Assembly (NCBI GenBank): GCA_900316055.1 | Contig: ONBK01000008.1 | Span: 40,200 to 104,199, forward strand | Source: an uncultured Bacteroidales bacterium | GTDB taxonomy: Bacteria; Bacteroidota; Bacteroidia; Bacteroidales; P3 | DNA: 64,000 nt | Direction of reading: 5' to 3' | Part shown: positions 1-64,000 of the stretch, piece after piece | Layout: every line of letters starts with the position of its first letter | How positions within the stretch are numbered: position 1 is the stretch's first letter | Notes under the pieces: model-generated | Databases searched by the model: none | Seen by the model: the letters and a program-made list of their open reading frames with translations, nothing else | What the model was told of the DNA's origin: nothing | Made by a program: the position numbers and the translations under genes

Positions 1-2554
1 GCTGTTTCGTGTGGGTGATTTCTACGAGACTTTCGGCGAGGATGCCCGCAAGGCATCGCAGATTCTGGGCATCACGTTGACGCGCAAGATGGCCGGCGGC
101 GGTGAGTACACCGACTTGGCGGGCATCCCCCATCATGCGTTGGAGCAGTACCTGCCGCGATTAGTACGTGCCGGCTTGCGTGTGGCCATCTGCGAGCAGT
201 TGGAGGACCCCAAGAGTGCCAAGGGTCTCGTGAAACGCGGCATCACCGAGCTGGTGACGCCCGGCGTGGCCTACAACGACATGGTGCTGGAGGTTAAGGA
301 GAACAACTTCCTCTGTGGCCTGCACCTCGCTGACAAGATTCACGGCGTGAGTTTCTTGGATGTCTCCACCGGCGAGTTCTTTGTGGCGCAGGGCGACATG
401 GCCTATATCGACAAGCTCATGGACTCGTTCCACCCCTCGGAGGTGGTGCTGCAGCGCAAGAAGCTGCGGTGGTTCCAAGAGCATTCTGCCGAGCGATATT
501 ATACCAACACCTTCGACGACTGGGTTTTTGCTCCCGACTTCGCCCACGAACTGCTGCTGAAGCAGTTCGGCACCTCGAGTCTCAAGGGTTTCGGTGTCGA
601 GGACCTCGATATGGGCATCATTGCTGCCGGTGCCGTGCTCTATTATCTACAAGATACGCAGCACGACCGCACGCAGAATATCTGCCGTCTGAGTCGTGTG
701 GAGCGCGACCGCTATGTGTGGCTTGACCGTTTCACGGTGCGCAACCTCGAGCTTGTGGCCTCTCCCAATGACGGTGCCCGCACCTTGCTTGATGTCATTG
801 ACCACACCCTCACGCCCATGGGCTCTCGCCTCCTGCGGCGTTGGATGTTGCTTCCGCTGAAGGAGATTCCCGCCATCGAGGAGCGTCTCGGTGTGGTGGA
901 CACCCTGCTGCGGGAGGGTGATTTGCGGCAGAAACTGCAGAAGTGTGTGAAGGAGATTGGCGACTTGGAGCGCCTGATTACCAAGGCGGCAGTGGGACGT
1001 ATCAACCCCCGCGAGATGTTGCAGCTGCGTCGTGCCCTGCTGGCCGTGGGTGAGGTGAAGCAACTCTGTGCCTCTTGCCAAGGCTCTTTGGCGACCCTCG
1101 CCGAGCAGCTGAACCCCTGTGCGTCGTTGGCGGAGCGTATCGGCAAGGAGGTCAAGGAAGAACCGCCGGTGAAGGTGGAGAAGGGCGGTGTCATTGCCGC
1201 CGGCGTAAATGCCGAACTCGACGAGTTGCGCTCCATGGCGGGCTCCGGCAAGGAATACCTGATGGCGCTGCAGCAGAAAGAGAGCGAAGCCACGGGTATC
1301 ACCTCCCTCAAGGTGGGCTTCAACAACGTCTACGGCTACTATTTCGAAGTATACAACACCCACAAGGACAAGGTCCCCGAGGGGTGGACACGTCGGCAGA
1401 CCCTCACCAATGCTGAACGATATATCACTCCCGAACTCAAGGAATACGAGGACAAGATCCTCGGTGCCGAGGAGCGCATCCTGGCCCTCGAGGCGCAGCT
1501 CTTCAACCAACTGATGATGGCTGTCACGGAGTTCGTGCAGCCCGTGCAGTACAATGCGCAGATAGTGGCGCAGGTCGACTGTCTGCAGGGCTTCGCCGAG
1601 GTGTCGCTGGCCAACGGCTACTGCCGTCCTGAGCTCACCGACGACCGAAAGCTGATGATTCTCGAAGGGCGCCATCCCGTCATTGAGACCCAGATGCCGC
1701 CGGGAGAGCAATATGTGAGTAACGATGTAATGCTCGATAGTGACAGTCAGCAGATTATGGTTATCACTGGTCCCAATATGAGTGGTAAGTCGGCGTTGTT
1801 GCGCCAGACGGCCCTCATTGTGCTGATGGCGCAGATGGGCTGCTACTGTCCAGCCAAGAAAGCCACGGTGGGCATCGTGGACAAAATCTTCACCCGCGTG
1901 GGTGCCAGCGACAACATCTCGAGTGGCGAGAGCACCTTCATGGTGGAGATGAACGAGACGGCGAGTATCCTGAACAATGTCAGTGACAGGAGTCTGGTGT
2001 TGCTGGACGAAATCGGTCGCGGCACGTCGACCTACGACGGCATCTCCATCGCCTGGGCTATCACCGAGTACCTGCATGATAACAAGAAAGCGCGTCCCAA
2101 GGTGATGTTTGCCACCCACTACCACGAACTCATCGAGATGGAGGAGCAGTTCGAGCGCATCAGGAACTACCATGTCAGCGTCAAGGAGATTGACGGAAGG
2201 GTTATTTTCCTGCGCAAGCTTGTGCCCGGTGGCAGTGAACACAGCTTCGGTATCCATGTGGCCCGTCTGGCGGGTATGCCGCCCCAAGTGCTGAACCGTG
2301 CCAGTGCTATGTTGCAAATGCTCGAAGAGAAAAATGCCAATGCCACGGCGGTGGAATCGAAAAAGGGCAAAAATGCAAAAAACGGCTCCGAAAAAGATAC
2401 TTTTGCAGGCTGTCAGCTCAGTTTTATCCAACTTGACGACCCGACGTTGCTCGAAATTAAGGATAAGATATTAGATATTGATATAGATACACTTACGCCG
2501 ATAGAAGCACTCTTGAAACTGAATGAGATAAAAAAAATTGTGACAAAAAAATAA
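1..2554 (+). CDS. mutS: DNA mismatch repair protein MutS (5' end outside window)
   Basis: MutS binds base mismatches and small loops and starts methyl-independent mismatch repair. The reading frame is already open at base 2 and the first codons read LFRVGDFYETFGEDA, the N-terminal mismatch-contact motif (GDFYE). The true start and roughly the first 15-20 residues are therefore upstream of the window. The clamp and lever regions follow. The ATPase domain has Walker A TGPNMSGKSA and Walker B LVLLDEIGRGTSTYDG near the C-terminus, and the tail ends with the helix PIEALLKLNEIKKI. A glycine/lysine-rich linker (KKGKNAKNGSEK) precedes the last segment. The gene is intact to its TAA. It is relevant to the window because slippage at short tandem repeats, which are common here, is a substrate of MutS repair. 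Confidence 0.97.
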   Translation, partial: LFRVGDFYETFGEDARKASQILGITLTRKMAGGGEYTDLAGIPHHALEQYLPRLVRAGLRVAICEQLEDPKSAKGLVKRGITELVTPGVAYNDMVLEVKENNFLCGLHLADKIHGVSFLDVSTGEFFVAQGDMAYIDKLMDSFHPSEVVLQRKKLRWFQEHSAERYYTNTFDDWVFAPDFAHELLLKQFGTSSLKGFGVEDLDMGIIAAGAVLYYLQDTQHDRTQNICRLSRVERDRYVWLDRFTVRNLELVASPNDGARTLLDVIDHTLTPMGSRLLRRWMLLPLKEIPAIEERLGVVDTLLREGDLRQKLQKCVKEIGDLERLITKAAVGRINPREMLQLRRALLAVGEVKQLCASCQGSLATLAEQLNPCASLAERIGKEVKEEPPVKVEKGGVIAAGVNAELDELRSMAGSGKEYLMALQQKESEATGITSLKVGFNNVYGYYFEVYNTHKDKVPEGWTRRQTLTNAERYITPELKEYEDKILGAEERILALEAQLFNQLMMAVTEFVQPVQYNAQIVAQVDCLQGFAEVSLANGYCRPELTDDRKLMILEGRHPVIETQMPPGEQYVSNDVMLDSDSQQIMVITGPNMSGKSALLRQTALIVLMAQMGCYCPAKKATVGIVDKIFTRVGASDNISSGESTFMVEMNETASILNNVSDRSLVLLDEIGRGTSTYDGISIAWAITEYLHDNKKARPKVMFATHYHELIEMEEQFERIRNYHVSVKEIDGRVIFLRKLVPGGSEHSFGIHVARLAGMPPQVLNRASAMLQMLEEKNANATAVESKKGKNAKNGSEKDTFAGCQLSFIQLDDPTLLEIKDKILDIDIDTLTPIEALLKLNEIKKIVTKK

Positions 2555-2561
2555 AAAATAT

Positions 2562-2592
2562 TTTGCCAGTTTCAAAAAAGGTTGTACTTTTG
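2562..2592 (+). promoter_or_regulatory. Bacteroidota-type promoter of the tRNA cluster
   Basis: TTTG at 2562-2565, then 19 bp, then TACTTTTG at 2585-2592: the -33/-7 arrangement of the Bacteroidota housekeeping sigma factor. Nearly the same block of about 50 bp precedes tRNA-Gln (minus strand, 18719-18749) and tRNA-Phe (33793-33823), so it is a conserved strong tRNA promoter module. Confidence 0.8.
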
Positions 2593-2642
2593 CACCCGCT
2601 TTTGAAGGCAAAAAGGACGTTGAAATATTGAAAAAAACGCAT

Positions 2643-2715
<73 letters not shown>

Positions 2716-2780
2716 CAGGTCTCCAACCAAGAGTTTATAGGTTATAGGTGAGAGGTTATAGAGGGGCTGACGCAGGTTCC

Positions 2781-2807
2781 ATAACCAATAACCAATAACC
2801 AATAACC
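2781..2807. repeat. 7-bp tandem repeat (ATAACCA)n between tRNA genes
   Basis: Three perfect copies of ATAACCA plus a partial fourth. A related GGTTATAG-rich tract lies just upstream (2729-2764). Both fill the spacer between tRNA-Gly and tRNA-Leu. Confidence 0.85.
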
Positions 2808-2820
2808 TTTCAAGAGAGAA

Positions 2821-2906
2821 GCTCTGGTGGTGGAATGGTAGACACGAGGGACTTAAAATCCCTTGCCCGCAAGGGCGTGTGGGTTCAAGTCCCACCCGGA
2901 GTACCA
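2821..2906 (+). tRNA. tRNA-Leu (TAA)
   Basis: An 86-nt class II tRNA with a long variable arm (TGCCCGCAAGGGCG region). The anticodon loop CTTAAAA gives anticodon TAA. The acceptor GCTCTGG pairs with CCGGAGT, including G-U pairs. The 3' CCA is encoded (ends GTACCA), unlike the neighbouring tRNAs. Confidence 0.95.
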
Positions 2907-2940
2907 GTTTAGTTTAGAGTTGAGAGTTTAGAGTTGAAAT

Positions 2941-3013
<73 letters not shown>

Positions 3014-3123
3014 CTAAAAAGAGAGAAATTTGAAATGCTGCAGCAGCGGCAAAGTCCATGTCCTAAAGATGCCTCCGAGGAGGCCGATGCACGTTGCTGA
3101 AACACAAGCGAGAATAGAATAAT

Positions 3124-3196
3124 GTCTTGGTAGCTCAGCTGGTAGAGCAATTGACTCTTAATCAATGGGTCCAGGGTTCGAATCCCTGCCAGGACA
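3124..3196 (+). tRNA. tRNA-Lys (CTT)
   Basis: The cloverleaf has acceptor GTCTTGG pairing with CCAGGAC, anticodon stem ATTGA/TCAAT around loop CTCTTAA (anticodon CTT), and T-arm CAGGGTTCGAATCCCTG. The discriminator base is A and CCA is not encoded. Confidence 0.95.
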
Positions 3197-3203
3197 CTTA
3201 TCG

Positions 3204-3277
3204 CGGGGTGTAGCGCAGTTGGCTAGCGCGCCACGTTCGGGACGTGGAGGCCGGAAGTTCGAGTCTTCTCACCCCGA
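3204..3277 (+). tRNA. tRNA-Pro (CGG)
   Basis: A 74-nt tRNA. The acceptor CGGGGTG pairs with CACCCCG. The anticodon stem CCACG/CGTGG surrounds TTCGGGA, so the anticodon is CGG. The discriminator is A. It lies 7 nt after tRNA-Lys and is probably on the same transcript. Confidence 0.95.
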
Positions 3278-3314
3278 CACTGTAAGCCCTCGCCTCACCG
3301 TAAACCGCAACTCC

Positions 3315-3387
<73 letters not shown>

Positions 3388-3397
3388 CAAAACAAGA

Positions 3398-3425
3398 AAG
3401 CAGGACATGAAGTCCTGCTTTTTTT
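3398..3425 (+). terminator. Rho-independent terminator of the tRNA cluster
   Basis: Stem AAGCAGGAC (3398-3406), 5-nt loop, complementary GTCCTGCTT (3412-3420), then a run of T. Confidence 0.9.
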
Positions 3426-3476
3426 GTTTAAAGGATTAAAGAAAACAAATGCTCTCGCAGAGAGCGACGAATCAGT

Positions 3477-3530
3477 ATCATCACGTAAGGTGAACGCGAC
3501 GTAAGGAGAGAACACCTTATATGTGGTGAT
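3477..3530 (+). promoter_or_regulatory. Structured 5' leader of rpsF, candidate S6:S18 autoregulatory element
   Basis: Two stacked stems enclose an internal region. The outer stem is ATCATCAC (3477-3484) with GTGGTGAT (3523-3530, one G-U pair); the inner stem is AAGGTG (3487-3492) with CACCTT (3513-3518). A small hairpin GCTCT/AGAGC sits at 3451-3465. rpsF leaders in many bacteria carry a structure bound by the S6:S18 complex. The position fits, but I did not find the textbook bulged CCG, so the assignment is tentative. Confidence 0.45.
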
Positions 3531-3567
3531 GAGAAAAAAAAAGTCAAATTAAAAACAAACAACAGTA

Positions 3568-3927
3568 ATGGTAAAACAGTACGAAACCGTTTTCATTGCC
3601 ACTCCCGTTTTGTCTGAAGAACAGATGAAGGAAACGGTAAAGAAGTACGTTGATCTGCTCACCAGCAAGGGTGCCGAGATCGTGTACGAGAACAACTGGG
3701 GCATGCGTAAGCTCGCCTATCCTATCCGTAAGAAGACCACCGGCTTCTATTATCTCATTGAGTTCAAGGCCGAGGGTAGCGTCATCAACGACCTCGAGAT
3801 CGCTTACAAGCGCGACGAGCGTCTGCTCCGCTTCCTCACCGTCAGCCTTGACAAGCATGCTGTGGCTTACAACGAGAAGAAGCGCGCCAAGAAAGCCGAA
3901 GCCGTTGAAGCTCCCGCAGCAGAATAA
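3568..3927 (+). CDS. rpsF: 30S ribosomal protein S6
   Basis: S6 is a small-subunit protein that forms a heterodimer with S18 on the 16S rRNA platform. The 119-residue product begins MVKQYETVFIATPVLSEEQM and contains the typical WGMRKLAYPIRKKTTGFYY segment, where basic residues meet S18 and rRNA. The alanine- and lysine-rich tail (KKRAKKAEAVEAPAAE) is normal for Bacteroidota S6. The start follows an A-rich leader without an obvious Shine-Dalgarno sequence. It is first in rpsF-rpsR-rplI. The spacer to rpsR is a 9-bp tandem repeat tract. Confidence 0.98.
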   Translation: MVKQYETVFIATPVLSEEQMKETVKKYVDLLTSKGAEIVYENNWGMRKLAYPIRKKTTGFYYLIEFKAEGSVINDLEIAYKRDERLLRFLTVSLDKHAVAYNEKKRAKKAEAVEAPAAE

Positions 3928-3963
3928 GTAGTTAATGAAGTTAAAGAAGTTAAAGTAGTTAAA
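3928..3963. repeat. 9-bp tandem repeat between rpsF and rpsR
   Basis: Units GTAGTTAAT, GAAGTTAAA, GAAGTTAAA, GTAGTTAAA follow directly on the rpsF stop codon and run almost to the rpsR start. The tract probably sits in the transcribed spacer of a ribosomal-protein operon. Confidence 0.85.
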
Positions 3964-3973
3964 GAATAAAACT

Positions 3974-4240
3974 ATGGCTAACGAAAGCGAAATCAAATAT
4001 CTGACTCCCATCGCCGTGGAGACTCAGCGTAAGAAATACTGCCGTTTCAAAAAACTCGGCATCAAATATATCGACTACAAGGATGCCGACTTCCTGCTGA
4101 AGTTCGTCAACGAGCAGGGCAAGATTCTGCCCCGTCGCATCACCGGCACCTCGAACAAGTACCAGAAGAAAGTGTCGCAGGCTATCAAGCGCGCCCGTCA
4201 TATCGCCTTGATGCCCTACGTCGCCGATTGTCTCAAATAA
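3974..4240 (+). CDS. rpsR: 30S ribosomal protein S18
   Basis: S18 pairs with S6 in the small-subunit platform. The 88-residue protein has the conserved [36 protein letters not shown] core and the C-terminal basic helix with ALMPYVAD, split here for description only. The N-terminus ([18 protein letters not shown]) is slightly extended, as in other Bacteroidota. It lies between rpsF and rplI and ends 18 nt before rplI. A purine-rich AGGAGGAAAG lies in that gap, one of the few Shine-Dalgarno-like sequences in the window. Confidence 0.98.
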
Positions 4241-4258
4241 TAATAGGAGGAAAGATAG

Positions 4259-4702
4259 ATGGAAATCATACTGAAACAAGATGTGGCCAACCTGGGCTAC
4301 AAGGACGAAATCGTCAAAGTGAAGAACGGCTATGCCAACAACTATCTTCTTCCCAAGGGCATGGCTATCATCGCCACTCCCGTCAACAAGAAGATCCACG
4401 CTGAGAACCTGCGTCAGCGCGCCCATAAGGAAGAGGCTCTCCGCAAGAACGCCGAGACCCAGCAGGCTGCTCTCAACGGCAAGACCGTGAAGATTATCGC
4501 CAAGGTCGGCGAAAACGGACAGCTCTTCGGTGGTGTCAGCAACATTATGGTTGCCGAGGCTCTGAAAGAACAGCACAACTACGACATCGACCGCAAGAAC
4601 ATCGTGGTCGACGCCATCAAGACCGTCGGCACCTTTGCTGCCAAGGTCAATGTCTACAAGGACATCAAGGCCGAGCTCACCATCGAGGTTGTGGCCGAAT
4701 AA
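4259..4702 (+). CDS. rplI: 50S ribosomal protein L9
   Basis: L9 binds domain V of 23S rRNA at the base of the L1 stalk. The 147-residue product starts MEIILKQDVANLGYKDEIV and has the N-domain signature GYANNYLLPKGMAI, a charged connecting helix, and a C-domain containing GKTVKIIAKVGENGQLFGGV. Length and both domains are normal. It is the last gene of the rpsF-rpsR-rplI operon and is followed by a strong hairpin terminator. Confidence 0.98.
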   Translation: MEIILKQDVANLGYKDEIVKVKNGYANNYLLPKGMAIIATPVNKKIHAENLRQRAHKEEALRKNAETQQAALNGKTVKIIAKVGENGQLFGGVSNIMVAEALKEQHNYDIDRKNIVVDAIKTVGTFAAKVNVYKDIKAELTIEVVAE

Positions 4703-4724
4703 AAGAATCCTTGACTGATTTGTA

Positions 4725-4760
4725 CCACTCCTTTCCGAACGGAAGGGAGTGGTTTGTTTT
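4725..4760 (+). terminator. Terminator of the rpsF-rpsR-rplI operon
   Basis: A long stem formed by CCACTCCTTTCCG (from 4725) and CGGAAGGGAGTGG, with a very short loop, followed by TTTGTTTT. Confidence 0.88.
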
Positions 4761-5102
4761 AAAAGCCTCGAAGAGACTTGCCCTTGGTAATCTCACGCGG
4801 AAGTATAGGGCGGTAGGATACCGAAGAAAGACGCGTCTCGAAGAGACACTCCCAATATAAGCATCGGCTGTATGTGACAGAAGGGGAGGCTCTCTTCGAG
4901 AGTCATAAAGGGAGGATGAGTTCAGGGGGTCAGACTTCCGTCGGTGGTTTGCTCCTCAAGGTCGCAGGCCGTGACCACTATAAGGTCAGGCAGAATGAGA
5001 GGGACATGCCTTTGGCATGAAACCGTGCAAGAAAAACGTTGACACGAGTACTTAAATAATATTAAAGTCATAAAAATATTCTTGTATGTCTGAAAAAAAG
5101 TG
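4761..5102. other. Gene-free interval with repeated CTCGAAGAG motifs and small hairpins
   Basis: About 340 bp with no convincing reading frame. The short palindromic core CTCGAAGAG/CTCTTCGAG appears three times: about 4767-4776, within GTCTCGAAGAGAC near 4832-4844, and inverted in CTCTCTTCGAGAG near 4888-4900. A hairpin CATGCC-TTT-GGCATG lies near 5007-5021. It could be a non-autonomous dispersed repeat or a structured RNA; the sequence alone does not decide. It ends at the promoter of the C10 peptidase gene. Confidence 0.5.
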
Positions 5103-5110
5103 TAATTTTG
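5103..5110 (+). promoter_or_regulatory. -7 element TAATTTTG of the C10 peptidase gene
   Basis: TAATTTTG matches TAnnTTTG. A TTG lies about 19 bp upstream, and the ATG is 41 bp downstream. Confidence 0.7.
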
Positions 5111-5151
5111 CACTTCAAAACGGTACAGAAAATTAAAATAAGGAATCCAAT

Positions 5152-6627
5152 ATGAAAAAGGTAATCTCTTCATTGTTAATGCTGTCGATGGCCTTCCTCG
5201 GCAGCGTTGCCAAGGCCGACAATGTCACCGTCGACCAGGCGAAAGCTATCGGTGCCTATTACATGTCCTACCAGATGGGCGGTGGCGCCGACAAAATTAC
5301 ATCCGAGCAGCTCATGCTGGCTTATCAGTTTGAGAATCCCGACATGAATGTCGCCTCCGCTTACCTCTTCAACGTGAATGGTGGCGGATGGATTATCATC
5401 GCCGGCTCGTCGGTGATGGATCCCGTCATCGCCTATAGTACGGAATGCTCGCTCGACATGAGTGATATCCCCGACAACATGCGCTGGTGGCTCACGGGTT
5501 ATACTAATGTGATTGCTGATATCCAGCTTATGGATGCCGAGAGAGACTATCCTGACAGCGAGGAATACACCACGCTCGCCAGCAAGAGCCTCAAGAATGG
5601 CACAAAAAATCAGAGTGTTAAGTTGATGTCTAGTGAGTGGAATCAGGGTGATGACGACAATCCTACCTACAATCTCTACTGCCCCATGGTTAACGGGCGC
5701 TATTCGGTAACTGGCTGTGTGGCCACTGCTTTGGCGCAGATGTGCAAATACTATGAGTATCCTGTACAGCCCAAGGGAATAGTGTCTTATGATTGGCAAA
5801 ATACAGACGAAGGTACGACACAGACGCTGAGAATCAAGTTGGATACTGTTCAGTTCGACTATTCCTTGATGCCCAATAGGTTGCTTTCCACTTCTTCGGC
5901 AGAGAAGATTCATCAGGTGGCTATGCTGAATTATTGCCTTGGAGTGGCTCTCCATATGGATTATCATCCCGATGGCAGTGCTGCCAATATGATTCAGGCC
6001 AATACAATTATGAAAACCAAATTTAAATATCAGCAAGGCTCCAATCGTCACCGTAATGGCGTCAATGATACCAGTTTCCTTAATACAATCCGTCGTTACT
6101 TGATGAATGGTGATGTGATCGTCATGAGTGGTTCGTCGTCCACAGGTTCGGGTGCCGATGCTGCTGGACATGCCTGGGTGGTCGACGGCTACCAGACAGA
6201 AAATGAAAAGATGTATCACATGAACTGGGGCTGGGGTGGTTCTGGCAATGCCTTCTTTAATCTGGCCGATAATAATATGCGCATTAGTTCGATGGGTTAT
6301 AACTTTAATGTGGATCAGGCTTGCCTCTTCGGCGTTATTCCTCCTGAGGATTCGAACATCCGTCACAACCATGTGGCCATCCGCAACGTGGAGGACAACA
6401 CTTTCCTGGGTACGGCCTATCCCAATCCTGCTGCTTTGTCGGTGGCGCTGCCCTATACCACGGAGATAGCTGCTGACATGCAAATCTATGGTATTGATGG
6501 CAAACTGATTGCCACACGTCGCGTACTGCCGGGCACCGGAGAAGTGACGCTGTGTGTCGACGCACTGCCCAAAGGCGTGTATGTCTACCGCCTGAACAGT
6601 CAGAGTGGAAAATTTATAGTGAGGTGA
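5152..6627 (+). CDS. Secreted C10-family cysteine protease (streptopain/interpain-like) with T9SS sorting domain
   Basis: An extracellular papain-fold protease. The order is signal peptide (MKKVISSLLMLSMAFLGSVAKAD), an inhibitory pro-domain with YYMSYQMGGG and GGGWIIIAGSSVMDPVIAYS, then the mature peptidase. The catalytic Cys is residue 189 in SVTGCVATALAQM and the catalytic His is residue 340 in AGHAWVVDGY. MNWGWGGSGNAFF supplies the conserved Trp/Gly region. The last 70 or so residues, from TAYPNPAAL to LPKGVYVYRLNSQSGKFIVR, are a typical type IX secretion C-terminal signal, so the protein is probably exported through the outer membrane and anchored or released. Relatives are SpeB and Prevotella interpain A. 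It is monocistronic, with its own promoter. Confidence 0.93.
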   Translation: MKKVISSLLMLSMAFLGSVAKADNVTVDQAKAIGAYYMSYQMGGGADKITSEQLMLAYQFENPDMNVASAYLFNVNGGGWIIIAGSSVMDPVIAYSTECSLDMSDIPDNMRWWLTGYTNVIADIQLMDAERDYPDSEEYTTLASKSLKNGTKNQSVKLMSSEWNQGDDDNPTYNLYCPMVNGRYSVTGCVATALAQMCKYYEYPVQPKGIVSYDWQNTDEGTTQTLRIKLDTVQFDYSLMPNRLLSTSSAEKIHQVAMLNYCLGVALHMDYHPDGSAANMIQANTIMKTKFKYQQGSNRHRNGVNDTSFLNTIRRYLMNGDVIVMSGSSSTGSGADAAGHAWVVDGYQTENEKMYHMNWGWGGSGNAFFNLADNNMRISSMGYNFNVDQACLFGVIPPEDSNIRHNHVAIRNVEDNTFLGTAYPNPAALSVALPYTTEIAADMQIYGIDGKLIATRRVLPGTGEVTLCVDALPKGVYVYRLNSQSGKFIVR

Positions 6628-6634
6628 GCAAACC

Positions 6635-7870
6635 TTAATTGGTAGGGAGGGCGACGGTGAATGTCGATCCCTTTCCAAGCTCGCTTTCAAGACTGATGTG
6701 GCCCTGGTGGAGTTTGACCACCTGGGCCACATAGTTTAATCCTATGCCGAAGCCTTTGACATTGTGAATGTCGCCCGTGGAAACACGGTAAAACTTCTCG
6801 AAAACATGCTTCTGATCGTCCTTCGAGATGCCTATGCCTTCATCGCTGACGCTGAGGCGAAACCATCCGTCGGCTACCGAGGTGGCTACGGTGATATGCG
6901 GGGCACCGGTGGAGTATTTGATGCCGTTGTCGATGAGGTTGAAGATGAGGTTGGTAAGGTGCATCTCGTCGGCTACGACAATCGAGGGCGCCGCCTCGAG
7001 ACGGGTGTCAAGGGTGCCGCCGCGGTTGGAGAGGGTGAGGCGGAAACTCTGCGTCACTTTCTCTATGAGAGTATGCACGTCGACCTCCTTGGGGTTGATG
7101 CGGAAAGACTTCTTCGACATCTTGGCGCTCTGCAGGATGGTGTCCACCAAGACGCGCAGGCGCTGGTTCTCGTCGTTGATGATTGCTAAGAAATTACGTC
7201 GTGACTCCTCATCGTTGGAGATACTCTCGTCGCGTAGCATCTCGCAGGCTAAGCTGACGGTGGCTAAAGGAGTCTTGATTTCGTGGGTCATGTTGTTGAT
7301 GAACTCCGTCTTCATGGTGTCGAGCTTGCGTTGCACCGTGAGGGCGCGGATGGAGACAAAGAACATGACGATGATGATGGTGATAAGGATGAGACTGGCG
7401 TAGGCCAACAGGTTGGAGTTACGCTGGAGGAAGAGCTGTGCCGAAGGAAAGCTGAGGAGGATGTAGTATTGGTTGGAACCGGCATTGTTCTGAGGGGTGA
7501 AGACATAGCGATAGGGAGAGTCCTCGAGGTTGCGCTCTTGTCCGGCAGCGGAGGCGAAGAGTAGGGAGCTCTGACCCTCGTCGTAGATGCCCACGACGGG
7601 ACGGATGTCGATGCCGTTGGTTAGCAGGTGCTGGCTGATGAGGCTATCAAGTCCTTGGTAGCGGAAGGTGGGACTGGGTGTACCGTCGGGCAGCAGCAGG
7701 GTGCCGCTGACCTCCTTGATGACGGCCTCCATGGCGTTGGTGACGCCGATATTGAACATGTTGTCGTTGATGGAGACGGTGCGCCTCGTCTGGGTGAACT
7801 GGATCAACACCAGACTGATGGCAGCGAAAGCGAAGATGGTAATGATAAATATTCGTATCCAGCGTTTCAT
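6635..7870 (-). CDS. Membrane sensor histidine kinase, orphan
   Basis: Phosphorylates itself on His and passes the phosphate to a response regulator. From MKRWIRIFIITIF the protein has a first transmembrane helix, a periplasmic sensor of roughly 130 residues, a second membrane helix (LLAYASLILITIIIVMFFVS), the HisKA H-box THEIKTPLATVSL, and a HATPase domain with N-box NLIDNGIKYST, G1 DEGIGISKDD, F-box FEKFYRV and G2 GFGIGLNYV. An in-frame ATG 63 bp further upstream exists, but a weak -7-like sequence lies between the two, so I start at the MKRW Met. No response regulator is adjacent, so its partner must be encoded elsewhere. Confidence 0.9.
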   Translation of the reverse strand: MKRWIRIFIITIFAFAAISLVLIQFTQTRRTVSINDNMFNIGVTNAMEAVIKEVSGTLLLPDGTPSPTFRYQGLDSLISQHLLTNGIDIRPVVGIYDEGQSSLLFASAAGQERNLEDSPYRYVFTPQNNAGSNQYYILLSFPSAQLFLQRNSNLLAYASLILITIIIVMFFVSIRALTVQRKLDTMKTEFINNMTHEIKTPLATVSLACEMLRDESISNDEESRRNFLAIINDENQRLRVLVDTILQSAKMSKKSFRINPKEVDVHTLIEKVTQSFRLTLSNRGGTLDTRLEAAPSIVVADEMHLTNLIFNLIDNGIKYSTGAPHITVATSVADGWFRLSVSDEGIGISKDDQKHVFEKFYRVSTGDIHNVKGFGIGLNYVAQVVKLHQGHISLESELGKGSTFTVALPTN

Positions 7871-7982
7871 GAGCAGAGGGTTTGGGTCTTTGGGGTGATT
7901 GTTAAAGTGGTTAGTCTTAACAAAATAACGCATGGTAAAAAAAAATATTTTCCCATAGGACGGAGAAGTGGCATTTTTTTAG

Positions 7983-7990
7983 TATTTTTG
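7983..7990 (+). promoter_or_regulatory. -7 element TATTTTTG of mtnN-luxS
   Basis: TATTTTTG followed by CA, 21 bp before the mtnN ATG. Confidence 0.75.
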
Positions 7991-8011
7991 CAACATAAAT
8001 AATAAGGTATT

Positions 8012-8716
8012 ATGAAGATAGGAGTCATTATAGCAATGGATATCGAGTACCGCCAGATGCGCGATGCTTTGGGCGGCGACACAGGCCGTTTGGGTAACAA
8101 CGAGATAGTGCTGTGGCAGTGCGGAATCGGAAAGGTTAATGCGGCTGTGGGTACCATGCGTCTGGTGCAGGAACACCACCCCGATGCCATAATCAGCACC
8201 GGCTTGGCTGGCGGCATCGACCCTCTGACGCAGGTGATGGATGTGTTGGCCGCCACGCAGAGTGTCTACCATGATGTGGATTGCGGTGGCATAAGCAGCA
8301 CTGGCGACGCTGTGGTCCTCGGTCAGGTGCAAGGCCTCCCTGCCCGCTACGATGCTGATCCGTATCTGATTGATACCGCCCTCGAGGTGGCCAAGGGTTT
8401 TGACGGTCATTTGATAACGGGTCTGATTTGCACCGGTGACCAGTTTATTACCGACCGGGAGCGGCAGAACGTCATCAAGCGCCACTTCCCCGATGGTCTG
8501 GCTTGCGACATGGAGAGTGCTGCCATTGCGCAGACCTGCTATCTCTGCGGGCGTACACAGGGGTACGCCCCTACGGGAGTCCCTTTCCTCAGCCTGCGTG
8601 TCATCAGCGACACTCCAGGGCGTACCGATGATCATCAAATGCAGTGGGAGGATTTCCTTGCCAGCATGTGCGACCGCTCCTTCCATTTTGTCAAAAGATT
8701 TTTGGAAACCCTATAA
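8012..8716 (+). CDS. mtnN: 5'-methylthioadenosine/S-adenosylhomocysteine nucleosidase, with 9-residue insertion
   Basis: Cleaves adenine from SAH and MTA in the activated methyl cycle; its product S-ribosylhomocysteine feeds LuxS, the next gene. The N-terminus MKIGVIIAMDIEY, the GIGKVNAA and TGLAGGID motifs, TGDQFI, the substrate-binding ACDMESAAIAQ and the catalytic Asp in RVISD are all present. Between CYLCG and VPFLSLRVISD the protein has about nine extra residues (RTQGYAPTG, residues 181-189) encoded by a palindromic GC-rich sequence. The E. coli enzyme joins these segments directly. The insertion is in frame and falls in a loop before the catalytic strand, so the enzyme is probably still active. 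Confidence 0.95.
   Translation: MKIGVIIAMDIEYRQMRDALGGDTGRLGNNEIVLWQCGIGKVNAAVGTMRLVQEHHPDAIISTGLAGGIDPLTQVMDVLAATQSVYHDVDCGGISSTGDAVVLGQVQGLPARYDADPYLIDTALEVAKGFDGHLITGLICTGDQFITDRERQNVIKRHFPDGLACDMESAAIAQTCYLCGRTQGYAPTGVPFLSLRVISDTPGRTDDHQMQWEDFLASMCDRSFHFVKRFLETL
8549..8577. repeat. Palindromic GC-rich element inserted in mtnN
   Basis: Arms GGGCGTAC (8549-8556) and GTACGCCC (8563-8570), then CTACGGG. It resembles the CCCCGTAGGGGCG units at 51767-51780. It adds 27 nt, in frame, to mtnN. Confidence 0.65.
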
Positions 8717-8752
8717 TTTTTAACCGTTAATCGTTAAACTTTAACCTTTATT

Positions 8753-9247
8753 ATGGAAGTAATACAGAGTTTTACCATTGACCATACCCACCTTAAGCCC
8801 GGTATCTATGTGTCGCGCATTGACAAGGGTTTTACCACCTTTGACCTCCGTATCACGGAGCCCAACCGCGAGCCTGCCGTCGCCCCGGCTGCCATGCACA
8901 GCTTGGAGCATCTGATGGCCACTTGGTTTCGCAACTCCTCGGCGAAAGAGGATGTGGTGTATGTAGGTCCCATGGGTTGCCTGACGGGCATGTATGTCAT
9001 CATGACGGGTAACTATGGGGTTGAGGAGATGCGTCGCCTGACCATCGAGTGCTTAGAGTGGATACTGACGCAGGACGAGGTGCCCGCCACCACGCCCGAG
9101 ACCTGTGGCAACTGCCTGCTCCACGACCTCCCCATGTGCCTTTGGGAGAGTCATCGCTACCTTGACCGCCTGAAAAACGACTTCCACTGTGAGTACACCA
9201 AGTTGCAGGTTTTGCTTGAAGATGGTAAAGTCTTCGCCGATGCTTGA
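8753..9247 (+). CDS. luxS: S-ribosylhomocysteine lyase (autoinducer-2 synthesis)
   Basis: Converts S-ribosylhomocysteine to homocysteine and DPD, the precursor of AI-2. The 164-residue protein has the metal site HSLEHLMAT (HxxEH) and the distal conserved Cys in TPETCGNCLLHD, plus the substrate loop FDLRITEPNREPA near the N-terminus. It follows mtnN by 36 bp, so the two consecutive steps of methyl-group salvage are encoded together. The spacer contains GTTAAT/TTTAAC-type near-repeats. No signalling receptor is encoded nearby, so metabolic recycling is the minimal role. Confidence 0.97.
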   Translation: MEVIQSFTIDHTHLKPGIYVSRIDKGFTTFDLRITEPNREPAVAPAAMHSLEHLMATWFRNSSAKEDVVYVGPMGCLTGMYVIMTGNYGVEEMRRLTIECLEWILTQDEVPATTPETCGNCLLHDLPMCLWESHRYLDRLKNDFHCEYTKLQVLLEDGKVFADA

Positions 9248-9280
9248 TTGAAAGAAAAAAAACTACGGGGTAAAAATATC

Positions 9281-9318
9281 CCGTTAGGGATTTTCTATTA
9301 AGAGAAAACGCCTAACGG
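9281..9318. repeat. Imperfect inverted repeat CCGTTAGG...CCTAACGG
   Basis: CCGTTAGGGATTTTCT and AGAAAACGCCTAACGG-type arms pair with a few mismatches around a short ATTA loop. It lies between luxS and the terminator of the convergent barrel gene. Confidence 0.55.
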
Positions 9319-9340
9319 CGTAATGATGGTGGAGGAGAGA

Positions 9341-9376
9341 AAAAAACAAAGGGGCTTCCGATATGGAAGCCCCTTG
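9341..9376 (-). terminator. Terminator of the small barrel gene
   Basis: Read on the minus strand: AAGGGGCTTCC, short loop, GGAAGCCCCTT, then a T-rich run (plus-strand A-tract at 9341-9349). It is just downstream of the gene at 9401-10042. Confidence 0.8.
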
Positions 9377-9400
9377 CATAGTGTAGGTAACTAACGCGGA

Positions 9401-10042
9401 TTAGAGAGCGTAGTTAAAGCCAATAGCGAAGTTGTTCAGGTGAGCGTTGAGGCTCTGGGCGTCCATGTTGGCGATGAAACCAAACTGGTGACCACCCCAA
9501 CCGTCGGCGGTGTTCATCTGGAGGGCGATGCCGAGCAGGTTGACATAGATGTCCATGGAAATCTTGTCGGTGAAAGAGTAGTTCAGACCAGGAACCACGG
9601 CAAGACCAAACTGGGTAAAGTTGTCACCGAGGTCTGAGGTGGTGTTGGTAACTTTGTTGTAGGTGCTGCTTTCGAGGTTGAGACGCACGCCGAGTTGAGC
9701 CTCGCAGAAAACGGTGAAGCTCTTCCACTGAGCCACATTGTAGCGGAAGTAGGGAGAGAAGTCCAGATAGTGAGACTTGTTGGAAGTGTATCTGTCAGAA
9801 GCACCAGTATAGTTGCGATTGTAGTTCATGGCATAGCCAAACTGCATACCAATTTGCATGTTTTCGTTCAGCCAGTAGCCCACTTTGGGCATGATGGAAA
9901 AGTCAGTGCTGCTGGTGCCAGTCACATAATCGTTGGTGTGGTTGTTGGTGTGCTGGAAAGCCACATTGCCGCCAATAACCCACTGGGCGCTGGCGGTCAT
10001 TCCGAATGCTACGAGAGCAAGGGTTAAAATGATTTTTTTCAT
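9401..10042 (-). CDS. Outer-membrane beta-barrel protein (small porin-like)
   Basis: The 213-residue product has the signal peptide MKKIILTLALVAFGMTASAQ followed by alternating polar/hydrophobic strands with aromatic belts (YLDFSPYFRYNVAQ, FGLAVVPGLNYSF) and ends in a strand finishing FNYAL. That pattern fits the OMP_b-brl family of 8-stranded barrels. No catalytic residues or ligand motif can be recognised and the substrate is unknown. It has its own -7 element (10091-10098) and its own terminator, so it is probably monocistronic. Confidence 0.82.
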   Translation of the reverse strand: MKKIILTLALVAFGMTASAQWVIGGNVAFQHTNNHTNDYVTGTSSTDFSIMPKVGYWLNENMQIGMQFGYAMNYNRNYTGASDRYTSNKSHYLDFSPYFRYNVAQWKSFTVFCEAQLGVRLNLESSTYNKVTNTTSDLGDNFTQFGLAVVPGLNYSFTDKISMDIYVNLLGIALQMNTADGWGGHQFGFIANMDAQSLNAHLNNFAIGFNYAL

Positions 10043-10090
10043 GTTTTTAAAGATTTTGGTTAAACATTTTTTTCATGTCAAATGACGGTG

Positions 10091-10098
10091 CAAAAATA
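10091..10098 (-). promoter_or_regulatory. -7 element TATTTTTG of the barrel gene
   Basis: Plus-strand CAAAAATA reads TATTTTTG on the minus strand, 48 bp before the ATG. Confidence 0.65.
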
Positions 10099-10161
10099 CT
10101 AAAAAAAACCTAAATGAACCTTGTTTTATTAACAATATATTAACAATCGAATGTTAATATG

Positions 10162-11592
10162 TTAGAAGTAGAGGTCTCTTTCACCGTTGCCAATTTTACA
10201 GAGATTTCCCTCGACGCGGCGTTTCAGTTCTTCTTTCGAGAAGGTCTGGGTCAGTTCCTTGAGTAGGCGCAAGCCTTTCTCCTTGGTGGCGGGGGAGGCA
10301 TAGTCCTCCAGATACTCGCGGAAGGTGAACATGGCGTTGGGTTTGCAGTATTCTTTGATGAGACCGGGCTTGGCCAAGTCCATAAAATCGGCTCCTACGC
10401 GTCCTTTTCTGTAGCATCCGGTGCAAAAAGAGGGGATGTAGCCGCCGTCAATCATCATGGAAATGACCTCGTCGAGTGAGCGGTGGTCGCCGAGGGTGAA
10501 CTGTGCGCCGGTGTCGCCGGTTTTCTCATAGGGCTTGGCGGCGGTGTTGTCGCTCCCTTCGTCATAGCCGCCGGGGTTGGTCTCGGAAGCTGCAGAGATT
10601 TGGCTGACGCCGTATTTCACCAGTTTGTCACGCATTTCGGGGCGCTCGCGCGTACTAATAATGATACCTGTATAAGGCATGGCGATGCGAATGATGGCGA
10701 TAATCTTCATGAAGTCAGCATCGCTGACGGGATGTGGGATATTCTCCGGCAGTGAGAATGGCGTGCCTTCGGCGGGTTCGATGCGGGGGAAGGAAACGGT
10801 GTGGGGACCACAGCCATAGTCCTCTTCAAGGTGACGGGCATGTTCCATCATGGCGAGGATTTCGAAGCGGTAGTCGACGAGTCCGAAGAGTACGCCGATG
10901 CCCACGTCGTTGATGCCGCCTTCTTGGGCTCGGTCCATGCAGGTGAGACGCCAGAGGTAGTCGGCCTTGGGGGTACCGGCAGGATGGAACTTGGCGTACT
11001 CAATGGGATCGTAGGTCTCCTGGAAGCAGACATAAGTTCCAATCTTCTCAGCCTTCAGTTTGGCATAGTCCTCGACGGACATGGGGGCCAGCTCGACGTT
11101 GATGCGGCGGATGGTGCTTCCCTTCTCGTCCTTGGCGGCATAGGTGCGGCGGATGGCCTCGACCATATAGTTGGCGTCGTTGCGGGGACTCTCACCGCAG
11201 ATGAGCAGGGCGCGCTTGTGGCCCATGCGCAGCAGTTGGAGGGTCTCGGCCTCAATTTCATCAAGAGTCAGCACTTTGCGTTTCAGTGCCTTGTTGTCCT
11301 TGCGGAAGCCGCAGTAGACGCAGTTGTTGACGCAGGCGTTGCCGGTGTAGATGGGGGCGAAGAGCACCAAGCGACGGCCGTAGATTTCGTCCTTGCAGTA
11401 TTCGGCGGTGTCGAGAATTTTCTGGATGCCTGCCTCTTCTTTCACATTCAGCAGGTGTGCCACATCCTGAAGGTTGAGACCTTTCAGTTTGCGGGCCTTG
11501 TTGAGGATGTCGTTCAACTCGCTCTCGGTGGGAGCCGGTTGGTCTATCATGCCGTAGAGCTTGTCTCGGTCGATGAAATTCTGATGTTTCAT
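10162..11592 (-). CDS. hydG: [FeFe]-hydrogenase maturase HydG (radical SAM tyrosine lyase)
   Basis: Splits tyrosine to make the CO and cyanide ligands of the hydrogenase H-cluster. The 476-residue protein has the radical SAM cysteines as CVNNCVYC (Cx3Cx2C) in the TIM barrel and the HydG-specific C-terminal cluster motif Cx2Cx22C (CTGC...EYC), which distinguishes it from ThiH. The segment SAASETNPGGY is also typical. The gene downstream of the TM1266-type regulator is separated from it by a 9-bp repeat tract. HydE, HydF and the hydrogenase itself are not in this window. It implies H2 metabolism in an anaerobe. Confidence 0.96.
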   Translation of the reverse strand: MKHQNFIDRDKLYGMIDQPAPTESELNDILNKARKLKGLNLQDVAHLLNVKEEAGIQKILDTAEYCKDEIYGRRLVLFAPIYTGNACVNNCVYCGFRKDNKALKRKVLTLDEIEAETLQLLRMGHKRALLICGESPRNDANYMVEAIRRTYAAKDEKGSTIRRINVELAPMSVEDYAKLKAEKIGTYVCFQETYDPIEYAKFHPAGTPKADYLWRLTCMDRAQEGGINDVGIGVLFGLVDYRFEILAMMEHARHLEEDYGCGPHTVSFPRIEPAEGTPFSLPENIPHPVSDADFMKIIAIIRIAMPYTGIIISTRERPEMRDKLVKYGVSQISAASETNPGGYDEGSDNTAAKPYEKTGDTGAQFTLGDHRSLDEVISMMIDGGYIPSFCTGCYRKGRVGADFMDLAKPGLIKEYCKPNAMFTFREYLEDYASPATKEKGLRLLKELTQTFSKEELKRRVEGNLCKIGNGERDLYF

Positions 11593-11619
11593 GGTGATAT
11601 TGTTTTGGGATTAATGATT

Positions 11620-11655
11620 CTAGTTTTACTAGTTCAACTAGTTTGACTAGTTGTT
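11620..11655. repeat. 9-bp tandem repeat CTAGTTNNA between hydG and its regulator
   Basis: Units CTAGTTTTA, CTAGTTCAA, CTAGTTTGA, CTAGTTGTT. The reverse complement of the same unit occurs inside the HerA-like gene at 14160-14204. The tract reaches the stop codon of the upstream gene. Confidence 0.85.
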
Positions 11656-11897
11656 TAACTAGCGAGAGCTGTCTTGCTGGTGATGCCGGGGAGGCGGCCC
11701 AAAGGGCCAGTGAGGGCGTTGATTTGGTTCATGCTGCCCTCGACGATGAGTGACATCACGGCCACAGGGCGGTCGTGGAAAGGAAGTCCCTGCCGACACA
11801 ATATGATGTCGGCATGCTCAGAAAGAATCTGGTTGACGGAAGGCGCCGCTTCGCGGTCGCGAATGAGTATGGTTATCGTTCCTATTCTCTTCTCCAT
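11655..11897 (-). CDS. TM1266-family iron-only hydrogenase system regulator (ACT-like)
   Basis: An 80-residue protein beginning MEKRIGTITILIRDREAAP and ending TGPLGRLPGITSKTALAS, which matches the TM1266-type family that accompanies [FeFe]-hydrogenase maturation genes. The fold is ACT-like (beta-alpha-beta-beta-alpha-beta) with no DNA-binding domain visible. The biochemical role is unproven. It lies immediately upstream of hydG on the same strand, with the operon promoter at 11938-11945. Confidence 0.88.
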   Translation of the reverse strand: MEKRIGTITILIRDREAAPSVNQILSEHADIILCRQGLPFHDRPVAVMSLIVEGSMNQINALTGPLGRLPGITSKTALAS

Positions 11898-11937
11898 CAG
11901 GTGTTAGGCTTTTGGATTAGACATGGGGTTAACGATG

Positions 11938-11945
11938 CAAAGATA
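11938..11945 (-). promoter_or_regulatory. -7 element TATCTTTG of the regulator-hydG operon
   Basis: Plus-strand CAAAGATA, 41 bp upstream of the regulator ATG. Confidence 0.75.
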
Positions 11946-11997
11946 CACAATGTTTTTAAACTGCAAAAAATATTTTTGTCAGTTCATTTTTTCTTCG

Positions 11998-12005
11998 TAT
12001 TTTTG
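11998..12005 (+). promoter_or_regulatory. -7 element TATTTTTG of the second barrel gene
   Basis: TATTTTTGCA, 39 bp before the ATG at 12044. It is divergent from the hydG-operon promoter. Confidence 0.75.
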
Positions 12006-12043
12006 CATTTTGAAACAGAATGTAAATATTGTTAATATATCAT

Positions 12044-12796
12044 ATGAAGAAAATAGCATTACTTGTTGTTGCAGTGGCTTTTGCCGCAGTCTCGCAGGCT
12101 CAGTTTGTGGTGGGTGTACAAGGCGGTTATTATATGCAGCAGAGTACCACTTCGGTGAACACTGACAAAATCACTTCGTCCTACATGGTGGGTGCCCTCC
12201 AGGTGGGCTACAAGGTGATGCCTAACCTCTATGTGGGTGTGATGGGCGGTTATGTGAACAGCGTGTTTGACACCGTGCAGGCCACCGACACCTATTTCTA
12301 TCCCAGTGTGGGTATGAATATCAATGTTACCGATCATAAGATTCACAAGATGCGTGAAGGCTGGGTGGTGGCTCCGCAGGTGAAATGGGAGTTCCTCCGC
12401 TTTGGTAACATGCACTTCAACCTGTTGCTGCAGGGTCAGTTGCGTATGCTGGGTGCCAACAAGTACAAAGAAAGCTATATCACCACCACTTATCCCAACC
12501 CTAACGAGTACCTTGAAGTGGAGCCTTATGACGACCATGTCAGCGACATGACTTGGGGTGTGAGCCTCCGTCCTACGCTCATCTATGAGTTCTCGGAGCA
12601 CCTCAGTGCCGAACTGATGCTCGACCTGTTGTCGGTGGGTTATGTCAGCGAGACTGAGACCTATGACCCGAAGATTGCGGGTATCGACCCCGTGAAGAAT
12701 ACCACCTCGGTCTTCTATGCCGGTTTGAACTCGTTCACCGACGTGCTGCGCTGGGAGAATACCCTGCTGAAGCTCGGCTTCAACTGGACCTTCTAA
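12044..12796 (+). CDS. Outer-membrane beta-barrel protein, about 250 residues
   Basis: Signal peptide MKKIALLVVAVAFAAVSQAQ, then repeated amphipathic strands (FVVGVQGGYYMQ, NLYVGVMGGYVNS, SAELMLDLLSVGYVS) and a final strand ending LGFNWTF with the C-terminal Phe that barrel assembly prefers. The start is taken at the Met directly before the signal peptide; the in-frame Met five codons upstream would disrupt it. The closest description is a porin-type OMP_b-brl protein of unknown cargo. The next gene starts 51 bp downstream and could be co-transcribed. Confidence 0.82.
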   Translation: MKKIALLVVAVAFAAVSQAQFVVGVQGGYYMQQSTTSVNTDKITSSYMVGALQVGYKVMPNLYVGVMGGYVNSVFDTVQATDTYFYPSVGMNINVTDHKIHKMREGWVVAPQVKWEFLRFGNMHFNLLLQGQLRMLGANKYKESYITTTYPNPNEYLEVEPYDDHVSDMTWGVSLRPTLIYEFSEHLSAELMLDLLSVGYVSETETYDPKIAGIDPVKNTTSVFYAGLNSFTDVLRWENTLLKLGFNWTF

Positions 12797-12847
12797 CGAT
12801 TTTTTGAGGTCGGTTAATTTAGCGTAGCGAATTAGGCGAATCGTCTT

Positions 12848-14416
12848 ATGTACAACAAGGAACAAGGATTATATATAGCGCACTGTGATGATGGTGCGCT
12901 TTCTATTTGTGGGCGTATGGCCAACCGTCACGGGCTGATAGCCGGTGCGACCGGCACGGGCAAGACGGTGACGCTGCAGGTGATGGCAGAGACCTTCTGC
13001 CAGGCTGGGGTGCCGTGTTTCATGGCCGACATGAAGGGCGACCTCAGCGGTATTTCGCAGGCTGGGCAGATGAGTTCGTTCATCGAGAAGCGCAAGGACG
13101 CTTTCGGCATCCCCAATCCGCAGTTCCAAGGTTGCCCGGTTCGATTTTATGATGTTTTTGGCGAGCAAGGCCATCCCATCCGTGCCACGGTGAGCCAGAT
13201 GGGGCCACAGTTGCTCTCGCGCCTAATGGGTCTCAACGAGACACAGGACGGCGTGCTGAATATTGTGTTCCGCATTGCCGACGAACGCGGTCTGATGTTG
13301 CTTGATATTAAGGACCTGCGGTCGATGCTTGACTATGTGGGCAAGCATGCCAAGGAGTATACCACTCGCTACGGCAATATCTCGTCTGCCACCGTTGGTG
13401 CCATCCAGCGTGCGTTGTTGCAGTTGGAGAGTCAGGGTGCCGAGCTGTTTTTTGGTGAGCCGAGTTTCGATATCTTCGACCTTCTGCAGACCGAAGGCGG
13501 CATGGGTGTGATGAGTGTGCTGGCTGCCGATAAGCTGATGCTGCAGCCCAAACTCTACAGCACTTTTCTGCTGTGGTTGATGAGCGAGATTTACACCACA
13601 TTGCCCGAAGTGGGTGACATGGAGCTGCCGAAGCTCGTCTTCTTCTTCGACGAGGCTCATATGCTCTTCGACGGCACGTCGAAGGCTATGGTGGACAAGA
13701 TAGAACTAGTGATACGCCTGATACGTTCCAAGGGCGTGGGCATCTATTTTGTCACGCAGAGTCCGATGGACATCCCCGAGAGTATTCTGGGTCAGTTGGG
13801 CAACCGTGTACAGCATGCCCTGCGAGCCTATACCCCCAAGGACCAGAAGGCTGTGAAGACTGCTGCCGACACATTCCGTGCTAATCCCGCGTTCAAGACC
13901 GATGAGGTTATTATGGAACTGGAGACAGGAGAGGCGTTGGTGAGTTTCCTCGACGAGAAGGGTGCCCCCGGCATAGTTCAGCGGGCCAAGATACTTTTCC
14001 CGCTGAGTCAGATTGGTGCCATCAGCGAGAACCAGCGCAATGACATCGTCCGAGACAGTCGTATTGCAGGCAAATATGACACCATGGTGGACCGCGAGAG
14101 CGCTTTCGAGGTGTTGCTAAAAGAGAGTGAGACTCTTGTCGAGAATGGTGTTTCTGGTAAAACTAGCAGCACTAGTAAAACTAGTTCAACTAAAGATACT
14201 GGTAAGAAGAAAAACCTCCTTGCCAAGATTCTCAAGGCTATCATCACAGCTATCACTGCCACGTTGGCGACACTTGCGGGCACTTTTGTGAGCGACAAGG
14301 TGAGTGGCAAGAAGACCAAGAGTCGCACGTCGGCGACGCAGCGGGTGGTAAAGAATGCCACTGCTGCGGCGACGCGGACGGTAACGCGCGATATACTAGG
14401 GAATTTAATTAAGTAA
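12848..14416 (+). CDS. HerA-like ATPase (DUF853 / YjgR family) with repeat-encoded linker
   Basis: A FtsK/HerA-superfamily P-loop ATPase. Walker A is GATGTGKTVTLQ near the N-terminus and Walker B is KLVFFFDEAHMLF. The RSKGVGIYFVTQSPMDIPE segment is the sensor/Gln region typical of YjgR. The 522-residue length is close to the usual 500. After the ATPase core, residues around 438-453 (SGKTSSTSKTSSTKDTGKK) are encoded by a 9-bp repeat tract, followed by a hydrophobic alanine/threonine-rich stretch (ITAITATLATLAGTF) and a basic tail. The biological role of the family is unknown; DNA translocation is inferred from the fold. Confidence 0.9.
   Translation: MYNKEQGLYIAHCDDGALSICGRMANRHGLIAGATGTGKTVTLQVMAETFCQAGVPCFMADMKGDLSGISQAGQMSSFIEKRKDAFGIPNPQFQGCPVRFYDVFGEQGHPIRATVSQMGPQLLSRLMGLNETQDGVLNIVFRIADERGLMLLDIKDLRSMLDYVGKHAKEYTTRYGNISSATVGAIQRALLQLESQGAELFFGEPSFDIFDLLQTEGGMGVMSVLAADKLMLQPKLYSTFLLWLMSEIYTTLPEVGDMELPKLVFFFDEAHMLFDGTSKAMVDKIELVIRLIRSKGVGIYFVTQSPMDIPESILGQLGNRVQHALRAYTPKDQKAVKTAADTFRANPAFKTDEVIMELETGEALVSFLDEKGAPGIVQRAKILFPLSQIGAISENQRNDIVRDSRIAGKYDTMVDRESAFEVLLKESETLVENGVSGKTSSTSKTSSTKDTGKKKNLLAKILKAIITAITATLATLAGTFVSDKVSGKKTKSRTSATQRVVKNATAAATRTVTRDILGNLIK
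14160..14204. repeat. 9-bp tandem repeat inside the HerA-like gene
   Basis: Five 9-bp units based on AAACTAGTA (reverse complement of the CTAGTTNNA unit at 11620). It encodes a Lys/Thr/Ser-rich linker and, because the unit is 9 bp, never breaks the frame. Confidence 0.85.
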
Positions 14417-14434
14417 CGTTTAAAGATTATCGAT

Positions 14435-14899
14435 ATGAAAAAACATTTGTCCTTTCATTCCTTTTCTCTTCCTTTCACTCCCCGTTACTCTCTAATTATC
14501 CTTTCTCTTTTCACTTTTTGTTTCTCACTTTCGCAGGCCCAGACCTATGTGGGTACGATGAAGATGGGGAAGGAAGTCCAGAAGGATGTCTGGGTGAAGT
14601 ATGAGGTGAATCAGGATTCGACGGGTACTTGCAATGTTATGATTTACCGTGTTCTGAAGGACGTGGTGAAGCCGTATAAAATCGACCTTCTGATTCCTGG
14701 CATCGATGTGAAACCCAGTACTCAGCGCACGACGTTGGTTTGTTATAATATCGTGCCGCAGTGCGAGGGTAAGGATGTGCCTGAATACTTGGTGGAGAAG
14801 TTGCAGGGGTCGGTGATGTTTAATGTGTTGAGTTTTTCCTGTACCATCGACGGTAAGCAATATGTCTACCGAGGGGTGGTCAACCGCAGAGCAGAATAA
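14435..14899 (+). CDS. Small secreted protein, unknown function
   Basis: A 154-residue protein with an unusually long N-terminal region (KKHLSFHSFSLPFTPRYS) before a hydrophobic core and the cleavage motif SLSQAQ. The mature part (TYVGTMKMGKEVQKDVWVKYEVNQ) is rich in beta strands and could be a calycin/lipocalin-type small barrel, but I recognise no family. The N-terminal coding sequence is pyrimidine-rich with CTTT/CACT near-repeats like those of other signal peptides here. It lies 18 bp after the HerA-like gene and is probably co-transcribed. Confidence 0.65.
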   Translation: MKKHLSFHSFSLPFTPRYSLIILSLFTFCFSLSQAQTYVGTMKMGKEVQKDVWVKYEVNQDSTGTCNVMIYRVLKDVVKPYKIDLLIPGIDVKPSTQRTTLVCYNIVPQCEGKDVPEYLVEKLQGSVMFNVLSFSCTIDGKQYVYRGVVNRRAE

Positions 14900-14931
14900 A
14901 AAACGGGGGCCGTTCAACCCCCGTTTTTTTA
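14899..14931. terminator. Bidirectional terminator
   Basis: The CGGGGG...CCCCCG stem (14904-14923) has an A-run on the left and a T-run on the right, so it serves both convergent genes. Confidence 0.88.
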
Positions 14932-14945
14932 TTATTTTCACTTTT

Positions 14946-16457
14946 TTATTTCTCAGGTGCAAGCAGCAGCGTTCCTACGCTGCTATTCCATGTAGACAGG
15001 AGTTGACGATACTGGGCGTATTCTTCCACGTCGATGAGAGTTTTTTCAATCTTGATGCGGCGGATGACTTTGATTTTGTTGCCTTTCTGTTGGATGCTGA
15101 TTTCCACGTTGCCGATGCCGGGGTGATTGGCTTTGCGGCTGATGTCACCGCCGAGGAGTTTTAATCCCTTGTCGATGGAGAAGGACTGCTCAACGTTGAC
15201 ATCGCAGGCTATTGTGCTCAGAGGTGTGGTGCGTACATAGGGGAGGTGACTGACCTCGGGGAGCGACAAGCGGTAGGGGATAGCTGGAATATGGAGACAA
15301 AGGAAGCCGTCCTCGAGAGCCACGACGGATGCTTTCTCCTCTTCGCCGATGAAGTCGAACTTCTCTACTTCGTCGTGGGCTTTCCCATTGATGTCGATAG
15401 GCTCTTTGCGCCGCACGTTAAGGCGGTACTCGACGGTGTCGATGAAGATACCTACCTCGTCCATGTTGTCGCCTATGACGCGGGCGCGGTAGCCTTCGCC
15501 GTTAAGGATGGCGGTGAGCAGAACGGCCTTGTCGATAGCGGTGCCGCAACCGGTCTGCCAGGTGACCTGGGGAGTGGAGTGGACGTATCCGAGGTGCGAG
15601 GGATGGATGTCGTTGAGATGGATGTTGTCGAGCACGAAGTCGCGAATTTTTCCGATATTCATTAGTTCGTCGTTGCCGGTAATCTGCTGGGCTATAGCGT
15701 CGGCAGATTCTTTGAAGGGTTTCTGGTCGAAGGCAGGTGTGTGCTCGGGGATGCTGTTGTATAGGCGCAGAGTGGGGTTGATATCGGAGGGCATGTAAGG
15801 CTCATGCGGAGCCTGTGGCATATTGATGAATGAGAACTGGAGGTGTTTGGTGGAATTATCTTCGTCTATACTCGTTGTACGGGTTATGCCACCGTCAGGC
15901 AGATATTGGTTGCCGAGGAAGTCCCATTTCACATCCATGTCTTTAGGGTAGCTCACCACCACATCCATTTTTTCCACGGGGCATTCCCGTTTTATAGGGA
16001 GGCTCTCATAGAGGAGGTTGTACTTGCGGTGGATGGTGTAGTCTACCACGATGACGCACCCTAGCTCCATGCCGGTATGTACCATGGCGAGTTCGCGCAT
16101 GTGGTTGAAACGACCGCAGTCGGCACACTCCTCGGGCAGTTGGTAGACGAAGGCGTTCTGTGGCATCTCCACACGGCTGCCGTCGAGTTGGCGGGTGTAA
16201 ACCTCGTTGATAATCACCTCCTCGAGGTCGGGATTGTAGACCACGAAGGTCTCGCCTTTATCGGCATAGGCGGTGAGGGCGCGGTTGCGGAGAATCTGCA
16301 CTTCATGACGATAGTGGTAGTCGCTGCTGCCGTCAGCATTCAACGTCCACTCATAGCGCAGCAGTTTGTAGACAGCATCGGGCTGCTGGGCTTTTAAAGT
16401 GGAAAGAGGAAAGTGGAAGGTGGAAAGTATTGCTGCAATAAAAAGTATCTTTTTCAT
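14946..16457 (-). CDS. Secreted DUF3857/transglutaminase-like protein, shorter paralogue
   Basis: 503 residues. The signal peptide KKILFIAAILSTFHFPLST ends at LKAQ and is followed by a DUF3857 domain (LRYEWTLNADGSSDYHYRHEVQILRNRA...) and a transglutaminase-like core. In the core the catalytic Cys is in WQTGCGTAIDKAVLLTAIL, where the family has GxCxDKA. Function is unknown; such proteins are periplasmic or outer-membrane-associated in Bacteroidota. The FHFPLST part of the signal peptide is encoded by a 7-bp tandem repeat. It lies 24 bp after the related 663-residue gene, forming a two-gene operon. Confidence 0.85.
   Translation of the reverse strand: MKKILFIAAILSTFHFPLSTLKAQQPDAVYKLLRYEWTLNADGSSDYHYRHEVQILRNRALTAYADKGETFVVYNPDLEEVIINEVYTRQLDGSRVEMPQNAFVYQLPEECADCGRFNHMRELAMVHTGMELGCVIVVDYTIHRKYNLLYESLPIKRECPVEKMDVVVSYPKDMDVKWDFLGNQYLPDGGITRTTSIDEDNSTKHLQFSFINMPQAPHEPYMPSDINPTLRLYNSIPEHTPAFDQKPFKESADAIAQQITGNDELMNIGKIRDFVLDNIHLNDIHPSHLGYVHSTPQVTWQTGCGTAIDKAVLLTAILNGEGYRARVIGDNMDEVGIFIDTVEYRLNVRRKEPIDINGKAHDEVEKFDFIGEEEKASVVALEDGFLCLHIPAIPYRLSLPEVSHLPYVRTTPLSTIACDVNVEQSFSIDKGLKLLGGDISRKANHPGIGNVEISIQQKGNKIKVIRRIKIEKTLIDVEEYAQYRQLLSTWNSSVGTLLLAPEK
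16397..16430. repeat. 7-bp tandem repeat (TTTCCAC, minus strand) in a signal peptide
   Basis: On the minus strand the units TTTCCAC, CTTCCAC, TTTCCTC and TTTCCAC follow each other and encode STFHFPLST. The same unit encodes the same FHFPLST in the LysM protein (27583-27617). Confidence 0.8.
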
Positions 16458-16481
16458 GGCTATAATAATCTATTGTCTTAA

Positions 16482-18473
16482 CTACTTAGTCAAAATTACA
16501 GGTGTTTCGGAGACCATTACTTGGGCTTTGGCACTGGCACGGAAGGCGGGCCAGTCCTCGGCATCATAGAGGCGTTTGCCGAAGACTATCTGCTCGCCGA
16601 AGTTCAGTTTGTTGCCCTCCATCTGGAATCCACAGCCAAAAGAAGCGGCGGGGTTGGCGATGCCGTCGACCATGGGGTAGTGGAGCATCGTGGGGACGAA
16701 AGGCAGGGTGATGGTCTCGCGGATGTCGACCAGTCGCGAACAGCGGTCGGCGAAAGGCTGTGTGCGGGTCTCGGGGGTGAGGTTGAAGTTGAGGTGGCTC
16801 ATGGCGCGGCGGAAGAGGTTGCGGGCGCTGAGGGGGATGAAGGTGATGACGTTCTTGTCGACGGTGGCATAGTAGGGGATGCGGTAGCGGTAGGTGATGG
16901 AAATGGGGTGGTCGAGGTAGCCGTCGGGCTCGCTATACTGGATGTCGAGGATTTCGGCGTTGGGGGCTACGCGGAGCAGTTCGAGCTCGAGGTTGCTGCG
17001 CCATTCGCTCTGGCGGGTGGCGAAAATGCCGCGTACGGAGGCGTCGCTTTGGCCTTCGGCGGTGATGGTGAGAGAGCCTGTGAGGGTGCCGTCGTTGTCG
17101 ATGGCACTCTCACCAAGGATGCGGAGGTAGTGGTTCTCGGCGGGCGAGATGGGAGTCTCCATGAGGTCGCAGCCTTCGGCGGTGCCGATAAGGTATCCCT
17201 GCTGCTGCTCGGCACTGCTCCATAGTTCACGCACATTGGGAACCCAGGTGGGATCGAGCATGAGGAACTGCCTGTTGCGCAGCTGTACAGCGCAGACGCT
17301 GTGATTGAATTGGTCGGCAGGGATGCGGTCGATGCGCTCGCCCGCCATGGTCATGGCGGCATAGGCTTTGAAACCTGCAGCGCGGAGGAAGCCGATGAGC
17401 GTAGAGGCTTTGTCTTTGCAGACGCCACAACGGTCGGTGTAGTTCATCTGTTGGTTGTGGAGGGTGAATCCTTCGCCGGGACCCATGGAGATACCGGCAT
17501 AGCGGATATTATCGGCTACCCAGTGGGTGAGGATGCTGATGCTATCCATTTCGTCTTTGGCACCACTGAGCAACTCGTTTACTTTCTGCTGTACCTCGGG
17601 GGTGGTTTTGAAACTGCCGTAGTCCTCGTTTACACCAAAAAACCAGCGGCTTTTGGCCTGCCAATCAGGACTGGTGGAGAGAAGCAGTTTGCACTGGATG
17701 TCGTTGTTTGCCAGGGCGCGGGGCTCGCGCTTCAGTGGCATGATGTCCTCCTTATTGGTGAAGGTATAGAGGCTACGTCCGGCTTCATCGGCGGCCTCTC
17801 GTTTCACTTCGAGTTCGCCGTTGTAAACCTTGTACTGCACATTCTTGCTGTCAAGAATGTTAAGCTGGTAGACTTTGTGTTGCACGGGCTGGTCGCTCCA
17901 GAAGGGAACGATGTCGTAGTAGTGACCTCGCATGGGAGGCACATAGCGGTCCTCGTTATTGGGCAGGGCGGCGAAGGTGCTGTTAAGGCTGGGCACCTCA
18001 TCCTGCAGTAATGCATAGGTGTATCCTTTCTTGTAGGTCCACACCTCGAGTTTGTCGCCGAGGTTGAGGTGGCCTATCTCGACCATTTTCTGGCTGGAAC
18101 CCCAGTAGATGAGGCGGGCTGGTGCCACATAGTCGTAGACCAAGATGTTGTTCTCTCGGTCAGGCCAGAGGAGTGTGTCGGTATGACCGCTGGCGCGGTG
18201 GACGAGCACACGCTCGATATTGCAGTAGGCCGACAGAGGGTCGTAGTCAATCTTGTAGGTGCTGTAGTCAGAGCATCCTTTGAAGGAGTACATCTCGATG
18301 CACTTGTGGTTGAGTACATGACTGAGGCCGGACTCCTCCATGTAGACGCCTGTGGAGTCGAAGAGAGTGACGGTGTTGCTGCCGGCATATTTACCGGGAA
18401 GAGCCTTGTACTGCGCTGTGGCGAACGAGGCTGTGGCCGCTAACAGCGTGAGGAATACGAATGCTTTTTTCAT
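16482..18473 (-). CDS. Secreted DUF3857/transglutaminase protein
   Basis: 663 residues with signal peptide MKKAFVFLTLLAATASFATAQ, an N-terminal DUF3857 beta domain, and a transglutaminase-like core. The core carries a complete papain-like triad: Cys in DRCGVCKDKASTLIGFL, His in FNHSVCAVQL and Asp in FLMLDPTWV. A C-terminal beta domain follows (SLTITAEGQSDASV...). The substrate is unknown. Proteins of this architecture are common in Bacteroidota and often occur in pairs, as here. Its promoter (-7 TATCTTTG) is at 18499-18506. Confidence 0.88.
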   Translation of the reverse strand: MKKAFVFLTLLAATASFATAQYKALPGKYAGSNTVTLFDSTGVYMEESGLSHVLNHKCIEMYSFKGCSDYSTYKIDYDPLSAYCNIERVLVHRASGHTDTLLWPDRENNILVYDYVAPARLIYWGSSQKMVEIGHLNLGDKLEVWTYKKGYTYALLQDEVPSLNSTFAALPNNEDRYVPPMRGHYYDIVPFWSDQPVQHKVYQLNILDSKNVQYKVYNGELEVKREAADEAGRSLYTFTNKEDIMPLKREPRALANNDIQCKLLLSTSPDWQAKSRWFFGVNEDYGSFKTTPEVQQKVNELLSGAKDEMDSISILTHWVADNIRYAGISMGPGEGFTLHNQQMNYTDRCGVCKDKASTLIGFLRAAGFKAYAAMTMAGERIDRIPADQFNHSVCAVQLRNRQFLMLDPTWVPNVRELWSSAEQQQGYLIGTAEGCDLMETPISPAENHYLRILGESAIDNDGTLTGSLTITAEGQSDASVRGIFATRQSEWRSNLELELLRVAPNAEILDIQYSEPDGYLDHPISITYRYRIPYYATVDKNVITFIPLSARNLFRRAMSHLNFNLTPETRTQPFADRCSRLVDIRETITLPFVPTMLHYPMVDGIANPAASFGCGFQMEGNKLNFGEQIVFGKRLYDAEDWPAFRASAKAQVMVSETPVILTK

Positions 18474-18498
18474 ATAAATGAGTACTATTATTAAAATG

Positions 18499-18506
18499 CA
18501 AAGATA
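18499..18506 (-). promoter_or_regulatory. -7 element TATCTTTG of the DUF3857 operon
   Basis: Plus-strand CAAAGATA, 26 bp upstream of the ATG at 18473. Confidence 0.75.
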
Positions 18507-18569
18507 CGAAAAAAATGAAAAACGAAAAAGGAAAAAATGAAAATTTTATTGGACTCTTGGGTTATTAAT

Positions 18570-18602
18570 AAAAAATAAACCTCCAATCGTATGTTGGAGG
18601 TT
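18570..18602 (-). terminator. Terminator of tRNA-Gln
   Basis: On the minus strand AACCTCCAA, 7-nt loop, TTGGAGGTT (18578-18586 with 18594-18602), followed by TATTTTT. Confidence 0.85.
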
Positions 18603-18607
18603 CTTAG

Positions 18608-18678
18608 TTGTCCTACCTGGATTCGAACCAAGACAAGCTGATCCAGAGTCAGATGTGCTACCGTTACACCATAGGACA
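18608..18678 (-). tRNA. tRNA-Gln (CTG)
   Basis: 71 nt. The acceptor TGTCCTA pairs with TAGGACA and the discriminator is A. The anticodon loop reads CTCTGGA, so the anticodon is CTG. The T-arm is TTGGTTCGAATCCAG-type. It is a solitary gene with its own conserved tRNA promoter and terminator. Confidence 0.93.
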
Positions 18679-18718
18679 ATGCCTTGTAAAGGGTTGCTTT
18701 TTCTCTCAAAAGCGGGTG

Positions 18719-18749
18719 CAAAAGTACAACCTTTTTTGAAACTGACAAA
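18719..18749 (-). promoter_or_regulatory. Conserved tRNA promoter module (tRNA-Gln)
   Basis: Minus strand: TTTG (18746-18749), 19 bp, TACTTTTG (18719-18726). The block between and around them is almost the same as at 2562-2592, including the sequence down to CACCCGCTTTT. Confidence 0.82.
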
Positions 18750-18891
18750 ATTTTTTTGAATTTAATGATTTTGATTTACAATTAAAAATTGATTTACAGT
18801 GTGTTGTTTTCTCAAAAAAAATCAGCACAATATTTTTTGGTTATGTGCGTTATCTACTAAAATTGTTTTGTAATTATTTTTTTTGAGCTTT

Positions 18892-20022
18892 ATGAATATC
18901 ATTATTACCGGCGGTGCCGGATTTATCGGAAGCCATGTAGTGCGGTTGTTTGTCAATAAGTACCCACAGTACAAGATTATCAACCTCGACAAACTAACCT
19001 ACGCCGGCAACCTCGCCAATCTTAAGGACATTGAGGACAAGCCCAACTACAAATTCGTCCGCATGGACATCTGCGATTTCGACGGTGTCTATAAGCTGAT
19101 GCAGGACGAGCATGTCGACGGCATTATTCATCTGGCTGCTGAGAGCCATGTGGATCGCAGCATCAAGGACCCCTTCACCTTCGCACAGACGAACGTGATG
19201 GGTACCCTCAGTTTGTTGCAGGCTGCCAAACTCTACTGGGAGAGCCTACCGGAGAAATTCGAGGGCAAACGTTTCTATCATATCTCGACCGACGAGGTGT
19301 ATGGCGCCCTGGAGATGACGCATCCCGAGGGTGTCAAGCCTCCATTCACCACCAAGGCCTCCAGCGGTGAGCACCATATGGCCTACGGCGAGAAATTCTT
19401 CACCGAAGACCTCAAATACCAGCCCCACAGCCCTTACAGTGCCGCCAAGGCCTCGAGCGACCACTTCGTGCGCGCCTTCCACGACACCTATGGTCTGCCC
19501 ACCGTCGTCACCAACTGCTCCAACAACTACGGCCCCTATCAGTTCCCCGAGAAGCTGATACCCCTATTCATTAATAATATACGTCATCGCAAACCCCTGC
19601 CCGTCTACGGCAAGGGCGAGAACGTGCGCGACTGGCTGTATGTCGAAGACCACGCCCGCGCCATCGACCTTATCTTCCATCAGGGCAAGATTGCCGAGAC
19701 CTACAACATCGGCGGCTTCAACGAGTGGAAGAACATCGACATCATCAAGGTGGTCATCAACACCGTCGACCGCCTGCTGGGCCGTCCCGAGGGGCAAGAC
19801 ATGGACCTCATCACCTATGTCACCGACCGCGCCGGCCACGACATGCGCTACGCCATCGACAGCAGCAAGCTGCAGCGCGAGCTCGGCTGGGAGCCCAGCC
19901 TCCAGTTCGAGGAAGGCATCGAGAAGACCGTCCGCTGGTACCTCGACAACCAGGAGTGGATGGACAACGTCACCTCCGGCGACTATCTGAAGTACTACGA
20001 GGACATGTACGCCGGTAGATAA
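18892..20022 (+). CDS. rfbB: dTDP-glucose 4,6-dehydratase
   Basis: An NAD-dependent SDR enzyme that makes dTDP-4-keto-6-deoxyglucose for rhamnose and other deoxysugars of surface polysaccharides. The N-terminus MNIIITGGAGFIGSHVV has the TGxxGFIG cofactor motif. HLAAESHVDRS, HISTDEVYG (catalytic Thr-Asp-Glu) and YSAAKASSDHF (catalytic Tyr-xxx-Lys) are all present, as is NNYGPYQFPEKLIPL. The ATG is chosen over an in-frame TTG nine bases upstream. The other rfb genes are not adjacent, so the gene is a singleton with its own terminator. Confidence 0.96.
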   Translation: MNIIITGGAGFIGSHVVRLFVNKYPQYKIINLDKLTYAGNLANLKDIEDKPNYKFVRMDICDFDGVYKLMQDEHVDGIIHLAAESHVDRSIKDPFTFAQTNVMGTLSLLQAAKLYWESLPEKFEGKRFYHISTDEVYGALEMTHPEGVKPPFTTKASSGEHHMAYGEKFFTEDLKYQPHSPYSAAKASSDHFVRAFHDTYGLPTVVTNCSNNYGPYQFPEKLIPLFINNIRHRKPLPVYGKGENVRDWLYVEDHARAIDLIFHQGKIAETYNIGGFNEWKNIDIIKVVINTVDRLLGRPEGQDMDLITYVTDRAGHDMRYAIDSSKLQRELGWEPSLQFEEGIEKTVRWYLDNQEWMDNVTSGDYLKYYEDMYAGR

Positions 20023-20052
20023 CCCCGCCCACCCATTTGTTAAAAAATCATA

Positions 20053-20081
20053 AAGACCATCAATGCGATGGTCTTTTTTTT
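20053..20081 (+). terminator. Terminator of rfbB
   Basis: AAGACCATC, short loop, GATGGTCTT followed by a T-run. Confidence 0.9.
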
Positions 20082-20154
20082 GCTCCCCAAACGTTAAAAT
20101 CACAAATACAGGTCAAACTAACACACTCTTCGCACAATCAACCTATTAACTACC

Positions 20155-20206
20155 TACCAACACCCTACCAACTCCTACCACGGTAGGAGTTGGTAGGGTG
20201 TTGGTA
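20155..20206. repeat. Perfect 25-bp palindromic element
   Basis: A 25-bp arm at 20155-20179 is exactly complementary to 20182-20206, with a 2-base centre. The core CCAACTCCTACC/GGTAGGAGTTGG and the following TAGGGTGTTG recur at 62043-62080. It lies in a 314-bp interval between rfbB and the blaI-like gene that otherwise holds no gene. Confidence 0.85.
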
Positions 20207-20336
20207 AGGGCTTCGTAGGTAGAATATCGCTACCCGGTAACAACCTTTTTTCTATTTTTTTTCATCTGGACGCAATAAAGAAATATTTTCTTCGTTCTTT
20301 AACTAGAATTTTAATTACAGAATAATACTTATAATT

Positions 20337-20690
20337 ATGAATAAGGAACTGACAAAGGCCGAGGAACAGGTGATGCAAGCCTTATGGAAAATTGAGAAAG
20401 GGTTTGCAAATGAAATTGTTGCAGCCGTAGAGAGTGACGCTGCATACAACACGGTGCTCACCGTGGTGCGCATCCTGGAGCAGAAGGGCTTCGTGGCGCA
20501 TGAGACCTTCAACCGCTCGAACCGCTATTATCCGCTCATTTCGCGAGAAGAGTATATGAAACAGATGCTGGGAGGCATTGCGCACCGCTGGTTCGGCTCG
20601 TCGCCGCGGGCACTGGTGTCGTTCCTGGTAGACAAAAAAGAGGTCTCCCTCGAGGATCTTGAAACAATCACTAAAGAACTTGAGTCATGA
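20337..20690 (+). CDS. BlaI/MecI-family transcriptional repressor
   Basis: 117 residues with a winged-helix domain (LTKAEEQVMQALWKIEKGFANEIVAAV, recognition helix TVLTVVRILEQKGFV) and a C-terminal dimerisation part (LVSFLVDKKEVSLEDLETI). BlaI repressors are inactivated by cleavage triggered by a partner BlaR1 membrane protease. The partner is encoded next, with a 4-bp ATGA overlap. In Bacteroidota such pairs often control genes other than beta-lactamases, and none is present here. Confidence 0.92.
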   Translation: MNKELTKAEEQVMQALWKIEKGFANEIVAAVESDAAYNTVLTVVRILEQKGFVAHETFNRSNRYYPLISREEYMKQMLGGIAHRWFGSSPRALVSFLVDKKEVSLEDLETITKELES

Positions 20691-21964
20691 TACGCTGGAT
20701 GCTTTTTTCGACTTTGGCGGCAGGCCTTCTCTATGGTCTGTACACTCTCACGCTTCGCCGTGACCGCTGGTTGCAGTTGAATCTTTGGTATCTGCTGGTG
20801 GCACTTCCGTTCAGTATCCTGGTTCCGCACCTTCCGATACCTGACTTTTTTGGTGCCGCATCGTTGTCGGTCGCTTCGGCAGAGAATTTTCTGGTGACTC
20901 TAGCCCCGGTTGAAATATCGGCCTCGTCGGCGCCACAAGCGCTCAGGTTGATGGATGTGGTTCTCAATACCTATCTCATCGGCCTTGCGGTATGTTTCGC
21001 CTGGCTTGTGTTCCAGATGGTTGCACAGGCGATGATTGTCGTCAGGCTCCGGCGGAAACATGGGGTCTATGGGGAGGGTGACGGCTTCGACATCCCCCGC
21101 CGTGCATCGCTCATCCTCACGGACGACGATACCGCACCCTATTCCTTCTTTAACCAGATAGTGGTCGGCACACGCGGCCTCAGCGACGAGGAGTTGCGTT
21201 GTATCCTCGCCCATGAGTCGCATCATGTGAGACAAAACCATTCGATCGACCTTCTCTTCGCGCGGATGCTGTGCTGCATGGCGTGGTTCAATCCCTTTGT
21301 ATGGCTGATGCTGAGGGAGATACGCGCCGTTCAGGAGTTTCAGGCCGACGCCGCCTCGCTCGGCGCTTGCGGCCGCGAGGACTATCTGCACCTGCTCTAC
21401 AGGCAGGTCACCGGTACCGGATATGGCCATATCACCAATAATTTCCAAAGTATTAACATCAAAAAACGCATTGTTATGATGAACACAAAGAAATCGCGCT
21501 TCGGCGCATGGAAAGCACTGGCGGCGCTGCCCGTGGCGGCATTGTTGATGATGGTGGGTTGCAAGCCCGCGACATCTGAAATTGTCGACTCCGAGAAGCA
21601 GGCGGTGGTTGAGCCTCAGGCTACCGTCGAGCCAGAACTCTTCGACCCTCAAACTGCTCCCGAGGGATTTATTCCTCCCGAATATCCTGACGGCGAGAAA
21701 GCCCTTTACAAGTATCTTGCTGAAAACATCCACTATCCCGAACAGGCCAAGGCCGACGGCATCGAAGGTAAAGTGTTTGTCCGTTTTATTGTGAGGGACA
21801 ACGGAGACATCGTCAATGTCGAGGTGGAGCGTGGCATCGGTGGCGGATGCGATGAGGAGGCAATGCGCGTGATTAAAAGCATGCCCAAATGGATACCTGC
21901 CACAAGCGAGGGCAAAGTTGTAAACGTGCAATACGTCATTCCTATCAACTTCAAACTGCAATGA
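20687..21964 (+). CDS. BlaR1-like M56 metallopeptidase with TonB C-terminal domain
   Basis: 425 residues. Hydrophobic segments in the first 120 residues (IRWMLFSTLAAGLLYGLYTL, LWYLLVALPFSILVP, TYLIGLAVCFAWLVFQMVAQ) place the peptidase at the inner membrane. The zinc motif is CILAHESHHVRQNH (HExxH), followed by QEFQADAASL, which supplies the third ligand. After another membrane segment (ALAALPVAALLMMVG) comes a periplasmic Pro/Glu linker and a TonB C-terminal domain (PPEYPDGEKALYKYLAENI ... GKVFVRFIV). It probably senses an envelope signal and relieves the upstream repressor. Overlaps on both sides (ATGA) indicate translational coupling. Confidence 0.9.
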   Translation: MIRWMLFSTLAAGLLYGLYTLTLRRDRWLQLNLWYLLVALPFSILVPHLPIPDFFGAASLSVASAENFLVTLAPVEISASSAPQALRLMDVVLNTYLIGLAVCFAWLVFQMVAQAMIVVRLRRKHGVYGEGDGFDIPRRASLILTDDDTAPYSFFNQIVVGTRGLSDEELRCILAHESHHVRQNHSIDLLFARMLCCMAWFNPFVWLMLREIRAVQEFQADAASLGACGREDYLHLLYRQVTGTGYGHITNNFQSINIKKRIVMMNTKKSRFGAWKALAALPVAALLMMVGCKPATSEIVDSEKQAVVEPQATVEPELFDPQTAPEGFIPPEYPDGEKALYKYLAENIHYPEQAKADGIEGKVFVRFIVRDNGDIVNVEVERGIGGGCDEEAMRVIKSMPKWIPATSEGKVVNVQYVIPINFKLQ

Positions 21965-22665
21965 AGAGGCTCCCTTTCGTTGTGGTATTCAGCGTCCTGT
22001 TGTTAGCCGGCTGCGGTGCCTCGCGGCCGGCTGGCGGCTGGCCGACTTGCGAGTGCGAGCGGGCGGTGAAGGTGCCGGATGGGACGTTCCGTGCGTGGCT
22101 GGTGGAGAAGGGATATGCCGAGAAGGCAGGATGGAAGAAGTTGAGGGCCACCGAGGAAGGGTGCAGGTTGAAGGAGTTGGAGTGTTACAGTCAGGGCATC
22201 CATAGCCTTGAGGGGATAGAGATTTTCCCTCAGCTGGAACAGTTGACCTGTAGTGACAACCCTATCGAGGAGTTGGACCTCAACGCGCTGCATCATCTGG
22301 ATCGCCTCTACTGTCTCAGTGTTCCGCTCAGGCGGTTGGAGATGGACAGTTGCCACCAGTTGAAGCGTGTGCAGTTGAGCTATACGAATTTGGATAAGGT
22401 CGACCTTGCGTCTTTTCCAGAATTGGAGTTGCTTCTCTTCATCTTCTCGCCGCTGACGGAGATCGACCTCACACCTTGCGTCAGCCTCAAACAACTGTAT
22501 ATCCGCGGCACACAGATACGTGAGGTGGACTTGAGGCCTTGTGTCAAGCTGTTGGAGCTTCACGCGCTGGACACACCGCTGGAAACTATCACCGTTTCCC
22601 CGGAGCAGTATGACGGCACGATTAAGGTGTCGGTGGACGACTCGGTGAGAATCGAGGTGAGGTAG
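21961..22665 (+). CDS. Leucine-rich-repeat lipoprotein
   Basis: 234 residues. The start at 21961 overlaps the previous stop (ATGA) and gives a lipoprotein signal MKRLPFVVVFSVLLLAGC with lipobox LAGC. Short LRR units of about 21 residues follow (PQLEQLTCSDNPIEELDLNA, LKRVQLSYTNLDKVDLAS, LKQLYIRGTQIREVDLRP), an internalin-J-like pattern. There is no catalytic domain, so a binding role is likely. As the third coupled gene of the BlaI-BlaR-like operon it may be the regulated effector or a ligand sensor. Confidence 0.78.
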   Translation: MKRLPFVVVFSVLLLAGCGASRPAGGWPTCECERAVKVPDGTFRAWLVEKGYAEKAGWKKLRATEEGCRLKELECYSQGIHSLEGIEIFPQLEQLTCSDNPIEELDLNALHHLDRLYCLSVPLRRLEMDSCHQLKRVQLSYTNLDKVDLASFPELELLLFIFSPLTEIDLTPCVSLKQLYIRGTQIREVDLRPCVKLLELHALDTPLETITVSPEQYDGTIKVSVDDSVRIEVR

Positions 22666-22674
22666 GCAATAATT

Positions 22675-22706
22675 AATATGTTAATGCGTTAATGTATTAA
22701 TGTGTT
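22675..22706. repeat. 8-bp tandem repeat upstream of the HAD gene
   Basis: AATATGTT, AATGCGTT, AATGTATT, AATGTGTT: four units between the LRR lipoprotein stop and the HAD start. Confidence 0.8.
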
Positions 22707-22715
22707 AGTTATTAT

Positions 22716-23303
22716 ATGAAGAATATTATTTTCGATTTCGGCAATGTGTTGGTGCAGTGGCATCCGGAGCATGTGTATGGTGAGTATTTCGGTGACGAGG
22801 CCAAGGCGTGGTGGTTTCTGCGGCATGTGGCCGACATGGACTTCCGGCAGCGCATCGACGCCGGCGAGAGTTTCGACGGATGTATCCGTGAGAAGCAGGC
22901 GCAATATCCCGAATATGAGCAGGCTATTGAACTTTACCGTTCGAAGTGGCGCGAGATGCTGACGGATGAGGTGCCGGGGATGCGGGAGGTGATAGTTGAA
23001 CTAAGAGGTAAGAACTACGAGCTATATGGACTTACTAATTGGAGCATGGAGACATTTCCAGAGGCCAGGGAGCATTTCGGCATCCTGCAGATGATCGACC
23101 GCTATGTGGTGAGTGGAGCCGAAGGCTTGGTGAAGCCCGACCCGAGATTGTTCCAGGTGCTCTTGGACCGCTATGGGTTGTGCGCCGAAGAGTGCATCTT
23201 CATCGATGACAACCCCGACAATGTGGCCGCAGCCCGAAACATGGGCATGCGTGGCATCGTCTTCACCAATGCAGAATCATTACGAAAAGAACTTGCTATA
23301 TGA
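22716..23303 (+). CDS. HAD-superfamily phosphatase (YihX-like)
   Basis: 195 residues of HAD subfamily IA. Motif I is IIFDFGNVLV, in which the second Asp is replaced by Gly as in YihX. Motif II is LYGLTNWS, the motif III Lys is in GLVKPDPRLF, and motif IV is CIFIDDNPDNVAAA. The helical cap with FRQRIDAGE is typical. Sugar-phosphate or nucleotide phosphatase activity is likely but the substrate cannot be read from sequence. It overlaps the next gene by 4 bp. Confidence 0.92.
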   Translation: MKNIIFDFGNVLVQWHPEHVYGEYFGDEAKAWWFLRHVADMDFRQRIDAGESFDGCIREKQAQYPEYEQAIELYRSKWREMLTDEVPGMREVIVELRGKNYELYGLTNWSMETFPEAREHFGILQMIDRYVVSGAEGLVKPDPRLFQVLLDRYGLCAEECIFIDDNPDNVAAARNMGMRGIVFTNAESLRKELAI

Positions 23304-23920
23304 AAAAGACATTACTGTTACTCCTGCTTTTTACCTTTCACTTTTCACCTTTCACCTGTCGGGCGCAGGGGCGTTTTGATGCTACGGCATTTGCTGGCTT
23401 GAACATGAGTCAGATTGACGGTGACGGTGCGGGAAGCTACAACCACATGGGGCTACGTGCGGGCGTGGGTACCAGTTTTACGTTGGGAAACGATTTGAAG
23501 TCGCCGTGGCGCATGGTGGTGGAATTGGCTTTTAGCAATAAGGGTTCTCATATCGATGCTTACGACCGTAATCTGTCAGCCAGTTATATTGAACTGCCTG
23601 TGATGATGTCGTACAACTTGTTGGAGGGTCGTTTACGTTTGGCTGCTGGCGTGGCTCCCGCCATCCTTGTGGATTCCAAAGTGACCAATAATGGTGCTGA
23701 AGACCTGCCTTCACAGGAAAACTTCACCACATTCGATTGGCTTCCGCTGACTGCTAGTATTCGCTACCGCTTTCTTGACCATCTCGGTTTTGAGGTGCGT
23801 TATCAAAATTCCTTCCTTAGCATCACCAAGGAGAACGGCAGTGGTACCTATCGCCTTTTCAAAGACAACAAAGGCTGCTTCAGTCGCCTTATATCTTTTG
23901 CACTCACTTATCATTTTTAG
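23300..23920 (+). CDS. Outer-membrane barrel protein (PorT-like)
   Basis: 206 residues with a signal peptide (KKTLLLLLLFTFHFSPFTC then RAQG), followed by a barrel typical of the PorT/OMP_b-brl_2 group: FDATAFAGLNMSQIDGDGAGSYNHMG, split here, AGVGTSFTL, SYIELPVMMSYNL and C-terminal FALTYHF. The TFHFSPF part of the signal peptide is encoded by three 7-bp TTTCAC[CT] units. Function unknown. It is co-transcribed with the HAD gene (4-bp overlap) and the thioesterase-like gene. Confidence 0.85.
   Translation: MKKTLLLLLLFTFHFSPFTCRAQGRFDATAFAGLNMSQIDGDGAGSYNHMGLRAGVGTSFTLGNDLKSPWRMVVELAFSNKGSHIDAYDRNLSASYIELPVMMSYNLLEGRLRLAAGVAPAILVDSKVTNNGAEDLPSQENFTTFDWLPLTASIRYRFLDHLGFEVRYQNSFLSITKENGSGTYRLFKDNKGCFSRLISFALTYHF
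23336..23356. repeat. 7-bp tandem repeat TTTCAC[CT] in a signal peptide
   Basis: Three consecutive units TTTCACT, TTTCACC, TTTCACC. The same unit, four perfect copies, lies at 48401-48428. Confidence 0.8.
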
Positions 23921-23924
23921 AGAG

Positions 23925-24329
23925 ATGGATTCCACAACACTCGCACGGGAAGTATTCCACCAAGACCATTATGCCACCCAGTTGACGGGTATCGTTATCG
24001 ACAATGTGGACGACCATGAGGCTATCTGTTCGCTTGCTATCGACGCGCGCCATCGCAATGCTCGTGGTGCAGTGATGGGAGGTGTCCTTTTTACGTTGGC
24101 CGATTTTTGTGCCGCTGTTGCGGCCAATAGCGACACGTTGGATGAACTCCACTGGGTGTCGCTCGACAGCAGCATTCATTTCCTCTCTCCTGCTCTTGGT
24201 GACAATCTTGTGGCTCATTGCGTTGCTCTCAAAACGGGTCGCACAACGTCACTCTTCCAAACTCAAATAGAAAGTCCCGACAGCAGCAAACGTATTGCCA
24301 TTGTCGAGACCACAATGGTTCGAGTCTAA
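23925..24329 (+). CDS. Hotdog-fold thioesterase (PaaI/DUF4442-type)
   Basis: 134 residues. The start at 23925 is four bases after the barrel stop. RGAVMGGVLFTLADFCAAVAAN is the hotdog helix with its Gly-Gly and Asp, matching the acyl-CoA thioesterase PaaI group, and HFLSPALGDNLVAHC is the next strand pair. It probably hydrolyses a small acyl- or aryl-CoA; the substrate is unknown. It is the last gene of the HAD-barrel-thioesterase operon and converges on lpxA with one base between the stop codons. Confidence 0.88.
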   Translation: MDSTTLAREVFHQDHYATQLTGIVIDNVDDHEAICSLAIDARHRNARGAVMGGVLFTLADFCAAVAANSDTLDELHWVSLDSSIHFLSPALGDNLVAHCVALKTGRTTSLFQTQIESPDSSKRIAIVETTMVRV

Positions 24330-24330
24330 T

Positions 24331-25119
24331 TTACTCGCCCTTTCTCACTGATTTATATCCGCTCAACAGACCTGTGTTGGCGCTGCCAATAAAGGCGAGG
24401 ATTTGCTTGCCTTCCTCGGTTGTGCCATATTTCTCTTTCACCTGCTCGACGGCATCGGTGACGTTGAGACCTTTGACGAAGATGTAGCGGTAGATATCGC
24501 TGATGCGGTTGATGCTCTCTTGGGTGAAACCACGGCGTTGGAGGCCGAGACTGTTCACACCACAGTACTGGATGGGGTAGCGGGCGGCCTTGATAAAAGG
24601 AGGCACATCCTTATCGATGAGGGCACCGCCCTGGGTGATGACATGCGAGCCGATGTGGATGAACTGTAGGCAGGCTGTCTTGCCGCCGAGGATGACATAG
24701 TCGCCCATGATGATATGGCCGGCGAGGGTAGCATTGTTGGCCAACACACAATTGTCGCCCACCACGCAGTCGTGAGCCACATGGACGTAGGCCATGAGGA
24801 GATTGCCATTGCCGATGACGGTCTTACCGCTGGCGGAGGTACCACGGTTTATGGTGCAGCATTCGCGGATAGTGTTGTTGTCGCCAATCTCGACGGTGGT
24901 GTATTCGCCGGCGAACTTGAGATCCTGCGGCACAGCGGCGATGACGGCACCGGGGAAGATGCGGCAGTTCTTGCCGATACGGGCGCCAGGGAAAATGGTG
25001 ACATTGGGACCTATCCAGGTACCGTCACCTATCTCGACATCCTCATAGATGGTGGTGAAATTTGAAATCTTGACATTCTGGCCAATCTTGGCGTCGGGGT
25101 GTAAGTCGTATAAAGTCAT
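24331..25119 (-). CDS. lpxA: UDP-N-acetylglucosamine acyltransferase
   Basis: First step of lipid A synthesis: transfer of a 3-hydroxyacyl chain from ACP to UDP-GlcNAc. The 262-residue protein is a left-handed parallel beta-helix of hexapeptide repeats (IGQNVKISNFTTIYEDVEIG...). The catalytic His is in MAYVHVAHDC, with GGKTACLQFIHIGSH and the conserved ALIDKDVPPF following. The C-terminal helices have GLQRRGFTQESINRI. It lies 32 bp after lpxC in the same transcript. A repeat tract of GATTGCTT type fills the spacer. Confidence 0.97.
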   Translation of the reverse strand: MTLYDLHPDAKIGQNVKISNFTTIYEDVEIGDGTWIGPNVTIFPGARIGKNCRIFPGAVIAAVPQDLKFAGEYTTVEIGDNNTIRECCTINRGTSASGKTVIGNGNLLMAYVHVAHDCVVGDNCVLANNATLAGHIIMGDYVILGGKTACLQFIHIGSHVITQGGALIDKDVPPFIKAARYPIQYCGVNSLGLQRRGFTQESINRISDIYRYIFVKGLNVTDAVEQVKEKYGTTEEGKQILAFIGSANTGLLSGYKSVRKGE

Positions 25120-25130
25120 TATATTGGTTA

Positions 25131-25154
25131 ATTGTTTGATTGCTTGATTGGTTA
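25131..25154. repeat. 8-bp tandem repeat at the lpxC-lpxA junction
   Basis: ATTGTTTG, ATTGCTTG, ATTGGTTA. This is the reverse complement of the CAATCAAG family seen in rlmL, queG and upstream of htpG. The lpxC stop codon lies within the tract. Confidence 0.8.
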
Positions 25155-26084
25155 TTTGAGGTTTTCGGGGTGCTTTTTGATATAATCCATTAGGAAGAGC
25201 GCGAAAGCTACGTTGGCTTTATGGCCTGGCTTGTAGATGGAGAATTTGGCGTTCAGTAGGGGACCCGCCAGTCGCACGTCGCCCACGAAGTCGAGCAGCT
25301 TGTGGCGCGCCGGTTCGTTGGGGTAGTAGGGATTGGTGGTGTTAAGTACACCATCGTGTACCTTGAAGTTGTTGACATCTTTATGGAAGGTCTTTCCAAG
25401 GCGTTTTAACTGTTTCGGAGTGAGATCCTCGTTGACATAGACCAATGCGTTGTCGAGGCTGCCACCTTTGATGAGGTTGAATCGCAGTAGAGGTTCTATC
25501 TCGTGAAGGAAGACAAAGGTGCGGCAGGGAGCAATGCCAGCGGGATATTCGGAGAGGTTGTTCATGTCGGCTTCCTGACGCCCGATGACGCTGTTGGGGA
25601 AGTCGATGATGCAATGTACTGCGAAATGGTCACTGGGTTCAAGGTCGTAGACAGAGCCTGTCGGCTTGAATTCGAAGTGCAGCGGCTCGGGGAAGGTGTA
25701 GTATTTGCGGGGCGTAGACATGGTGCGCACACCCACACGCACAAGTTCCAACATCCAAGGACGGGAAGAACCGTCGATGATAGGTACCTCTCCGCCGTCG
25801 AGTTCCACAAGGGCGTTGTCGATGCCCATGCCATGGAGCGCCGACATGAGGTGTTCGATGGTGGCGATGGTCTGCCGGCCGCTGCCGAGGGTAGTGCCGC
25901 GCGAGGTGGCACCCACGTTGCTGGCTAAAGCTTGCTGGGTGATGATATTGGTGCGGTCGGTACGTCGGAAAGAAATGCCGAAATCTTCAAAGGCCGGCTT
26001 TACAGTGACGGTTACCGTGCGTCCGGTGTGCAATCCGGGACCCGTTACTCGAAATTCTTTATTGATGGTGTTCTGATAATCCAT
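25152..26084 (-). CDS. lpxC: UDP-3-O-acyl-N-acetylglucosamine deacetylase, without fused FabZ
   Basis: The committed, zinc-dependent step of lipid A synthesis. 310 residues with the N-terminal GPGLHTGRTVTVTVKPA, the zinc ligand His in TIEHLMSALHGMGID, and HKLLDFVGDVRLAGPLL with the second His and the Asp. The C-terminal KPGHKANVAFALFLMDYI carries the catalytic His. In most Bacteroidota LpxC is fused to the dehydratase FabZ (about 460 residues). Here the frame stops after KKHPENLK, within a short-repeat tract, and no FabZ follows. Confidence 0.95.
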   Translation of the reverse strand: MDYQNTINKEFRVTGPGLHTGRTVTVTVKPAFEDFGISFRRTDRTNIITQQALASNVGATSRGTTLGSGRQTIATIEHLMSALHGMGIDNALVELDGGEVPIIDGSSRPWMLELVRVGVRTMSTPRKYYTFPEPLHFEFKPTGSVYDLEPSDHFAVHCIIDFPNSVIGRQEADMNNLSEYPAGIAPCRTFVFLHEIEPLLRFNLIKGGSLDNALVYVNEDLTPKQLKRLGKTFHKDVNNFKVHDGVLNTTNPYYPNEPARHKLLDFVGDVRLAGPLLNAKFSIYKPGHKANVAFALFLMDYIKKHPENLK

Positions 26085-26093
26085 TAGAGAAGG

Positions 26094-27686
26094 TTATTTT
26101 GTCGTTGCAGGAACAAAATGCAGCGACTCCATGCGATAAAGTTGTGGCTGATTGTTCTCGAGACCTGCTTGGTGGCGTTCGAGGTGAATGGGATGAATTA
26201 GGTTGGATAGAGAAACTCCCGGCTCGCTCCAGAATTTGCTGTTGCGGAGGGATAGCCCATAAACGATATAGGAGGTCAGGTCGTAGGCTGTGGCCGCCAG
26301 TGCCGAGGTGGGCTCGGAACCGAAACGATTTCGGAAGTTCGTCAAGAAATCGACGTGGACGCTGTTAGAGAGATCCCAGTTGGAAGAGAAAGTGTGGTAG
26401 TTAAGCTGTTGTAGTTGTGCAAAGTCGATGTCGGAGTAGTCGCGTGTCCAGTCTGAGAGGGTGTACAGTGTGGGACTGTTGCTCTTGATGGCCGAGAGTC
26501 GGTTGAGTAGGTTGCTCACGAAGACACGCATTTGGTCATTGTCTTGGTTGTATATGCTCAGTACACTGCAGTCGGGGTTTGATTTCAGCGTGGAGGTGAG
26601 TTTGTTGCTCTGACTCCAGTTGAAGAGGGTGTACTTGATGTCGCCACGTTCGGAGAGTTGGTGTTTGAGTTCGTTCAGAAGGGGTTTCTCGCCACTGCCG
26701 CCGTGGATGATGTAGAGGTGGCCGTTGGGACGTTCGGCTTTCATGTTGTCGAGCATGACTTTTACCTGACTCTCCACGGAGGGTTGTATTTTCACCATGT
26801 AGGGGTTGTCGGCACATATTTCGCTACGGGTGGACATGGGGTTGACAATGTAAACTCCGGCTTGGCGCGACAGTTCAGCCGCTTTGGTGAAAGCGTCGCG
26901 GAAGAGGAGCGCTACCACCACATCAGACTGAGCTACGTTGTGTGATAGGAAGACTCGTTGCACGCCATCGGCGCTGTTGTCGGGGACATCCACCACGTTG
27001 AGTTCCACGCGGGCGTTTGTTGCGGAAGATGACAGTTGCTCGAGCGCCAATAGGATACCTTCGTAGAATTCAATGAATTCGAATTGGCGATAGCTTTTCT
27101 TGCCGCGCTGTTCGATGTCGAACTTCGTTGTCGAGATTTCGTCGATCTCATTCAGGTGCAGTGGCATCAGCAGAGAGATGCGGATGGCGTCGCCCATAGG
27201 CCGCACGGTAGGAGCTGTTGTCGTAGAGGGGGTAGGTCTTTTTGAGGAAGGGAATTCCTGCTGTTTGTCATTCTTTGTTTCGTTGACAGGCTGTTTCTTC
27301 TGTTCATTTTGTTGCCGGGCAGCCTCTTTTTTGTCGGCTTCCATCTTCTCTTCGGAGGCCGAGAACTGTCCACGGAAAGGCAGCCACACGGTGTCACCGG
27401 CATGAAGGAAATGTATGTCTACATGAGTTACGGCATCGTAGCTGTTCACCTTGTAGGCCTTGGAAATGGAGTACACAGTCTGGCCTGTTTCCACAATGTG
27501 GACGTAGTATTTGCGTCCGTTTATGACCTGTGTCTCGGTCGAGACCTTGACAGGTGTTGTTCCTGGGGCCTGCGCTTTTAGTGAGTGGAAAGTGGAAAGC
27601 GGAAAATGGAAAGCGATGCTGACGCAAATCAACAGTATCACTTTCTCTGCTCGTCCACTGAATACATTAAATACTCTTTTTTTCAT
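26094..27686 (-). CDS. LysM protein with periplasmic-binding-like domain
   Basis: 530 residues. The signal peptide (LLICVSIAFHFPLSTFHSL then KAQ) is partly encoded by 7-bp repeats. A LysM domain (YYVHIVETGQTVYSISKAYKV ... LHAGDTVWLPF, split) binds peptidoglycan. A charged Glu/Lys/Gln linker follows. A C-terminal part of about 340 residues (IRISLLMPLHLNEID ... FEFIEFYEGILLALEQL ... VVALLFRDAFTKAAELSRQ) resembles amino-acid ABC transporter binding proteins. No transporter is linked. It is the second gene in guaA-LysM-lpxC-lpxA, so it may be an envelope protein co-regulated with lipid A synthesis. Confidence 0.85.
   Translation of the reverse strand: MKKRVFNVFSGRAEKVILLICVSIAFHFPLSTFHSLKAQAPGTTPVKVSTETQVINGRKYYVHIVETGQTVYSISKAYKVNSYDAVTHVDIHFLHAGDTVWLPFRGQFSASEEKMEADKKEAARQQNEQKKQPVNETKNDKQQEFPSSKRPTPSTTTAPTVRPMGDAIRISLLMPLHLNEIDEISTTKFDIEQRGKKSYRQFEFIEFYEGILLALEQLSSSATNARVELNVVDVPDNSADGVQRVFLSHNVAQSDVVVALLFRDAFTKAAELSRQAGVYIVNPMSTRSEICADNPYMVKIQPSVESQVKVMLDNMKAERPNGHLYIIHGGSGEKPLLNELKHQLSERGDIKYTLFNWSQSNKLTSTLKSNPDCSVLSIYNQDNDQMRVFVSNLLNRLSAIKSNSPTLYTLSDWTRDYSDIDFAQLQQLNYHTFSSNWDLSNSVHVDFLTNFRNRFGSEPTSALAATAYDLTSYIVYGLSLRNSKFWSEPGVSLSNLIHPIHLERHQAGLENNQPQLYRMESLHFVPATTK
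27583..27617. repeat. 7-bp tandem repeat (TTTCCAC, minus strand) in the LysM-protein signal peptide
   Basis: Units TTTCCAT, TTTCCGC, TTTCCAC, TTTCCAC on the minus strand, encoding FHFPLSTFH. Same family as 16397-16430. A further CTTTACACTTTCATTTTTCCAC tract lies upstream of the gene (27692-27718). Confidence 0.8.
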
Positions 27687-27725
27687 AATCTTTCCTCTTT
27701 ACACTTTCATTTTTCCACTTGGGAT

Positions 27726-29252
27726 TTATTCCCATTCGATGGTTGCGGGGGGCTTGGAACTGATATCGTAGCAGACACGGTTCACACCTTTGACGCGGTT
27801 GATGATTTCATTGGATATTTTGGCTAAGAAGTCGTAGGGCAAGTGACTCCAGTCGGCCGTCATGCCGTCAACACTCTCCACAGCGCGTAGAGCCACGACG
27901 CTCTCGTAGGTCCGTTCGTCGCCCATCACGCCGACGCTCTGCACCGGCAGCAGCATGGCACCGGCCTGCCACACCTTGTCGTAGAGACCGGCATTGCGGA
28001 GGCCCTGGATGAAGATGTGATCAACCTCTTGGAGGATATGAACCTTTTCGGGGGTAACGTCACTGAGGATGCGGATGGCGAGGCCGGGACCCGGGAAGGG
28101 GTGACGACCGATAAGTTCGTCCTTTATGCCCAGCTGGCGCCCCACGCCGCGCACTTCGTCTTTGAAGAGACTGCGCAGAGGCTCCACAAGTTTCAACTTC
28201 ATATAGTCGGGCAGACCACCTACATTGTGGTGGCTCTTGATGGTCTGGCTGGGCCCTTTGACACTCGAACTCTCGATAACATCGGGGTAGATGGTCCCTT
28301 GACCGAGCCATTTGGCGTCGGTGATGAGTTTGGCTTCGGCGTCGAAGACATCGATGAAGGTCTTGCCGATGGCTTTGCGCTTCTTTTCAGGATCTTTTAC
28401 GCCCGCCAGCACCTCGTAGAAACGGTTTTTGGCATCCACGCCCTTGACGTTGAGACCCATGTCTTTGTAAGACTCCAGCACATTCTCGAACTCGTTTTTT
28501 CGGAGCAGACCATTGTCGACAAAGATGCAGTGGAGCTGATGGCCAATGGCGCGATTGAGCAGTACGGCGGCTACGGTAGAGTCCACACCACCGCTGAGTC
28601 CCAGTACCACTTTGTCTCCGCCCACTTTCTCTCGCAGCTCTTTTACCGTCGTTTCAATGAAACTCTCGGGAGTCCACGACTGCTGACAGCAGCAGATGTC
28701 CACGACAAAGTTGCGCAACAATGTGTTGCCGTCCACGGAATGGTGTACCTCGGGATGGAACTGAATGGCATAGGTTTCTTCGCCTTCGATTTTGTAGCCA
28801 GCATATTGTACGTTCTCGGTTGAGCAGATGACTTTGTAGTTCTCGGGAAGTATCTCGATGGTGTCGCCGTGGCTCATCCAGACCTGACTGCCCATGGGAA
28901 CCCCTTTCATCAAAGGATTATTGTTGTCGATATAATTAAGGTTAGCGCGTCCGTATTCACGGATTTTGCTCTGTTGCACACGGCCGCCTCCCCATTTGGC
29001 TAAATACTGGGCACCATAACAGACGGCTAAGAGGGGGAGTTTGCCCTTGATATTCGTCATGTTGGGTACGGGTGCGTCAGGGGCGTTACAACTGAATGGA
29101 CTTCCGGAGAAGACTACTCCTTTTACGTCGCTGCCAAGGGTAGGAATCTTGTTGAAAGGGTGTATCTCGCAGTAAACATGTTGCTCCCTAATTTTGCGCG
29201 CAATGAGTTGAGTGTATTGAGAGCCAAAGTCTAAAATGATGATGGTGTCCAT
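27726..29252 (-). CDS. guaA: GMP synthase (glutamine-hydrolysing)
   Basis: Amidates XMP to GMP. 508 residues from [16 protein letters not shown]. The class I glutaminase domain has the nucleophile Cys in [12 protein letters not shown] and the His/Glu pair in QFHPEVHHS. The ATP-pyrophosphatase domain has the PP-loop [13 protein letters not shown], and the C-terminal dimerisation domain ends [13 protein letters not shown] longer frame extends 30 codons upstream but crosses the -7 element at 29275-29282, so the MDTI start is correct. It heads the minus-strand operon that continues to lpxA. Confidence 0.97.
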
Positions 29253-29274
29253 ATATATGTTATATTTAAAAATG

Positions 29275-29282
29275 CAAAAATA
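29275..29282 (-). promoter_or_regulatory. -7 element TATTTTTG of guaA operon
   Basis: Plus-strand CAAAAATA, 22 bp upstream of the guaA ATG. It is divergent with the promoter at 29332. Confidence 0.75.
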
Positions 29283-29331
29283 CAAAAAATGATTGGAATG
29301 GCAAAATTTTTTTTGAGTAAATTTTTTTTCG

Positions 29332-29339
29332 TATCTTTG
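29332..29339 (+). promoter_or_regulatory. -7 element TATCTTTG of the M16 peptidase operon
   Basis: TATCTTTGCA, 14 bp before the ATG of the M16 gene. The leader is very short. Confidence 0.75.
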
Positions 29340-29353
29340 CATTTTAATTTGTT

Positions 29354-30616
29354 ATGCTGGATTGGAGAAAATATATATTAAACAACGGCTTGACGGTGCT
29401 GACGCATGAGGCGTGGGATACCCCTTTGGCAACGGTGAACGTGTTGTACAATGTTGGTTCACGAGACGAAGATCCCAGATGTACAGGTTTTGCCCATTTG
29501 TTTGAACATCTGATGTTTGGTGGCACCGAGCGTGTCCCCGACTATGATGCCGTGGTGAGTTCGTTGGGAGGAGAGAATAACGCTTTTACAAACAACGATA
29601 TTACCAACTATTATGTGACAGTCCCTGTGGATGGTTTACAGACGGCATTGGGGCTGGAAGCTGATAGGATGGGAGGGTTGAACTTGACACAGAAGGCTTT
29701 GGATGTGCAGCAGAAGGTGGTGAAGGAAGAATACAATCAGCGTTATATGAATCGTCCTTATGGCGATATGTGGCTATTGCTAAGGCCGTTGTGTTATAAA
29801 GTCAGCCCTTATCGCTGGGCTACCATTGGCGCTGATATCCAGCATGTCGAAGATGCGACGTTAATGGATGTTCAGCAATTCCATGAACATTTTTACTGTC
29901 CTGATAACGCGATACTTTCTGTGGCGGCACCATTGACGCATGAGGAGATAGTGGGGATGGTTGAGCGGGCCTTCGGCACGCTTCTACGTCCACGCAAGCG
30001 TATTGGAGAGGAGAGATGTTTTGCGAGGGAGCGAGAATATTCTCAGGAACCCTTGCAGACAGCATCGCGTCGTATGGAAGTGGAGCGCGATGTGCCGACG
30101 GATGCCGTGTATATGGCATGGCCGATGTGCGATAGGTACGGCGCTGATTTTCAGGCTTGCGATTTGATAAGTGATATTTTGGGTACGGGAAACTCGAGTC
30201 GCCTGTACAGAGGGATGGTGAGTGAAGGCCGTTTGGTGTCGGAAGCCGATGCCTGCATCACGGGCGACGTCGGACAAGGGTTATTGATGGTGAGTGCGAA
30301 AGTGCGTGAGGGTGAAGACCCCGAGGAGGTAGCTGAGATGATAAGAAGAGAGGCCTTCAAGTTGACAGAAGCCCCTGTTGATGCCTATGAATTGGAGAAG
30401 GTGGAAAACAAATATGAGAGCACCTTTGTCTTTTCACAGTACAAAGCCTCAGACCGTGCGATGGGATTGTGCTACTACACTTGGCTGGGTGATACCTCTT
30501 TGGTGAATAGGGAACCCGAGAAATATCGTCAGGTGACGCCGGAGGAACTACAGCGCGCGGCAAAAAGGCTTTTCCGGACGGAGAATGAGAATTTGTTGAT
30601 TATAAGAAAGAAATGA
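29354..30616 (+). CDS. M16-family zinc peptidase
   Basis: 420 residues, typical of single-unit M16B (processing-peptidase-like) proteins. The inverted zinc motif is HLFEHLMFGG (HxxEH), with the downstream Glu ligand in VVKEEYNQRY. GGENNAFTNNDITNYYVTVP is the conserved substrate-binding strand, and the C-domain has ISDILGTGNSSRLYRGM. There is no signal peptide, so the protein is cytoplasmic or exported by an unrecognised route. The next gene starts within its stop codon (ATGA). Confidence 0.93.
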   Translation: MLDWRKYILNNGLTVLTHEAWDTPLATVNVLYNVGSRDEDPRCTGFAHLFEHLMFGGTERVPDYDAVVSSLGGENNAFTNNDITNYYVTVPVDGLQTALGLEADRMGGLNLTQKALDVQQKVVKEEYNQRYMNRPYGDMWLLLRPLCYKVSPYRWATIGADIQHVEDATLMDVQQFHEHFYCPDNAILSVAAPLTHEEIVGMVERAFGTLLRPRKRIGEERCFAREREYSQEPLQTASRRMEVERDVPTDAVYMAWPMCDRYGADFQACDLISDILGTGNSSRLYRGMVSEGRLVSEADACITGDVGQGLLMVSAKVREGEDPEEVAEMIRREAFKLTEAPVDAYELEKVENKYESTFVFSQYKASDRAMGLCYYTWLGDTSLVNREPEKYRQVTPEELQRAAKRLFRTENENLLIIRKK

Positions 30617-31563
30617 ATGCTCTTGGGAAAATAATGTCTTTCTTCAAGAAATTGAAAGAGGCAGTGGCTCGTGTCAACTACCGTCCAGTGGTAAAGGTTG
30701 TTGGAACGGTGATGCATAAGATTGTGCTTGAGTGGTTTATGCCGAAACATTACCGCAGTCTGTCGAAAAAGGAAATCTTTGAAATCATTTTCAAGAGTGA
30801 TACTCCGGCGGGTAAGAAGTTTGATGTATGGCTGTTGGCTCTGATTGTCGCCAATATTGTATTGTTGATGTTCGACAGTGTATGGGGCGCGACTGACACC
30901 ATGACCTCTGGTGTGCATGAGTCACTTTCATTTTGGGTGGTGAAGGCGTTGGAATGGGCTTTTACACTGCTTTTTACTTTCGAATACTACTTGAGAATCT
31001 ATTGTTTGAAACACCCGATGAAATATGTACTCTCATTCTGGGGCGTGATAGATTTTCTCTCTATTTTTCCTGCTTACCTGAGCATCTTTGTTCCCACCAC
31101 GCAGGCTTTAACAGTGCTGAGACTGTTGAGGGTGCTGCGCATTTTCCGTATCTTCAAGATGAAACGTTTCCAGATGGAGGCATTTCATTTGATGAATGCC
31201 CTTCGCAATAGTGCCATTAAGATTTTGATTTTTATGATGGTAGTTATGGTGGCGGCCGTGATTCTGGGTACTTTAATGTATGCATTCGAAGCTGAAGTGA
31301 ATCCTACATTTAAGAGTATCCCTACGGGCATCTATTGGGCAGTGGTGACAATCACCACGGTGGGTTTTGGAGATGTGGTACCAATAACGACACCAGGCCG
31401 TTTCCTTGCTGTAATAGTGATGCTGTTGGGTTATTCTATTATTGCGGTGCCCACGGGTATCGTGGCTGGTGAAACGTTAAAGGAATATCGTTTTGGTAAC
31501 CGTCGTCGTTCTGATAAAGGACAGATCGACTATGATGATGAAAACGAGGCAATAAAGAGTTGA
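30613..31563 (+). CDS. Voltage-gated-type potassium channel
   Basis: 316 residues. Six transmembrane segments can be traced. Between them lies an S4-like segment with regularly spaced arginines (LRLLRVLRIFRIFKMKRF) and the pore helix plus selectivity filter TTVGFGDVVPI. The C-terminal tail is charged and short, with no RCK or cyclic-nucleotide domain. The start overlaps the M16 stop; an internal ATG (MSFFKKLKEA) seven codons later is an alternative. K+ selectivity follows from the filter; gating behaviour is inferred from S4. Confidence 0.93.
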   Translation: MNALGKIMSFFKKLKEAVARVNYRPVVKVVGTVMHKIVLEWFMPKHYRSLSKKEIFEIIFKSDTPAGKKFDVWLLALIVANIVLLMFDSVWGATDTMTSGVHESLSFWVVKALEWAFTLLFTFEYYLRIYCLKHPMKYVLSFWGVIDFLSIFPAYLSIFVPTTQALTVLRLLRVLRIFRIFKMKRFQMEAFHLMNALRNSAIKILIFMMVVMVAAVILGTLMYAFEAEVNPTFKSIPTGIYWAVVTITTVGFGDVVPITTPGRFLAVIVMLLGYSIIAVPTGIVAGETLKEYRFGNRRRSDKGQIDYDDENEAIKS

Positions 31564-32510
31564 TGAAGAAGAGTGTGCTTATATCTGACCGTACCCATGA
31601 GGTGCTTGCACAACGTCTGCGTGAAGCAGGTTTTGAAGTTAGTGTAGAACCGGACCACGATTATGAATCACTGGTGAAGGCTGCACAAGGTTGCGAGGGA
31701 CTGGTTGTGCGGAGCAAAGTGCATATTGACAGTCATTTTATTGACTGTGTGCCTTCGTTACGCTGTATCGGTAGGGTAGGGGCGGGCATGGAGACTATCG
31801 ATGTGGCCTATGCCGAGGCTCACGGCGTTCGTTGTCTCAATTCGCCCGAAGGAAATCGTGATGCTGTGGGCGAACATGCTGTAGGACTGCTGCTGGCTTT
31901 ACTCAATAATATTGCCCGTGCCGATGCCGAGGTGCGGCAAGGTGTATGGCGACGTGAGGCTAACCGTGGTTATGAGTTAGGACCGTTGACGGTAGGCATC
32001 ATAGGCTTTGGCAATATGGGTCAGGCGTTTGCCAAGAGGTTAGGCGGCTTTGGCTGCAGAGTGATATATTATGATAAGTATCTGCCAATAGATACTATAG
32101 AGACTATAGATGTAATAGAGAGGGTTTCTCTTGAAATTCTCCAACAGGAGGCTGATGTGGTCAGTTTCCATGTGCCTCTTACCGAGGAGACTCGCCATTA
32201 CCTTGATACTGAGTTTATCGAAGCCATGGCAAAACCGTTCTACCTTGTCAATACAGCCCGTGGTGCAGTGGTGAATACTGATGCATTGGTGGAAGGATTG
32301 GAGAGTGGCAAGGTGCGAGGTGTGGCACTCGATGTGCTTGAATATGAGAATATGCAGGCCGATGGGTTGGGAGATGTGCCGGAATCGATGAAGTATTTGA
32401 TGCAATCATCTCGCACGGTGCTGACACCCCATATAGCGGGTTGGACAGTGGAATCGAAATACAAACTCGCTGCCGTACTGGCAGATAAGATGATAGAGGT
32501 ATTGAAATGA
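31563..32510 (+). CDS. D-2-hydroxyacid dehydrogenase (SerA-like)
   Basis: 315 residues; the ATG at 31563 overlaps the channel stop. The Rossmann motif is VGIIGFGNMGQAFAK. The catalytic Arg is in NTARGAVVNTDAL and the catalytic His in LTPHIAGWT, so it belongs to the NAD-dependent D-2-hydroxyacid/phosphoglycerate dehydrogenase family. It lacks the ACT domain of the long SerA. In the cofactor-binding loop, YLPIDTIETIDVIERVS is encoded by a loose 9-bp repeat (GATACTATA, GAGACTATA, GATGTAATA). It may make 3-phosphohydroxypyruvate, but the substrate is unproven. Confidence 0.88.
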   Translation: MKKSVLISDRTHEVLAQRLREAGFEVSVEPDHDYESLVKAAQGCEGLVVRSKVHIDSHFIDCVPSLRCIGRVGAGMETIDVAYAEAHGVRCLNSPEGNRDAVGEHAVGLLLALLNNIARADAEVRQGVWRREANRGYELGPLTVGIIGFGNMGQAFAKRLGGFGCRVIYYDKYLPIDTIETIDVIERVSLEILQQEADVVSFHVPLTEETRHYLDTEFIEAMAKPFYLVNTARGAVVNTDALVEGLESGKVRGVALDVLEYENMQADGLGDVPESMKYLMQSSRTVLTPHIAGWTVESKYKLAAVLADKMIEVLK

Positions 32511-33061
32511 TTATTGTCAAGAATAGCATTGTTTCCGATGATGTGGCAGACTGCTGTTTTGGCTGTGACCTGAGCTGTTGCAAGGGAGCATGTTGTGTCG
32601 ACGGCGATAGTGGCGCCCCGTTGTTGGAGGAAGAGGTGGAGAAGATTGAAGCAGTGCTCAATGATGCCTTACCGAGGATGACTGACGAGGGACGTTCCGT
32701 TGTAGAGAAACAAGGTGTGGCAGTGCGTGATAAAGACGGTGATCTTGGCACTCCACTTATTGAAGGTGGAGCCTGCGCTTTCGTCACGCCGGGACCTGAT
32801 GGTTGCACATTTTGCGCCTTGCAGGGACTGTACAAACCGGTCTCATGTCATCTTTACCCCATCCGGGTGGAGGATTACGGCGAATTTCAGGCAGTGAACT
32901 ATCACCAGTGGGATATCTGTCGCTGTGCTAAAGGGAAGGGTGAACTTCTCTATATCTATTTGAAGGAACCTCTCATCCGCCGTTTTGGACAGGAATGGTA
33001 CGACGAATTGTTGGAGCAGATTGAAATTAGAAAAAGCGATCTACAGCACAATAAACGATGA
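32507..33061 (+). CDS. DUF3109 cysteine-rich protein (YkgJ-like)
   Basis: 184 residues. The N-terminal cysteine cluster (CCFGCDLSCCKGACCVDGD), then ACAFVTPGPDGCTFCALQ and SCHLYPIRVEDYG, match DUF3109, a relative of the zinc/iron-chelating YkgJ group. The Cys count suggests a metal or Fe-S site. The function is unknown. It overlaps the dehydrogenase gene by 4 bp and the lspA start lies 17 bp after its stop, so it belongs to the same transcript. Confidence 0.88.
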   Translation: MIIVKNSIVSDDVADCCFGCDLSCCKGACCVDGDSGAPLLEEEVEKIEAVLNDALPRMTDEGRSVVEKQGVAVRDKDGDLGTPLIEGGACAFVTPGPDGCTFCALQGLYKPVSCHLYPIRVEDYGEFQAVNYHQWDICRCAKGKGELLYIYLKEPLIRRFGQEWYDELLEQIEIRKSDLQHNKR

Positions 33062-33077
33062 ACAGCCGCGTTACCCT

Positions 33078-33758
33078 ATGGCAATGAATAAGAAACAACA
33101 GACTTGGTTGGCCATCGGCTTGGTGGCGTCGCTCCTTATCATAGATCAGGTGGTTAAGATACTGGTTAAGACCCATATGGTCATTGGTAGCGATATTCCC
33201 GTAATTGGCGATTGGTTTCATCTGCATTTTATTGAGAACGAGGGTTTCGCTTTCGGTATGTCGTTCGGGGGAAATGTGGGTAAGATTATTCTTACCATCT
33301 TCCGTGTTTTGGCATCGGGGGCTATCATCTGGTATATTGTCAGGTTGCTCAAAAAAGGCGAGAGCAGGACATCATATATTGCTTGTCTCTCACTGATTTT
33401 GGCTGGTGCTGTGGGAAATATCATCGATTGCTGTTTCTACGGGCTCATCTTTAGCGACGAGTACTACCAAGTGGCGACGCTCTTCCCGCCCGAAGGCGGC
33501 TATGCACCTTTCCTGCAAGGCAAGGTGGTGGATATGTTCTATTTTCCGTTGTTCGACTTCCATTGGCCAGAGTGGGTGCCCTATGTTGGAGGGGAGTACT
33601 TTGAGTTCTTCAGTGCCATCTTCAATGTGGCCGATGCAGCTATCACAATTGGCGTAATATGGCTCTGTATCGAACTTGTTTTCTTCCAAAAGAAGGAGGA
33701 AAAGAAGGAATCGGAAGAAAAAAATGTTGAGGCGGAAGTGGTTGAAAACCAACTCTAA
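33078..33758 (+). CDS. lspA: Lipoprotein signal peptidase (signal peptidase II)
   Basis: Inner-membrane aspartyl protease that removes signal peptides of lipoproteins. 226 residues with four membrane helices. The catalytic Asp pair is in GAVGNIIDCCFYG and FNVADAAITIG. The loop between them (about 60 residues with a periplasmic stretch) is long, as is normal in Bacteroidota. The acidic/lysine tail (KKEEKKESEEKNVEAEVVE) is extra. The start at MAMNKKQQ is used because the longer frame lies inside the previous gene. Confidence 0.95.
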   Translation: MAMNKKQQTWLAIGLVASLLIIDQVVKILVKTHMVIGSDIPVIGDWFHLHFIENEGFAFGMSFGGNVGKIILTIFRVLASGAIIWYIVRLLKKGESRTSYIACLSLILAGAVGNIIDCCFYGLIFSDEYYQVATLFPPEGGYAPFLQGKVVDMFYFPLFDFHWPEWVPYVGGEYFEFFSAIFNVADAAITIGVIWLCIELVFFQKKEEKKESEEKNVEAEVVENQL

Positions 33759-33792
33759 CCTTTTGTTATTGATCTCTAACCTAAAAAAATAT

Positions 33793-33823
33793 TTTGCCAG
33801 TTTGCAAAATGTTCGTACTTTTG
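33793..33823 (+). promoter_or_regulatory. Conserved tRNA promoter module (tRNA-Phe)
   Basis: TTTG (33793-33796), 19 bp, TACTTTTG (33816-33823), preceded by AAATATTTTGCCAG as in front of tRNA-Gly at 2.6 kb. Confidence 0.82.
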
Positions 33824-33841
33824 CATCCGATTTCAAGAGAT

Positions 33842-33914
33842 GGCGTCGTAGCTCAGTTGGTAGAGCGAAGGACTGAAAATCCTTGCGTCACTGGTTCAAA
33901 TCCAGTCGATGCCA
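33842..33914 (+). tRNA. tRNA-Phe (GAA)
   Basis: 73 nt. Acceptor GGCGTCG pairs with CGATGCC (one G-U). The anticodon stem AAGGA/TCCTT encloses CTGAAAA, so the anticodon is GAA. T-arm CTGGTTCAAATCCAG. Discriminator A, no encoded CCA. Confidence 0.95.
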
Positions 33915-33920
33915 CACCGA

Positions 33921-33950
33921 AAGGGAGACTCAAGCGAGTCTCCCTTTTGT
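33921..33950 (+). terminator. Terminator of tRNA-Phe
   Basis: AAGGGAGACT, 6-nt loop, AGTCTCCCTT, then TTGTTTGT. Confidence 0.88.
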
Positions 33951-33987
33951 TTGTACAATAATTTATGTTTCGGCACGTTATTAAGGT

Positions 33988-34605
33988 ATGCAACGGATAC
34001 TTGTAGTGGACGACGAAGAGGACTTGCGGGAGATACTGCGGTTCAATCTGGAGGCCGAGGGCTTCGAGGTTGAGACGGTAGCATCCGCCGAGGAGGCGCT
34101 GGATAAATTCTCAATTCTCAATTCTCAATTTTCGATTATTTTGTTGGACGTGATGATGGACAAGATGTCGGGGTTTGAGATGGCGCAACGGATGCGTGAG
34201 GCTGGGGACAATACGCCGATTATCTTCCTCACGGCGCGGGATGCTCACGACGACCAACTTCAGGGCTTCGGCGTGGGGGCTGATGACTATATCACCAAGC
34301 CGTTCTCGTTCGACACGGTGCTGGCTAGGGTGAAGGCCGTGCTAAGGCGGAGTAATCAGAATACTCAGAGTAATCAGAATACTCCGAATACTCTGACCAA
34401 AAGGGAACACCTGATATTGGACCTCTTCCGGCGGCAGCCCGGGCGGTTCTTCACGAGGGAGGAGATTCTGGCGGCGGTTTGGCCGGACGATACGCTGGTG
34501 GGTGAACGCTCGGTGGATGTGCATATCGCGAGGCTGCGTAAGAAGCTGGGCAGCGAGGGACAACGGATTGTAAATAAAACAGGGTTTGGCTATGGATTGG
34601 TCTGA
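33988..34605 (+). CDS. OmpR-type response regulator with repeat-encoded segments
   Basis: 205 residues; most OmpR-type regulators have about 230. The receiver domain has acidic pocket VVDDEEDL, phospho-acceptor Asp in SIILLDVMMDKMSG, the Thr in FLTARDAHD and the Lys in ITKPFSFDT. In the receiver the loop before the phospho-acceptor strand reads KFSILNSQF, encoded by AATTCTC repeats. The linker to the DNA-binding domain is SNQNTQSNQNTPNTL, encoded by five 9-bp units, and runs directly into LTKREHLILDLF. The N-terminal beta platform of the winged helix therefore seems to be absent. The recognition helix region (GERSVDVHIARLRKKLG) is intact. It pairs with the kinase that overlaps its 3' end. Confidence 0.93.
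   Translation: MQRILVVDDEEDLREILRFNLEAEGFEVETVASAEEALDKFSILNSQFSIILLDVMMDKMSGFEMAQRMREAGDNTPIIFLTARDAHDDQLQGFGVGADDYITKPFSFDTVLARVKAVLRRSNQNTQSNQNTPNTLTKREHLILDLFRRQPGRFFTREEILAAVWPDDTLVGERSVDVHIARLRKKLGSEGQRIVNKTGFGYGLV
34106..34133. repeat. 7-bp tandem repeat AATTCTC in the response-regulator receiver
   Basis: Three perfect AATTCTC copies (34106-34126) and AATTTTC. The identical unit, four copies, is in the adjacent kinase gene (35201-35228). Confidence 0.92.
34351..34395. repeat. 9-bp tandem repeat in the response-regulator linker
   Basis: AGTAATCAG, AATACTCAG, AGTAATCAG, AATACTCCG, AATACTCTG. AATACTCCGAATA also occurs in the queG tract (52303-52338). Confidence 0.9.
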
Positions 34606-35488
34606 TGTGATACTCTTGATACTGGTTGTTACCATCTTGGTGCTCTACATACGCCTGATGCTGAAGAACAAGCGCTTGGAGCAGATGGCCGACGAAGCCA
34701 ACCGGCTGCGACTCGAAGCCACGGAGGCCGAACGGCGCAACCGTCAGTTGAAGCAGGAGATGACTTCCAACATCGCCCATGAGCTAAAGACGCCCGTGAG
34801 TTCTATCCGTGGGTATCTGGAGATTCTACTCTCCGACAAGCCGGTGGAAGATGACCGCCGGCGCTACTTTCTCGACCGCTGTTTCCGCCAGACGCTACGG
34901 CTCTCGGACCTGATACAGGATGTCTCCATCATCAACAAGCTGGAGGAAAGCGCCGACCTCTTCCCGCGGATGGAAGTGGATGCCACCGAGGTGGCCAAGG
35001 AGGCCATCGGCGACCTCGCCGACAAGGCCGCTGCCGCAGGCATCACCATTCAAAACAACCTGCCAACCATGCCGCTGGATGGTAACCACGAGCTGCTCTA
35101 CTGTATCTTCCGCAACCTGGTGGAGAACAGCATTTCCTATGCAGGAGAAGGTATAAGCATTGTGCTTGAGACATACGAACCTATTCGTACAGCGACAAAT
35201 AATTCTCAATTCTCAATTCTCAATTCTCAATTTTACTACATCCATTACTATGACACCGGCAAGGGTGTGGCCGACGAATACCTCTCGCGCCTCTTCGACC
35301 GCTTCGTGCGTATCGACGAGGGCCGCTCGCGACAGAACGGCGGCACTGGCCTAGGCCTCAGCATCGTCAAGCACTCGGTGCTCTTCCATAGCGGCGAGAT
35401 ATACGCCAAGAACCGCGGAAGTGGTGTCGGCTCAGCCGACAACCATCTTTCCGGTCTTGAGTTCTTCTTCTCTTTGAAAAAACAATGA
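34592..35488 (+). CDS. Histidine kinase, single membrane anchor, with AATTCTC insertion
   Basis: 298 residues; the ATG at 34592 overlaps the regulator stop by 14 bp. One N-terminal membrane helix (VILLILVVTILVLYIRLML) and a short coiled coil replace a sensor domain. HisKA has the H-box NIAHELKTPVSSIRGYLEIL; HATPase has N-box NLVENSISYAG, G1 DTGKGVADEYL and G2 GGTGLGLSIVKHS. Between two strands of the ATPase domain the sequence TATNNSQFSILNSQFYYIHYYD is partly encoded by four AATTCTC repeats. The insertion sits in a loop before the G1 box, so activity is plausible. Confidence 0.92.
   Translation: MDWSDVILLILVVTILVLYIRLMLKNKRLEQMADEANRLRLEATEAERRNRQLKQEMTSNIAHELKTPVSSIRGYLEILLSDKPVEDDRRRYFLDRCFRQTLRLSDLIQDVSIINKLEESADLFPRMEVDATEVAKEAIGDLADKAAAAGITIQNNLPTMPLDGNHELLYCIFRNLVENSISYAGEGISIVLETYEPIRTATNNSQFSILNSQFYYIHYYDTGKGVADEYLSRLFDRFVRIDEGRSRQNGGTGLGLSIVKHSVLFHSGEIYAKNRGSGVGSADNHLSGLEFFFSLKKQ
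35201..35228. repeat. 7-bp tandem repeat AATTCTC (four copies) in the kinase gene
   Basis: Four perfect AATTCTC units followed by AATTTTAC. It encodes NSQFSILNSQF, the same peptide as in the receiver of the partner regulator. Confidence 0.92.
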
Positions 35489-35491
35489 CTT

Positions 35492-35878
35492 ATGCATAAA
35501 ACAGATATTCAGATTCGTTTCAACGACGTCGACCAGATGGGGCACGTCAATAACGCCGTCATCATGGAGTACCTCGACCTGGGCAAGGACGAGTTCTTCT
35601 CCTCGCACGGCGTGCCGCCGACCAAGGGCGACTTCACCGTGATGGTGGTGCACTACGACGTCGACTTCAAGGCGCAGATCCATTACCACGACCGCATCCA
35701 CGTCACCACCGAGGTGGAGAAGCTGGGCAACAAGAGCCTCACCATCATGCAGCGCGTCGTCAACAGCGAGAACGGGGTGGTGTGTGTGGAGTGCCGCACC
35801 GTCATGGCCGGCTACCGCCGCAGCACCAGCAGTTCGGAGGTTATCCCGCCGGAGGTGCGGGAGTGGCTGCTGCGGTAA
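35492..35878 (+). CDS. Acyl-CoA thioesterase, 4HBT/YbgC type
   Basis: 128 residues. The hotdog signature RFNDVDQMGHVNNAVIMEYLD contains the catalytic Asp and the conserved GHVNN. Strands VMVVHYDVDFKAQIHYHDRI and MQRVVNSENGVVCVEC complete the fold. Substrates of this group are acyl-CoA or acyl-ACP. The start is 3 bp after the kinase stop, so it may be transcribed with the two-component pair, although no functional link is apparent. Confidence 0.9.
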   Translation: MHKTDIQIRFNDVDQMGHVNNAVIMEYLDLGKDEFFSSHGVPPTKGDFTVMVVHYDVDFKAQIHYHDRIHVTTEVEKLGNKSLTIMQRVVNSENGVVCVECRTVMAGYRRSTSSSEVIPPEVREWLLR

Positions 35879-35943
35879 CGGTCCGAAACAGACTATTTTT
35901 TTGAGGGGGACGACAATAGCGACAGCCCCGCGGATGGACACTT

Positions 35944-36006
35944 GTAACCTCCTCCAGGTTACGATGTTAAGTGGAGGAGGTTACCGCGTCACCTGGAGGA
36001 GGTTCC
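35944..36006. repeat. Three copies of TGGAGGAGGTT, one inverted
   Basis: GTAACCTCCTCCA (35944-35956) is the exact inverse of TGGAGGAGGTTAC (35972-35984). A third copy CTGGAGGAGGTT follows (35993-36004). The first two can form a 13-bp stem. It lies between the convergent thioesterase and uvrA genes and could act as a terminator-like structure, although there is no T-run. Confidence 0.7.
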
Positions 36007-36035
36007 ACACGACCTCTCGGAGAGCCCCCTAAGCT

Positions 36036-38870
36036 TTATCGCTTCATAGCTTCTAATTCTGCTTTCAGGTACTGCCCCGTGAAGTTGTCTTTCTGCTTGG
36101 CTAAGTCTTCGGGGGTGCCGCAGAAGGTGATTTGTCCGCCGGCGCGGCCGCCGTCGGGACCGAGGTCGATGACCCAGTCGGCTACCTTGATGACGTCCAT
36201 GTTGTGCTCGATGACGAGGACGCTGTTGCCCTTGTCGACGAGTTTCTGCAGCACGCCGAGCAGAATGCGGATGTCCTCGAAATGGAGGCCTGTGGTGGGT
36301 TCATCCAAAATATATAATGTCTTGCCGGTATCGGTGCGGCTGAGCTCGGTGGCGAGTTTCACGCGCTGTGCCTCGCCGCCGCTGAGGGTGGTGCTCTGCT
36401 GACCGAGGGTGATGTAGCCGAGGCCCACGTCCTGCAGTGCCAGCAGCTTGCGCCGCAGCTTGGGGTGGGCATCGAAGAACTCAACGGCCTCGTTGACGGT
36501 CATGTCGAGCACGTCGGCGATGGATTTCCCTTTATATCTTATTTCTAATGTCTCGCGGTTGTAGCGCTTGCCGCCGCAGACCTCGCACTGCACATAGACA
36601 TCGGGCAAGAAGTTCATCTCGATGGTGCGGAGTCCGGCGCCCTTGCAGTGTTCGCAGCGGCCGCCGCTGACGTTGAAGGAGAAGCGGCCGGGTTTGTAGC
36701 CGCGGATGCGTGCCGACGGCAGCTCGGCGAAGAGACGGCGGATGTCGTCGAAGAAGCCCGCATAGGTGGCGGGGTTGGAACGCGGCGTGCGGCCGATGGG
36801 GCTCTGGTCAATCTGTATGACCTTGTCGATATGCTCGATGCCCTCGATGCTGCGGTAGGGTAGGGGAGCGCGCAGCGAGTGGTAGAAATGTTGGCTGAGT
36901 ATGGGCTGGAGGGTGTCGTTGATGAGGGTCGACTTGCCGCTGCCTGAGACGCCCGTCACGCAGACGAACATACCGAGCGGGAGGTCGAGGTCCACACCCT
37001 TGAGGTTGTTGCCGGTGGCGCCTTTCAATAAGATATGCTCGCGACCTACGTTGGGTCGTCTATCCGGCAGCGCTATGTCTCTCTTGCGCGACAGGTAGTC
37101 AAGTGTGACACTTGGATTGTGTTTCGCCAACACTTTGTCGGTCACCTCGCCGGCGAAGAGTATCTTGCCGCCGTGCACACCGGCGCCGGGCCCGATGTCC
37201 ACGAGGTAGTCGGCGGCGAGCATCATGTCGCGGTCGTGTTCCACCACGATGATGCTGTTGCCCAAGTCGCGCAGTTGCTTGAGGCTCTCGATGAGGCGCT
37301 GGTTGTCACGCTGGTGCAGACCGATGCTGGGCTCGTCGAGGATATACAGCACGTTGGTGAGTTGCGAGCCGATCTGTGTGGCTAGGCGTATGCGCTGTGC
37401 TTCGCCGCCGCTGAGGCTGCGGGCGCTGCGGTTCATGCTGAGGTAGCCCACGCCCACGTTGTTGAGAAAAGACAGTCGCTTGAGTATCTCCACCAGCACC
37501 TCGTGTGCCACCTTGCGGTCGCGTTCGTCGAACTGCGGTTCCAGTGCGCCGAGCCACTCCTGCAACTCCAGCAAATCCATGTCGGCCAGCTCGCCGATGT
37601 TCTTGTCGAGTATGCGGAAAGCAAGGCTTTCGGGCTTCAGTCGGTGACCGTGGCACTCTGGGCAGGGGACGGTGTTCATGAACGAGGCCGCCCATTTCTG
37701 CAGGCTGGCAGGACTCTCGTCGCTGGCCAGCGAGGTGATATAATTAATGATGCCTTGGAACTCGCTGAGGTAGCCCGGGTCCTCGGGATCCTCGATGCCG
37801 GCGAAATGGTTGCTGCCGTAAAGGATGGCGTTGAGGGCCTCCTCGCTGAGGTCGGCCACGGGCGTGTCGAGCGTGAAATCATAGTGCTTGCCCATCAGTT
37901 CCAGCTTGCGGTAGACATAGTTGGTGGGCGAGTATTTCCCCAGCACCTCAATGGCACCATCTTTGATGCTCTTCTTTGGGTCGGGGATGAGCTTCTTCAT
38001 ATCGATCTGCGCCACCTCGCCGAGTCCGTTGCAGTGGGGACAGGCGCCGTAGGGCGAGTTGAAGGAGAAGGTGTTGGGCTCAGGCTCGGGGTAGGAGAGA
38101 CCGCTGTCGGGGTCCATCAGCATACGGCTGAAGAAGCGGATGCTTTGGTCTTCATTGTTAAGTACCATCAGAATGCCCTTGCCTTGACGGAAGGCGGTCT
38201 GCACCGCCTCGCGGAGGCGTGTGGCATTGCGGTCGGCTCGCAGGCGGTCCACCACCAACTCGATGTCGTGTACCTTGTAGCGGTCCACCTGCATCTTGTA
38301 GGTAATCTCTTTTATCTCGCCGTCCACACGGACTTTCAGAAATCCTTTCTTGGCCACCTGCTCGAAGAGTTCGCGGTAGTGACCCTTGCGTCCCTTGACC
38401 AGCGGTGCCAGAATCATGATGTCGCGGCTGCCATATTCCGAGGTGATAATCTCCAATATCTTCTCCTCGCTGTACTTGACCATCGGCTTGCCACTGACGA
38501 TGCTGTAAGCTTTGCCCACACGGGCGTAGAGCAGACGCAGCAGGTCGTAGGTGTCGGTCAAGGTTCCGACAGTCGAGCGTGGGTTGTTACTGGTGCTCTT
38601 TTGTTCAATGGCAATGACAGGTGAGAGACCCTCGATAAGGTCCACGTCGGGGCGCTCCATGTTACCTATGAAATGCCGTGCATAGGCTGAGAAAGTCTCC
38701 ATGTAACGGCGTTGACCTTCGGCATGAATGGTGTCGAAAGCCAGCGACGACTTGCCGCTGCCGCTCAAACCGGTGAACACCACTAGTTTTCCTCGTGGAA
38801 TCTCCAAGTCAACGTTCTGCAGGTTGTGCTCCCTCGCGCCTAATATCTTGATGCTATTGTCATTGTCCAT
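36036..38870 (-). CDS. uvrA: Excinuclease ABC subunit A
   Basis: ATPase that detects bulky DNA lesions with UvrB in nucleotide excision repair. 944 residues from [19 protein letters not shown]. Two ABC modules are seen: Walker [14 protein letters not shown] and [13 protein letters not shown], signatures [14 protein letters not shown] and [14 protein letters not shown], and Walker [16 protein letters not shown] and [15 protein letters not shown]. The zinc-finger cysteines are [14 protein letters not shown] and [14 protein letters not shown]. Start codons further upstream lie at or beyond the -7 element (38895-38902); a Met nine bases earlier (38879) is possible. Confidence 0.97.
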
Positions 38871-38894
38871 TGCGAGCATTGTTATTCTACGCTG

Positions 38895-38902
38895 CAAAGG
38901 TA
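38895..38902 (-). promoter_or_regulatory. -7 element TACCTTTG of uvrA
   Basis: Plus-strand CAAAGGTA. The leader to the ATG is very short (about 20 nt). Confidence 0.7.
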
Positions 38903-38954
38903 CGAAAAAAACATCTTGCGAGAAAATATTTTCCACTACATCGGATTTATTTTG

Positions 38955-38962
38955 TATCTTTG
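38955..38962 (+). promoter_or_regulatory. -7 element TATCTTTG of the C1 peptidase gene
   Basis: TATCTTTGCA, 39 bp before the ATG at 39002; TTTG about 20 bp upstream is weakly present. Confidence 0.72.
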
Positions 38963-39001
38963 CACCGCATTTTGCATCAATAAATATAACGTAACATACA
39001 C

Positions 39002-40258
39002 ATGAAAAAAGCATTCCTATTCCTTGGCGCTATCGCTATCTGCGCCAGCTCTGTGTTCGCACAGGAAGAGAAGAAAGAGGACGAGGGCTACAAGTTCGAC
39101 ACCATCAAGGTGCTGCCCATCACCTCCGTCAAGAACCAGAACAACGCCGGTACCTGCTGGAGCTACAGCGGTATCGCCTTCCTCGAGAGCGAGCTGCTCC
39201 GCATGGGCAAGGGCGAGTACGACCTCAGCGAGATGTACGTGGTCGAGAAGACCTACAACGACCGCGCCTATGCCGCCGTCCGCACCCATGGTGATGTCTC
39301 CTTCAGTCAGGGCGGCGCCTTCAACGATGTTATCTACTGTCTCCGCAACTATGGCATGGTACCCGACGAGGTGATGCCCGCCGGTAAGATGTATGGGGAC
39401 ACTCTCTCGAATCACACCGAGCTTAGCGCCCTCACCGACGTGATGGTCGAAGCCGTCGCCAAAGGCAAGCTGAAGAAACTCCAGATGAGCCCTGACGGCC
39501 AGCCCCTGTGGCAGAAAGCCATCGCTGCCGTCCACGCTATCTATCTGGGCGAAATCCCTGAGAAGTTCAAATATAACGGCAAAGAGTACACCCCGAAGAG
39601 CTTCGGCGAGAGTCTCGGCCTCAACCCCGACGACTATGTCAGCATCACCAGCTACACTCACCATCCCTTCTACGAGCAGTTCGTCATCGAAATTCAGGAC
39701 AACTGGCGCTGGGGTCTCAGCTGGAACCTTCCTCTCGACGAGATGATGGAAGTCTTTGACTATGCTATCGAGAACGGCTACACCATCGCTTGGGGTGCCG
39801 ATGTCAGTGAGCCTGGCTTCCGCTACAGCCGCAAGGGCTTCGCCGTCCTGCCCGCTACCGAGGCCCCGAAGGCCGGCGTCGGCAGCGACCAGGCCAAATG
39901 GAGCGGTATGAAAGCCGCTGACATTGCCGACGAGGCCGCAAAACACCCCACTCCTCAGCGCTGGGTGACCCAGGAAGAGCGCCAGCAGGCTTACGATAAC
40001 TGGGAGACCACCGACGACCACGGCATGCTGATTTTCGGCACCGCCAAGGACCAGATGGGCAACGAGTACTACATGGTGAAGAACAGCTGGGGACTCTACA
40101 ACGGTGAGTTCGGTGGCAACTTCTTCTGCAGCAAGGCCTTCGTGCGCTACAAGACCATGAACATCGTGGTCCACAAGGACGCCATCCCTGCCCACATCAA
40201 GGCTAAACTCGGCATCGAGGACAAGAGCGCCAACACCAAGAAAGGCAAAAAGAAATAA
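39002..40258 (+). CDS. Secreted C1B cysteine peptidase (bleomycin hydrolase/PepC-like)
   Basis: 418 residues with signal peptide MKKAFLFLGAIAICASSVFA. Papain-type triad: catalytic Cys in NNAGTCWSYSGIAFLESEL, His in TTDDHGMLIFGTA and Asn in YMVKNSWGLYN. The segment QNNAGTC with the preceding Gln gives the oxyanion hole. The architecture is that of PepC/bleomycin-hydrolase aminopeptidases, but exported, as is common in Bacteroidota. The Lys-rich tail (SANTKKGKKK) is unusual for PepC. Highly biased codon use (GAC, AAC, CTC) hints at strong expression. It ends with a clear terminator. Confidence 0.93.
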   Translation: MKKAFLFLGAIAICASSVFAQEEKKEDEGYKFDTIKVLPITSVKNQNNAGTCWSYSGIAFLESELLRMGKGEYDLSEMYVVEKTYNDRAYAAVRTHGDVSFSQGGAFNDVIYCLRNYGMVPDEVMPAGKMYGDTLSNHTELSALTDVMVEAVAKGKLKKLQMSPDGQPLWQKAIAAVHAIYLGEIPEKFKYNGKEYTPKSFGESLGLNPDDYVSITSYTHHPFYEQFVIEIQDNWRWGLSWNLPLDEMMEVFDYAIENGYTIAWGADVSEPGFRYSRKGFAVLPATEAPKAGVGSDQAKWSGMKAADIADEAAKHPTPQRWVTQEERQQAYDNWETTDDHGMLIFGTAKDQMGNEYYMVKNSWGLYNGEFGGNFFCSKAFVRYKTMNIVVHKDAIPAHIKAKLGIEDKSANTKKGKKK

Positions 40259-40276
40259 TCACATTAGCATAAGATA

Positions 40277-40306
40277 AAGCCCTCCGCAGGCTCGGAGGGC
40301 TTTTTT
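40277..40306 (+). terminator. Terminator of the C1 peptidase gene
   Basis: AAGCCCTCCG, short loop, CGGAGGGCTT and a T-run. Confidence 0.92.
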
Positions 40307-40312
40307 AATATC

Positions 40313-42031
40313 ATGCGAATACTGCTCATCACACCGCCGCTCACGCAGCTCAACACGCCCTATCCCGCTACGGCGTACCTCAAGGGGTACTACGGGGCGC
40401 AGGGGCATACTGTCCAGCAGGTGGACCTCGGTATCGAGGTGGCCGACCGCGTGCTGTCGCGGGAGTTCCTCGCGGGCATCGGCCTCGAGGAGCAGGCACG
40501 GCTCGTGGAGCCCGTCAAGCGCTTTCTCCGTGGGCAGGACGACACCCTTGGACCGCGCATCGCAAACCGGAGCCTCCTGCCGGAGGGCAAACGCTTCGAG
40601 CAGCTGGACGAGGACAACATGGAGTGGTCCTTCGGCGTCAGCGGCACCACCGACAAGGCGATGCACCTCGCAACACTCTTCATCGAGGATATCGCCGACT
40701 ATATTCGCGAGCATATTGACCCCCACTTTGACCTTGTGCGCTACGCCGAATATCTCAGCAATGACGCCCCCACCTTTGATCCCCTCTACGACGAGCTGCA
40801 GCAGGAGCCGTCGGTTATCGACCGGATGATGCTGGAGATCCTTGAAAAGGAGTGCAGGGTGATAGGAGATAAGGAGGCAGGAGATAAGGAGATAAGACAA
40901 AAGTACTGTTGCTACGATAAAGTCTGCATTACGGTTCCGTTCCCAGGGTGCTTGTATGGGGCATTGCGCTGCGGCCAGTGGCTCAAGACCCACACCTCGG
41001 CCACCGTCGAGATAGGCGGCGGCTTCCCCAACACCGAATGGCGACAACTCTCCGACAAGCGCATCTATGAGTTCTGCCACGAGGTGGTTATCGATGGCTG
41101 CCGCGAGGCCGACCAATACTGTCCGGATTTCAGCGACCTGCCATTGGACAAATACCTTTCGCTGACCGAGATGACCAATCCCATGCACCGCTTGTGGAGC
41201 CAAGGGCGGTGGAACAAGATGGTGATGGCTCACGGCTGCTATTGGCACCGCTGCGCCTTCTGCGACACCTCGCTCGACTATATCGGCAACTACCATGCTC
41301 CCAAGGCTACCACGGTGGTCGACCACATGGAGCGCATTATAGAGCAGACCCACCGAACGGGCTTCCATTTCGTCGACGAAGCTCTGCCGCCCAAGTTGCT
41401 GCGCGAGGTGGCCGAGGAGATACTGCGTCGCGGCTTGGCCGTCAGCTTTTGGGGTAACATACGTTTTGAGAAAGCCTATACCGCCGAGCTGTGTGACTTG
41501 CTGGCCGAGGCCGGCATGGTGGCCGTGAGTGGCGGCCTCGAAGTAGCCTCCGACCGACTGCTGAGACTCATCGACAAGGGCGTTACCATCCAGCAGACCG
41601 TCGAAGCCTGCCGTCACCTGCGCGACGCCGGTATCATGGTCCACACCTACCTCATGTACGGTTTCCCCACCGAGACGCTGCAGGAGACCGTCGACGCGCT
41701 GGAGACCGTGCGCCGCATGTTCGACGAGGGCATCGTGCAGAGTGCCTTTTGGCACCGCTATGCCATGACCTGCCACAGTCCCAGCGGCCTCAACCCCGAA
41801 GCTTATGGCGCCCGCCGCGTGACCTTGAAGCCGAATCCTTTCTGCAACAACGAGGTGGATTGGGAACCAGGCTTCGACTATGATATCGAAGCCGTCGGCG
41901 CCGCCCTGCGGCTCGCTACCTATAATTATATGAATGGCCTCGGCCTCGACCAGCCCGTCCGCAGCTGGTTCCCCATCCGCGTCCCTAAGCCTACATCTTA
42001 CTCTAAGTCAATCCGTTCTACCTCATTTTAA
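40313..42031 (+). CDS. B12-binding-domain radical SAM protein
   Basis: 572 residues. The N-terminal part MRILLITPPLTQLNTPYPAT with YGAQGHTVQQVDLGIE resembles the cobalamin-binding half of class B radical SAM enzymes. The radical SAM cysteines are GCYWHRCAFCDT (Cx4Cx2C) in the middle of the protein, followed by a TIM-barrel with SFWGNIRFEKAY, SGGLEVASDRLL and TYLMYGFPTET. The part before the cluster (VVIDGCREADQY) looks shorter than I expect for the family. Residues VIGDKEAGDKEIRQK come from an 8-bp repeat tract. The substrate is unknown. The start lies just after the terminator of the previous gene, so the promoter may overlap it. Confidence 0.85.
   Translation: MRILLITPPLTQLNTPYPATAYLKGYYGAQGHTVQQVDLGIEVADRVLSREFLAGIGLEEQARLVEPVKRFLRGQDDTLGPRIANRSLLPEGKRFEQLDEDNMEWSFGVSGTTDKAMHLATLFIEDIADYIREHIDPHFDLVRYAEYLSNDAPTFDPLYDELQQEPSVIDRMMLEILEKECRVIGDKEAGDKEIRQKYCCYDKVCITVPFPGCLYGALRCGQWLKTHTSATVEIGGGFPNTEWRQLSDKRIYEFCHEVVIDGCREADQYCPDFSDLPLDKYLSLTEMTNPMHRLWSQGRWNKMVMAHGCYWHRCAFCDTSLDYIGNYHAPKATTVVDHMERIIEQTHRTGFHFVDEALPPKLLREVAEEILRRGLAVSFWGNIRFEKAYTAELCDLLAEAGMVAVSGGLEVASDRLLRLIDKGVTIQQTVEACRHLRDAGIMVHTYLMYGFPTETLQETVDALETVRRMFDEGIVQSAFWHRYAMTCHSPSGLNPEAYGARRVTLKPNPFCNNEVDWEPGFDYDIEAVGAALRLATYNYMNGLGLDQPVRSWFPIRVPKPTSYSKSIRSTSF
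40858..40897. repeat. 8-bp tandem repeat AGATAAGG in the radical SAM gene
   Basis: AGATAAGG (40867), AGGCAGG, AGATAAGG (40882), AGATAAGA (40890). It encodes GDKEAGDKEI. Confidence 0.82.
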
Positions 42032-42036
42032 CCATT

Positions 42037-42060
42037 GTTTAACCATTTTAATGGTTAAAC
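42037..42060. repeat. Perfect inverted repeat GTTTAACCATT
   Basis: GTTTAACCATT (42037-42047), TT, AATGGTTAAAC (42050-42060), just after the radical SAM stop codon. Low complexity; it may help to end transcription. Confidence 0.6.
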
Positions 42061-42084
42061 AATCAGAAAATCATTGAGATAAAG

Positions 42085-42115
42085 ATAAACCCGATACTTA
42101 TTGTACCGGGTTTTA
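42085..42115 (+). terminator. Terminator downstream of the radical SAM gene
   Basis: AAACCCG (42087-42093) and CGGGTTT (42107-42113) around a 13-nt loop that can pair partly, then TTTT. Confidence 0.65.
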
Positions 42116-42136
42116 ATGGGTGGCGACGGGTGACCG

Positions 42137-42589
42137 TCAGATTTTCTTAAAGTTAAGGGATGTTTTGTGGTTGTACTCCACTTCGTCAGGTTGTCCTTCA
42201 TGGTACCAATCGGTCTCGGTGTAACTGAGAATCATTTCATTATTCTCCAGTTTATCGATGACATAGCTTTCGGTATATGTGTTTTTGCCGTAATCTAAGC
42301 CCATTTCCATGCTAAAAATGATATTGTCTCCACTAATAGAGTAAGTGAATGGAGCGGTGTCTTCGTCAAAAGAAACGATACCTGTCTTGTCTTTGTTGAA
42401 GGTGAGTGTAAGATTTGGTCCCTGTTCGGTAACAGGTTGGTTTCTGGACTCGATGGGGTGACCGATGTTGATGAAAGTTCGGCTTTCCAATTGCCATGTG
42501 CCAAGAATGAGGTCTTCGTTGTCCTTGGAGCAGGATACAATCGTTGTCGCAAAGAGGGCGACTAGCAGGAGTGGGATAATCTTTTTCAT
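42137..42589 (-). CDS. Lipocalin-like lipoprotein
   Basis: 150 residues. Lipoprotein signal KKIIPLLLVALFATTIVSC with lipobox VSC, then KDNEDLILGTWQLES, the typical opening strand of the Bacteroidota lipocalin-like domain. Strands LTLTFNKDKTGIVSF, FTYSISGDNIIFSM and NEMILSYTETDW follow. Presumed surface or periplasmic ligand-binding protein, function unknown. It is transcribed in the same direction as the mgtC-like gene, 22 bp downstream of it. Confidence 0.82.
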   Translation of the reverse strand: MKKIIPLLLVALFATTIVSCSKDNEDLILGTWQLESRTFINIGHPIESRNQPVTEQGPNLTLTFNKDKTGIVSFDEDTAPFTYSISGDNIIFSMEMGLDYGKNTYTESYVIDKLENNEMILSYTETDWYHEGQPDEVEYNHKTSLNFKKI

Positions 42590-42610
42590 TACTTACTTTA
42601 TTAATATAGT

Positions 42611-43093
42611 TTATCGGGCGATGTCCTCGTCGTTGTCGTCTCCGCGTTTGCTGCGACGGAGGCGTTTGATGTACATCTCGATGCCCTTGAGTCCCCAGTT
42701 GATGAGGATGACCACGGCGACGGCAATGAGAGCTTCGCGCCACATGCCATAGCCACAGAGGCAACCCACGGCGGCGCTGCACCAGATGGTGGCGGCGGAG
42801 GAGAGGCCGTGGATGGTGAGGCCGTCTTTCATGATGACGCCGGCACCAAGGAAGCCGATGCCCGTCACCACCTGCGAAAGAACACGAAGGTTGTCGTTGT
42901 TCACCGGGCCACCCGCCAGCTTGGCGCTCATGATGACGCTCTCGCTTATCAATATAAATATACAGGCACCGACGGCCACCAGTGAATTGGTGGTGAGACC
43001 GGCCTGACGCTGCTTGAGTTCACGCTGTGTGCCGATGATGACACCTGCGAGGAGGGCGCAGGCCAAACGGAAGATGAATGTTTCTAACGGCAT
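42611..43093 (-). CDS. MgtC/SapB-family membrane protein
   Basis: 160 residues, four to five hydrophobic helices. The conserved N-terminus FRLACALLAGVIIGTQREL and the TGIGFLGAGVIMKDG and GLSSAATIWCSAAVGCLCG motifs define the MgtC/SapB family. The C-terminal tail is charged and lacks the ACT-like domain of full MgtC. Family members modulate Mg2+ homeostasis and the F-ATPase. It overlaps rsmI by 10 bp. Confidence 0.93.
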   Translation of the reverse strand: MPLETFIFRLACALLAGVIIGTQRELKQRQAGLTTNSLVAVGACIFILISESVIMSAKLAGGPVNNDNLRVLSQVVTGIGFLGAGVIMKDGLTIHGLSSAATIWCSAAVGCLCGYGMWREALIAVAVVILINWGLKGIEMYIKRLRRSKRGDDNDEDIAR

Positions 43094-43758
43094 AATCCTG
43101 ATAGTATTACTACAATTTCGCCTTTGACTTCCTTCTGCTGGAAGTGGGTGAGCACCTCGGCGAGGGTGCCGCGGGCGGTCTCGGCATGGAGTTTGCTGAT
43201 TTCGCGGCTCACGGAGACTTGGCGGTCGGGGCCAAGGACTTCGATGAGTTGTTCAAGCAGCTTCACCAGCCGGTAGGGACTCTCGTAGATGATCATGGTG
43301 CGCTCTTCGTCGGCGAGGGCATTGATGGCAGTTTGACGACCTTTTTTATGGGGCATGAAGCCGAGGAATGTGAAACGGTCACAGGGAAGACCGCTGTCAA
43401 TGAGTGCCGGTACAAAGGCTGTAGCGCCCGGTAGACACTCCACGTCGATGCCCTCTTTCACCGCCTCGCGTACCAGTAGGAAGCCTGGATCGCTGATGCC
43501 GGGAGTGCCGGCATCGGTAACCACAGCAATAGTGGTGCCGGCCTTCAGTCGCTCGACGAGTCCCGCCACCGTCTGGTGCTCATTGAAGATATGGTAACTC
43601 TGCAACGGGGTGTCGATACCGTAGTGCTGCAGTAGCACACGGCTGGTGCGGGTGTCCTCGGCGAGGATAAGGTCAACAGACTTGAGAACCTCGACGCCAC
43701 GAAATGTCATGTCGCCGAGGTTCCCAACGGGTGTCGGTACTAAGTACAATTTCGACAT
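43084..43758 (-). CDS. rsmI: 16S rRNA 2'-O-methyltransferase (C1402)
   Basis: 224 residues of the tetrapyrrole-methylase fold. MSKLYLVPTPVGNLGDMTFR, LAEDTRTSRVLLQHYG, VTDAGTPGISDPGFLLV and the LPGATAFVPALIDSGLPCD segment are diagnostic of RsmI, which uses SAM to methylate the ribose of C1402. It is shorter than the E. coli protein (286) but normal for Bacteroidota. The start overlaps yebC by one base and the end overlaps the mgtC-like gene. Confidence 0.96.
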   Translation of the reverse strand: MSKLYLVPTPVGNLGDMTFRGVEVLKSVDLILAEDTRTSRVLLQHYGIDTPLQSYHIFNEHQTVAGLVERLKAGTTIAVVTDAGTPGISDPGFLLVREAVKEGIDVECLPGATAFVPALIDSGLPCDRFTFLGFMPHKKGRQTAINALADEERTMIIYESPYRLVKLLEQLIEVLGPDRQVSVSREISKLHAETARGTLAEVLTHFQQKEVKGEIVVILSGLCR

Positions 43759-44498
43759 TATTCTTCCTCGAAGTCGTCGGGGATCTCCATGTCATGATAG
43801 ACATTGGTCACGTCGTCGTCCTCTTCGAGAATGCCGATGACCTTCATAACTTTGCGGATGGTCTCGGTGTCGACCTGACGCAGGGTGTTGGGGATGCGCT
43901 GCAACTCGGCGCTCTCGCACTCGATGCCTTTCTGCTCAAGCATCTTGACCATGTTGCCGAAGTCTTCATAAGCGGTGTAGAGGGTCAGGTACTCGTCGTC
44001 GGCCTCCATCTCTTCCAGACCGCCATCGATGAGTTCCATCTCCAGTTCGTCGACATCCATCTCGGGCTTGCGGGGCACCACGAAGACACCTTTACGGGTG
44101 AAAAGGAAGGCGAGGCTACCGTTGGTCTCCAGCGTGCCACCGTTCTTGTTCATGATGGCTTTCACGTTGGCAACGGTACGGTTGTTGTTGTCGGAGAGGG
44201 CCTCGATGAAGAGGGCGATACCATGGCTCACGTGGCACTCGAAGGTGAGTTCCTGCATCTGGGCAGCGTCCTTGTCGTTGGCTTTGTTGATGGAACGCTG
44301 CAGGGTGTCCTTGGGCATGTTGCAGCCGCGGGCGTTCTGCACGAGCAGGCGCAGACGGGGGTTGCTGTCGGGGTCGGGACCGCCTTCGCGCACGGCGATG
44401 GTGACCTGTTTCAGAATGTTACTCCACTGTTTCGAGCGCTTGGCATCAGCTGCACCTTTGGCTCTCTTAATCTTTGACCATTTGTTGTGTCCTGACAT
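43758..44498 (-). CDS. yebC: YebC/PmpR-family protein (TACO1 family)
   Basis: 246 residues. MSGHNKWSKIKRAKGAADAK, split at residue 20, then KQWSNILKQVTIAVREGGPD, and YECHVSHGIALFIEAL-like FECHVSHGIALFIEALSDN are diagnostic. Family members were called transcriptional regulators; the TACO1 branch acts on translation of polyproline stretches. The C-terminal extension (ILEEDDDVTNVYHDMEIPDD) is acidic. It is adjacent to rsmI and trmB, which fits a translation-related role. Confidence 0.95.
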   Translation of the reverse strand: MSGHNKWSKIKRAKGAADAKRSKQWSNILKQVTIAVREGGPDPDSNPRLRLLVQNARGCNMPKDTLQRSINKANDKDAAQMQELTFECHVSHGIALFIEALSDNNNRTVANVKAIMNKNGGTLETNGSLAFLFTRKGVFVVPRKPEMDVDELEMELIDGGLEEMEADDEYLTLYTAYEDFGNMVKMLEQKGIECESAELQRIPNTLRQVDTETIRKVMKVIGILEEDDDVTNVYHDMEIPDDFEEE

Positions 44499-44547
44499 AA
44501 TTACTTTTTTTATTTTGTTAATTTATTGTTATTTCGTTATCACGTTA

Positions 44548-45210
44548 TTACGAGTTTTTCCAATTAATATAGGTTATCGGCATGCCCTTCTCAAGGAACA
44601 TCTGCTCGTAGAAGGTCTGCGTCAATTTGGCTTCTCCGTCGTAGTCGGTATGGTATAGGTCGTTGGTGTTGAAGCGCACCTCTACATTTCGTGTGGGAAG
44701 CACCTCGTTGAGGGTGTAGTCGTAGAGTTCCTGCGAGTCGGTCTTGAGGTGCATCAGGCTTCCGGGAGCAAGGAAGCGGCTGTAGGTGTCGAGGAAGCGA
44801 GGCGACGTGAGTCGTTTGTTGGGTTTCTTCAGCTGCGGGTCGCAGAAAGTAATCCATATCTCGGAGACCTCGCCTTCGGCGAAGAAGTGGTCGATAAGTT
44901 CGATGCGTGTGCGGATGAACGCCACGTTCTTCATCTGCTCTTCGTTGCTGGTTTTGGCTCCGCGCCAGAGGCGCGCACCCTTGATGTCGACGCCGATGTA
45001 GTTGCGCTCGGGATGGATGCGTGCCAACGCGATGGTGTAGTCGCCTTTGCCGCATCCCAACTCCAGTGTGATGGGATTGTCATTACCGAATTGTTCGCGC
45101 CAACGGCCCCTTAGGGCAAATCCCTCCTTCTCCAATTGGTCGAAGCCTACTTGGAAGAGGTTAGGGAACGTGAGATTCTCCGCGAATCGCTGCAACTTAT
45201 GGTGTCCCAT
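44548..45210 (-). CDS. trmB: tRNA (guanine-N7-)-methyltransferase
   Basis: 220 residues. Makes m7G46 in tRNA. The SAM site is ITLELGCGKGDYTIALA, NYIGVDIKGARLWRGAK follows, and the catalytic region IWITFCDPQLKKPNKRLTSP, split here, corresponds to the WxxFPDPxxKxRHxKRR motif of other phyla. The Bacteroidota form has the variant TFCDPQLKK. Its start is 2 bp after the SPOR-protein stop. A short spacer with GTTATTTCGTTATCAC near-repeats separates it from yebC. Confidence 0.94.
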   Translation of the reverse strand: MGHHKLQRFAENLTFPNLFQVGFDQLEKEGFALRGRWREQFGNDNPITLELGCGKGDYTIALARIHPERNYIGVDIKGARLWRGAKTSNEEQMKNVAFIRTRIELIDHFFAEGEVSEIWITFCDPQLKKPNKRLTSPRFLDTYSRFLAPGSLMHLKTDSQELYDYTLNEVLPTRNVEVRFNTNDLYHTDYDGEAKLTQTFYEQMFLEKGMPITYINWKNS

Positions 45211-45211
45211 C

Positions 45212-46969
45212 TTACCACTGTTTGATGGCGATATCGCCGTCGTACCAACTCTTGAGATGATTGAACAGAGCTTCCGCTTTGGTGCGCGTCGGAGCGCTAC
45301 CCATGCTCACGTAATAGCCGTCGTTCTTTTCAATGATATAAGCATCACAGCCTTGGGCATGCAGACGGGAGGCCATCTTGTTGGCAGTACTTTTGTTGAT
45401 ATAGAAACCTGCAATGATGTCAAAGCCCTGCTTGCTCTCTTTGGTCATGTATGCAGAGACTTCAACGAAGTCGTCTTGGACGGGTTTTTTCTTCACAGCC
45501 TCACGTTCCTGCTGCTTCACCTGCTGCACTTCGGTGGCCGTGTGCTCCTTTTCTCCCTGCTGCATACCGAGGTCGTCTACCAGTTGGTCGAGCAGTTCGT
45601 CAAGCAGGTTGAGGTTCATCAACTCGCTCTGTACGGTGCCACGCACCTTGTTGGCATAACTGTATCTCATCCAAGGTTCGCAGTGGTTGGAAATATAGTC
45701 GCTGTATGGAATCATGCACTGCACAGCGAAACGGTTGCCCATCAGGTCGTTCATCCTGTGGTCGGCATACTGGCGCACACGGTCCATCATGGCAGCTTTG
45801 CCGCCGCGATAGTTGCGAGTGGCGAGGAAATCGCTGATGTAACCGTCCATGGCCACACAAACCCGATTGCTGTTGCTCATCATCTCGGCGTTGCTGTAGA
45901 CGAGGTGGTCACAGTTGTAAGTCAAGTCGTTCTCTGCGGGGACATCTAAATGCTTGCCCCCCACCGTAACCTCAGGAGTCTCTGTGGCATCGGAGGTCAT
46001 ATAATGGGTGTAGTAATAGTAGCCGCCTCCGGCAAGTGCCAGCAGGAGTAGCAGCAACAGCCAAATGAGCCATCTGCGTTTTTTCTTCTTTTCTTTCTTC
46101 TCCTTCTTCTCCTGTTTTTTCTGCTCTTTTCGGGCATGTTTCTCTTCCTTGGCGGCAGCCTTCGCATTCTTTTTCTCCTCTTTGGCGGAAGCTTCTGCAC
46201 GTTCTTTCTTGGCTTTGGCCTCAGCTTTCAAAGCGGCCTTCGACTTGGGAAGTTCGTCGAGTTGTTTCAGCGTATCCTGTAACTCGGGTTCGGGTTCAGG
46301 CATAGGCACCGGTTCGGACATCGGTTCAGGCTCAGGCTCAGGTTCGGGCTCAGGCTCAGGTTCGGGTTCCGGCTCAGGTTCGGGTTCCGGCTCAGGCTCT
46401 GGCTCGGGCTCAGGTACGGGTTCTGGTATGGGCTCCGGCTCGGGTTCAGGTTCTGGAGTCTTTGGTGTCTCCGGTGCTGCAGGAATCTCTGGCGCTGCCG
46501 GTGCTACCGGGGCAGCCTCCTCAAACTGGGCAAAAGGATCCTCGTTGTCGTCGTGAGCATAGGTCTTCACTCCCTCTAAGGGTTTCTCGCTGCTGTTGCC
46601 GGCCTCAATCACCAATCCTTCAGCCATCTTGAAACTGCAGTCTTCACCTACTTTCGTCAGCACGCCGAGGTCACCGAAACGGTGCTCGCCGCTGCGCGCA
46701 ATTTTGTCGGTCAGCGCGTCCACATAGTTGTGCCACATCTGCTCGGCAATTTCCTCGTTCACACATTCACGTGCTGCTATCTCGCGCACGATGGCGTTGT
46801 CTCCGGAGCAATCCTTCTTCAGGAAGATGTTTCTTGTAGAAGGATAGTAAATCTGCGACTGTGGATCGTGCCGCGGGGCTTGCACCTCGCTGTCTAACGT
46901 TCCGATGCCGGGCAGCTCCACGCGCTGTCCCTCTTTCAACAACTCAACAATTAAATCAGTTATATTCAT
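45212..46969 (-). CDS. HU-like plus SPOR-domain membrane protein with long Pro-Glu repeat
   Basis: 585 residues. The N-terminal 110 residues ([40 protein letters not shown]) form the HU/CCDC81-like domain seen in Bacteroidota cell-division proteins. Residues about 170-230 are a nearly pure Pro-Glu repeat. A Lys/Ala/Glu-rich coiled-coil stretch, one transmembrane helix ([17 protein letters not shown]), an extracytoplasmic region and a C-terminal SPOR domain ([20 protein letters not shown], ... [18 protein letters not shown]) follow. SPOR binds denuded glycan at septa, so a cell-division role is likely. The start overlaps kdsB by 4 bp. Confidence 0.88.
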
Positions 46970-47739
46970 AGGACTTGTTTTATTCTTTTCAGTTCATTTT
47001 CTGCAGCATCAAGGTCGGCGGGGGTGTCGATGCCGATATTGGCGCAGGGGGTCTCTCTTACGGCAATGGTATATCCCGCCTCCAACCAACGCAACTGCTC
47101 CAGTTTCTCACTGCATTCCAGCGTGCTCTGGGGCAATTGGCACACTTCTTTCAGCACTTCGCTGCGGAAAGCGTAGATGCCTACATGTTTGAAATACTCA
47201 CCCTCTTCAAGCCAGTGCTCAAATTCCTCTCCACGGCGGTAGGGGATAGCCTGCCGGCTGAAGTAGAGCGCTTGACCGTTGGATGCACACACCACTTTCA
47301 CGTTGTTGGGCGATGACAACTCTTCGCTGCTCGTGATGTGGGTCTTCAAGGTGGCGATGGCTGTCTCTGGTTTTTCAAAGCAGGAGGCGAGGCTCTCCAA
47401 CTGCGAGGCCTGCACGAAAGGCTCGTCGCCTTGCAGGTTGATCACCACATCATAGCGTTCACCCTTCTGTTCGAGGGTGCGCAGCACTTCGCCGCAACGG
47501 TCGGTGCCGCTTCTGTGCTCCGTCGAGGTCATCATCACGCTCTCCTCTCCAAAGGTCTCCTTCATGTGAGAGAAGATGCGCTCGTCGTCGGTGGCTACCA
47601 CTGCTTTCTCCACACATCCCGCATTCGAGGCCACGCTGTAGGCGTAGTCGATGATGGGCTTCCCCCCCAGCAGAGCTAGCGGCTTGCCGGGGAATCGCGT
47701 CGATGCGTAACGTGCAGGTATAACAGCCAATATCTTCAT
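46966..47739 (-). CDS. kdsB: 3-deoxy-manno-octulosonate cytidylyltransferase
   Basis: Activates Kdo with CTP for the LPS inner core. 257 residues. The nucleotide-binding N-terminus is [20 protein letters not shown], with [11 protein letters not shown] as the metal-binding region, [10 protein letters not shown], and [14 protein letters not shown] near the C-terminus. It complements lpxA/lpxC elsewhere in the window: the organism makes Kdo-lipid A. The downstream gene overlaps it by 4 bp. Confidence 0.97.
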
Positions 47740-47762
47740 TCGATTTCTTTAACCAATAACCC

Positions 47763-48377
47763 TTAATTAAACAACCCGCCCACTTCGGCATCTATCCGGT
47801 TGATGATTAATCCCAAATCTTCTTTGTTCTCCACAAAGTCGCACTCGTCGGTGTCCACTACCACCATCTTTCCCTCAAACGACGAGGCCCAGTTCTCGTA
47901 GCGTGCATTCAGGTTCGTCAGATAGTCCAGTCGGATGCCCCGCTCGTACTCCCTGCCGCGTTTCTGGATATGCCTCACCAATGTCGGCACATCGCCGCGC
48001 ACATACACCACCAGGTCGGGCTTGGGTAGCAGAGACATCATTGCCTCCGCCAATTTCGTGTAGGTTGTCAGGTCGCGGGTGGTCATCAGACCCATGCTCT
48101 GCAGGTTCGGGGCGAAAACATAGGCATCGTCGAGCAACGAACGGTCGCGGATGAAACTCTCGCCGCTCTTGGCCAACTCGCTTAATTCCTTCACTCCCGC
48201 ATACAGCGAATGCACCATCATGTTGAACGACCAGCGGCGCATGTCCTCATAAAAGCTGTTCAGGTAAGGATTCTCCTCCGAAGGACCGTACACCGCGCGA
48301 TATCCGTAATGCTTCGACAACAGCTTCGTCAGCTCCGTCTTCCCTGCGCCTATATTTCCCGAGATTGCTATCTGCAT
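47763..48377 (-). CDS. Deoxynucleoside kinase (dGK/dAK family)
   Basis: 204 residues starting MQIAISGNIGAGKTELTKLL with the P-loop GNIGAGKT. ESFIRDRSLLDDAYVF holds the conserved DRS motif and KPDLVVYVRGDVPTLVRHIQKR the lid arginines, marking the deoxyadenosine/deoxyguanosine kinase family of nucleoside salvage. A longer frame starts 12 codons upstream, but the alignment begins at MQIAIS. It is the first gene of the operon running to mgtC. A TTTCACT repeat lies in the leader. Confidence 0.93.
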   Translation of the reverse strand: MQIAISGNIGAGKTELTKLLSKHYGYRAVYGPSEENPYLNSFYEDMRRWSFNMMVHSLYAGVKELSELAKSGESFIRDRSLLDDAYVFAPNLQSMGLMTTRDLTTYTKLAEAMMSLLPKPDLVVYVRGDVPTLVRHIQKRGREYERGIRLDYLTNLNARYENWASSFEGKMVVVDTDECDFVENKEDLGLIINRIDAEVGGLFN

Positions 48378-48400
48378 ACTACATTTTTCAATTCCTGACT

Positions 48401-48428
48401 TTTCACTTTTCACTTTTCACTTTTCACT
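48401..48428. repeat. 7-bp tandem repeat TTTCACT, four perfect copies
   Basis: Lies in the 5' leader of the deoxynucleoside kinase operon (minus strand AGTGAAA). The unit is the same as in the barrel signal peptide at 23336-23356. Confidence 0.92.
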
Positions 48429-48469
48429 TTCAGTCAGTTGTCGTTATTATTTGTCATATTTTAAAAACG

Positions 48470-48477
48470 CAAATATA
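48470..48477 (-). promoter_or_regulatory. -7 element TATATTTG of the deoxynucleoside kinase operon
   Basis: Plus-strand CAAATATA, about 90 bp upstream of the ATG. The leader contains the TTTCACT tract. Confidence 0.65.
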
Positions 48478-48519
48478 CGCATATTTTTTAAAAGATAACA
48501 AAATTATAAAAAAAAAGTG

Positions 48520-48527
48520 TATCTTTG
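48520..48527 (+). promoter_or_regulatory. -7 element TATCTTTG of nadC
   Basis: TATCTTTGCA, about 65 bp before the nadC start and divergent from the promoter at 48470. Confidence 0.75.
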
Positions 48528-48592
48528 CATGTTTGAAAATAGGTGCATTGTTTCTTGAAAAGAAACGATACATGACATTAAATCAGATTATT

Positions 48593-49438
48593 ATGATGAA
48601 TATTGACAACCTTGACGAACTAATCAAAATGGCACTCCGCGAGGATATCGGCGATGGCGACCACTCCACCCTTGCCTGCATCCCTCCCACCGCACAAGGA
48701 ACGGCCAAAATGGTGGCCAAACAGGATGGCATCCTCTGTGGCGCCGAAGTGGGCGAACGAGTGTTTAAGATAGTGGATAATAATCTGATTGTTAATCTTC
48801 TGAAACATGATGGGGATGCTATCTTCAAAGGCGAGATAGTGATGACCATCGAGGGTCCCTCGGGCTCCATCCTCACCGCCGAACGCACCGCCCTCAATTT
48901 TATGCAACGCCTCTCGGGCATCGCCACCGAGACTCACCGCATGGTCTCCATGCTCAAAGGACTGAACACCAAACTGCTCGACACCCGCAAGACGACCCCC
49001 AATATGCGACTCCTCGAGAAGTACGCCGTCGCTTGCGGCGGCGGCACCAACCACCGCATCGGCCTCTACGATATGGTGATGCTCAAGGACAACCATATCG
49101 ACTTCGCAGGCGGCATTGAGGCGGCCATCGACCGTACCCGCGACTACCTGAAAGCTAAGGGGAAAGACCTCCGCATCGAGATCGAGGTGCGTAACCTCGA
49201 CGAGTTGCAGCGCGTCCTCAACCACGGTGGCGTCGACCGTATCATGCTCGACAATTTCGACACCATCACCCTCCGCGAGGCAGTGAAACGCATCGAAGGG
49301 AAATATGAGACGGAAGCCTCCGGTGGCATCACCGAGAAGACCCTCCGCGAGTACGCTGAGACGGGTGTCGACTTCATCTCCGTCGGCGCACTGACTCATC
49401 ACATCAAAAGTCTCGACCTTTCATTGGTGAAAAAATGA
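48593..49438 (+). CDS. nadC: Nicotinate-nucleotide pyrophosphorylase (carboxylating)
   Basis: Converts quinolinate and PRPP to nicotinate mononucleotide in NAD synthesis. 281 residues from MMNIDNLDELIKMALREDIG. EDIGDGDHS, the ERTALNFMQRLSGIAT motif, LDTRKTTPNMRLLEKYAV and GGGTNHRIGLYDMVMLKDNH are all intact, as is SGGITEKTLREYAETGVDFI. Starts further upstream exist in frame but cross the -7 element or extend beyond family alignment; ATG 48572 is the main alternative. The stop overlaps the next start (ATGA). Confidence 0.96.
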   Translation: MMNIDNLDELIKMALREDIGDGDHSTLACIPPTAQGTAKMVAKQDGILCGAEVGERVFKIVDNNLIVNLLKHDGDAIFKGEIVMTIEGPSGSILTAERTALNFMQRLSGIATETHRMVSMLKGLNTKLLDTRKTTPNMRLLEKYAVACGGGTNHRIGLYDMVMLKDNHIDFAGGIEAAIDRTRDYLKAKGKDLRIEIEVRNLDELQRVLNHGGVDRIMLDNFDTITLREAVKRIEGKYETEASGGITEKTLREYAETGVDFISVGALTHHIKSLDLSLVKK

Positions 49439-50514
49439 GGAACCCCAAGGTCTGGATACGTGCTGCAAGAGTTTGGGCCCGCAAAAGAGGGCGCAAGCTC
49501 TTGTATAAACGGTGGGTGCGCGAGGTGCTTTACAAACTCTACAACGTCGCCCTTCCTGGCCATAAAGGTGTGCCCATCTACCATGTGCTCAGCTACTTCG
49601 TTACCAGTTCCTTCAATGCCTCTCTCACCCAACGAGCCAAAGGGTTGGCCTACTCCTTCATCGCGGCCATCCCACCGTTGATGATTTTCATTTTCTCCCT
49701 CATCGCCTTCCTTCCTTTCGACGGCATTCAGAACGAACTCCTGACAGGCCTTGCCGACATCATCCCCGAAAAAATATTCACCCCCATCAGCAACACCATC
49801 AACGATGTGATGGGTCGTAAGCACTCCACCCTCCTCTCCATAGGCTTCATCGGTTCTATTATTATGGCGGCCAACGGCATGAACGGATTTATCATCTCGC
49901 TCAATTTCGCCAATCACAGCATCGAGAAACGACCTTTCCTGCAGCGTTTTCTCATCTGCATCGCGCTGGTGTTCGTCCTCTATATCCTCCTTGTGCTGGT
50001 GCTTATGCTGCTCATCGGACACAAATATGTGATGTGGTACTTCCTCGTCCACGACATCATTCCCTTGTCCACCTTCGGCTCCATCCTTTTCCACACCGGC
50101 CGCTGGCTGCTACTCACGATGGCCACTCTGGTGGCCTTCTCGCTCATCTACTATTGGGCCCCCGTCAAGAAACAACGCATCAGCTTCTTCTCGCCAGGCG
50201 CCATCCTCGCCACCGGCATGTTCTTCCTCCTCACCTGGGGATTCAGCGTCTATATCGACAACTTCAGCCGCTACAACCTGCTCTACGGCTCCATCGGAAC
50301 GCTGTTGCTCCTCATGATTTGGATCTACTTCAGCTGCATCGTGCTGCTGGTGGGCTACGAGCTGAATATCAGCATCTATAATGGCACTTTGCGCGGCAAG
50401 AGCCGCAAGTCAAAGCGCGAACTGAAAGGCAGAATTCAAATTTTTAACAATGATCATACAGAAAAACCACGGAAAAGTGGTGCCGAACGAAGGCACCACA
50501 AGAGAAAAATTTAA
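49435..50514 (+). CDS. YihY/BrkB-family inner-membrane protein
   Basis: 359 residues. About six hydrophobic helices (AYSFIAAIPPLMIFIFSLIA, LLSIGFIGSIIMAANGMNGF, FLICIALVFVLYILLVLVLM). The conserved ...FFSPGAILATGMFFLLTWGF and YNLLYGSIGTLLLLMIWIYF segments near the C-terminus define YihY/BrkB (formerly mistaken for RNase BN). The function is unresolved; transport or envelope roles have been proposed. The charged tail extends into the start of the next gene, with a 65-bp overlap if the first ATG there is used. Confidence 0.92.
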   Translation: MRNPKVWIRAARVWARKRGRKLLYKRWVREVLYKLYNVALPGHKGVPIYHVLSYFVTSSFNASLTQRAKGLAYSFIAAIPPLMIFIFSLIAFLPFDGIQNELLTGLADIIPEKIFTPISNTINDVMGRKHSTLLSIGFIGSIIMAANGMNGFIISLNFANHSIEKRPFLQRFLICIALVFVLYILLVLVLMLLIGHKYVMWYFLVHDIIPLSTFGSILFHTGRWLLLTMATLVAFSLIYYWAPVKKQRISFFSPGAILATGMFFLLTWGFSVYIDNFSRYNLLYGSIGTLLLLMIWIYFSCIVLLVGYELNISIYNGTLRGKSRKSKRELKGRIQIFNNDHTEKPRKSGAERRHHKRKI

Positions 50515-51697
50515 GATGGTGGCCAAAACCATGGTCAACCTCGAAGAGGTGCTCGCCGACGAGCTCCGCGCCCTGGGTGCCGAGAATGTCACCGTTGGTG
50601 CACGCGCCGTCGAATTCGAGGGCGACATGCGCCTCCTCTACCGCGCCAATTACTGCTGTCGTACAGCCCTGGCTATACTGAAACCCTTCGCCGAATTCGA
50701 TGCCAACGACGACCAAGAGCTTTACGATCAGGTATACAAAATCCGCTGGGAGAAAATCCTCGATGTCGATGGCACCTTCATGATCGACTCCACCACTTCC
50801 GGCGAGGTCTTCACCCACAGCTACTATGCCGCGCTGAAGACCAAGGATGCCATCGTCGACCGCTTCCGCCGCAACTTCGGCAAGCGTCCTAATATCGACA
50901 CCGAACAGCCCGACTATAAGTTCAACCTCCATATTCGCGACAACCACGTCACCCTGCTGATGAACGCCTCTGGCGACTCGCTCCACAAACGTGGCTACCG
51001 TCAGGGTGTCGGCGTGGCTCCCATCAACGAAGTCCTCGCTGCCGGCCTTCTCAAACTCGCTGGCTGGGATCAAGCAGTCAAACAATCAAACGATCAAGCA
51101 ATCACGAACTTTTATGACCCCATGTGCGGCTCCGGCACCATGCTTATCGAGGCCGCCATGATGGCCAACAATATCCCCGCTCAGTACTACCGCAACCGCT
51201 TCGGATTCATGCGCTGGAAAGAGTTCAACCTCGGCGAGTGGAAGAGTGTCAAGAATGAGGAGGATCGCAAGATCGGTGCCTTCGATTTCGAGGGCGAGAT
51301 TTGGGGCAACGACATCGACGAACAGGTCATCGCACAGTGTGAGAAAAACCTCGAATACACCAAGCTTCACAAGGATGTGATTCTCCATATCGGCGACTTC
51401 GCCGACCAGGAACCGCCCGAGGGCCAGACGCTCATCGTCACCAACCCGCCCTATGGCGAGCGCATCAAAGTCGAGGATCTCAACGCCATGTATGAGAAAC
51501 TCGGCGACACCTTCAAGCAGAAGTATGGCGCCGACTGCGATGTGTGGCTCATCACCTCCGACTTCGAGGCCATGAAGCACATCGGCCTCCACCCCTCGAA
51601 GAAGATTCCCGTGCAGAACGGCTCCCTCGACTGCCGCTTCCTCCACTTCGAACTTTACGACGGGTCGAAGAAAGCCAAATACCAAACAGAAGAATAA
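50450..51697 (+). CDS. rlmL: RlmL-type 23S rRNA guanine-N2 methyltransferase with repeat-encoded insertion
   Basis: 415 residues, without the C-terminal RlmK half found in E. coli. The N-terminal THUMP domain (EKFKMVAKTMVNLEEVLADE, with ELRALGAENVTVGARAVEFE) is followed by the SAM methyltransferase: FYDPMCGSGTMLIEAAMMA and the NPPY catalytic motif LIVTNPPYGERI. Between AGWDQ and FYDPMCGSGT the sequence QAVKQSNDQAITN is encoded by 8-bp repeats; I would expect only a few residues there. The start is uncertain: ATG 50450 lies inside the previous gene, while ATG 50516 would drop the EKFK part that homologues share. Confidence 0.9.
   Translation: MIIQKNHGKVVPNEGTTREKFKMVAKTMVNLEEVLADELRALGAENVTVGARAVEFEGDMRLLYRANYCCRTALAILKPFAEFDANDDQELYDQVYKIRWEKILDVDGTFMIDSTTSGEVFTHSYYAALKTKDAIVDRFRRNFGKRPNIDTEQPDYKFNLHIRDNHVTLLMNASGDSLHKRGYRQGVGVAPINEVLAAGLLKLAGWDQAVKQSNDQAITNFYDPMCGSGTMLIEAAMMANNIPAQYYRNRFGFMRWKEFNLGEWKSVKNEEDRKIGAFDFEGEIWGNDIDEQVIAQCEKNLEYTKLHKDVILHIGDFADQEPPEGQTLIVTNPPYGERIKVEDLNAMYEKLGDTFKQKYGADCDVWLITSDFEAMKHIGLHPSKKIPVQNGSLDCRFLHFELYDGSKKAKYQTEE
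51067..51106. repeat. 8-bp tandem repeat CAATCAAG-type in the rlmL-like gene
   Basis: GGATCAAG, CAGTCAAA, CAATCAAA, CGATCAAG, CAATCACG: five 8-bp units. Same family as 52127-52158, 62216-62230 and, inverted, 25131-25154 and 62141-62155. Confidence 0.88.
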
Positions 51698-51786
51698 ACC
51701 CCGCAGGGGTGACAGAACTTAGCCGGGGGTGAAAGCCCCCGGCAGCTGTTTCCAAACTGTATTAGAGCCCCGTAGGGGCGACAGGA
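51698..51786. repeat. Dispersed-type element of three GC-rich hairpins
   Basis: ACCCC-gca-GGGGT (51698-51710), GCCGGGGG-tgaaag-CCCCCGGC (51722-51743) and GCCCC-gta-GGGGC (51767-51779). The first and third are followed by the same tail GACAG[AG]A. The third resembles the palindrome inserted in mtnN at 8549. It occupies the whole interval between the rlmL-like gene and queG. Confidence 0.75.
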
Positions 51787-51787
51787 A

Positions 51788-52540
51788 ATGTTGGATAGTT
51801 CCCAAATAAAACAGTTGGCTCTCGACGTGGGCTTCGACGACTGCGGCATCGCCCGTGCCGACGCACTCACCGACGACGAATACCCGCTCCACGAGTGGCT
51901 CCGTCGCGGATGGCATGGCGACCTCGCCTACATGGAACGCAACGCCGACAAGCGCATGGATCCGCGACTCCTCGTCCCTGGTGCCAAGAGCGTCATCTGC
52001 CTCGTTAGCGCTTATCCGCCTCCCGACAGCATCGGTGGCACCGCCGCCTATGCCCGCACCCGCGAATACCATGAGGATATCAAGCAGATGCTCCACGCCC
52101 TCCTCGACCGCCTCTCCCCACTCACACAATCAAGCAATCAGGCAATCAAGCAATCCTTCAAACTCTGTTGCGACACCGTCCCCATCAGCGACAAACACTG
52201 GGCCGCCCGCGCCGGCCTCGGATGGATAGGCCGTCACACACTTCTCATCACTTCCCGCTGGGGCTCCTGGGTCAACCTTGGAGAAATAGTAACCACTGAG
52301 GAGTGCTCAGAATATTCTGAATACTCCGAATATTCTGATTTTTGCTCTCGCTGTGGCCGCTGTGTCGCCGCCTGCCCCAACCAAGCCTTGGCCCCTGAGG
52401 GTCCGCCCATGCTGAATGTGACGAGATGCACCGCCTACTACACCACTCATCACCAACGCGAACTACCTCCCGACATCGACACCCGAGGCTACACCCAGGG
52501 ATGCGATATCTGTCAGCTCGCTTGTCCTTTCAATCATTAA
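51788..52540 (+). CDS. queG: Epoxyqueuosine reductase QueG, shortened and repeat-invaded
   Basis: The last step of queuosine synthesis in tRNA, needing cobalamin and two [4Fe-4S] clusters. The 250-residue protein keeps the N-terminal IKQLALDVGFDDCGIARAD, the KHWAARAGLGWIGRHTLLIT motif, CSRCGRCVAACPNQAL and CDICQLACPFN. It stops immediately after the last cysteine cluster (PFNH); homologues usually continue for about 50 residues or more. Two inner segments are repeat-encoded: SSNQAIKQSF (8-bp units) and CSEYSEYSEYSD (9-bp units), the latter where homologues have an EL-YD type strand before the first cluster. Activity is uncertain. Confidence 0.88.
   Translation: MLDSSQIKQLALDVGFDDCGIARADALTDDEYPLHEWLRRGWHGDLAYMERNADKRMDPRLLVPGAKSVICLVSAYPPPDSIGGTAAYARTREYHEDIKQMLHALLDRLSPLTQSSNQAIKQSFKLCCDTVPISDKHWAARAGLGWIGRHTLLITSRWGSWVNLGEIVTTEECSEYSEYSEYSDFCSRCGRCVAACPNQALAPEGPPMLNVTRCTAYYTTHHQRELPPDIDTRGYTQGCDICQLACPFNH
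52127..52158. repeat. 8-bp tandem repeat CAATCAAG in queG
   Basis: CAATCAAG, CAATCAGG, CAATCAAG, CAATCCTT. It encodes QSSNQAIKQSF. Confidence 0.88.
52303..52338. repeat. 9-bp tandem repeat ATATTCTGA/ATACTCCGA in queG
   Basis: GTGCTCAGA, ATATTCTGA, ATACTCCGA, ATATTCTGA. It encodes CSEYSEYSEYSD. ATACTCCGA also appears in the response-regulator linker. Confidence 0.88.
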
Positions 52541-52950
52541 TTGTAGCGACCCAACTTGGTCCAGCTGTGTGAGCTGCCTGCCGGACAACCCAGCGAGGAG
52601 GGTGTGCGCTGGCTGCGGATGGCGATGCCGCATTTACGGCATTGGTAGGTGATGTCGCCTACACGACCTAAGTGATTCCAGGAGTGCGAGTTGCCGGCTG
52701 GACAACCCAACGAGCTGGGGTTTCTTCGGTTCTCGATGCAGGTACCGCATTTCTTGCAGCAGTAGTTCTCCTCGCCCACCTCGCCGAGGTTCTGCCAACT
52801 GTGCGAGCCGCGGGCGGGACAGTTGAGCGACGACGGCGTACTGCCAGCCCTGACCAACGTGCCGCATTTCTTGCATTGGTAATTGCGCAACGCACCCCCA
52901 ATAGAAAATAAAAGACTGAAAGTTAAACAGTAAGCAATAATTTTTATCAT
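52537..52950 (-). CDS. Secreted protein made of three tandem zinc-ribbon-like repeats
   Basis: 137 residues. After a signal peptide (IIAYCLTFSLLFSIGGALRN, cleaved near ALR) come three units of about 37 residues: YQCKKCGTLVRAGSTPSSLN..., YCCKKCGTCIENRRNPSSLG... and YQCRKCGIAIRSQRTPSSLG..., each followed by CPA, GSHSW or NSHSW, and LG. Each unit has CxxC, a third Cys and a His in SHSW, suggesting a metal-binding ribbon. An exported triple ribbon is unusual, since reduced cysteines are typical of the cytoplasm. I recognise the unit as a recurring Bacteroidota motif but know no function. The 3' end overlaps queG's end by 4 bp (convergent). Confidence 0.78.
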   Translation of the reverse strand: MIKIIAYCLTFSLLFSIGGALRNYQCKKCGTLVRAGSTPSSLNCPARGSHSWQNLGEVGEENYCCKKCGTCIENRRNPSSLGCPAGNSHSWNHLGRVGDITYQCRKCGIAIRSQRTPSSLGCPAGSSHSWTKLGRYN

Positions 52951-52997
52951 ATCTTTTTTGTTTAGTTTTGTTTTCGCTTGTGCGAATCTTGGAACTG

Positions 52998-53672
52998 CTA
53001 GGAATCGTAATCTGTCCGAATCTTGTCAAGAATATTCATGACGGTGATGTGGATATCCCCGCCCTCGGAGTAGTCGGCCTTGCACATGAAATCCACGCGG
53101 TTCTCGTTGATAAGTTTTTGGGCGGTGGCTTTTTTCTTTAGGTCGCCATAGACGGCTATGGCATGGCCACCTTGCGACTTCACCACACTCATCGAGGGGA
53201 CGTCAGTCTCTCCGTCGCCAAAGTATATCATCCGCTCGAAAGGAATGGGGCGGTCCTCTTTGGCAACATACTCGTTTATTCTCTTATTGTCGCTCACCTC
53301 GCGGATACCCTTATTGATCTTAAAGAGGAATTGGGTCTTAGTGGTATAGTCCACCGCCACAGCAGGCCAATAGGCGATACCATCGATGTCGTATAAGAAC
53401 GAGCATGCGTAGATGTTCTCAAACTCCTTGGCAATAGAAGTGCCTTCTATCATCTCTTTTAAGCCGGAGGAGTTGATATAGTGTTTGATATTAAGACCAA
53501 TGGTTTTTCCATACTCATTTATCATTTCAAACCATTCCCTCACACCGTTGTAGAGTTCTACCTGAGCGCCGAACCTGCGGAAAGAATCCCGTTTCAACGA
53601 AATTATTTCTTCCAGAGTGTCCAACAAAACCTTTATTGCTGCATAGTAGCGTTCGGGTGATAAGGTTTGCAT
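52998..53672 (-). pseudogene. HAD-family hydrolase lacking its N-terminal catalytic motif (probable remnant)
   Basis: 224 residues. The part from IKVLLDTLEEIISLKRDSFR to the C-terminus, with KHYINSSGLKEMIEGTSIAK, YTTKTQFLFKINKG, MIYFGDGETDVPSMSVVK and GGHAIAVYGDLKKKA, is a HAD hydrolase. The N-terminal DxDxT nucleophile motif is absent. Upstream of the first Met the frame continues only as a shadow of the nucleotidase gene, which it overlaps by 40 bp. Family members carry roughly 60-70 more residues there. I infer that a deletion joined the middle of this gene to the end of its neighbour, leaving an inactive or regulatory remnant. Clean coding to the stop means it could still be translated. 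Confidence 0.65.
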
Positions 53673-54106
53673 AGGTAGTCTTCTATGGCCGCCCAGTCAG
53701 GGAACTCGGGGGAGCCGAACTGAATCCACTTGCCTCGGAATTCGCTGGCGCCGTTATTGGGGCGATCGTCGATAAGGTAGTCGCCGTTCAACAGCTCCTT
53801 ATGGTGGCTGATGATAAGCCGCTTATGGAACAGGTCGTCGAGATGTTCCGTCACCCACCTCACTTTGTCGGCCCACGACGACGGATTTTTCCAAGGGGCT
53901 GTGGAGAGGATATAGCAGTCGTAGTGCTCGGCAATACGGTGCAACGCCTCGATGGCACCAGGCATCGGCTCCATAAGCCCAAAAATGCCTGGAATATTGT
54001 CCGGTTTGTACCCGTAGGCCTGCTTCGTCGCCTCGTCAACCCTGTCAAGCCCCGACTGGAAGTCGACGATGACATTGTCCATATCGAAATAAACGCGTTT
54101 CTTCAT
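53633..54106 (-). CDS. 5'(3')-deoxyribonucleotidase-like protein (NT5C type)
   Basis: 157 residues. MKKRVYFDMDNVIVDFQSGL carries the DMDNV nucleophile motif, ILSTAPWKNPSSWADKVRWV is motif II with the substrate loop, and LLNGDYLIDDRPNNGASEF holds motif IV. These match the type C cytosolic 5'-nucleotidase/deoxyribonucleotidase family of HAD phosphatases. The shortened C-terminus (PYHPNATMQQ) lies in the region overlapping the truncated HAD gene and may be rearranged. Own promoter: TATCTTTG at 54120-54127. Confidence 0.88.
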   Translation of the reverse strand: MKKRVYFDMDNVIVDFQSGLDRVDEATKQAYGYKPDNIPGIFGLMEPMPGAIEALHRIAEHYDCYILSTAPWKNPSSWADKVRWVTEHLDDLFHKRLIISHHKELLNGDYLIDDRPNNGASEFRGKWIQFGSPEFPDWAAIEDYLCKPYHPNATMQQ

Positions 54107-54119
54107 CAGAATTCGTGTG

Positions 54120-54127
54120 CAAAGATA
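54120..54127 (-). promoter_or_regulatory. -7 element TATCTTTG of the nucleotidase gene
   Basis: Plus-strand CAAAGATA, 14 bp before the ATG at 54106, within 20 bp of the stop of the AAA ATPase gene. Confidence 0.75.
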
Positions 54128-54142
54128 CGAAATAATTTTGAT

Positions 54143-55786
54143 TTATGCGGCAAAACCTATTCTTCTCGTCGCAGGCGAGCTAATACTCTCGTTGCTACAC
54201 AGTTCCTCAAGGGTATCCTGCGTGTCAGCGGAGTCACCGTGCAGGATGCATTTGACAGCATACTTGCGGGCGATGTTCTCTATCTGGCCACCACTGAAAT
54301 CATACTCTCCGGCAAGAGCATCGGCGATATCCGTCGGCAACTCGGGAATCATCGTCTTCCATATTTTTGAACGCACCGCGGCGTCGGGCTGCTCGAAGCG
54401 TATCTTGTAGAGAAAGCGTCGTTCGAAGGCGCTGTCGAGGTTTTCTGTGAGGTTGGTGGTGGCGATGAGGATGCCGTCGAGACTCTCCATCTCTTGTAAG
54501 ATGATGTTTTGAATGGTATTCTCCATCTTGTCGACGGCGTTCTGCGCTCCCTGCTTGCGGATGCCTATGATGGCGTCGGCTTCGTTGAAGAGGAGGATGG
54601 GCGCGACATTGAACTTAGCCACCAGCGTACGGTAGCGGTCGAAGAGGGCTTTAATGTTCTTCTCGCTCTCCCCCACCCATTTGCTCTTAATCTGCGGCAC
54701 GTCGACCACCATCACCTGACGCCCTGTGCGGCGCGCCAGCTGGTACACCGTCTCGGTCTTTCCCGTCCCCGGACCCCCGTGGAAGAGGCAGGTGAACGCC
54801 TGTCGGAAGCCCCGCTGTCGCATGCGTTCGTGCACCTCCTTGTAGCGCTTCGCATCGAGCAGCGACGCCAACTCCTCGACCTGACGGTCTACCTTGTCGC
54901 AATAGAAGAGTTCCTTCTCCCCGATGCTATCGGGTTTCATCACATCGGCAGCAGTGTCGGCAGCCACGCTAATGTTCAGCTCGCCCAACAGCTCGCGCTT
55001 GGCATGTTCGGTGAGGTGGAAGCGGTTGTTGTCGGCGATACCGTCGGCACACAGGTGTTCTATCAGCTTCATGTGCATTAAGGGATTGGCGTCGTTGCTC
55101 ATTTCCGACCGCAGCCGCATGAAGGTTGCTTTGTTCTCGTAGAGAGGCTCTATCTGATTGAAGCGCACGTCGTCGTCGTCCTCGTTGACCAATAGGTGGC
55201 AGAAGAGGACGATCAACAGTTGGTCGATGGAACGCACCTTCAGCGCGCACACCTTTCTGGCAAAGGTCAGCTGGGGGTTCTGCTTCAGCAGGGTTTTCAC
55301 CTCTTCGCCCAGTTCGTCGGGAGTGATGGTCTCGTCGCCGAGGTTGTCGAAGAGCACCTTCAGGCGGGCGAATAGCTCGCAGCAGTCGAGCCCCGTGTTC
55401 GGCGGCATATGGTAGGCCTCGTTGTGCTTCAGGGCGCGGAGGACGGCAGCGGGCACAATGAAGGTGTCCTCGTCCTTTCCGCGGCGGTGGTAGCGCAGCA
55501 GCCGGTGGCGGGTCAACGCCTCGACGTCTCCGCTATAGCTGAGGATGCGTATGTTAGAAATGTCGAGGTAGGTGGCCAGGTCGTCGTAATCCACATAGCG
55601 GCAGTTGCGGTCAAGGAAGACGGTGAAGAACACCGCCTGCCGGGTGGTGATACCATAGCTCTCGGCGAGGAATGCAAGTTCTTCCTTGCAGTCGACGAAG
55701 AGTTGGTCGTCCAACTTCGACTTTTTGGCTTTTGCAGCCACACGCTCGATGGCGTCAATCAAGGTAAATTGCTTCAAGTTTTCCAT
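54143..55786 (-). CDS. AAA-family ATPase
   Basis: 547 residues. The N-terminal 300 residues are helical and unrecognised (FTLIDAIERVAAKAKKSKLD ... TTRQAVFFTVFLDRNCRYVD). The AAA module follows: Walker A LFHGGPGTGKTETVY, Walker B PILLFNEADAIIG, in which Asn replaces the usual Asp while Glu is kept, sensor 1 ILIATTNLTENLD, and arginine-finger region FERRFLYKIRFEQPD. It resembles the FtsH/p97-like classic AAA group. The N-domain may bind the LRR protein encoded 13 bp upstream, which is my inference from the operon. Function unknown. Confidence 0.88.
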   Translation of the reverse strand: MENLKQFTLIDAIERVAAKAKKSKLDDQLFVDCKEELAFLAESYGITTRQAVFFTVFLDRNCRYVDYDDLATYLDISNIRILSYSGDVEALTRHRLLRYHRRGKDEDTFIVPAAVLRALKHNEAYHMPPNTGLDCCELFARLKVLFDNLGDETITPDELGEEVKTLLKQNPQLTFARKVCALKVRSIDQLLIVLFCHLLVNEDDDDVRFNQIEPLYENKATFMRLRSEMSNDANPLMHMKLIEHLCADGIADNNRFHLTEHAKRELLGELNISVAADTAADVMKPDSIGEKELFYCDKVDRQVEELASLLDAKRYKEVHERMRQRGFRQAFTCLFHGGPGTGKTETVYQLARRTGRQVMVVDVPQIKSKWVGESEKNIKALFDRYRTLVAKFNVAPILLFNEADAIIGIRKQGAQNAVDKMENTIQNIILQEMESLDGILIATTNLTENLDSAFERRFLYKIRFEQPDAAVRSKIWKTMIPELPTDIADALAGEYDFSGGQIENIARKYAVKCILHGDSADTQDTLEELCSNESISSPATRRIGFAA

Positions 55787-55799
55787 ATTTATATATAAT

Positions 55800-56408
55800 T
55801 CAATCTTGGTAATTCTTAACCTTCAGTTCGGATTTTTTCTCACCGTCGAACATCTCAATGTGGTCGATGGCGGTAGGAGCAACGACTTCTTCGAGGTTCA
55901 CGCAGTAGTGGAACGCGTCGGATGCTACTCGTTTGACGCTGACGGGCAACACGATGCGGCGCAGGTTGCGGCAGTCGTAGAAGCAGGCGGTGGGTATTTG
56001 GGTTATGTTGTCGGGCAGCGTCACATCGTTCACGGCACTGTCGTAGAACAGCGCTTCGGGCAGTACGGAGAGGTTGCGGGGCAGCACGACTTTCTTCAGA
56101 GCGAGCGTACCCTCGAAGGCAGCTTTACCGATATGGGTGATGCTGTCGGGGAGGGTGATCTCTTCAAGTTTGTCGCACAAACCGAAAGCTTCGTCTTCGA
56201 TGCTGTGGAGCGATGACGGCAGCTGTACGCGTCGCAGCTTAGTACACTCGTAAAATGCTTTCTTCGCAATGACGGAGACGCGGTAACCTTGCACATGCGG
56301 CGGTATGACGAGACGGGTCACATCGCTCGTGCGAGGATAAAGATGGAGGACTTTTACTTCATTGTCATTCAGTACACTGAATGCAATATTGTCTTGATGT
56401 ATAACCAT
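55800..56408 (-). CDS. Leucine-rich repeat protein (BspA-type, cytoplasmic)
   Basis: 202 residues, no signal peptide. Units of about 23 residues fit LRR_5: VSVIAKKAFYECTKLRRVQL, LHSIEDEAFGLCDKLEEITL, ITHIGKAAFEGTLALKKVVL, and ITQIPTACFYDCRNLRRIVL. BspA-type LRRs usually occur on surface proteins; a stand-alone cytoplasmic form next to an AAA ATPase is less usual. It starts with MVIHQDNIAFSVLNDNEVKV. Likely co-transcribed with the ATPase. A TATATTCG-type near -7 lies upstream, about 56439-56446 (minus). Confidence 0.85.
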   Translation of the reverse strand: MVIHQDNIAFSVLNDNEVKVLHLYPRTSDVTRLVIPPHVQGYRVSVIAKKAFYECTKLRRVQLPSSLHSIEDEAFGLCDKLEEITLPDSITHIGKAAFEGTLALKKVVLPRNLSVLPEALFYDSAVNDVTLPDNITQIPTACFYDCRNLRRIVLPVSVKRVASDAFHYCVNLEEVVAPTAIDHIEMFDGEKKSELKVKNYQD

Positions 56409-56492
56409 AACAATAACATTTAATTTGTCAACAATGCGAATATACGCATTATTTTCAAATTAAATGTTAAAGAAGTGTTAAAAATTTTAGTT

Positions 56493-59219
56493 TTAGTAAA
56501 GATTAGGTAGATTATTATAAATTTCTTTTATATCCGAGATCATCTTGTTCATCAAAGTTTTAATTGCCATACCATCGATTTTTCTATATCTATAGATGTA
56601 ATGATTATCATAGCAACAGAATGGACCAGATTTCTCTATCTTGGTACCTTTGTAATATAATATATCACGATTGGGATGCACCTCTGTTGCGCCGTAAAAA
56701 TTAAGGAATTGTAGTGCCCCTTTATCATCGATTTCCCCTAATCTTTTAAAGCATTTATTAAGTTGGTTGTATTTTTCTTCACCTTTAACGATATCATCTT
56801 TGAAAATGCCCAGTTGGTTAATGCCATGCCTATATTGATTGCCTTGAATTACAATCTCATAGGTATTACTTTTTTCATTGCCAGGTCCTTCTCCATCACA
56901 AATCCAGGCTGCAATTTGCCCTACGCCTTGGTTTATAGCAATATTCAAATTGACCACCCTTTTCCCTTCTTCTTTTATCTTTCTATTTGAGTATTTGTCG
57001 ATAACTACAGCGGGAATCCCATTTTTCTTTAACTCATTCTTCAAATTTAGAGCGAACATTGAACACCGAAGTTTTATGTACAAGTCATGTAATCTTACCG
57101 ATTTAAGGTCTTCGATTGATTTGGACTCAAACAAGGTTGACTCTTCGTTGTTTTTCGGGAGGATTATATCCTTCAGCTGTACCAGATGTTCTACGAAGTC
57201 GCAATAATCTTTAATATAATGTAAGTGTTTATCATTTTCACTTTTGTAATATTTCGAAATGCTCTCCTTGATCTCGTTATATCCAACTATTTCCCATGGC
57301 TTAACATTATCTTTGTCTGGAAAATCGTCAGAAAGTGTCAACAGGATAAACCTGCAGCATTTGGAATCCTTTGCCTTTTTTACATATTCCTCTAATTGCT
57401 CCTTGTATGGAATACTCTTAACCTTGTTCTCAATCACAAGATCATACACTTTTTTTCCCTCTTCCTTGTGAAAAATGCAAATGTCAAAATTCTCTATTTC
57501 TCTTCCAAATTCATATTCTTGATTGTGATTCAATGGATAGGGAAGATGAAATTCTTTTTTTACGTTTTCGTTTATTACATTTATTAATGCTTCTTGATTT
57601 ACATTCCAAAGATATTCTAAAAAATTACTATGAAATAATTCTTTGGATCCCAGCGACATGCTGAAAATTGGATTATTCTTTAATTTTGTGATAATTGTTT
57701 CCATTTTCAGTTTCTCCCATACTTTGACCATCGCCCAGGTGTCGAGTTCGCAGTAGCGGAGAAGGGCTTCGCGGCTGGCGGCAGCTTCGTTGGGCGACAT
57801 GTCCTTGATGCGAGGGAAGATAGTCATGGCGTCGCCACCGTTCTGACAACGATCGTCGAGACTGTGGTAATCCAGTTCGGGGTCGCTGGGGAAGAGGGCG
57901 GGCAATACCTTTTTTATACTGAACGAGCCGTTCATAGCAGGCACATAATAATTGCCCTCGCGGAACGGCACGAGCAAATCCTTCATATTGGCGTGGATGT
58001 TCATCAGGTGCCCTGCCAAGTCGGGGTAGGAGCCGGCAAGGGACTTGATGACCATTCTCTCAAAAGCCATGTTGTATGCCAGCGAGCAGACATCGCAGGG
58101 GATGTCGTTGCACAGCTGTTCGGCCAGCGCGCGACGCGGGTCGCTGCCGTCGCTGGGGGCGAGAAACTCGCGGTGCTCGAAGGAAGCATCGGCACTTTTC
58201 TTGATATGCAGGGAGTACTGGAACGGCACCTGCTGGTAGGGATGCGTGCCGTCATACTGTGGCACGGCATCCTGCATCGTCTCGAAGTCGAGGAAATAGA
58301 GCGGATAGGTCAGCCCGTCGAGGAAGCGACGGATGCCCTCGCGGTTGATATACTCCTTGTTCGCCAGGGTGCATTCTATCTGCATCTGCTGGATGGGCGT
58401 GAGTTTTTGTTCCCGCATGTCGGCCAGCGTGATGCGTCCGGCGCGGTAGTTCTCCACCTTCTTGGAGAACCACATGCCGTAAAGGTCAAACACCGTAGGC
58501 TCCTCTGTCGGGATGCCGTGCTGTTGCATACAATGCTGGAGGAAGGCGCAACGGTAAGGCTTGTTGCAGTTGTCGGAGAGATCCATATCGGGCTCTTCCT
58601 CCTGCGACAGCAATTTCAGCGCCGTAGGCACACAGAGTGGCACTTTCGCCAGCTCGTCCTGCACAGCCTCGCGCATGTCGTTGATGACGAACAACTGCTG
58701 GATATCCAGAGCCCCATGACGCACATAGTCGCTGTTGAGACACACGAGGTTGATGCCCGTCACGTTGACGCCGCATTGTCGCAGGACCCATGTTTGATAG
58801 GCGATGTCGGGCAGGTATTTGTCCAGTTTCTCTTGGTTCCCGTTATCGTCCTTGGTGCCGGTGCTCTTCACCTCGTAGATGGCCCAGCCGTTGCCCTCGC
58901 GGCGCAACAGGTCGACGGCGCAGTAGCAGCCATCATGAGAGAAGGCCGCTTCGGCTATCACTGGCGTCCCATCGGCCATCAAATGGCGTGTTTTCTCAAT
59001 CATGGCGGCAAGGTCGAGTGAGCCATCAGCTTTGTGCGTGGTAACGTCAACGGTGTTAGGGAACAGACGTTTGGCCAGTTCCCCCACCTCGGTGCCTTTT
59101 TCAAAACGCGCCTGTGCCGCAGGGTCTACCTCCGCAGCAACCTCCGGATGGTAGACCCCAAGCCACAGGTTCTTCGGACACTGACAATAGGCAGTGTAGC
59201 GTGATTTAGAAATATTCAT
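56493..59219 (-). CDS. Fusion of a DUF2779 nuclease/exonuclease protein with a PD-(D/E)XK nuclease
   Basis: 908 residues. Residues 1-505 form a DUF2779 protein: N-terminal Cas4-like PD-(D/E)XK (VIAEAAF, D103, AIYEVKS with E116 and K118), cysteines C12, C14, C218, C224 and C230 that could hold an Fe-S cluster, and a DnaQ-like DEDD part (FLDFETMQD with D311 and E313, LAYNMAFERM, RYCELDTWAMVKVWE). At Met506 the protein changes to METIITKLKNNPIFSMSLG..., a PDDEXK_4-type nuclease with D579 (FDICIF) and E597/K599 (VIENKVKS). The coding sequence switches abruptly from GC-rich, like its neighbours, to strongly AT-rich at the same codon. Both nuclease sites look intact. Substrate and role unknown; defence is a guess. 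Confidence 0.85.
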   Translation of the reverse strand: MNISKSRYTAYCQCPKNLWLGVYHPEVAAEVDPAAQARFEKGTEVGELAKRLFPNTVDVTTHKADGSLDLAAMIEKTRHLMADGTPVIAEAAFSHDGCYCAVDLLRREGNGWAIYEVKSTGTKDDNGNQEKLDKYLPDIAYQTWVLRQCGVNVTGINLVCLNSDYVRHGALDIQQLFVINDMREAVQDELAKVPLCVPTALKLLSQEEEPDMDLSDNCNKPYRCAFLQHCMQQHGIPTEEPTVFDLYGMWFSKKVENYRAGRITLADMREQKLTPIQQMQIECTLANKEYINREGIRRFLDGLTYPLYFLDFETMQDAVPQYDGTHPYQQVPFQYSLHIKKSADASFEHREFLAPSDGSDPRRALAEQLCNDIPCDVCSLAYNMAFERMVIKSLAGSYPDLAGHLMNIHANMKDLLVPFREGNYYVPAMNGSFSIKKVLPALFPSDPELDYHSLDDRCQNGGDAMTIFPRIKDMSPNEAAASREALLRYCELDTWAMVKVWEKLKMETIITKLKNNPIFSMSLGSKELFHSNFLEYLWNVNQEALINVINENVKKEFHLPYPLNHNQEYEFGREIENFDICIFHKEEGKKVYDLVIENKVKSIPYKEQLEEYVKKAKDSKCCRFILLTLSDDFPDKDNVKPWEIVGYNEIKESISKYYKSENDKHLHYIKDYCDFVEHLVQLKDIILPKNNEESTLFESKSIEDLKSVRLHDLYIKLRCSMFALNLKNELKKNGIPAVVIDKYSNRKIKEEGKRVVNLNIAINQGVGQIAAWICDGEGPGNEKSNTYEIVIQGNQYRHGINQLGIFKDDIVKGEEKYNQLNKCFKRLGEIDDKGALQFLNFYGATEVHPNRDILYYKGTKIEKSGPFCCYDNHYIYRYRKIDGMAIKTLMNKMISDIKEIYNNLPNLY

Positions 59220-59241
59220 ATTATAGTGTTGTTATTTGCCG

Positions 59242-59249
59242 CAAATATA
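59242..59249 (-). promoter_or_regulatory. -7 element TATATTTG of the DUF2779 fusion gene
   Basis: Plus-strand CAAATATA, 23 bp before the ATG. A second match (CAAAGTTA, 59327-59334) lies further upstream. Confidence 0.65.
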
Positions 59250-59596
59250 AGAAATTTTTTCGACTAAAATGTTAAAAAATTGTTTTTTCTTCGAATCTCA
59301 TACGTTATGGTTTCAAAAATCATGTGCAAAGTTACAAAAAAATATTAAATATTCCAAATTAAAAACACAAAAAACTATCCTGTAGTTAATTATAGACACA
59401 ACCATCACAATTATATATGCAATATCTGTCTCAATGGAACTACGAATTAAATGTTTGGACCCAAAGCAATGAACTTGCGACACGAAACGCGGAGGGTGTC
59501 ATAATAAGGATCTATTGTAATCCAAAAAATTCATATAATTTTATGGATTATAATCCCATAAAATATTATAATTTCTTGGATTATGAAAAATATTTG
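59250..59596. other. AT-rich interval without a supported gene
   Basis: About 350 bp, markedly AT-rich compared with the genes on both sides. It contains near-repeats around TTATGGATTATAATCCCATA and ATTTCTTGGATTAT. An open frame (59417-59617) overlaps the next promoter and resembles nothing I know. It may be residual foreign DNA linked to the AT-rich half of the fusion gene. Confidence 0.5.
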
Positions 59597-59604
59597 TATC
59601 TTTG
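59597..59604 (+). promoter_or_regulatory. -7 element TATCTTTG of the TonB-dependent receptor gene
   Basis: TATCTTTGCA. The leader to the ATG at 59724 is about 110 nt and contains a hairpin CTGCC-ATTTT-GGCAG (59646-59660), so post-transcriptional control is possible. I did not see the cobalamin riboswitch B12-box. Confidence 0.7.
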
Positions 59605-59723
59605 CATCATGTTTTAAATTATCCAGCGTTTTGCATTTTCTGCGACTGCCATTTTGGCAGAAGGGCGGTTGTGGCATGATTGTTGTCATTTCCTGTACAG
59701 AGTTTAACAAAAAAAAACAATCG

Positions 59724-61727
59724 ATGAACAGACACATCTACAAACCCATGTGCGCGTTCCGGTTCCGGCGCTTCTGCCGTGCCAAGTGGGCGGCCTACAG
59801 CTCGATGCACCGCGAGGTGACCATCGGACGGCTGGCAGCTCGCGTGGCCGACAGCAGCCTTGCCAAAGGTGCCGCCACCTTGGCGCTGGCCATCACCCTC
59901 TCGCAGGGCAACCTCATGGCACAGAGCGACGACGACCGCGAGACACGCACCCTGCCGGAGGTCACCATCACCCTCGGCACCGACAGCCTCGCTTTCGAGG
60001 CAGAGCCTGCGGCGGTTCTCACCGCAGATGATTTCCAACAATCCACCATTCATTCCATTGGCGACCTCGTGGCGCAACTGCCCGGGGTGGACCTCCGTGT
60101 TCGCGGTGGGGGCGACGTGCAGGGGGACCTCTCGATGCGCGGTGGCACCTTCGACCAGATGCTCATCCTGCTGGGTGGCATCAACCTCACCGATGCCCAG
60201 ACGGGGCACCATAGCCTCGACATTCCCATCGACATTACGATGGTGGAGCGCGTCGAGCTGCTGACACCCGCACAATGTATGGCACGCGGCATCGTGGCCT
60301 TCTGCGGCGCGGTGAATATCATTGTCTGCGAGCAGTACCGCGACCGACTGCTGGCCGACATCAGTGGCGGTAGCTATGGTAGCGCCAATGCCTCGTTGCT
60401 AGGCACAAAAGCCCTCGGCCACTGGACGCTGACGGGGGCGGCGGCCTATCACCGAAGCGACGGCTACCGCGAGAACAGCGACTACCAGCATGGTAGCCTC
60501 TTCCTGCAGGCCATGCGTCACAACGACCGCAGCGATTGGCATCTGCAACTCGGCGGCCAGATGAAAGACTTTGGCAGCGCAGGGTTCTACTCCACCACCT
60601 ATCCCGACCAGTACGAGGCCACACGCACCCTCACCGCCTCGGCTTCGGGCTCTTTCAAGCTCTCATCGTACCACTTTCAAGTTGCCGCCTACGGGAGACT
60701 GCACGGCGACCGTTTCGAGCTGTTCCGCAACGGCTATGTCGACAGCGTACCCTCATGGTACAGCGGGCATAACCACCACCTCTCCTCTCTCGCCGGAGCA
60801 CGGGTGCGCATGGTGAAGCCGCTGGGCTTCGGCAAGCTGATGGCCGGTGCCGAGGTGCGTCGCGAGGGTATCTGGAGCAATGTCCTCGGCACAGCCGACA
60901 GCACGCTACCCCACCCCTACACCCATTCTGCCAACCGGACCTCGGCAACCCTCTTTGGCGGATATGGCTTTTCTTACAGGAAATTCAGCGCCGAGGGCGT
61001 CGCCCAGGTGCTCTACAACACCCATTTCGGCACAGACTTCGCGCTGTCGGCAGATTTGCACTACTCTTTTCTCAATTTTCAGATTGCCAGGACCTACCGT
61101 CTACCCTCTTTTACCGACCTTTATTACCAGGGAGCCAACCAAATCGCCAACTTCCACCTCGCCCCCGAGAGCAGCACAAATATCGAGCTGAAGGTGGAAC
61201 AACACCTTGCCCCATTCCACTTTCAATTCTCCACCTACTATCGTGCCGGGCAGGACATCATCGACTGGGTGCGGCAACCCTCGGTCGAGATGTGGTACTC
61301 GATGAACCACACCGCTGTCGATGCCTTCGGGCTCGACCTTCAGACGGACTTCCGCATCTCCATCCTTGACATTCAGCTCAACTATTCTTTCTGCCATATC
61401 GTCCAAGATGCGGGCGAGTGGATTTCCGGATCGGCCCTCGACTATTTGAGGCACCAGCTACACTCCACACTAACCCTGGGCCTCGCCCCCTTCACCATTA
61501 GCCTCACCTCTGCCTATCGCTTCCGCGAGGGCCATTACGTGCTTGCCGACGGAAAGACGGAGCCCTACGGAGGTGTGCTGTTGGCCGATGCTCGTGTATC
61601 GTACACCCTCAGCCACACCACCTTCTATCTTGAGGGGCACAACCTCCTCAATACCGCCTGGCGAGACCACGGTGGCGTTCCCCAGCCGGGGTTAACGCTG
61701 CTGGCAGGTGTTCGGCTGAATGTATGA
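59724..61727 (+). CDS. TonB-dependent outer-membrane receptor with extended N-terminal signal region
   Basis: 667 residues, so a small receptor. The start at MNRHIYKPMCAFRFRRFCRA is downstream of the promoter; longer frames begin inside it. The signal region is unusually long (about 65 residues): a basic aromatic part (RFRRFCRAKWAAYSSMHREV), then TIGRLAARVAD, then a hydrophobic core ending NLMAQ. It resembles extended signal regions I recall on other Bacteroidota receptors. The plug begins LPEVTITLGTDSLAF and has VAQLPGVDLRVRGGGDVQ and LLGGINLTDAQ. The barrel ends AGVRLNV. The substrate could be a siderophore or a cobalamin-like compound. Confidence 0.92.
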   Translation: MNRHIYKPMCAFRFRRFCRAKWAAYSSMHREVTIGRLAARVADSSLAKGAATLALAITLSQGNLMAQSDDDRETRTLPEVTITLGTDSLAFEAEPAAVLTADDFQQSTIHSIGDLVAQLPGVDLRVRGGGDVQGDLSMRGGTFDQMLILLGGINLTDAQTGHHSLDIPIDITMVERVELLTPAQCMARGIVAFCGAVNIIVCEQYRDRLLADISGGSYGSANASLLGTKALGHWTLTGAAAYHRSDGYRENSDYQHGSLFLQAMRHNDRSDWHLQLGGQMKDFGSAGFYSTTYPDQYEATRTLTASASGSFKLSSYHFQVAAYGRLHGDRFELFRNGYVDSVPSWYSGHNHHLSSLAGARVRMVKPLGFGKLMAGAEVRREGIWSNVLGTADSTLPHPYTHSANRTSATLFGGYGFSYRKFSAEGVAQVLYNTHFGTDFALSADLHYSFLNFQIARTYRLPSFTDLYYQGANQIANFHLAPESSTNIELKVEQHLAPFHFQFSTYYRAGQDIIDWVRQPSVEMWYSMNHTAVDAFGLDLQTDFRISILDIQLNYSFCHIVQDAGEWISGSALDYLRHQLHSTLTLGLAPFTISLTSAYRFREGHYVLADGKTEPYGGVLLADARVSYTLSHTTFYLEGHNLLNTAWRDHGGVPQPGLTLLAGVRLNV

Positions 61728-61786
61728 TTGTTCGAGCGACTGACAAGATGGCAGAGTGGACTTTCCTATCTGAGAGGGGGAAAGGA

Positions 61787-61816
61787 AAGGGTGCCAGAGT
61801 TGGAACTGGCACCCTT
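61787..61816. other. Hairpin downstream of the receptor gene
   Basis: AAGGGTGCCAG (61787-61797) and CTGGCACCCTT (61806-61816), perfect 11-bp stem with 8-nt loop. There is no T-run directly after it, so it is not a classical terminator. Confidence 0.6.
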
Positions 61817-62041
61817 GGGAATATCCCATTGGGTTGGAAGAACCCAGTGGGGCGATGGGTTTAATGGAGAGATTGGGTTATTGTTTTGTCAGGGTGTAGG
61901 TGATACCCCCAAATCTCTACAAGGGGGGTATTTTTTTTAACATTTTTTTCAAAAAATGTCACCTCTTTGCATGAAAAATGCCTCCAGACAGGATGAAATC
62001 TACAAGCCACGAAATCAATACCTTCTCCTTACCAACTCCTA

Positions 62042-62080
62042 ACCAACTCCTACCGCGGTAGGAGTTGGTAGGGTGTTGAT
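62042..62080. repeat. Second copy of the CCAACTCCTACC palindrome
   Basis: A 28-base perfect palindrome (62042-62069) followed by TAGGGTGTTG. The first 38 bases match the element at 20168-20205 except for about two positions. A partial copy ACCAACTCCTA precedes it (62029-62040). It lies in a 516-bp gene-free stretch between the receptor and htpG. Confidence 0.85.
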
Positions 62081-62140
62081 AGGGGGTTGGCAGGGGGTTG
62101 GGACTGACAAAATGGCAGTCGGGTACTTGTGGCACAGTAG

Positions 62141-62230
62141 TTGATTGCTTGATTGCTTGAATGTGTAATTGTTTGAATGGCTAATGTGGCCTCCATAAGC
62201 ACTTGCACAATAAAACAATCAAGCAATCAA
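62141..62230. repeat. Inverted pair of CAATCAAG-family tracts upstream of htpG
   Basis: TTGATTGCTTGATTG (62141-62155) is the exact reverse complement of CAATCAAGCAATCAA (62216-62230). The second copy ends 13 bp before the htpG ATG, so the htpG mRNA leader could fold it into a 15-bp stem. Confidence 0.82.
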
Positions 62231-62243
62231 ACAATAATAGGAT

Positions 62244-64000
62244 ATGCAAGGCAAACTTAACGTACAGACCGAGAACATCTTCCCGGTAATTAAAAAGTTC
62301 CTCTATTCGGACCACGAGATTTTCCTGCGCGAGCTCATCAGCAACGCCGTCGATGCCACGCAGAAACTCAAGACATTAAGCACCCGCGGCGACTTCAAGG
62401 GCGAGTTGGGCGACCTCACCATCGACGTGAAGATCGACTCGAAGAAGAAGACCCTCACCGTCAGCGACCGCGGCATCGGCATGACGGCCGACGAGGTGGA
62501 GAAGTACATCAACCAGATAGCCTTCAGCGGCGTCACCGACTTCATGGAGAAGTACAAGGACAGTCACGAACCGCTGATAGGACATTTTGGCTTGGGCTTC
62601 TACAGCGCCTTCATGGTCAGCGACAAGGTGGAAATCTTTACCAAATCATGGAAGGAAGAGCCGGCACAGCACTGGAGCTGTGAAGGCAATCCAGAGTTCA
62701 GCATGGAGGAAGATAAGAAGGCCGATCGCGGCACCGATATCGTGCTGCATATCGCTGACGATTGCAAGGAGTTCCTTGAAGAGGGAACCATCCTGCAGCT
62801 ACTGAAGAAGTACTGCCGCTTCATGCCAGTAGCCATCCGCTTCGGCGAGGAGACCGTCTGGGTCGACAGCGAGACCGAGTGCGACAAAGATGGCAAGCCC
62901 AAACGCGTGGAAAAGAAACAGCCCCGCATCATCAATGACCCCGATCCTGCATGGAAGAAGAGTCCCTCGAGCCTCACCGACGAGGATTACAAGAAGTTCT
63001 ACCACGAGCTGTTCCCCATGAACTTCGAGGAACCGCTGTTCCAGATTCACCTCAACGTCGACTACCCCTTCAACCTGACGGGCATCCTCTACTTCCCGAA
63101 GGTGCGCAAGACTATCGACCCCAACCGCAACAAGATTCAGCTCTACTGCAACCAGGTCTTTGTTACCGACCAGGTGGAAGGCGTGGTGCCCGACTACCTG
63201 ATGCTGCTGCACGGTGTGCTCGACAGCCCCGATATCCCGCTGAACGTCAGCCGCAGCTACCTGCAGAGCGACAGCAACGTGAAGAAGATTTCCCAGCATA
63301 TCAGCAAGAAAGTGGCCGACAAACTGGAAGAGATGTCGAAAAAGAAAGAGGGAGAAGAGAAGAGTGCGTTGGAAGAGAAGTGGGATGATATTAAAATATT
63401 TGTCCAGTACGGCATGCTCACTGACGAAAAATTCTGCGAGCGCGCCATGAAGTTCTACTTGCTCAAGGGTGTGGACGGCAGTTACTATACCCTCGACAGC
63501 TATCGTGAGAAAATCAAAGCCCTTCAAACGGACAAGGACAAGACCGTCTGCTATCTCTACGCCAGCAACGCCGAAGAGGAGCACGCCTATATCGAGAAGG
63601 CCAAAGAAAAGGGCTACGATGTGTTGCTGATGGATTCGCCCCTCGAGAGCCACTTCATCAATCTTCTCGAGCAGAAGATAGAGAAGAGCCGCTTTGTTCG
63701 CGTGGACAGCGACACGGTGGAGAAACTCATCCCCCACGACGACAATATCCCTGAGAAACTCAGCAAGGAGGAGAAGGAGAAGTTGCAGCCCATCATCGAG
63801 GGCGAGATTGACAAGCAGAAGTTCACAGTCCAGCTCGAGAGCCTCGAAGAGAGCGACGCCCCCATGCAGGTGACGCAGAGCGAGTTCATGCGCCGCTACC
63901 GCGAGATGGCGCAGACCTCGGGCGGTGGCATGGGCTTCTACGGCGAACTGCCGGAGAGCTACAACCTCGTGGTCAACATCAACCACCCGCTCATCGGCCG
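62244..64000 (+). CDS. htpG: Chaperone protein HtpG (Hsp90), 3' end outside window
   Basis: ATP-dependent chaperone. The frame is open from MQGKLNVQTENIFPVIKKFL to the end of the window (585 residues seen). The N-terminal ATPase motifs are FLRELISNAVDATQKLKTL, SDRGIGMTADEVEKYINQIA and GHFGLGFYSAFMVSDKVEIF, the last split only by the description limit; the middle domain has LTGILYFPKVRKTID and PLNVSRSYLQSD, with the catalytic Arg-containing loop. The gene needs roughly another 90-110 codons downstream. The start codon follows the CAATCAAG-family repeat directly. No heat-shock promoter element could be identified. Confidence 0.97.
   Translation, partial: MQGKLNVQTENIFPVIKKFLYSDHEIFLRELISNAVDATQKLKTLSTRGDFKGELGDLTIDVKIDSKKKTLTVSDRGIGMTADEVEKYINQIAFSGVTDFMEKYKDSHEPLIGHFGLGFYSAFMVSDKVEIFTKSWKEEPAQHWSCEGNPEFSMEEDKKADRGTDIVLHIADDCKEFLEEGTILQLLKKYCRFMPVAIRFGEETVWVDSETECDKDGKPKRVEKKQPRIINDPDPAWKKSPSSLTDEDYKKFYHELFPMNFEEPLFQIHLNVDYPFNLTGILYFPKVRKTIDPNRNKIQLYCNQVFVTDQVEGVVPDYLMLLHGVLDSPDIPLNVSRSYLQSDSNVKKISQHISKKVADKLEEMSKKKEGEEKSALEEKWDDIKIFVQYGMLTDEKFCERAMKFYLLKGVDGSYYTLDSYREKIKALQTDKDKTVCYLYASNAEEEHAYIEKAKEKGYDVLLMDSPLESHFINLLEQKIEKSRFVRVDSDTVEKLIPHDDNIPEKLSKEEKEKLQPIIEGEIDKQKFTVQLESLEESDAPMQVTQSEFMRRYREMAQTSGGGMGFYGELPESYNLVVNINHPLIG

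Follow-up and report, generated by a model that had tools for sequence, protein, structure and literature searches.

Why does a single reading frame of an uncultured Bacteroidales bacterium from the rumen encode three predicted nuclease sites, two in a protein that is complete by itself and a third in a nuclease whose relatives begin with a start codon of their own? The frame lies in the window, the stretch of 64,000 nucleotides analysed here, in which positions 56493-59219 of the minus strand form one uninterrupted ATG-to-stop frame of 908 aa (ORF translation). A first-pass annotation made from the letters alone had read it as a DUF2779 protein joined by a small deletion to a horizontally acquired PD-(D/E)XK nuclease gene, and had suggested that the product could be an undescribed defence or DNA-processing enzyme. 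The features of the gene and of the block around it are collected in Table 1.

Table 1. Features of the fused gene and the surrounding block (window positions)
Feature	Position	Strand	Remarks
DUF2779 part, residues 1-505	57705..59219	-	Cas4-like PD-(D/E)XK domain ~1-237 and DEDDy 3'-5' exonuclease-like domain ~304-505
PDDEXK_4 nuclease part, residues 506-908 and stop	56493..57704	-	AT-rich; relative of the PADLOC candidate PDC-S26
Fusion junction	57696..57712	-	Codon 506 (ATG) at 57704-57702; DUF2779 ends without its customary short tail and stop
LRR_5 (BspA-type) protein, beyond the cargo in sister genomes	55800..56408	-	PF13306 E 2e-34
AAA ATPase, distant IetA relative	54143..55786	-	PF00004 E 1.5e-23; PADLOC IetA E 5e-31
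NT5C-type 5'(3')-deoxyribonucleotidase	53633..54106	-	PF06941 E 8e-19
Block exchanged with the species of G055	53604..59660	.	DNA identity 99.4% vs flanks 89-93%; holds the fusion

The assignment of the two parts stands as first proposed. Residues 1-505 make up a DUF2779 protein of full length: PF11074 matches residues 308-434 with E 8e-45 and 152.5 bits, against a curated Pfam cut-off of 23.3, and PADLOC recognises the first part of the fusion protein as Cas4-like (E 3e-6). In an alignment of 29 DUF2779 rows E90, D103, E116, K118, Q142, D311, E313, Y489 and D493 are invariant; the first five are presumably the residues of a Cas4-like site and the last four those of a DEDDy-like site, with roles assigned by analogy. 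Residues 506-908 are a PDDEXK_4-type nuclease beginning at a Met. The Pfam match (PF14281, cut-off 22.3 bits) is modest, with E 2.6e-5 and 24.7 bits for the whole protein and E 3.5e-6 and 27.5 bits when this half is scanned alone. Its best PADLOC match is PDC-S26 (E 2e-9), which pairs residues 16-174 of the half with positions 36-209 of a 400-position profile and thus falls short of a full-length match. Ten aligned PDDEXK_4 proteins share nine invariant columns that include D579, E597 and K599, the D...ExK signature (10/10), so that conserved residues are present at all three predicted nuclease sites. A profile search of solved structures matched none with alignment A2 (E up to 1) or alignment A1 (E up to 0.1), Foldseek gave no match for the PDDEXK_4 half at E <= 0.001 (top row 2a8e, E 0.023), and a full-length structure model predicts this half at low confidence.

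The two parts meet at a start codon. The start region of free-standing PDDEXK_4 relatives aligns with Met506, the DNA identity of the window with the DUF2779 gene of a sister genome (G046) stops at 57707, and the assembled sequence has neither a stop nor a frameshift at 57704/57705. Family and base composition switch together, as had been noticed at the outset: GC is 0.569 (GC3 0.737) before Met506 and 0.328 (GC3 0.347) from Met506 on, and the maximum-likelihood change-point of GC3 is at codon 498, with a 2-lnL interval of 496-507 that includes codon 506. Upstream of Met506 there is an A-rich lead with GGGAG at nine bases, and a separate PDDEXK_4 protein could be made from this internal start.

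Sister genomes show what else can stand beside DUF2779. Of the 120 genomes of the genus, 14 have a match to the fused gene at E <= 1e-22, and together they carry 16 copies of DUF2779. The slot after DUF2779 holds a fused PDDEXK_4 gene in the window's own genome (G000) and in G055, a separate downstream PDDEXK_4 gene in G046, G009 and G886, McrB plus McrC downstream in G034, G038 and G897, and GmrSD downstream in G866 (PF03235 E 6e-29). On the other side of DUF2779, G049 has an upstream PDDEXK_4 protein (E 1e-10) and G864 an upstream protein that resembles it by BLAST (E 5e-27), matches PDC-S26 weakly (E 2e-6) and matches nothing in Pfam. The cargo is lower in GC than DUF2779 in 15 of 15 DUF2779/cargo pairs compared (the fused pair left out), with a slight gap in G801 (0.304 vs 0.307). 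An LRR gene lies past the cargo in all nine genomes of the downstream arrangement, G866 included. Beside five of the 16 copies (G003, G043, G028 and the second copies of G000 and G055) no restriction gene was recognised, in a search that put the scanned neighbours to Pfam or PADLOC rather than each of them to both.

Two further loci belong to this survey. The second DUF2779 of the window's genome (L027, contig C31 of G000) is a paralogue, 58% identical, accompanied by AAA and LRR relatives; upstream of it is an AT-rich gene of 302 aa without a Pfam or PADLOC match. At L031 in G053, a DUF2779 remnant at about 6157-6263 (residues 1-39, 85% identical) is followed by an LRR gene, which suggests loss of the slot by deletion.

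DUF2779 and its cargo have been swapped independently of each other. Between the window and G046 protein identity is 96% for DUF2779, 31% for PDDEXK_4 and 82% for the LRR protein; between G046 and G009 it is 60% for DUF2779 and 85% for PDDEXK_4; between G009 and G886 it is 95% and 47%, respectively; and the window and G886 share 59% in DUF2779, 31% in PDDEXK_4, 95% in the LRR protein and 95% in the AAA protein. At the DNA level, identity between G046 and G009 rises from ~60% to 88-100% across the final ~150 nt of DUF2779, and that between the window and G046 drops from ~95% to ~45% just past DUF2779. These pairwise shifts place a switch point in the 3'-terminal part of the DUF2779 gene, which is also the site of the fusion. 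An imprecise exchange of cargo, or a small deletion after an exchange, are both plausible origins of the fusion on this pattern.

The ease of such an event also feeds the most serious alternative, in which independent defence genes share an island and were joined without functional consequence; each half may then act by itself, PDDEXK_4 perhaps also being made from Met506. In G046 and G009 the DUF2779 stop and the PDDEXK_4 start overlap by one base, as TAATG, so that loss of the stop needs just a small event, and the A-rich lead and GGGAG in front of Met506 are what this reading would expect. DUF2779 moreover adjoins McrBC and GmrSD as well, and is often without any restriction gene recognised beside it. 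Other C-terminal fusions are likewise missing from the samples covered: the window's frame is the only one above 700 aa in the order sample, and none appeared in the 30 phylum-sample loci read, with the long frames of G301 and G270 left out. Against this, the fusion is retained intact with its whole block in two species, and PDDEXK_4 near DUF2779 recurs across six families. A join without functional meaning is accordingly an unlikely account, though one to be kept in view.

That recurrence emerges from genomes well beyond the genus. PF14281 was searched in 117 DUF2779-carrying genomes (80 + 37), and McrBC and WYL regulators in those 80. Within 3 kb of DUF2779 lie 11 of the 31 PDDEXK_4 places, where 0.08-0.15 would be expected; they belong to six families (G000, G055, G046, G009, G886, G049; G619; G795; G402; G099; G462). 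McrBC places lie equally close in five of 21 cases (G034, G038, G897, G788, G801; expected 0.08-0.14), and a WYL regulator is found within 3 kb of 13 of 92 DUF2779 rows (expected 0.2-0.4); the window's genus showed none up to 7 kb from DUF2779. PDDEXK_4 and McrBC places were never within 3 kb of each other. The expected counts assume uniform placement, a weak null because defence genes cluster; the co-location therefore speaks of a shared neighbourhood and not of interaction or a shared mechanism. Away from DUF2779 are 20 of the 31 PDDEXK_4 and 16 of the 21 McrBC places, and 79 of the 92 DUF2779 rows have no WYL regulator within 3 kb, counts in which contig ends possibly mask some neighbours. 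The PDDEXK_4 neighbours of DUF2779 in G402, G795, G099 and G462 match PDC-S26 with E values of 5e-69 to 1e-167. For example, the order in G402 is AAA, then WYL, PDDEXK_4 (PDC-S26, E 1e-167) and, on the opposite strand, DUF2779. No rates are derived from a set of 20 loci that consisted mostly of top-scoring DUF2779 rows, with G795 and G074 chosen for their PDDEXK_4 match.

The first-pass view of the fusion as a horizontal capture is right about the junction and incomplete beyond it: recurrence in six families, together with McrBC and GmrSD at the same place in sister genomes, argues that the PDDEXK_4 partner is no chance capture. The same counts bear on the idea of a housekeeping or DNA-repair locus, in which DUF2779 would trim DNA during repair, AT-rich genes would merely hitch-hike beside it and defence would have no part. 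Many genomes of the phylum do have a DUF2779 gene beside which neither a restriction gene nor a WYL regulator was recognised, and the block includes a nucleotidase and an LRR protein. However, PDDEXK_4, McrBC and WYL genes are enriched by DUF2779 in unrelated families, and its distribution is patchy (genus, 14 of 120 genomes; order sample, 45 of 393; phylum sample, 60 of 395), unlike that of a core repair gene, which makes a pure repair role quite improbable. A defence context for the fused gene is well supported.

The fusion itself has a second carrier. When the same join was sought elsewhere, as the first-pass annotation had suggested, an equal fused frame of 908 aa came to light in G055, another species, and no further carrier was found among the 120 genus genomes searched. 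The PDDEXK_4 halves of the two proteins are 100% identical and the DUF2779 halves 98.8%. Because the block is so much more alike than its flanks (Table 1), it must have moved recently between species with the fusion included. DUF2779 is then not simply resident, having travelled within 53604-59660; what remains of the proposal that a foreign gene was joined to a resident one is the in-frame join at the start codon of the second gene and the difference in composition. The divergence of the two copies fits an intact gene, with about 17.5 synonymous and 6.5 non-synonymous differences and no stop over the fused frame. In the PDDEXK_4 half there are 2 synonymous and 0 non-synonymous differences, too few between two fused alleles for selection on it to be demonstrable. 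An assembly artefact, in which mis-assembly or a consensus error removed the stop between neighbouring genes, is hardly credible even with one carrier a metagenome assembly and the other a genome in 32 contigs, since the identical junction recurs in a second species on what its only 89-93% identical flanks mark as a different molecule, with 36 mismatches across the 6-kb block and ~7-11% difference outside it, and since both contigs (104 and 295 kb) extend past the block on each side.

Further carriers of the fusion were sought with the PDDEXK_4 half. A scan of genome contigs gave a single locus, that of G055 (MAG RUG14564), and the order sample holds relatives of this half in three of 393 genomes, the window's own counted. 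Neither the scan of viral contigs nor the phage records yielded a fusion carrier, and the plasmid records gave one 30% match, in Paenibacillus.

The edges of the block differ between the two carriers. At one edge a HAD-like gene (52998-53672, weak Pfam match) encodes 224 aa in the window and 274 aa in G055, and ~220 bases of this region are absent from the window relative to G055. At the other, 59661-62242 contains most of a TonB-receptor-like gene (59583-61727, judged by eye), where G055 has ~107 bases. Farther out, at 52537-52950 on the minus strand, a 137-aa ORF contains three cysteine-rich repeats (CxxC ... C ... SHSW), with Zn_ribbon_8 below its cut-off.

The remaining genes of the block are tied to the fused gene to different degrees. 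The LRR protein is 72-95% identical in the six sister genomes compared and 69% in G866. Whether the AAA gene is a member of the defence unit is uncertain. It lies within 8 kb of nine of the 16 DUF2779 copies in the genus, and AAA relatives lie near DUF2779 in some further families; 29 of the 38 AAA rows of the genus are away from DUF2779 and nine near it, and the contigs of G046 and G009 that carry the separate PDDEXK_4 gene are without an AAA row. This distribution, mostly without DUF2779, counts against a cassette that includes it. Two AAA relatives without a nearby DUF2779 adjoin genes of other kinds: at L122 (G841) a PLD/SNF2 helicase protein, and at L124 (G034) an LlaJI-like endonuclease, a McrB-like gene and a C-5 cytosine methylase. 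Given such neighbours, the AAA gene may itself mark defence loci. Among the four genes of the block there is no match to a methyltransferase family and none to a protease, the IetAS partner.

How does the locus compare with known systems? DUF2779 (PF11074) is family F.17 of the RNase H-like superfamily, and the NCBIfam UU173 family match is weak. The fusion protein is like other DUF2779 proteins in the conserved residues of both domains and differs from them by its third, C-terminal nuclease. With PDC-S26 it has the PDDEXK_4 family in common, as a divergent relative, matched over part of the profile, that is fused to DUF2779. PADLOC treats PDC-S26 as a lone gene. In sister genomes the type IV restriction systems McrBC and GmrSD can take the slot that follows DUF2779, and the window's block is without a methyltransferase match. 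The likeness to IetAS is confined to the AAA protein, a distant IetA relative that misses the NCBIfam IteA cut-off with 99.9 of 510 bits.

The make-up of DUF2779, a nuclease-like DUF83 domain plus a 3'-5' exonuclease-like domain, was described in 2014, according to the available portion of that paper (PMC3985635), which makes no mention of a defence neighbourhood. The Cas4-like and exonuclease composition is to that extent not new. Of the enzyme once proposed, the three predicted nuclease sites are supported, and defence is its likely setting. PDC genes are candidates put forward with PADLOC, as the portion consulted of PMC11514479 presents them. In the literature searched, whose scope excluded subscription papers and preprints, nothing was found that describes DUF2779 in a defence role or reports the slot or the fusion, and searches for PDDEXK_4 and for PDC-S26 within the same scope found nothing. 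The available parts of two papers on WYL regulators and type IV systems (PMC11090510, PMC9122601) contain no passage on DUF2779. What appears to be new is thus a restriction-type defence cassette, of a known kind, with DUF2779 as a previously unrecognised constant partner.

Taken together, the fused gene is probably an allele of a recurrent defence cassette, encoding a restriction-type antiphage nuclease in which a cutter is tethered to an end-degrading partner. The constant part of the cassette would be DUF2779, with its Cas4-like nuclease and 3'-5' exonuclease-like domain; the variable part would be a restriction-type nuclease, exchanged by recombination between two switch points, one within the 3' end of DUF2779 and the other no farther than the LRR gene. 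In the allele of the window, an exchange or deletion may have removed the final codons of DUF2779 together with its stop, the incoming PDDEXK_4 gene landing in frame. The PDDEXK_4 part would cut invading DNA, and the tethered DUF2779 part would resect or degrade the ends, leaving the cut phage DNA beyond repair. The AAA, LRR and nucleotidase genes are possible accessories, the AAA gene being the weakest case. As the block has no methyltransferase match and McrBC or GmrSD take the same slot, the cutter is more likely to be modification-dependent (type IV-like) or infection-triggered than a classical type II enzyme, which is a guess from the genomic setting.

Related bacteria keep swapping DNA-cutting defence genes at this slot, which suggests DUF2779 as their partner. 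On a wider and more tentative view, which we consider possible without leaning towards it, DUF2779 would be the constant end-processor in a combinatorial defence system of Bacteroidota that has yet to be described, joined in some lineages by an AAA ATPase and a WYL regulator. It would serve whichever of the interchangeable cutters (PDDEXK_4/PDC-S26, McrBC, GmrSD) had been brought in by exchange at the 3' end of its gene, and the fusion would signal that cutter and degrader cooperate.

DUF2779 has so far been an uncharacterised two-nuclease family and PDC-S26 only a defence candidate proposed by computation; the two are connected by the fusion and by the recurrent pairing. Both observations predict that a restriction-type cutter works in partnership with a Cas4/exonuclease-like degrader. 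If type IV and PDDEXK_4 enzymes replace one another next to an unchanging partner, the locus would be a natural experiment on the exchange of defence genes and on how restriction may be completed after the first cut.
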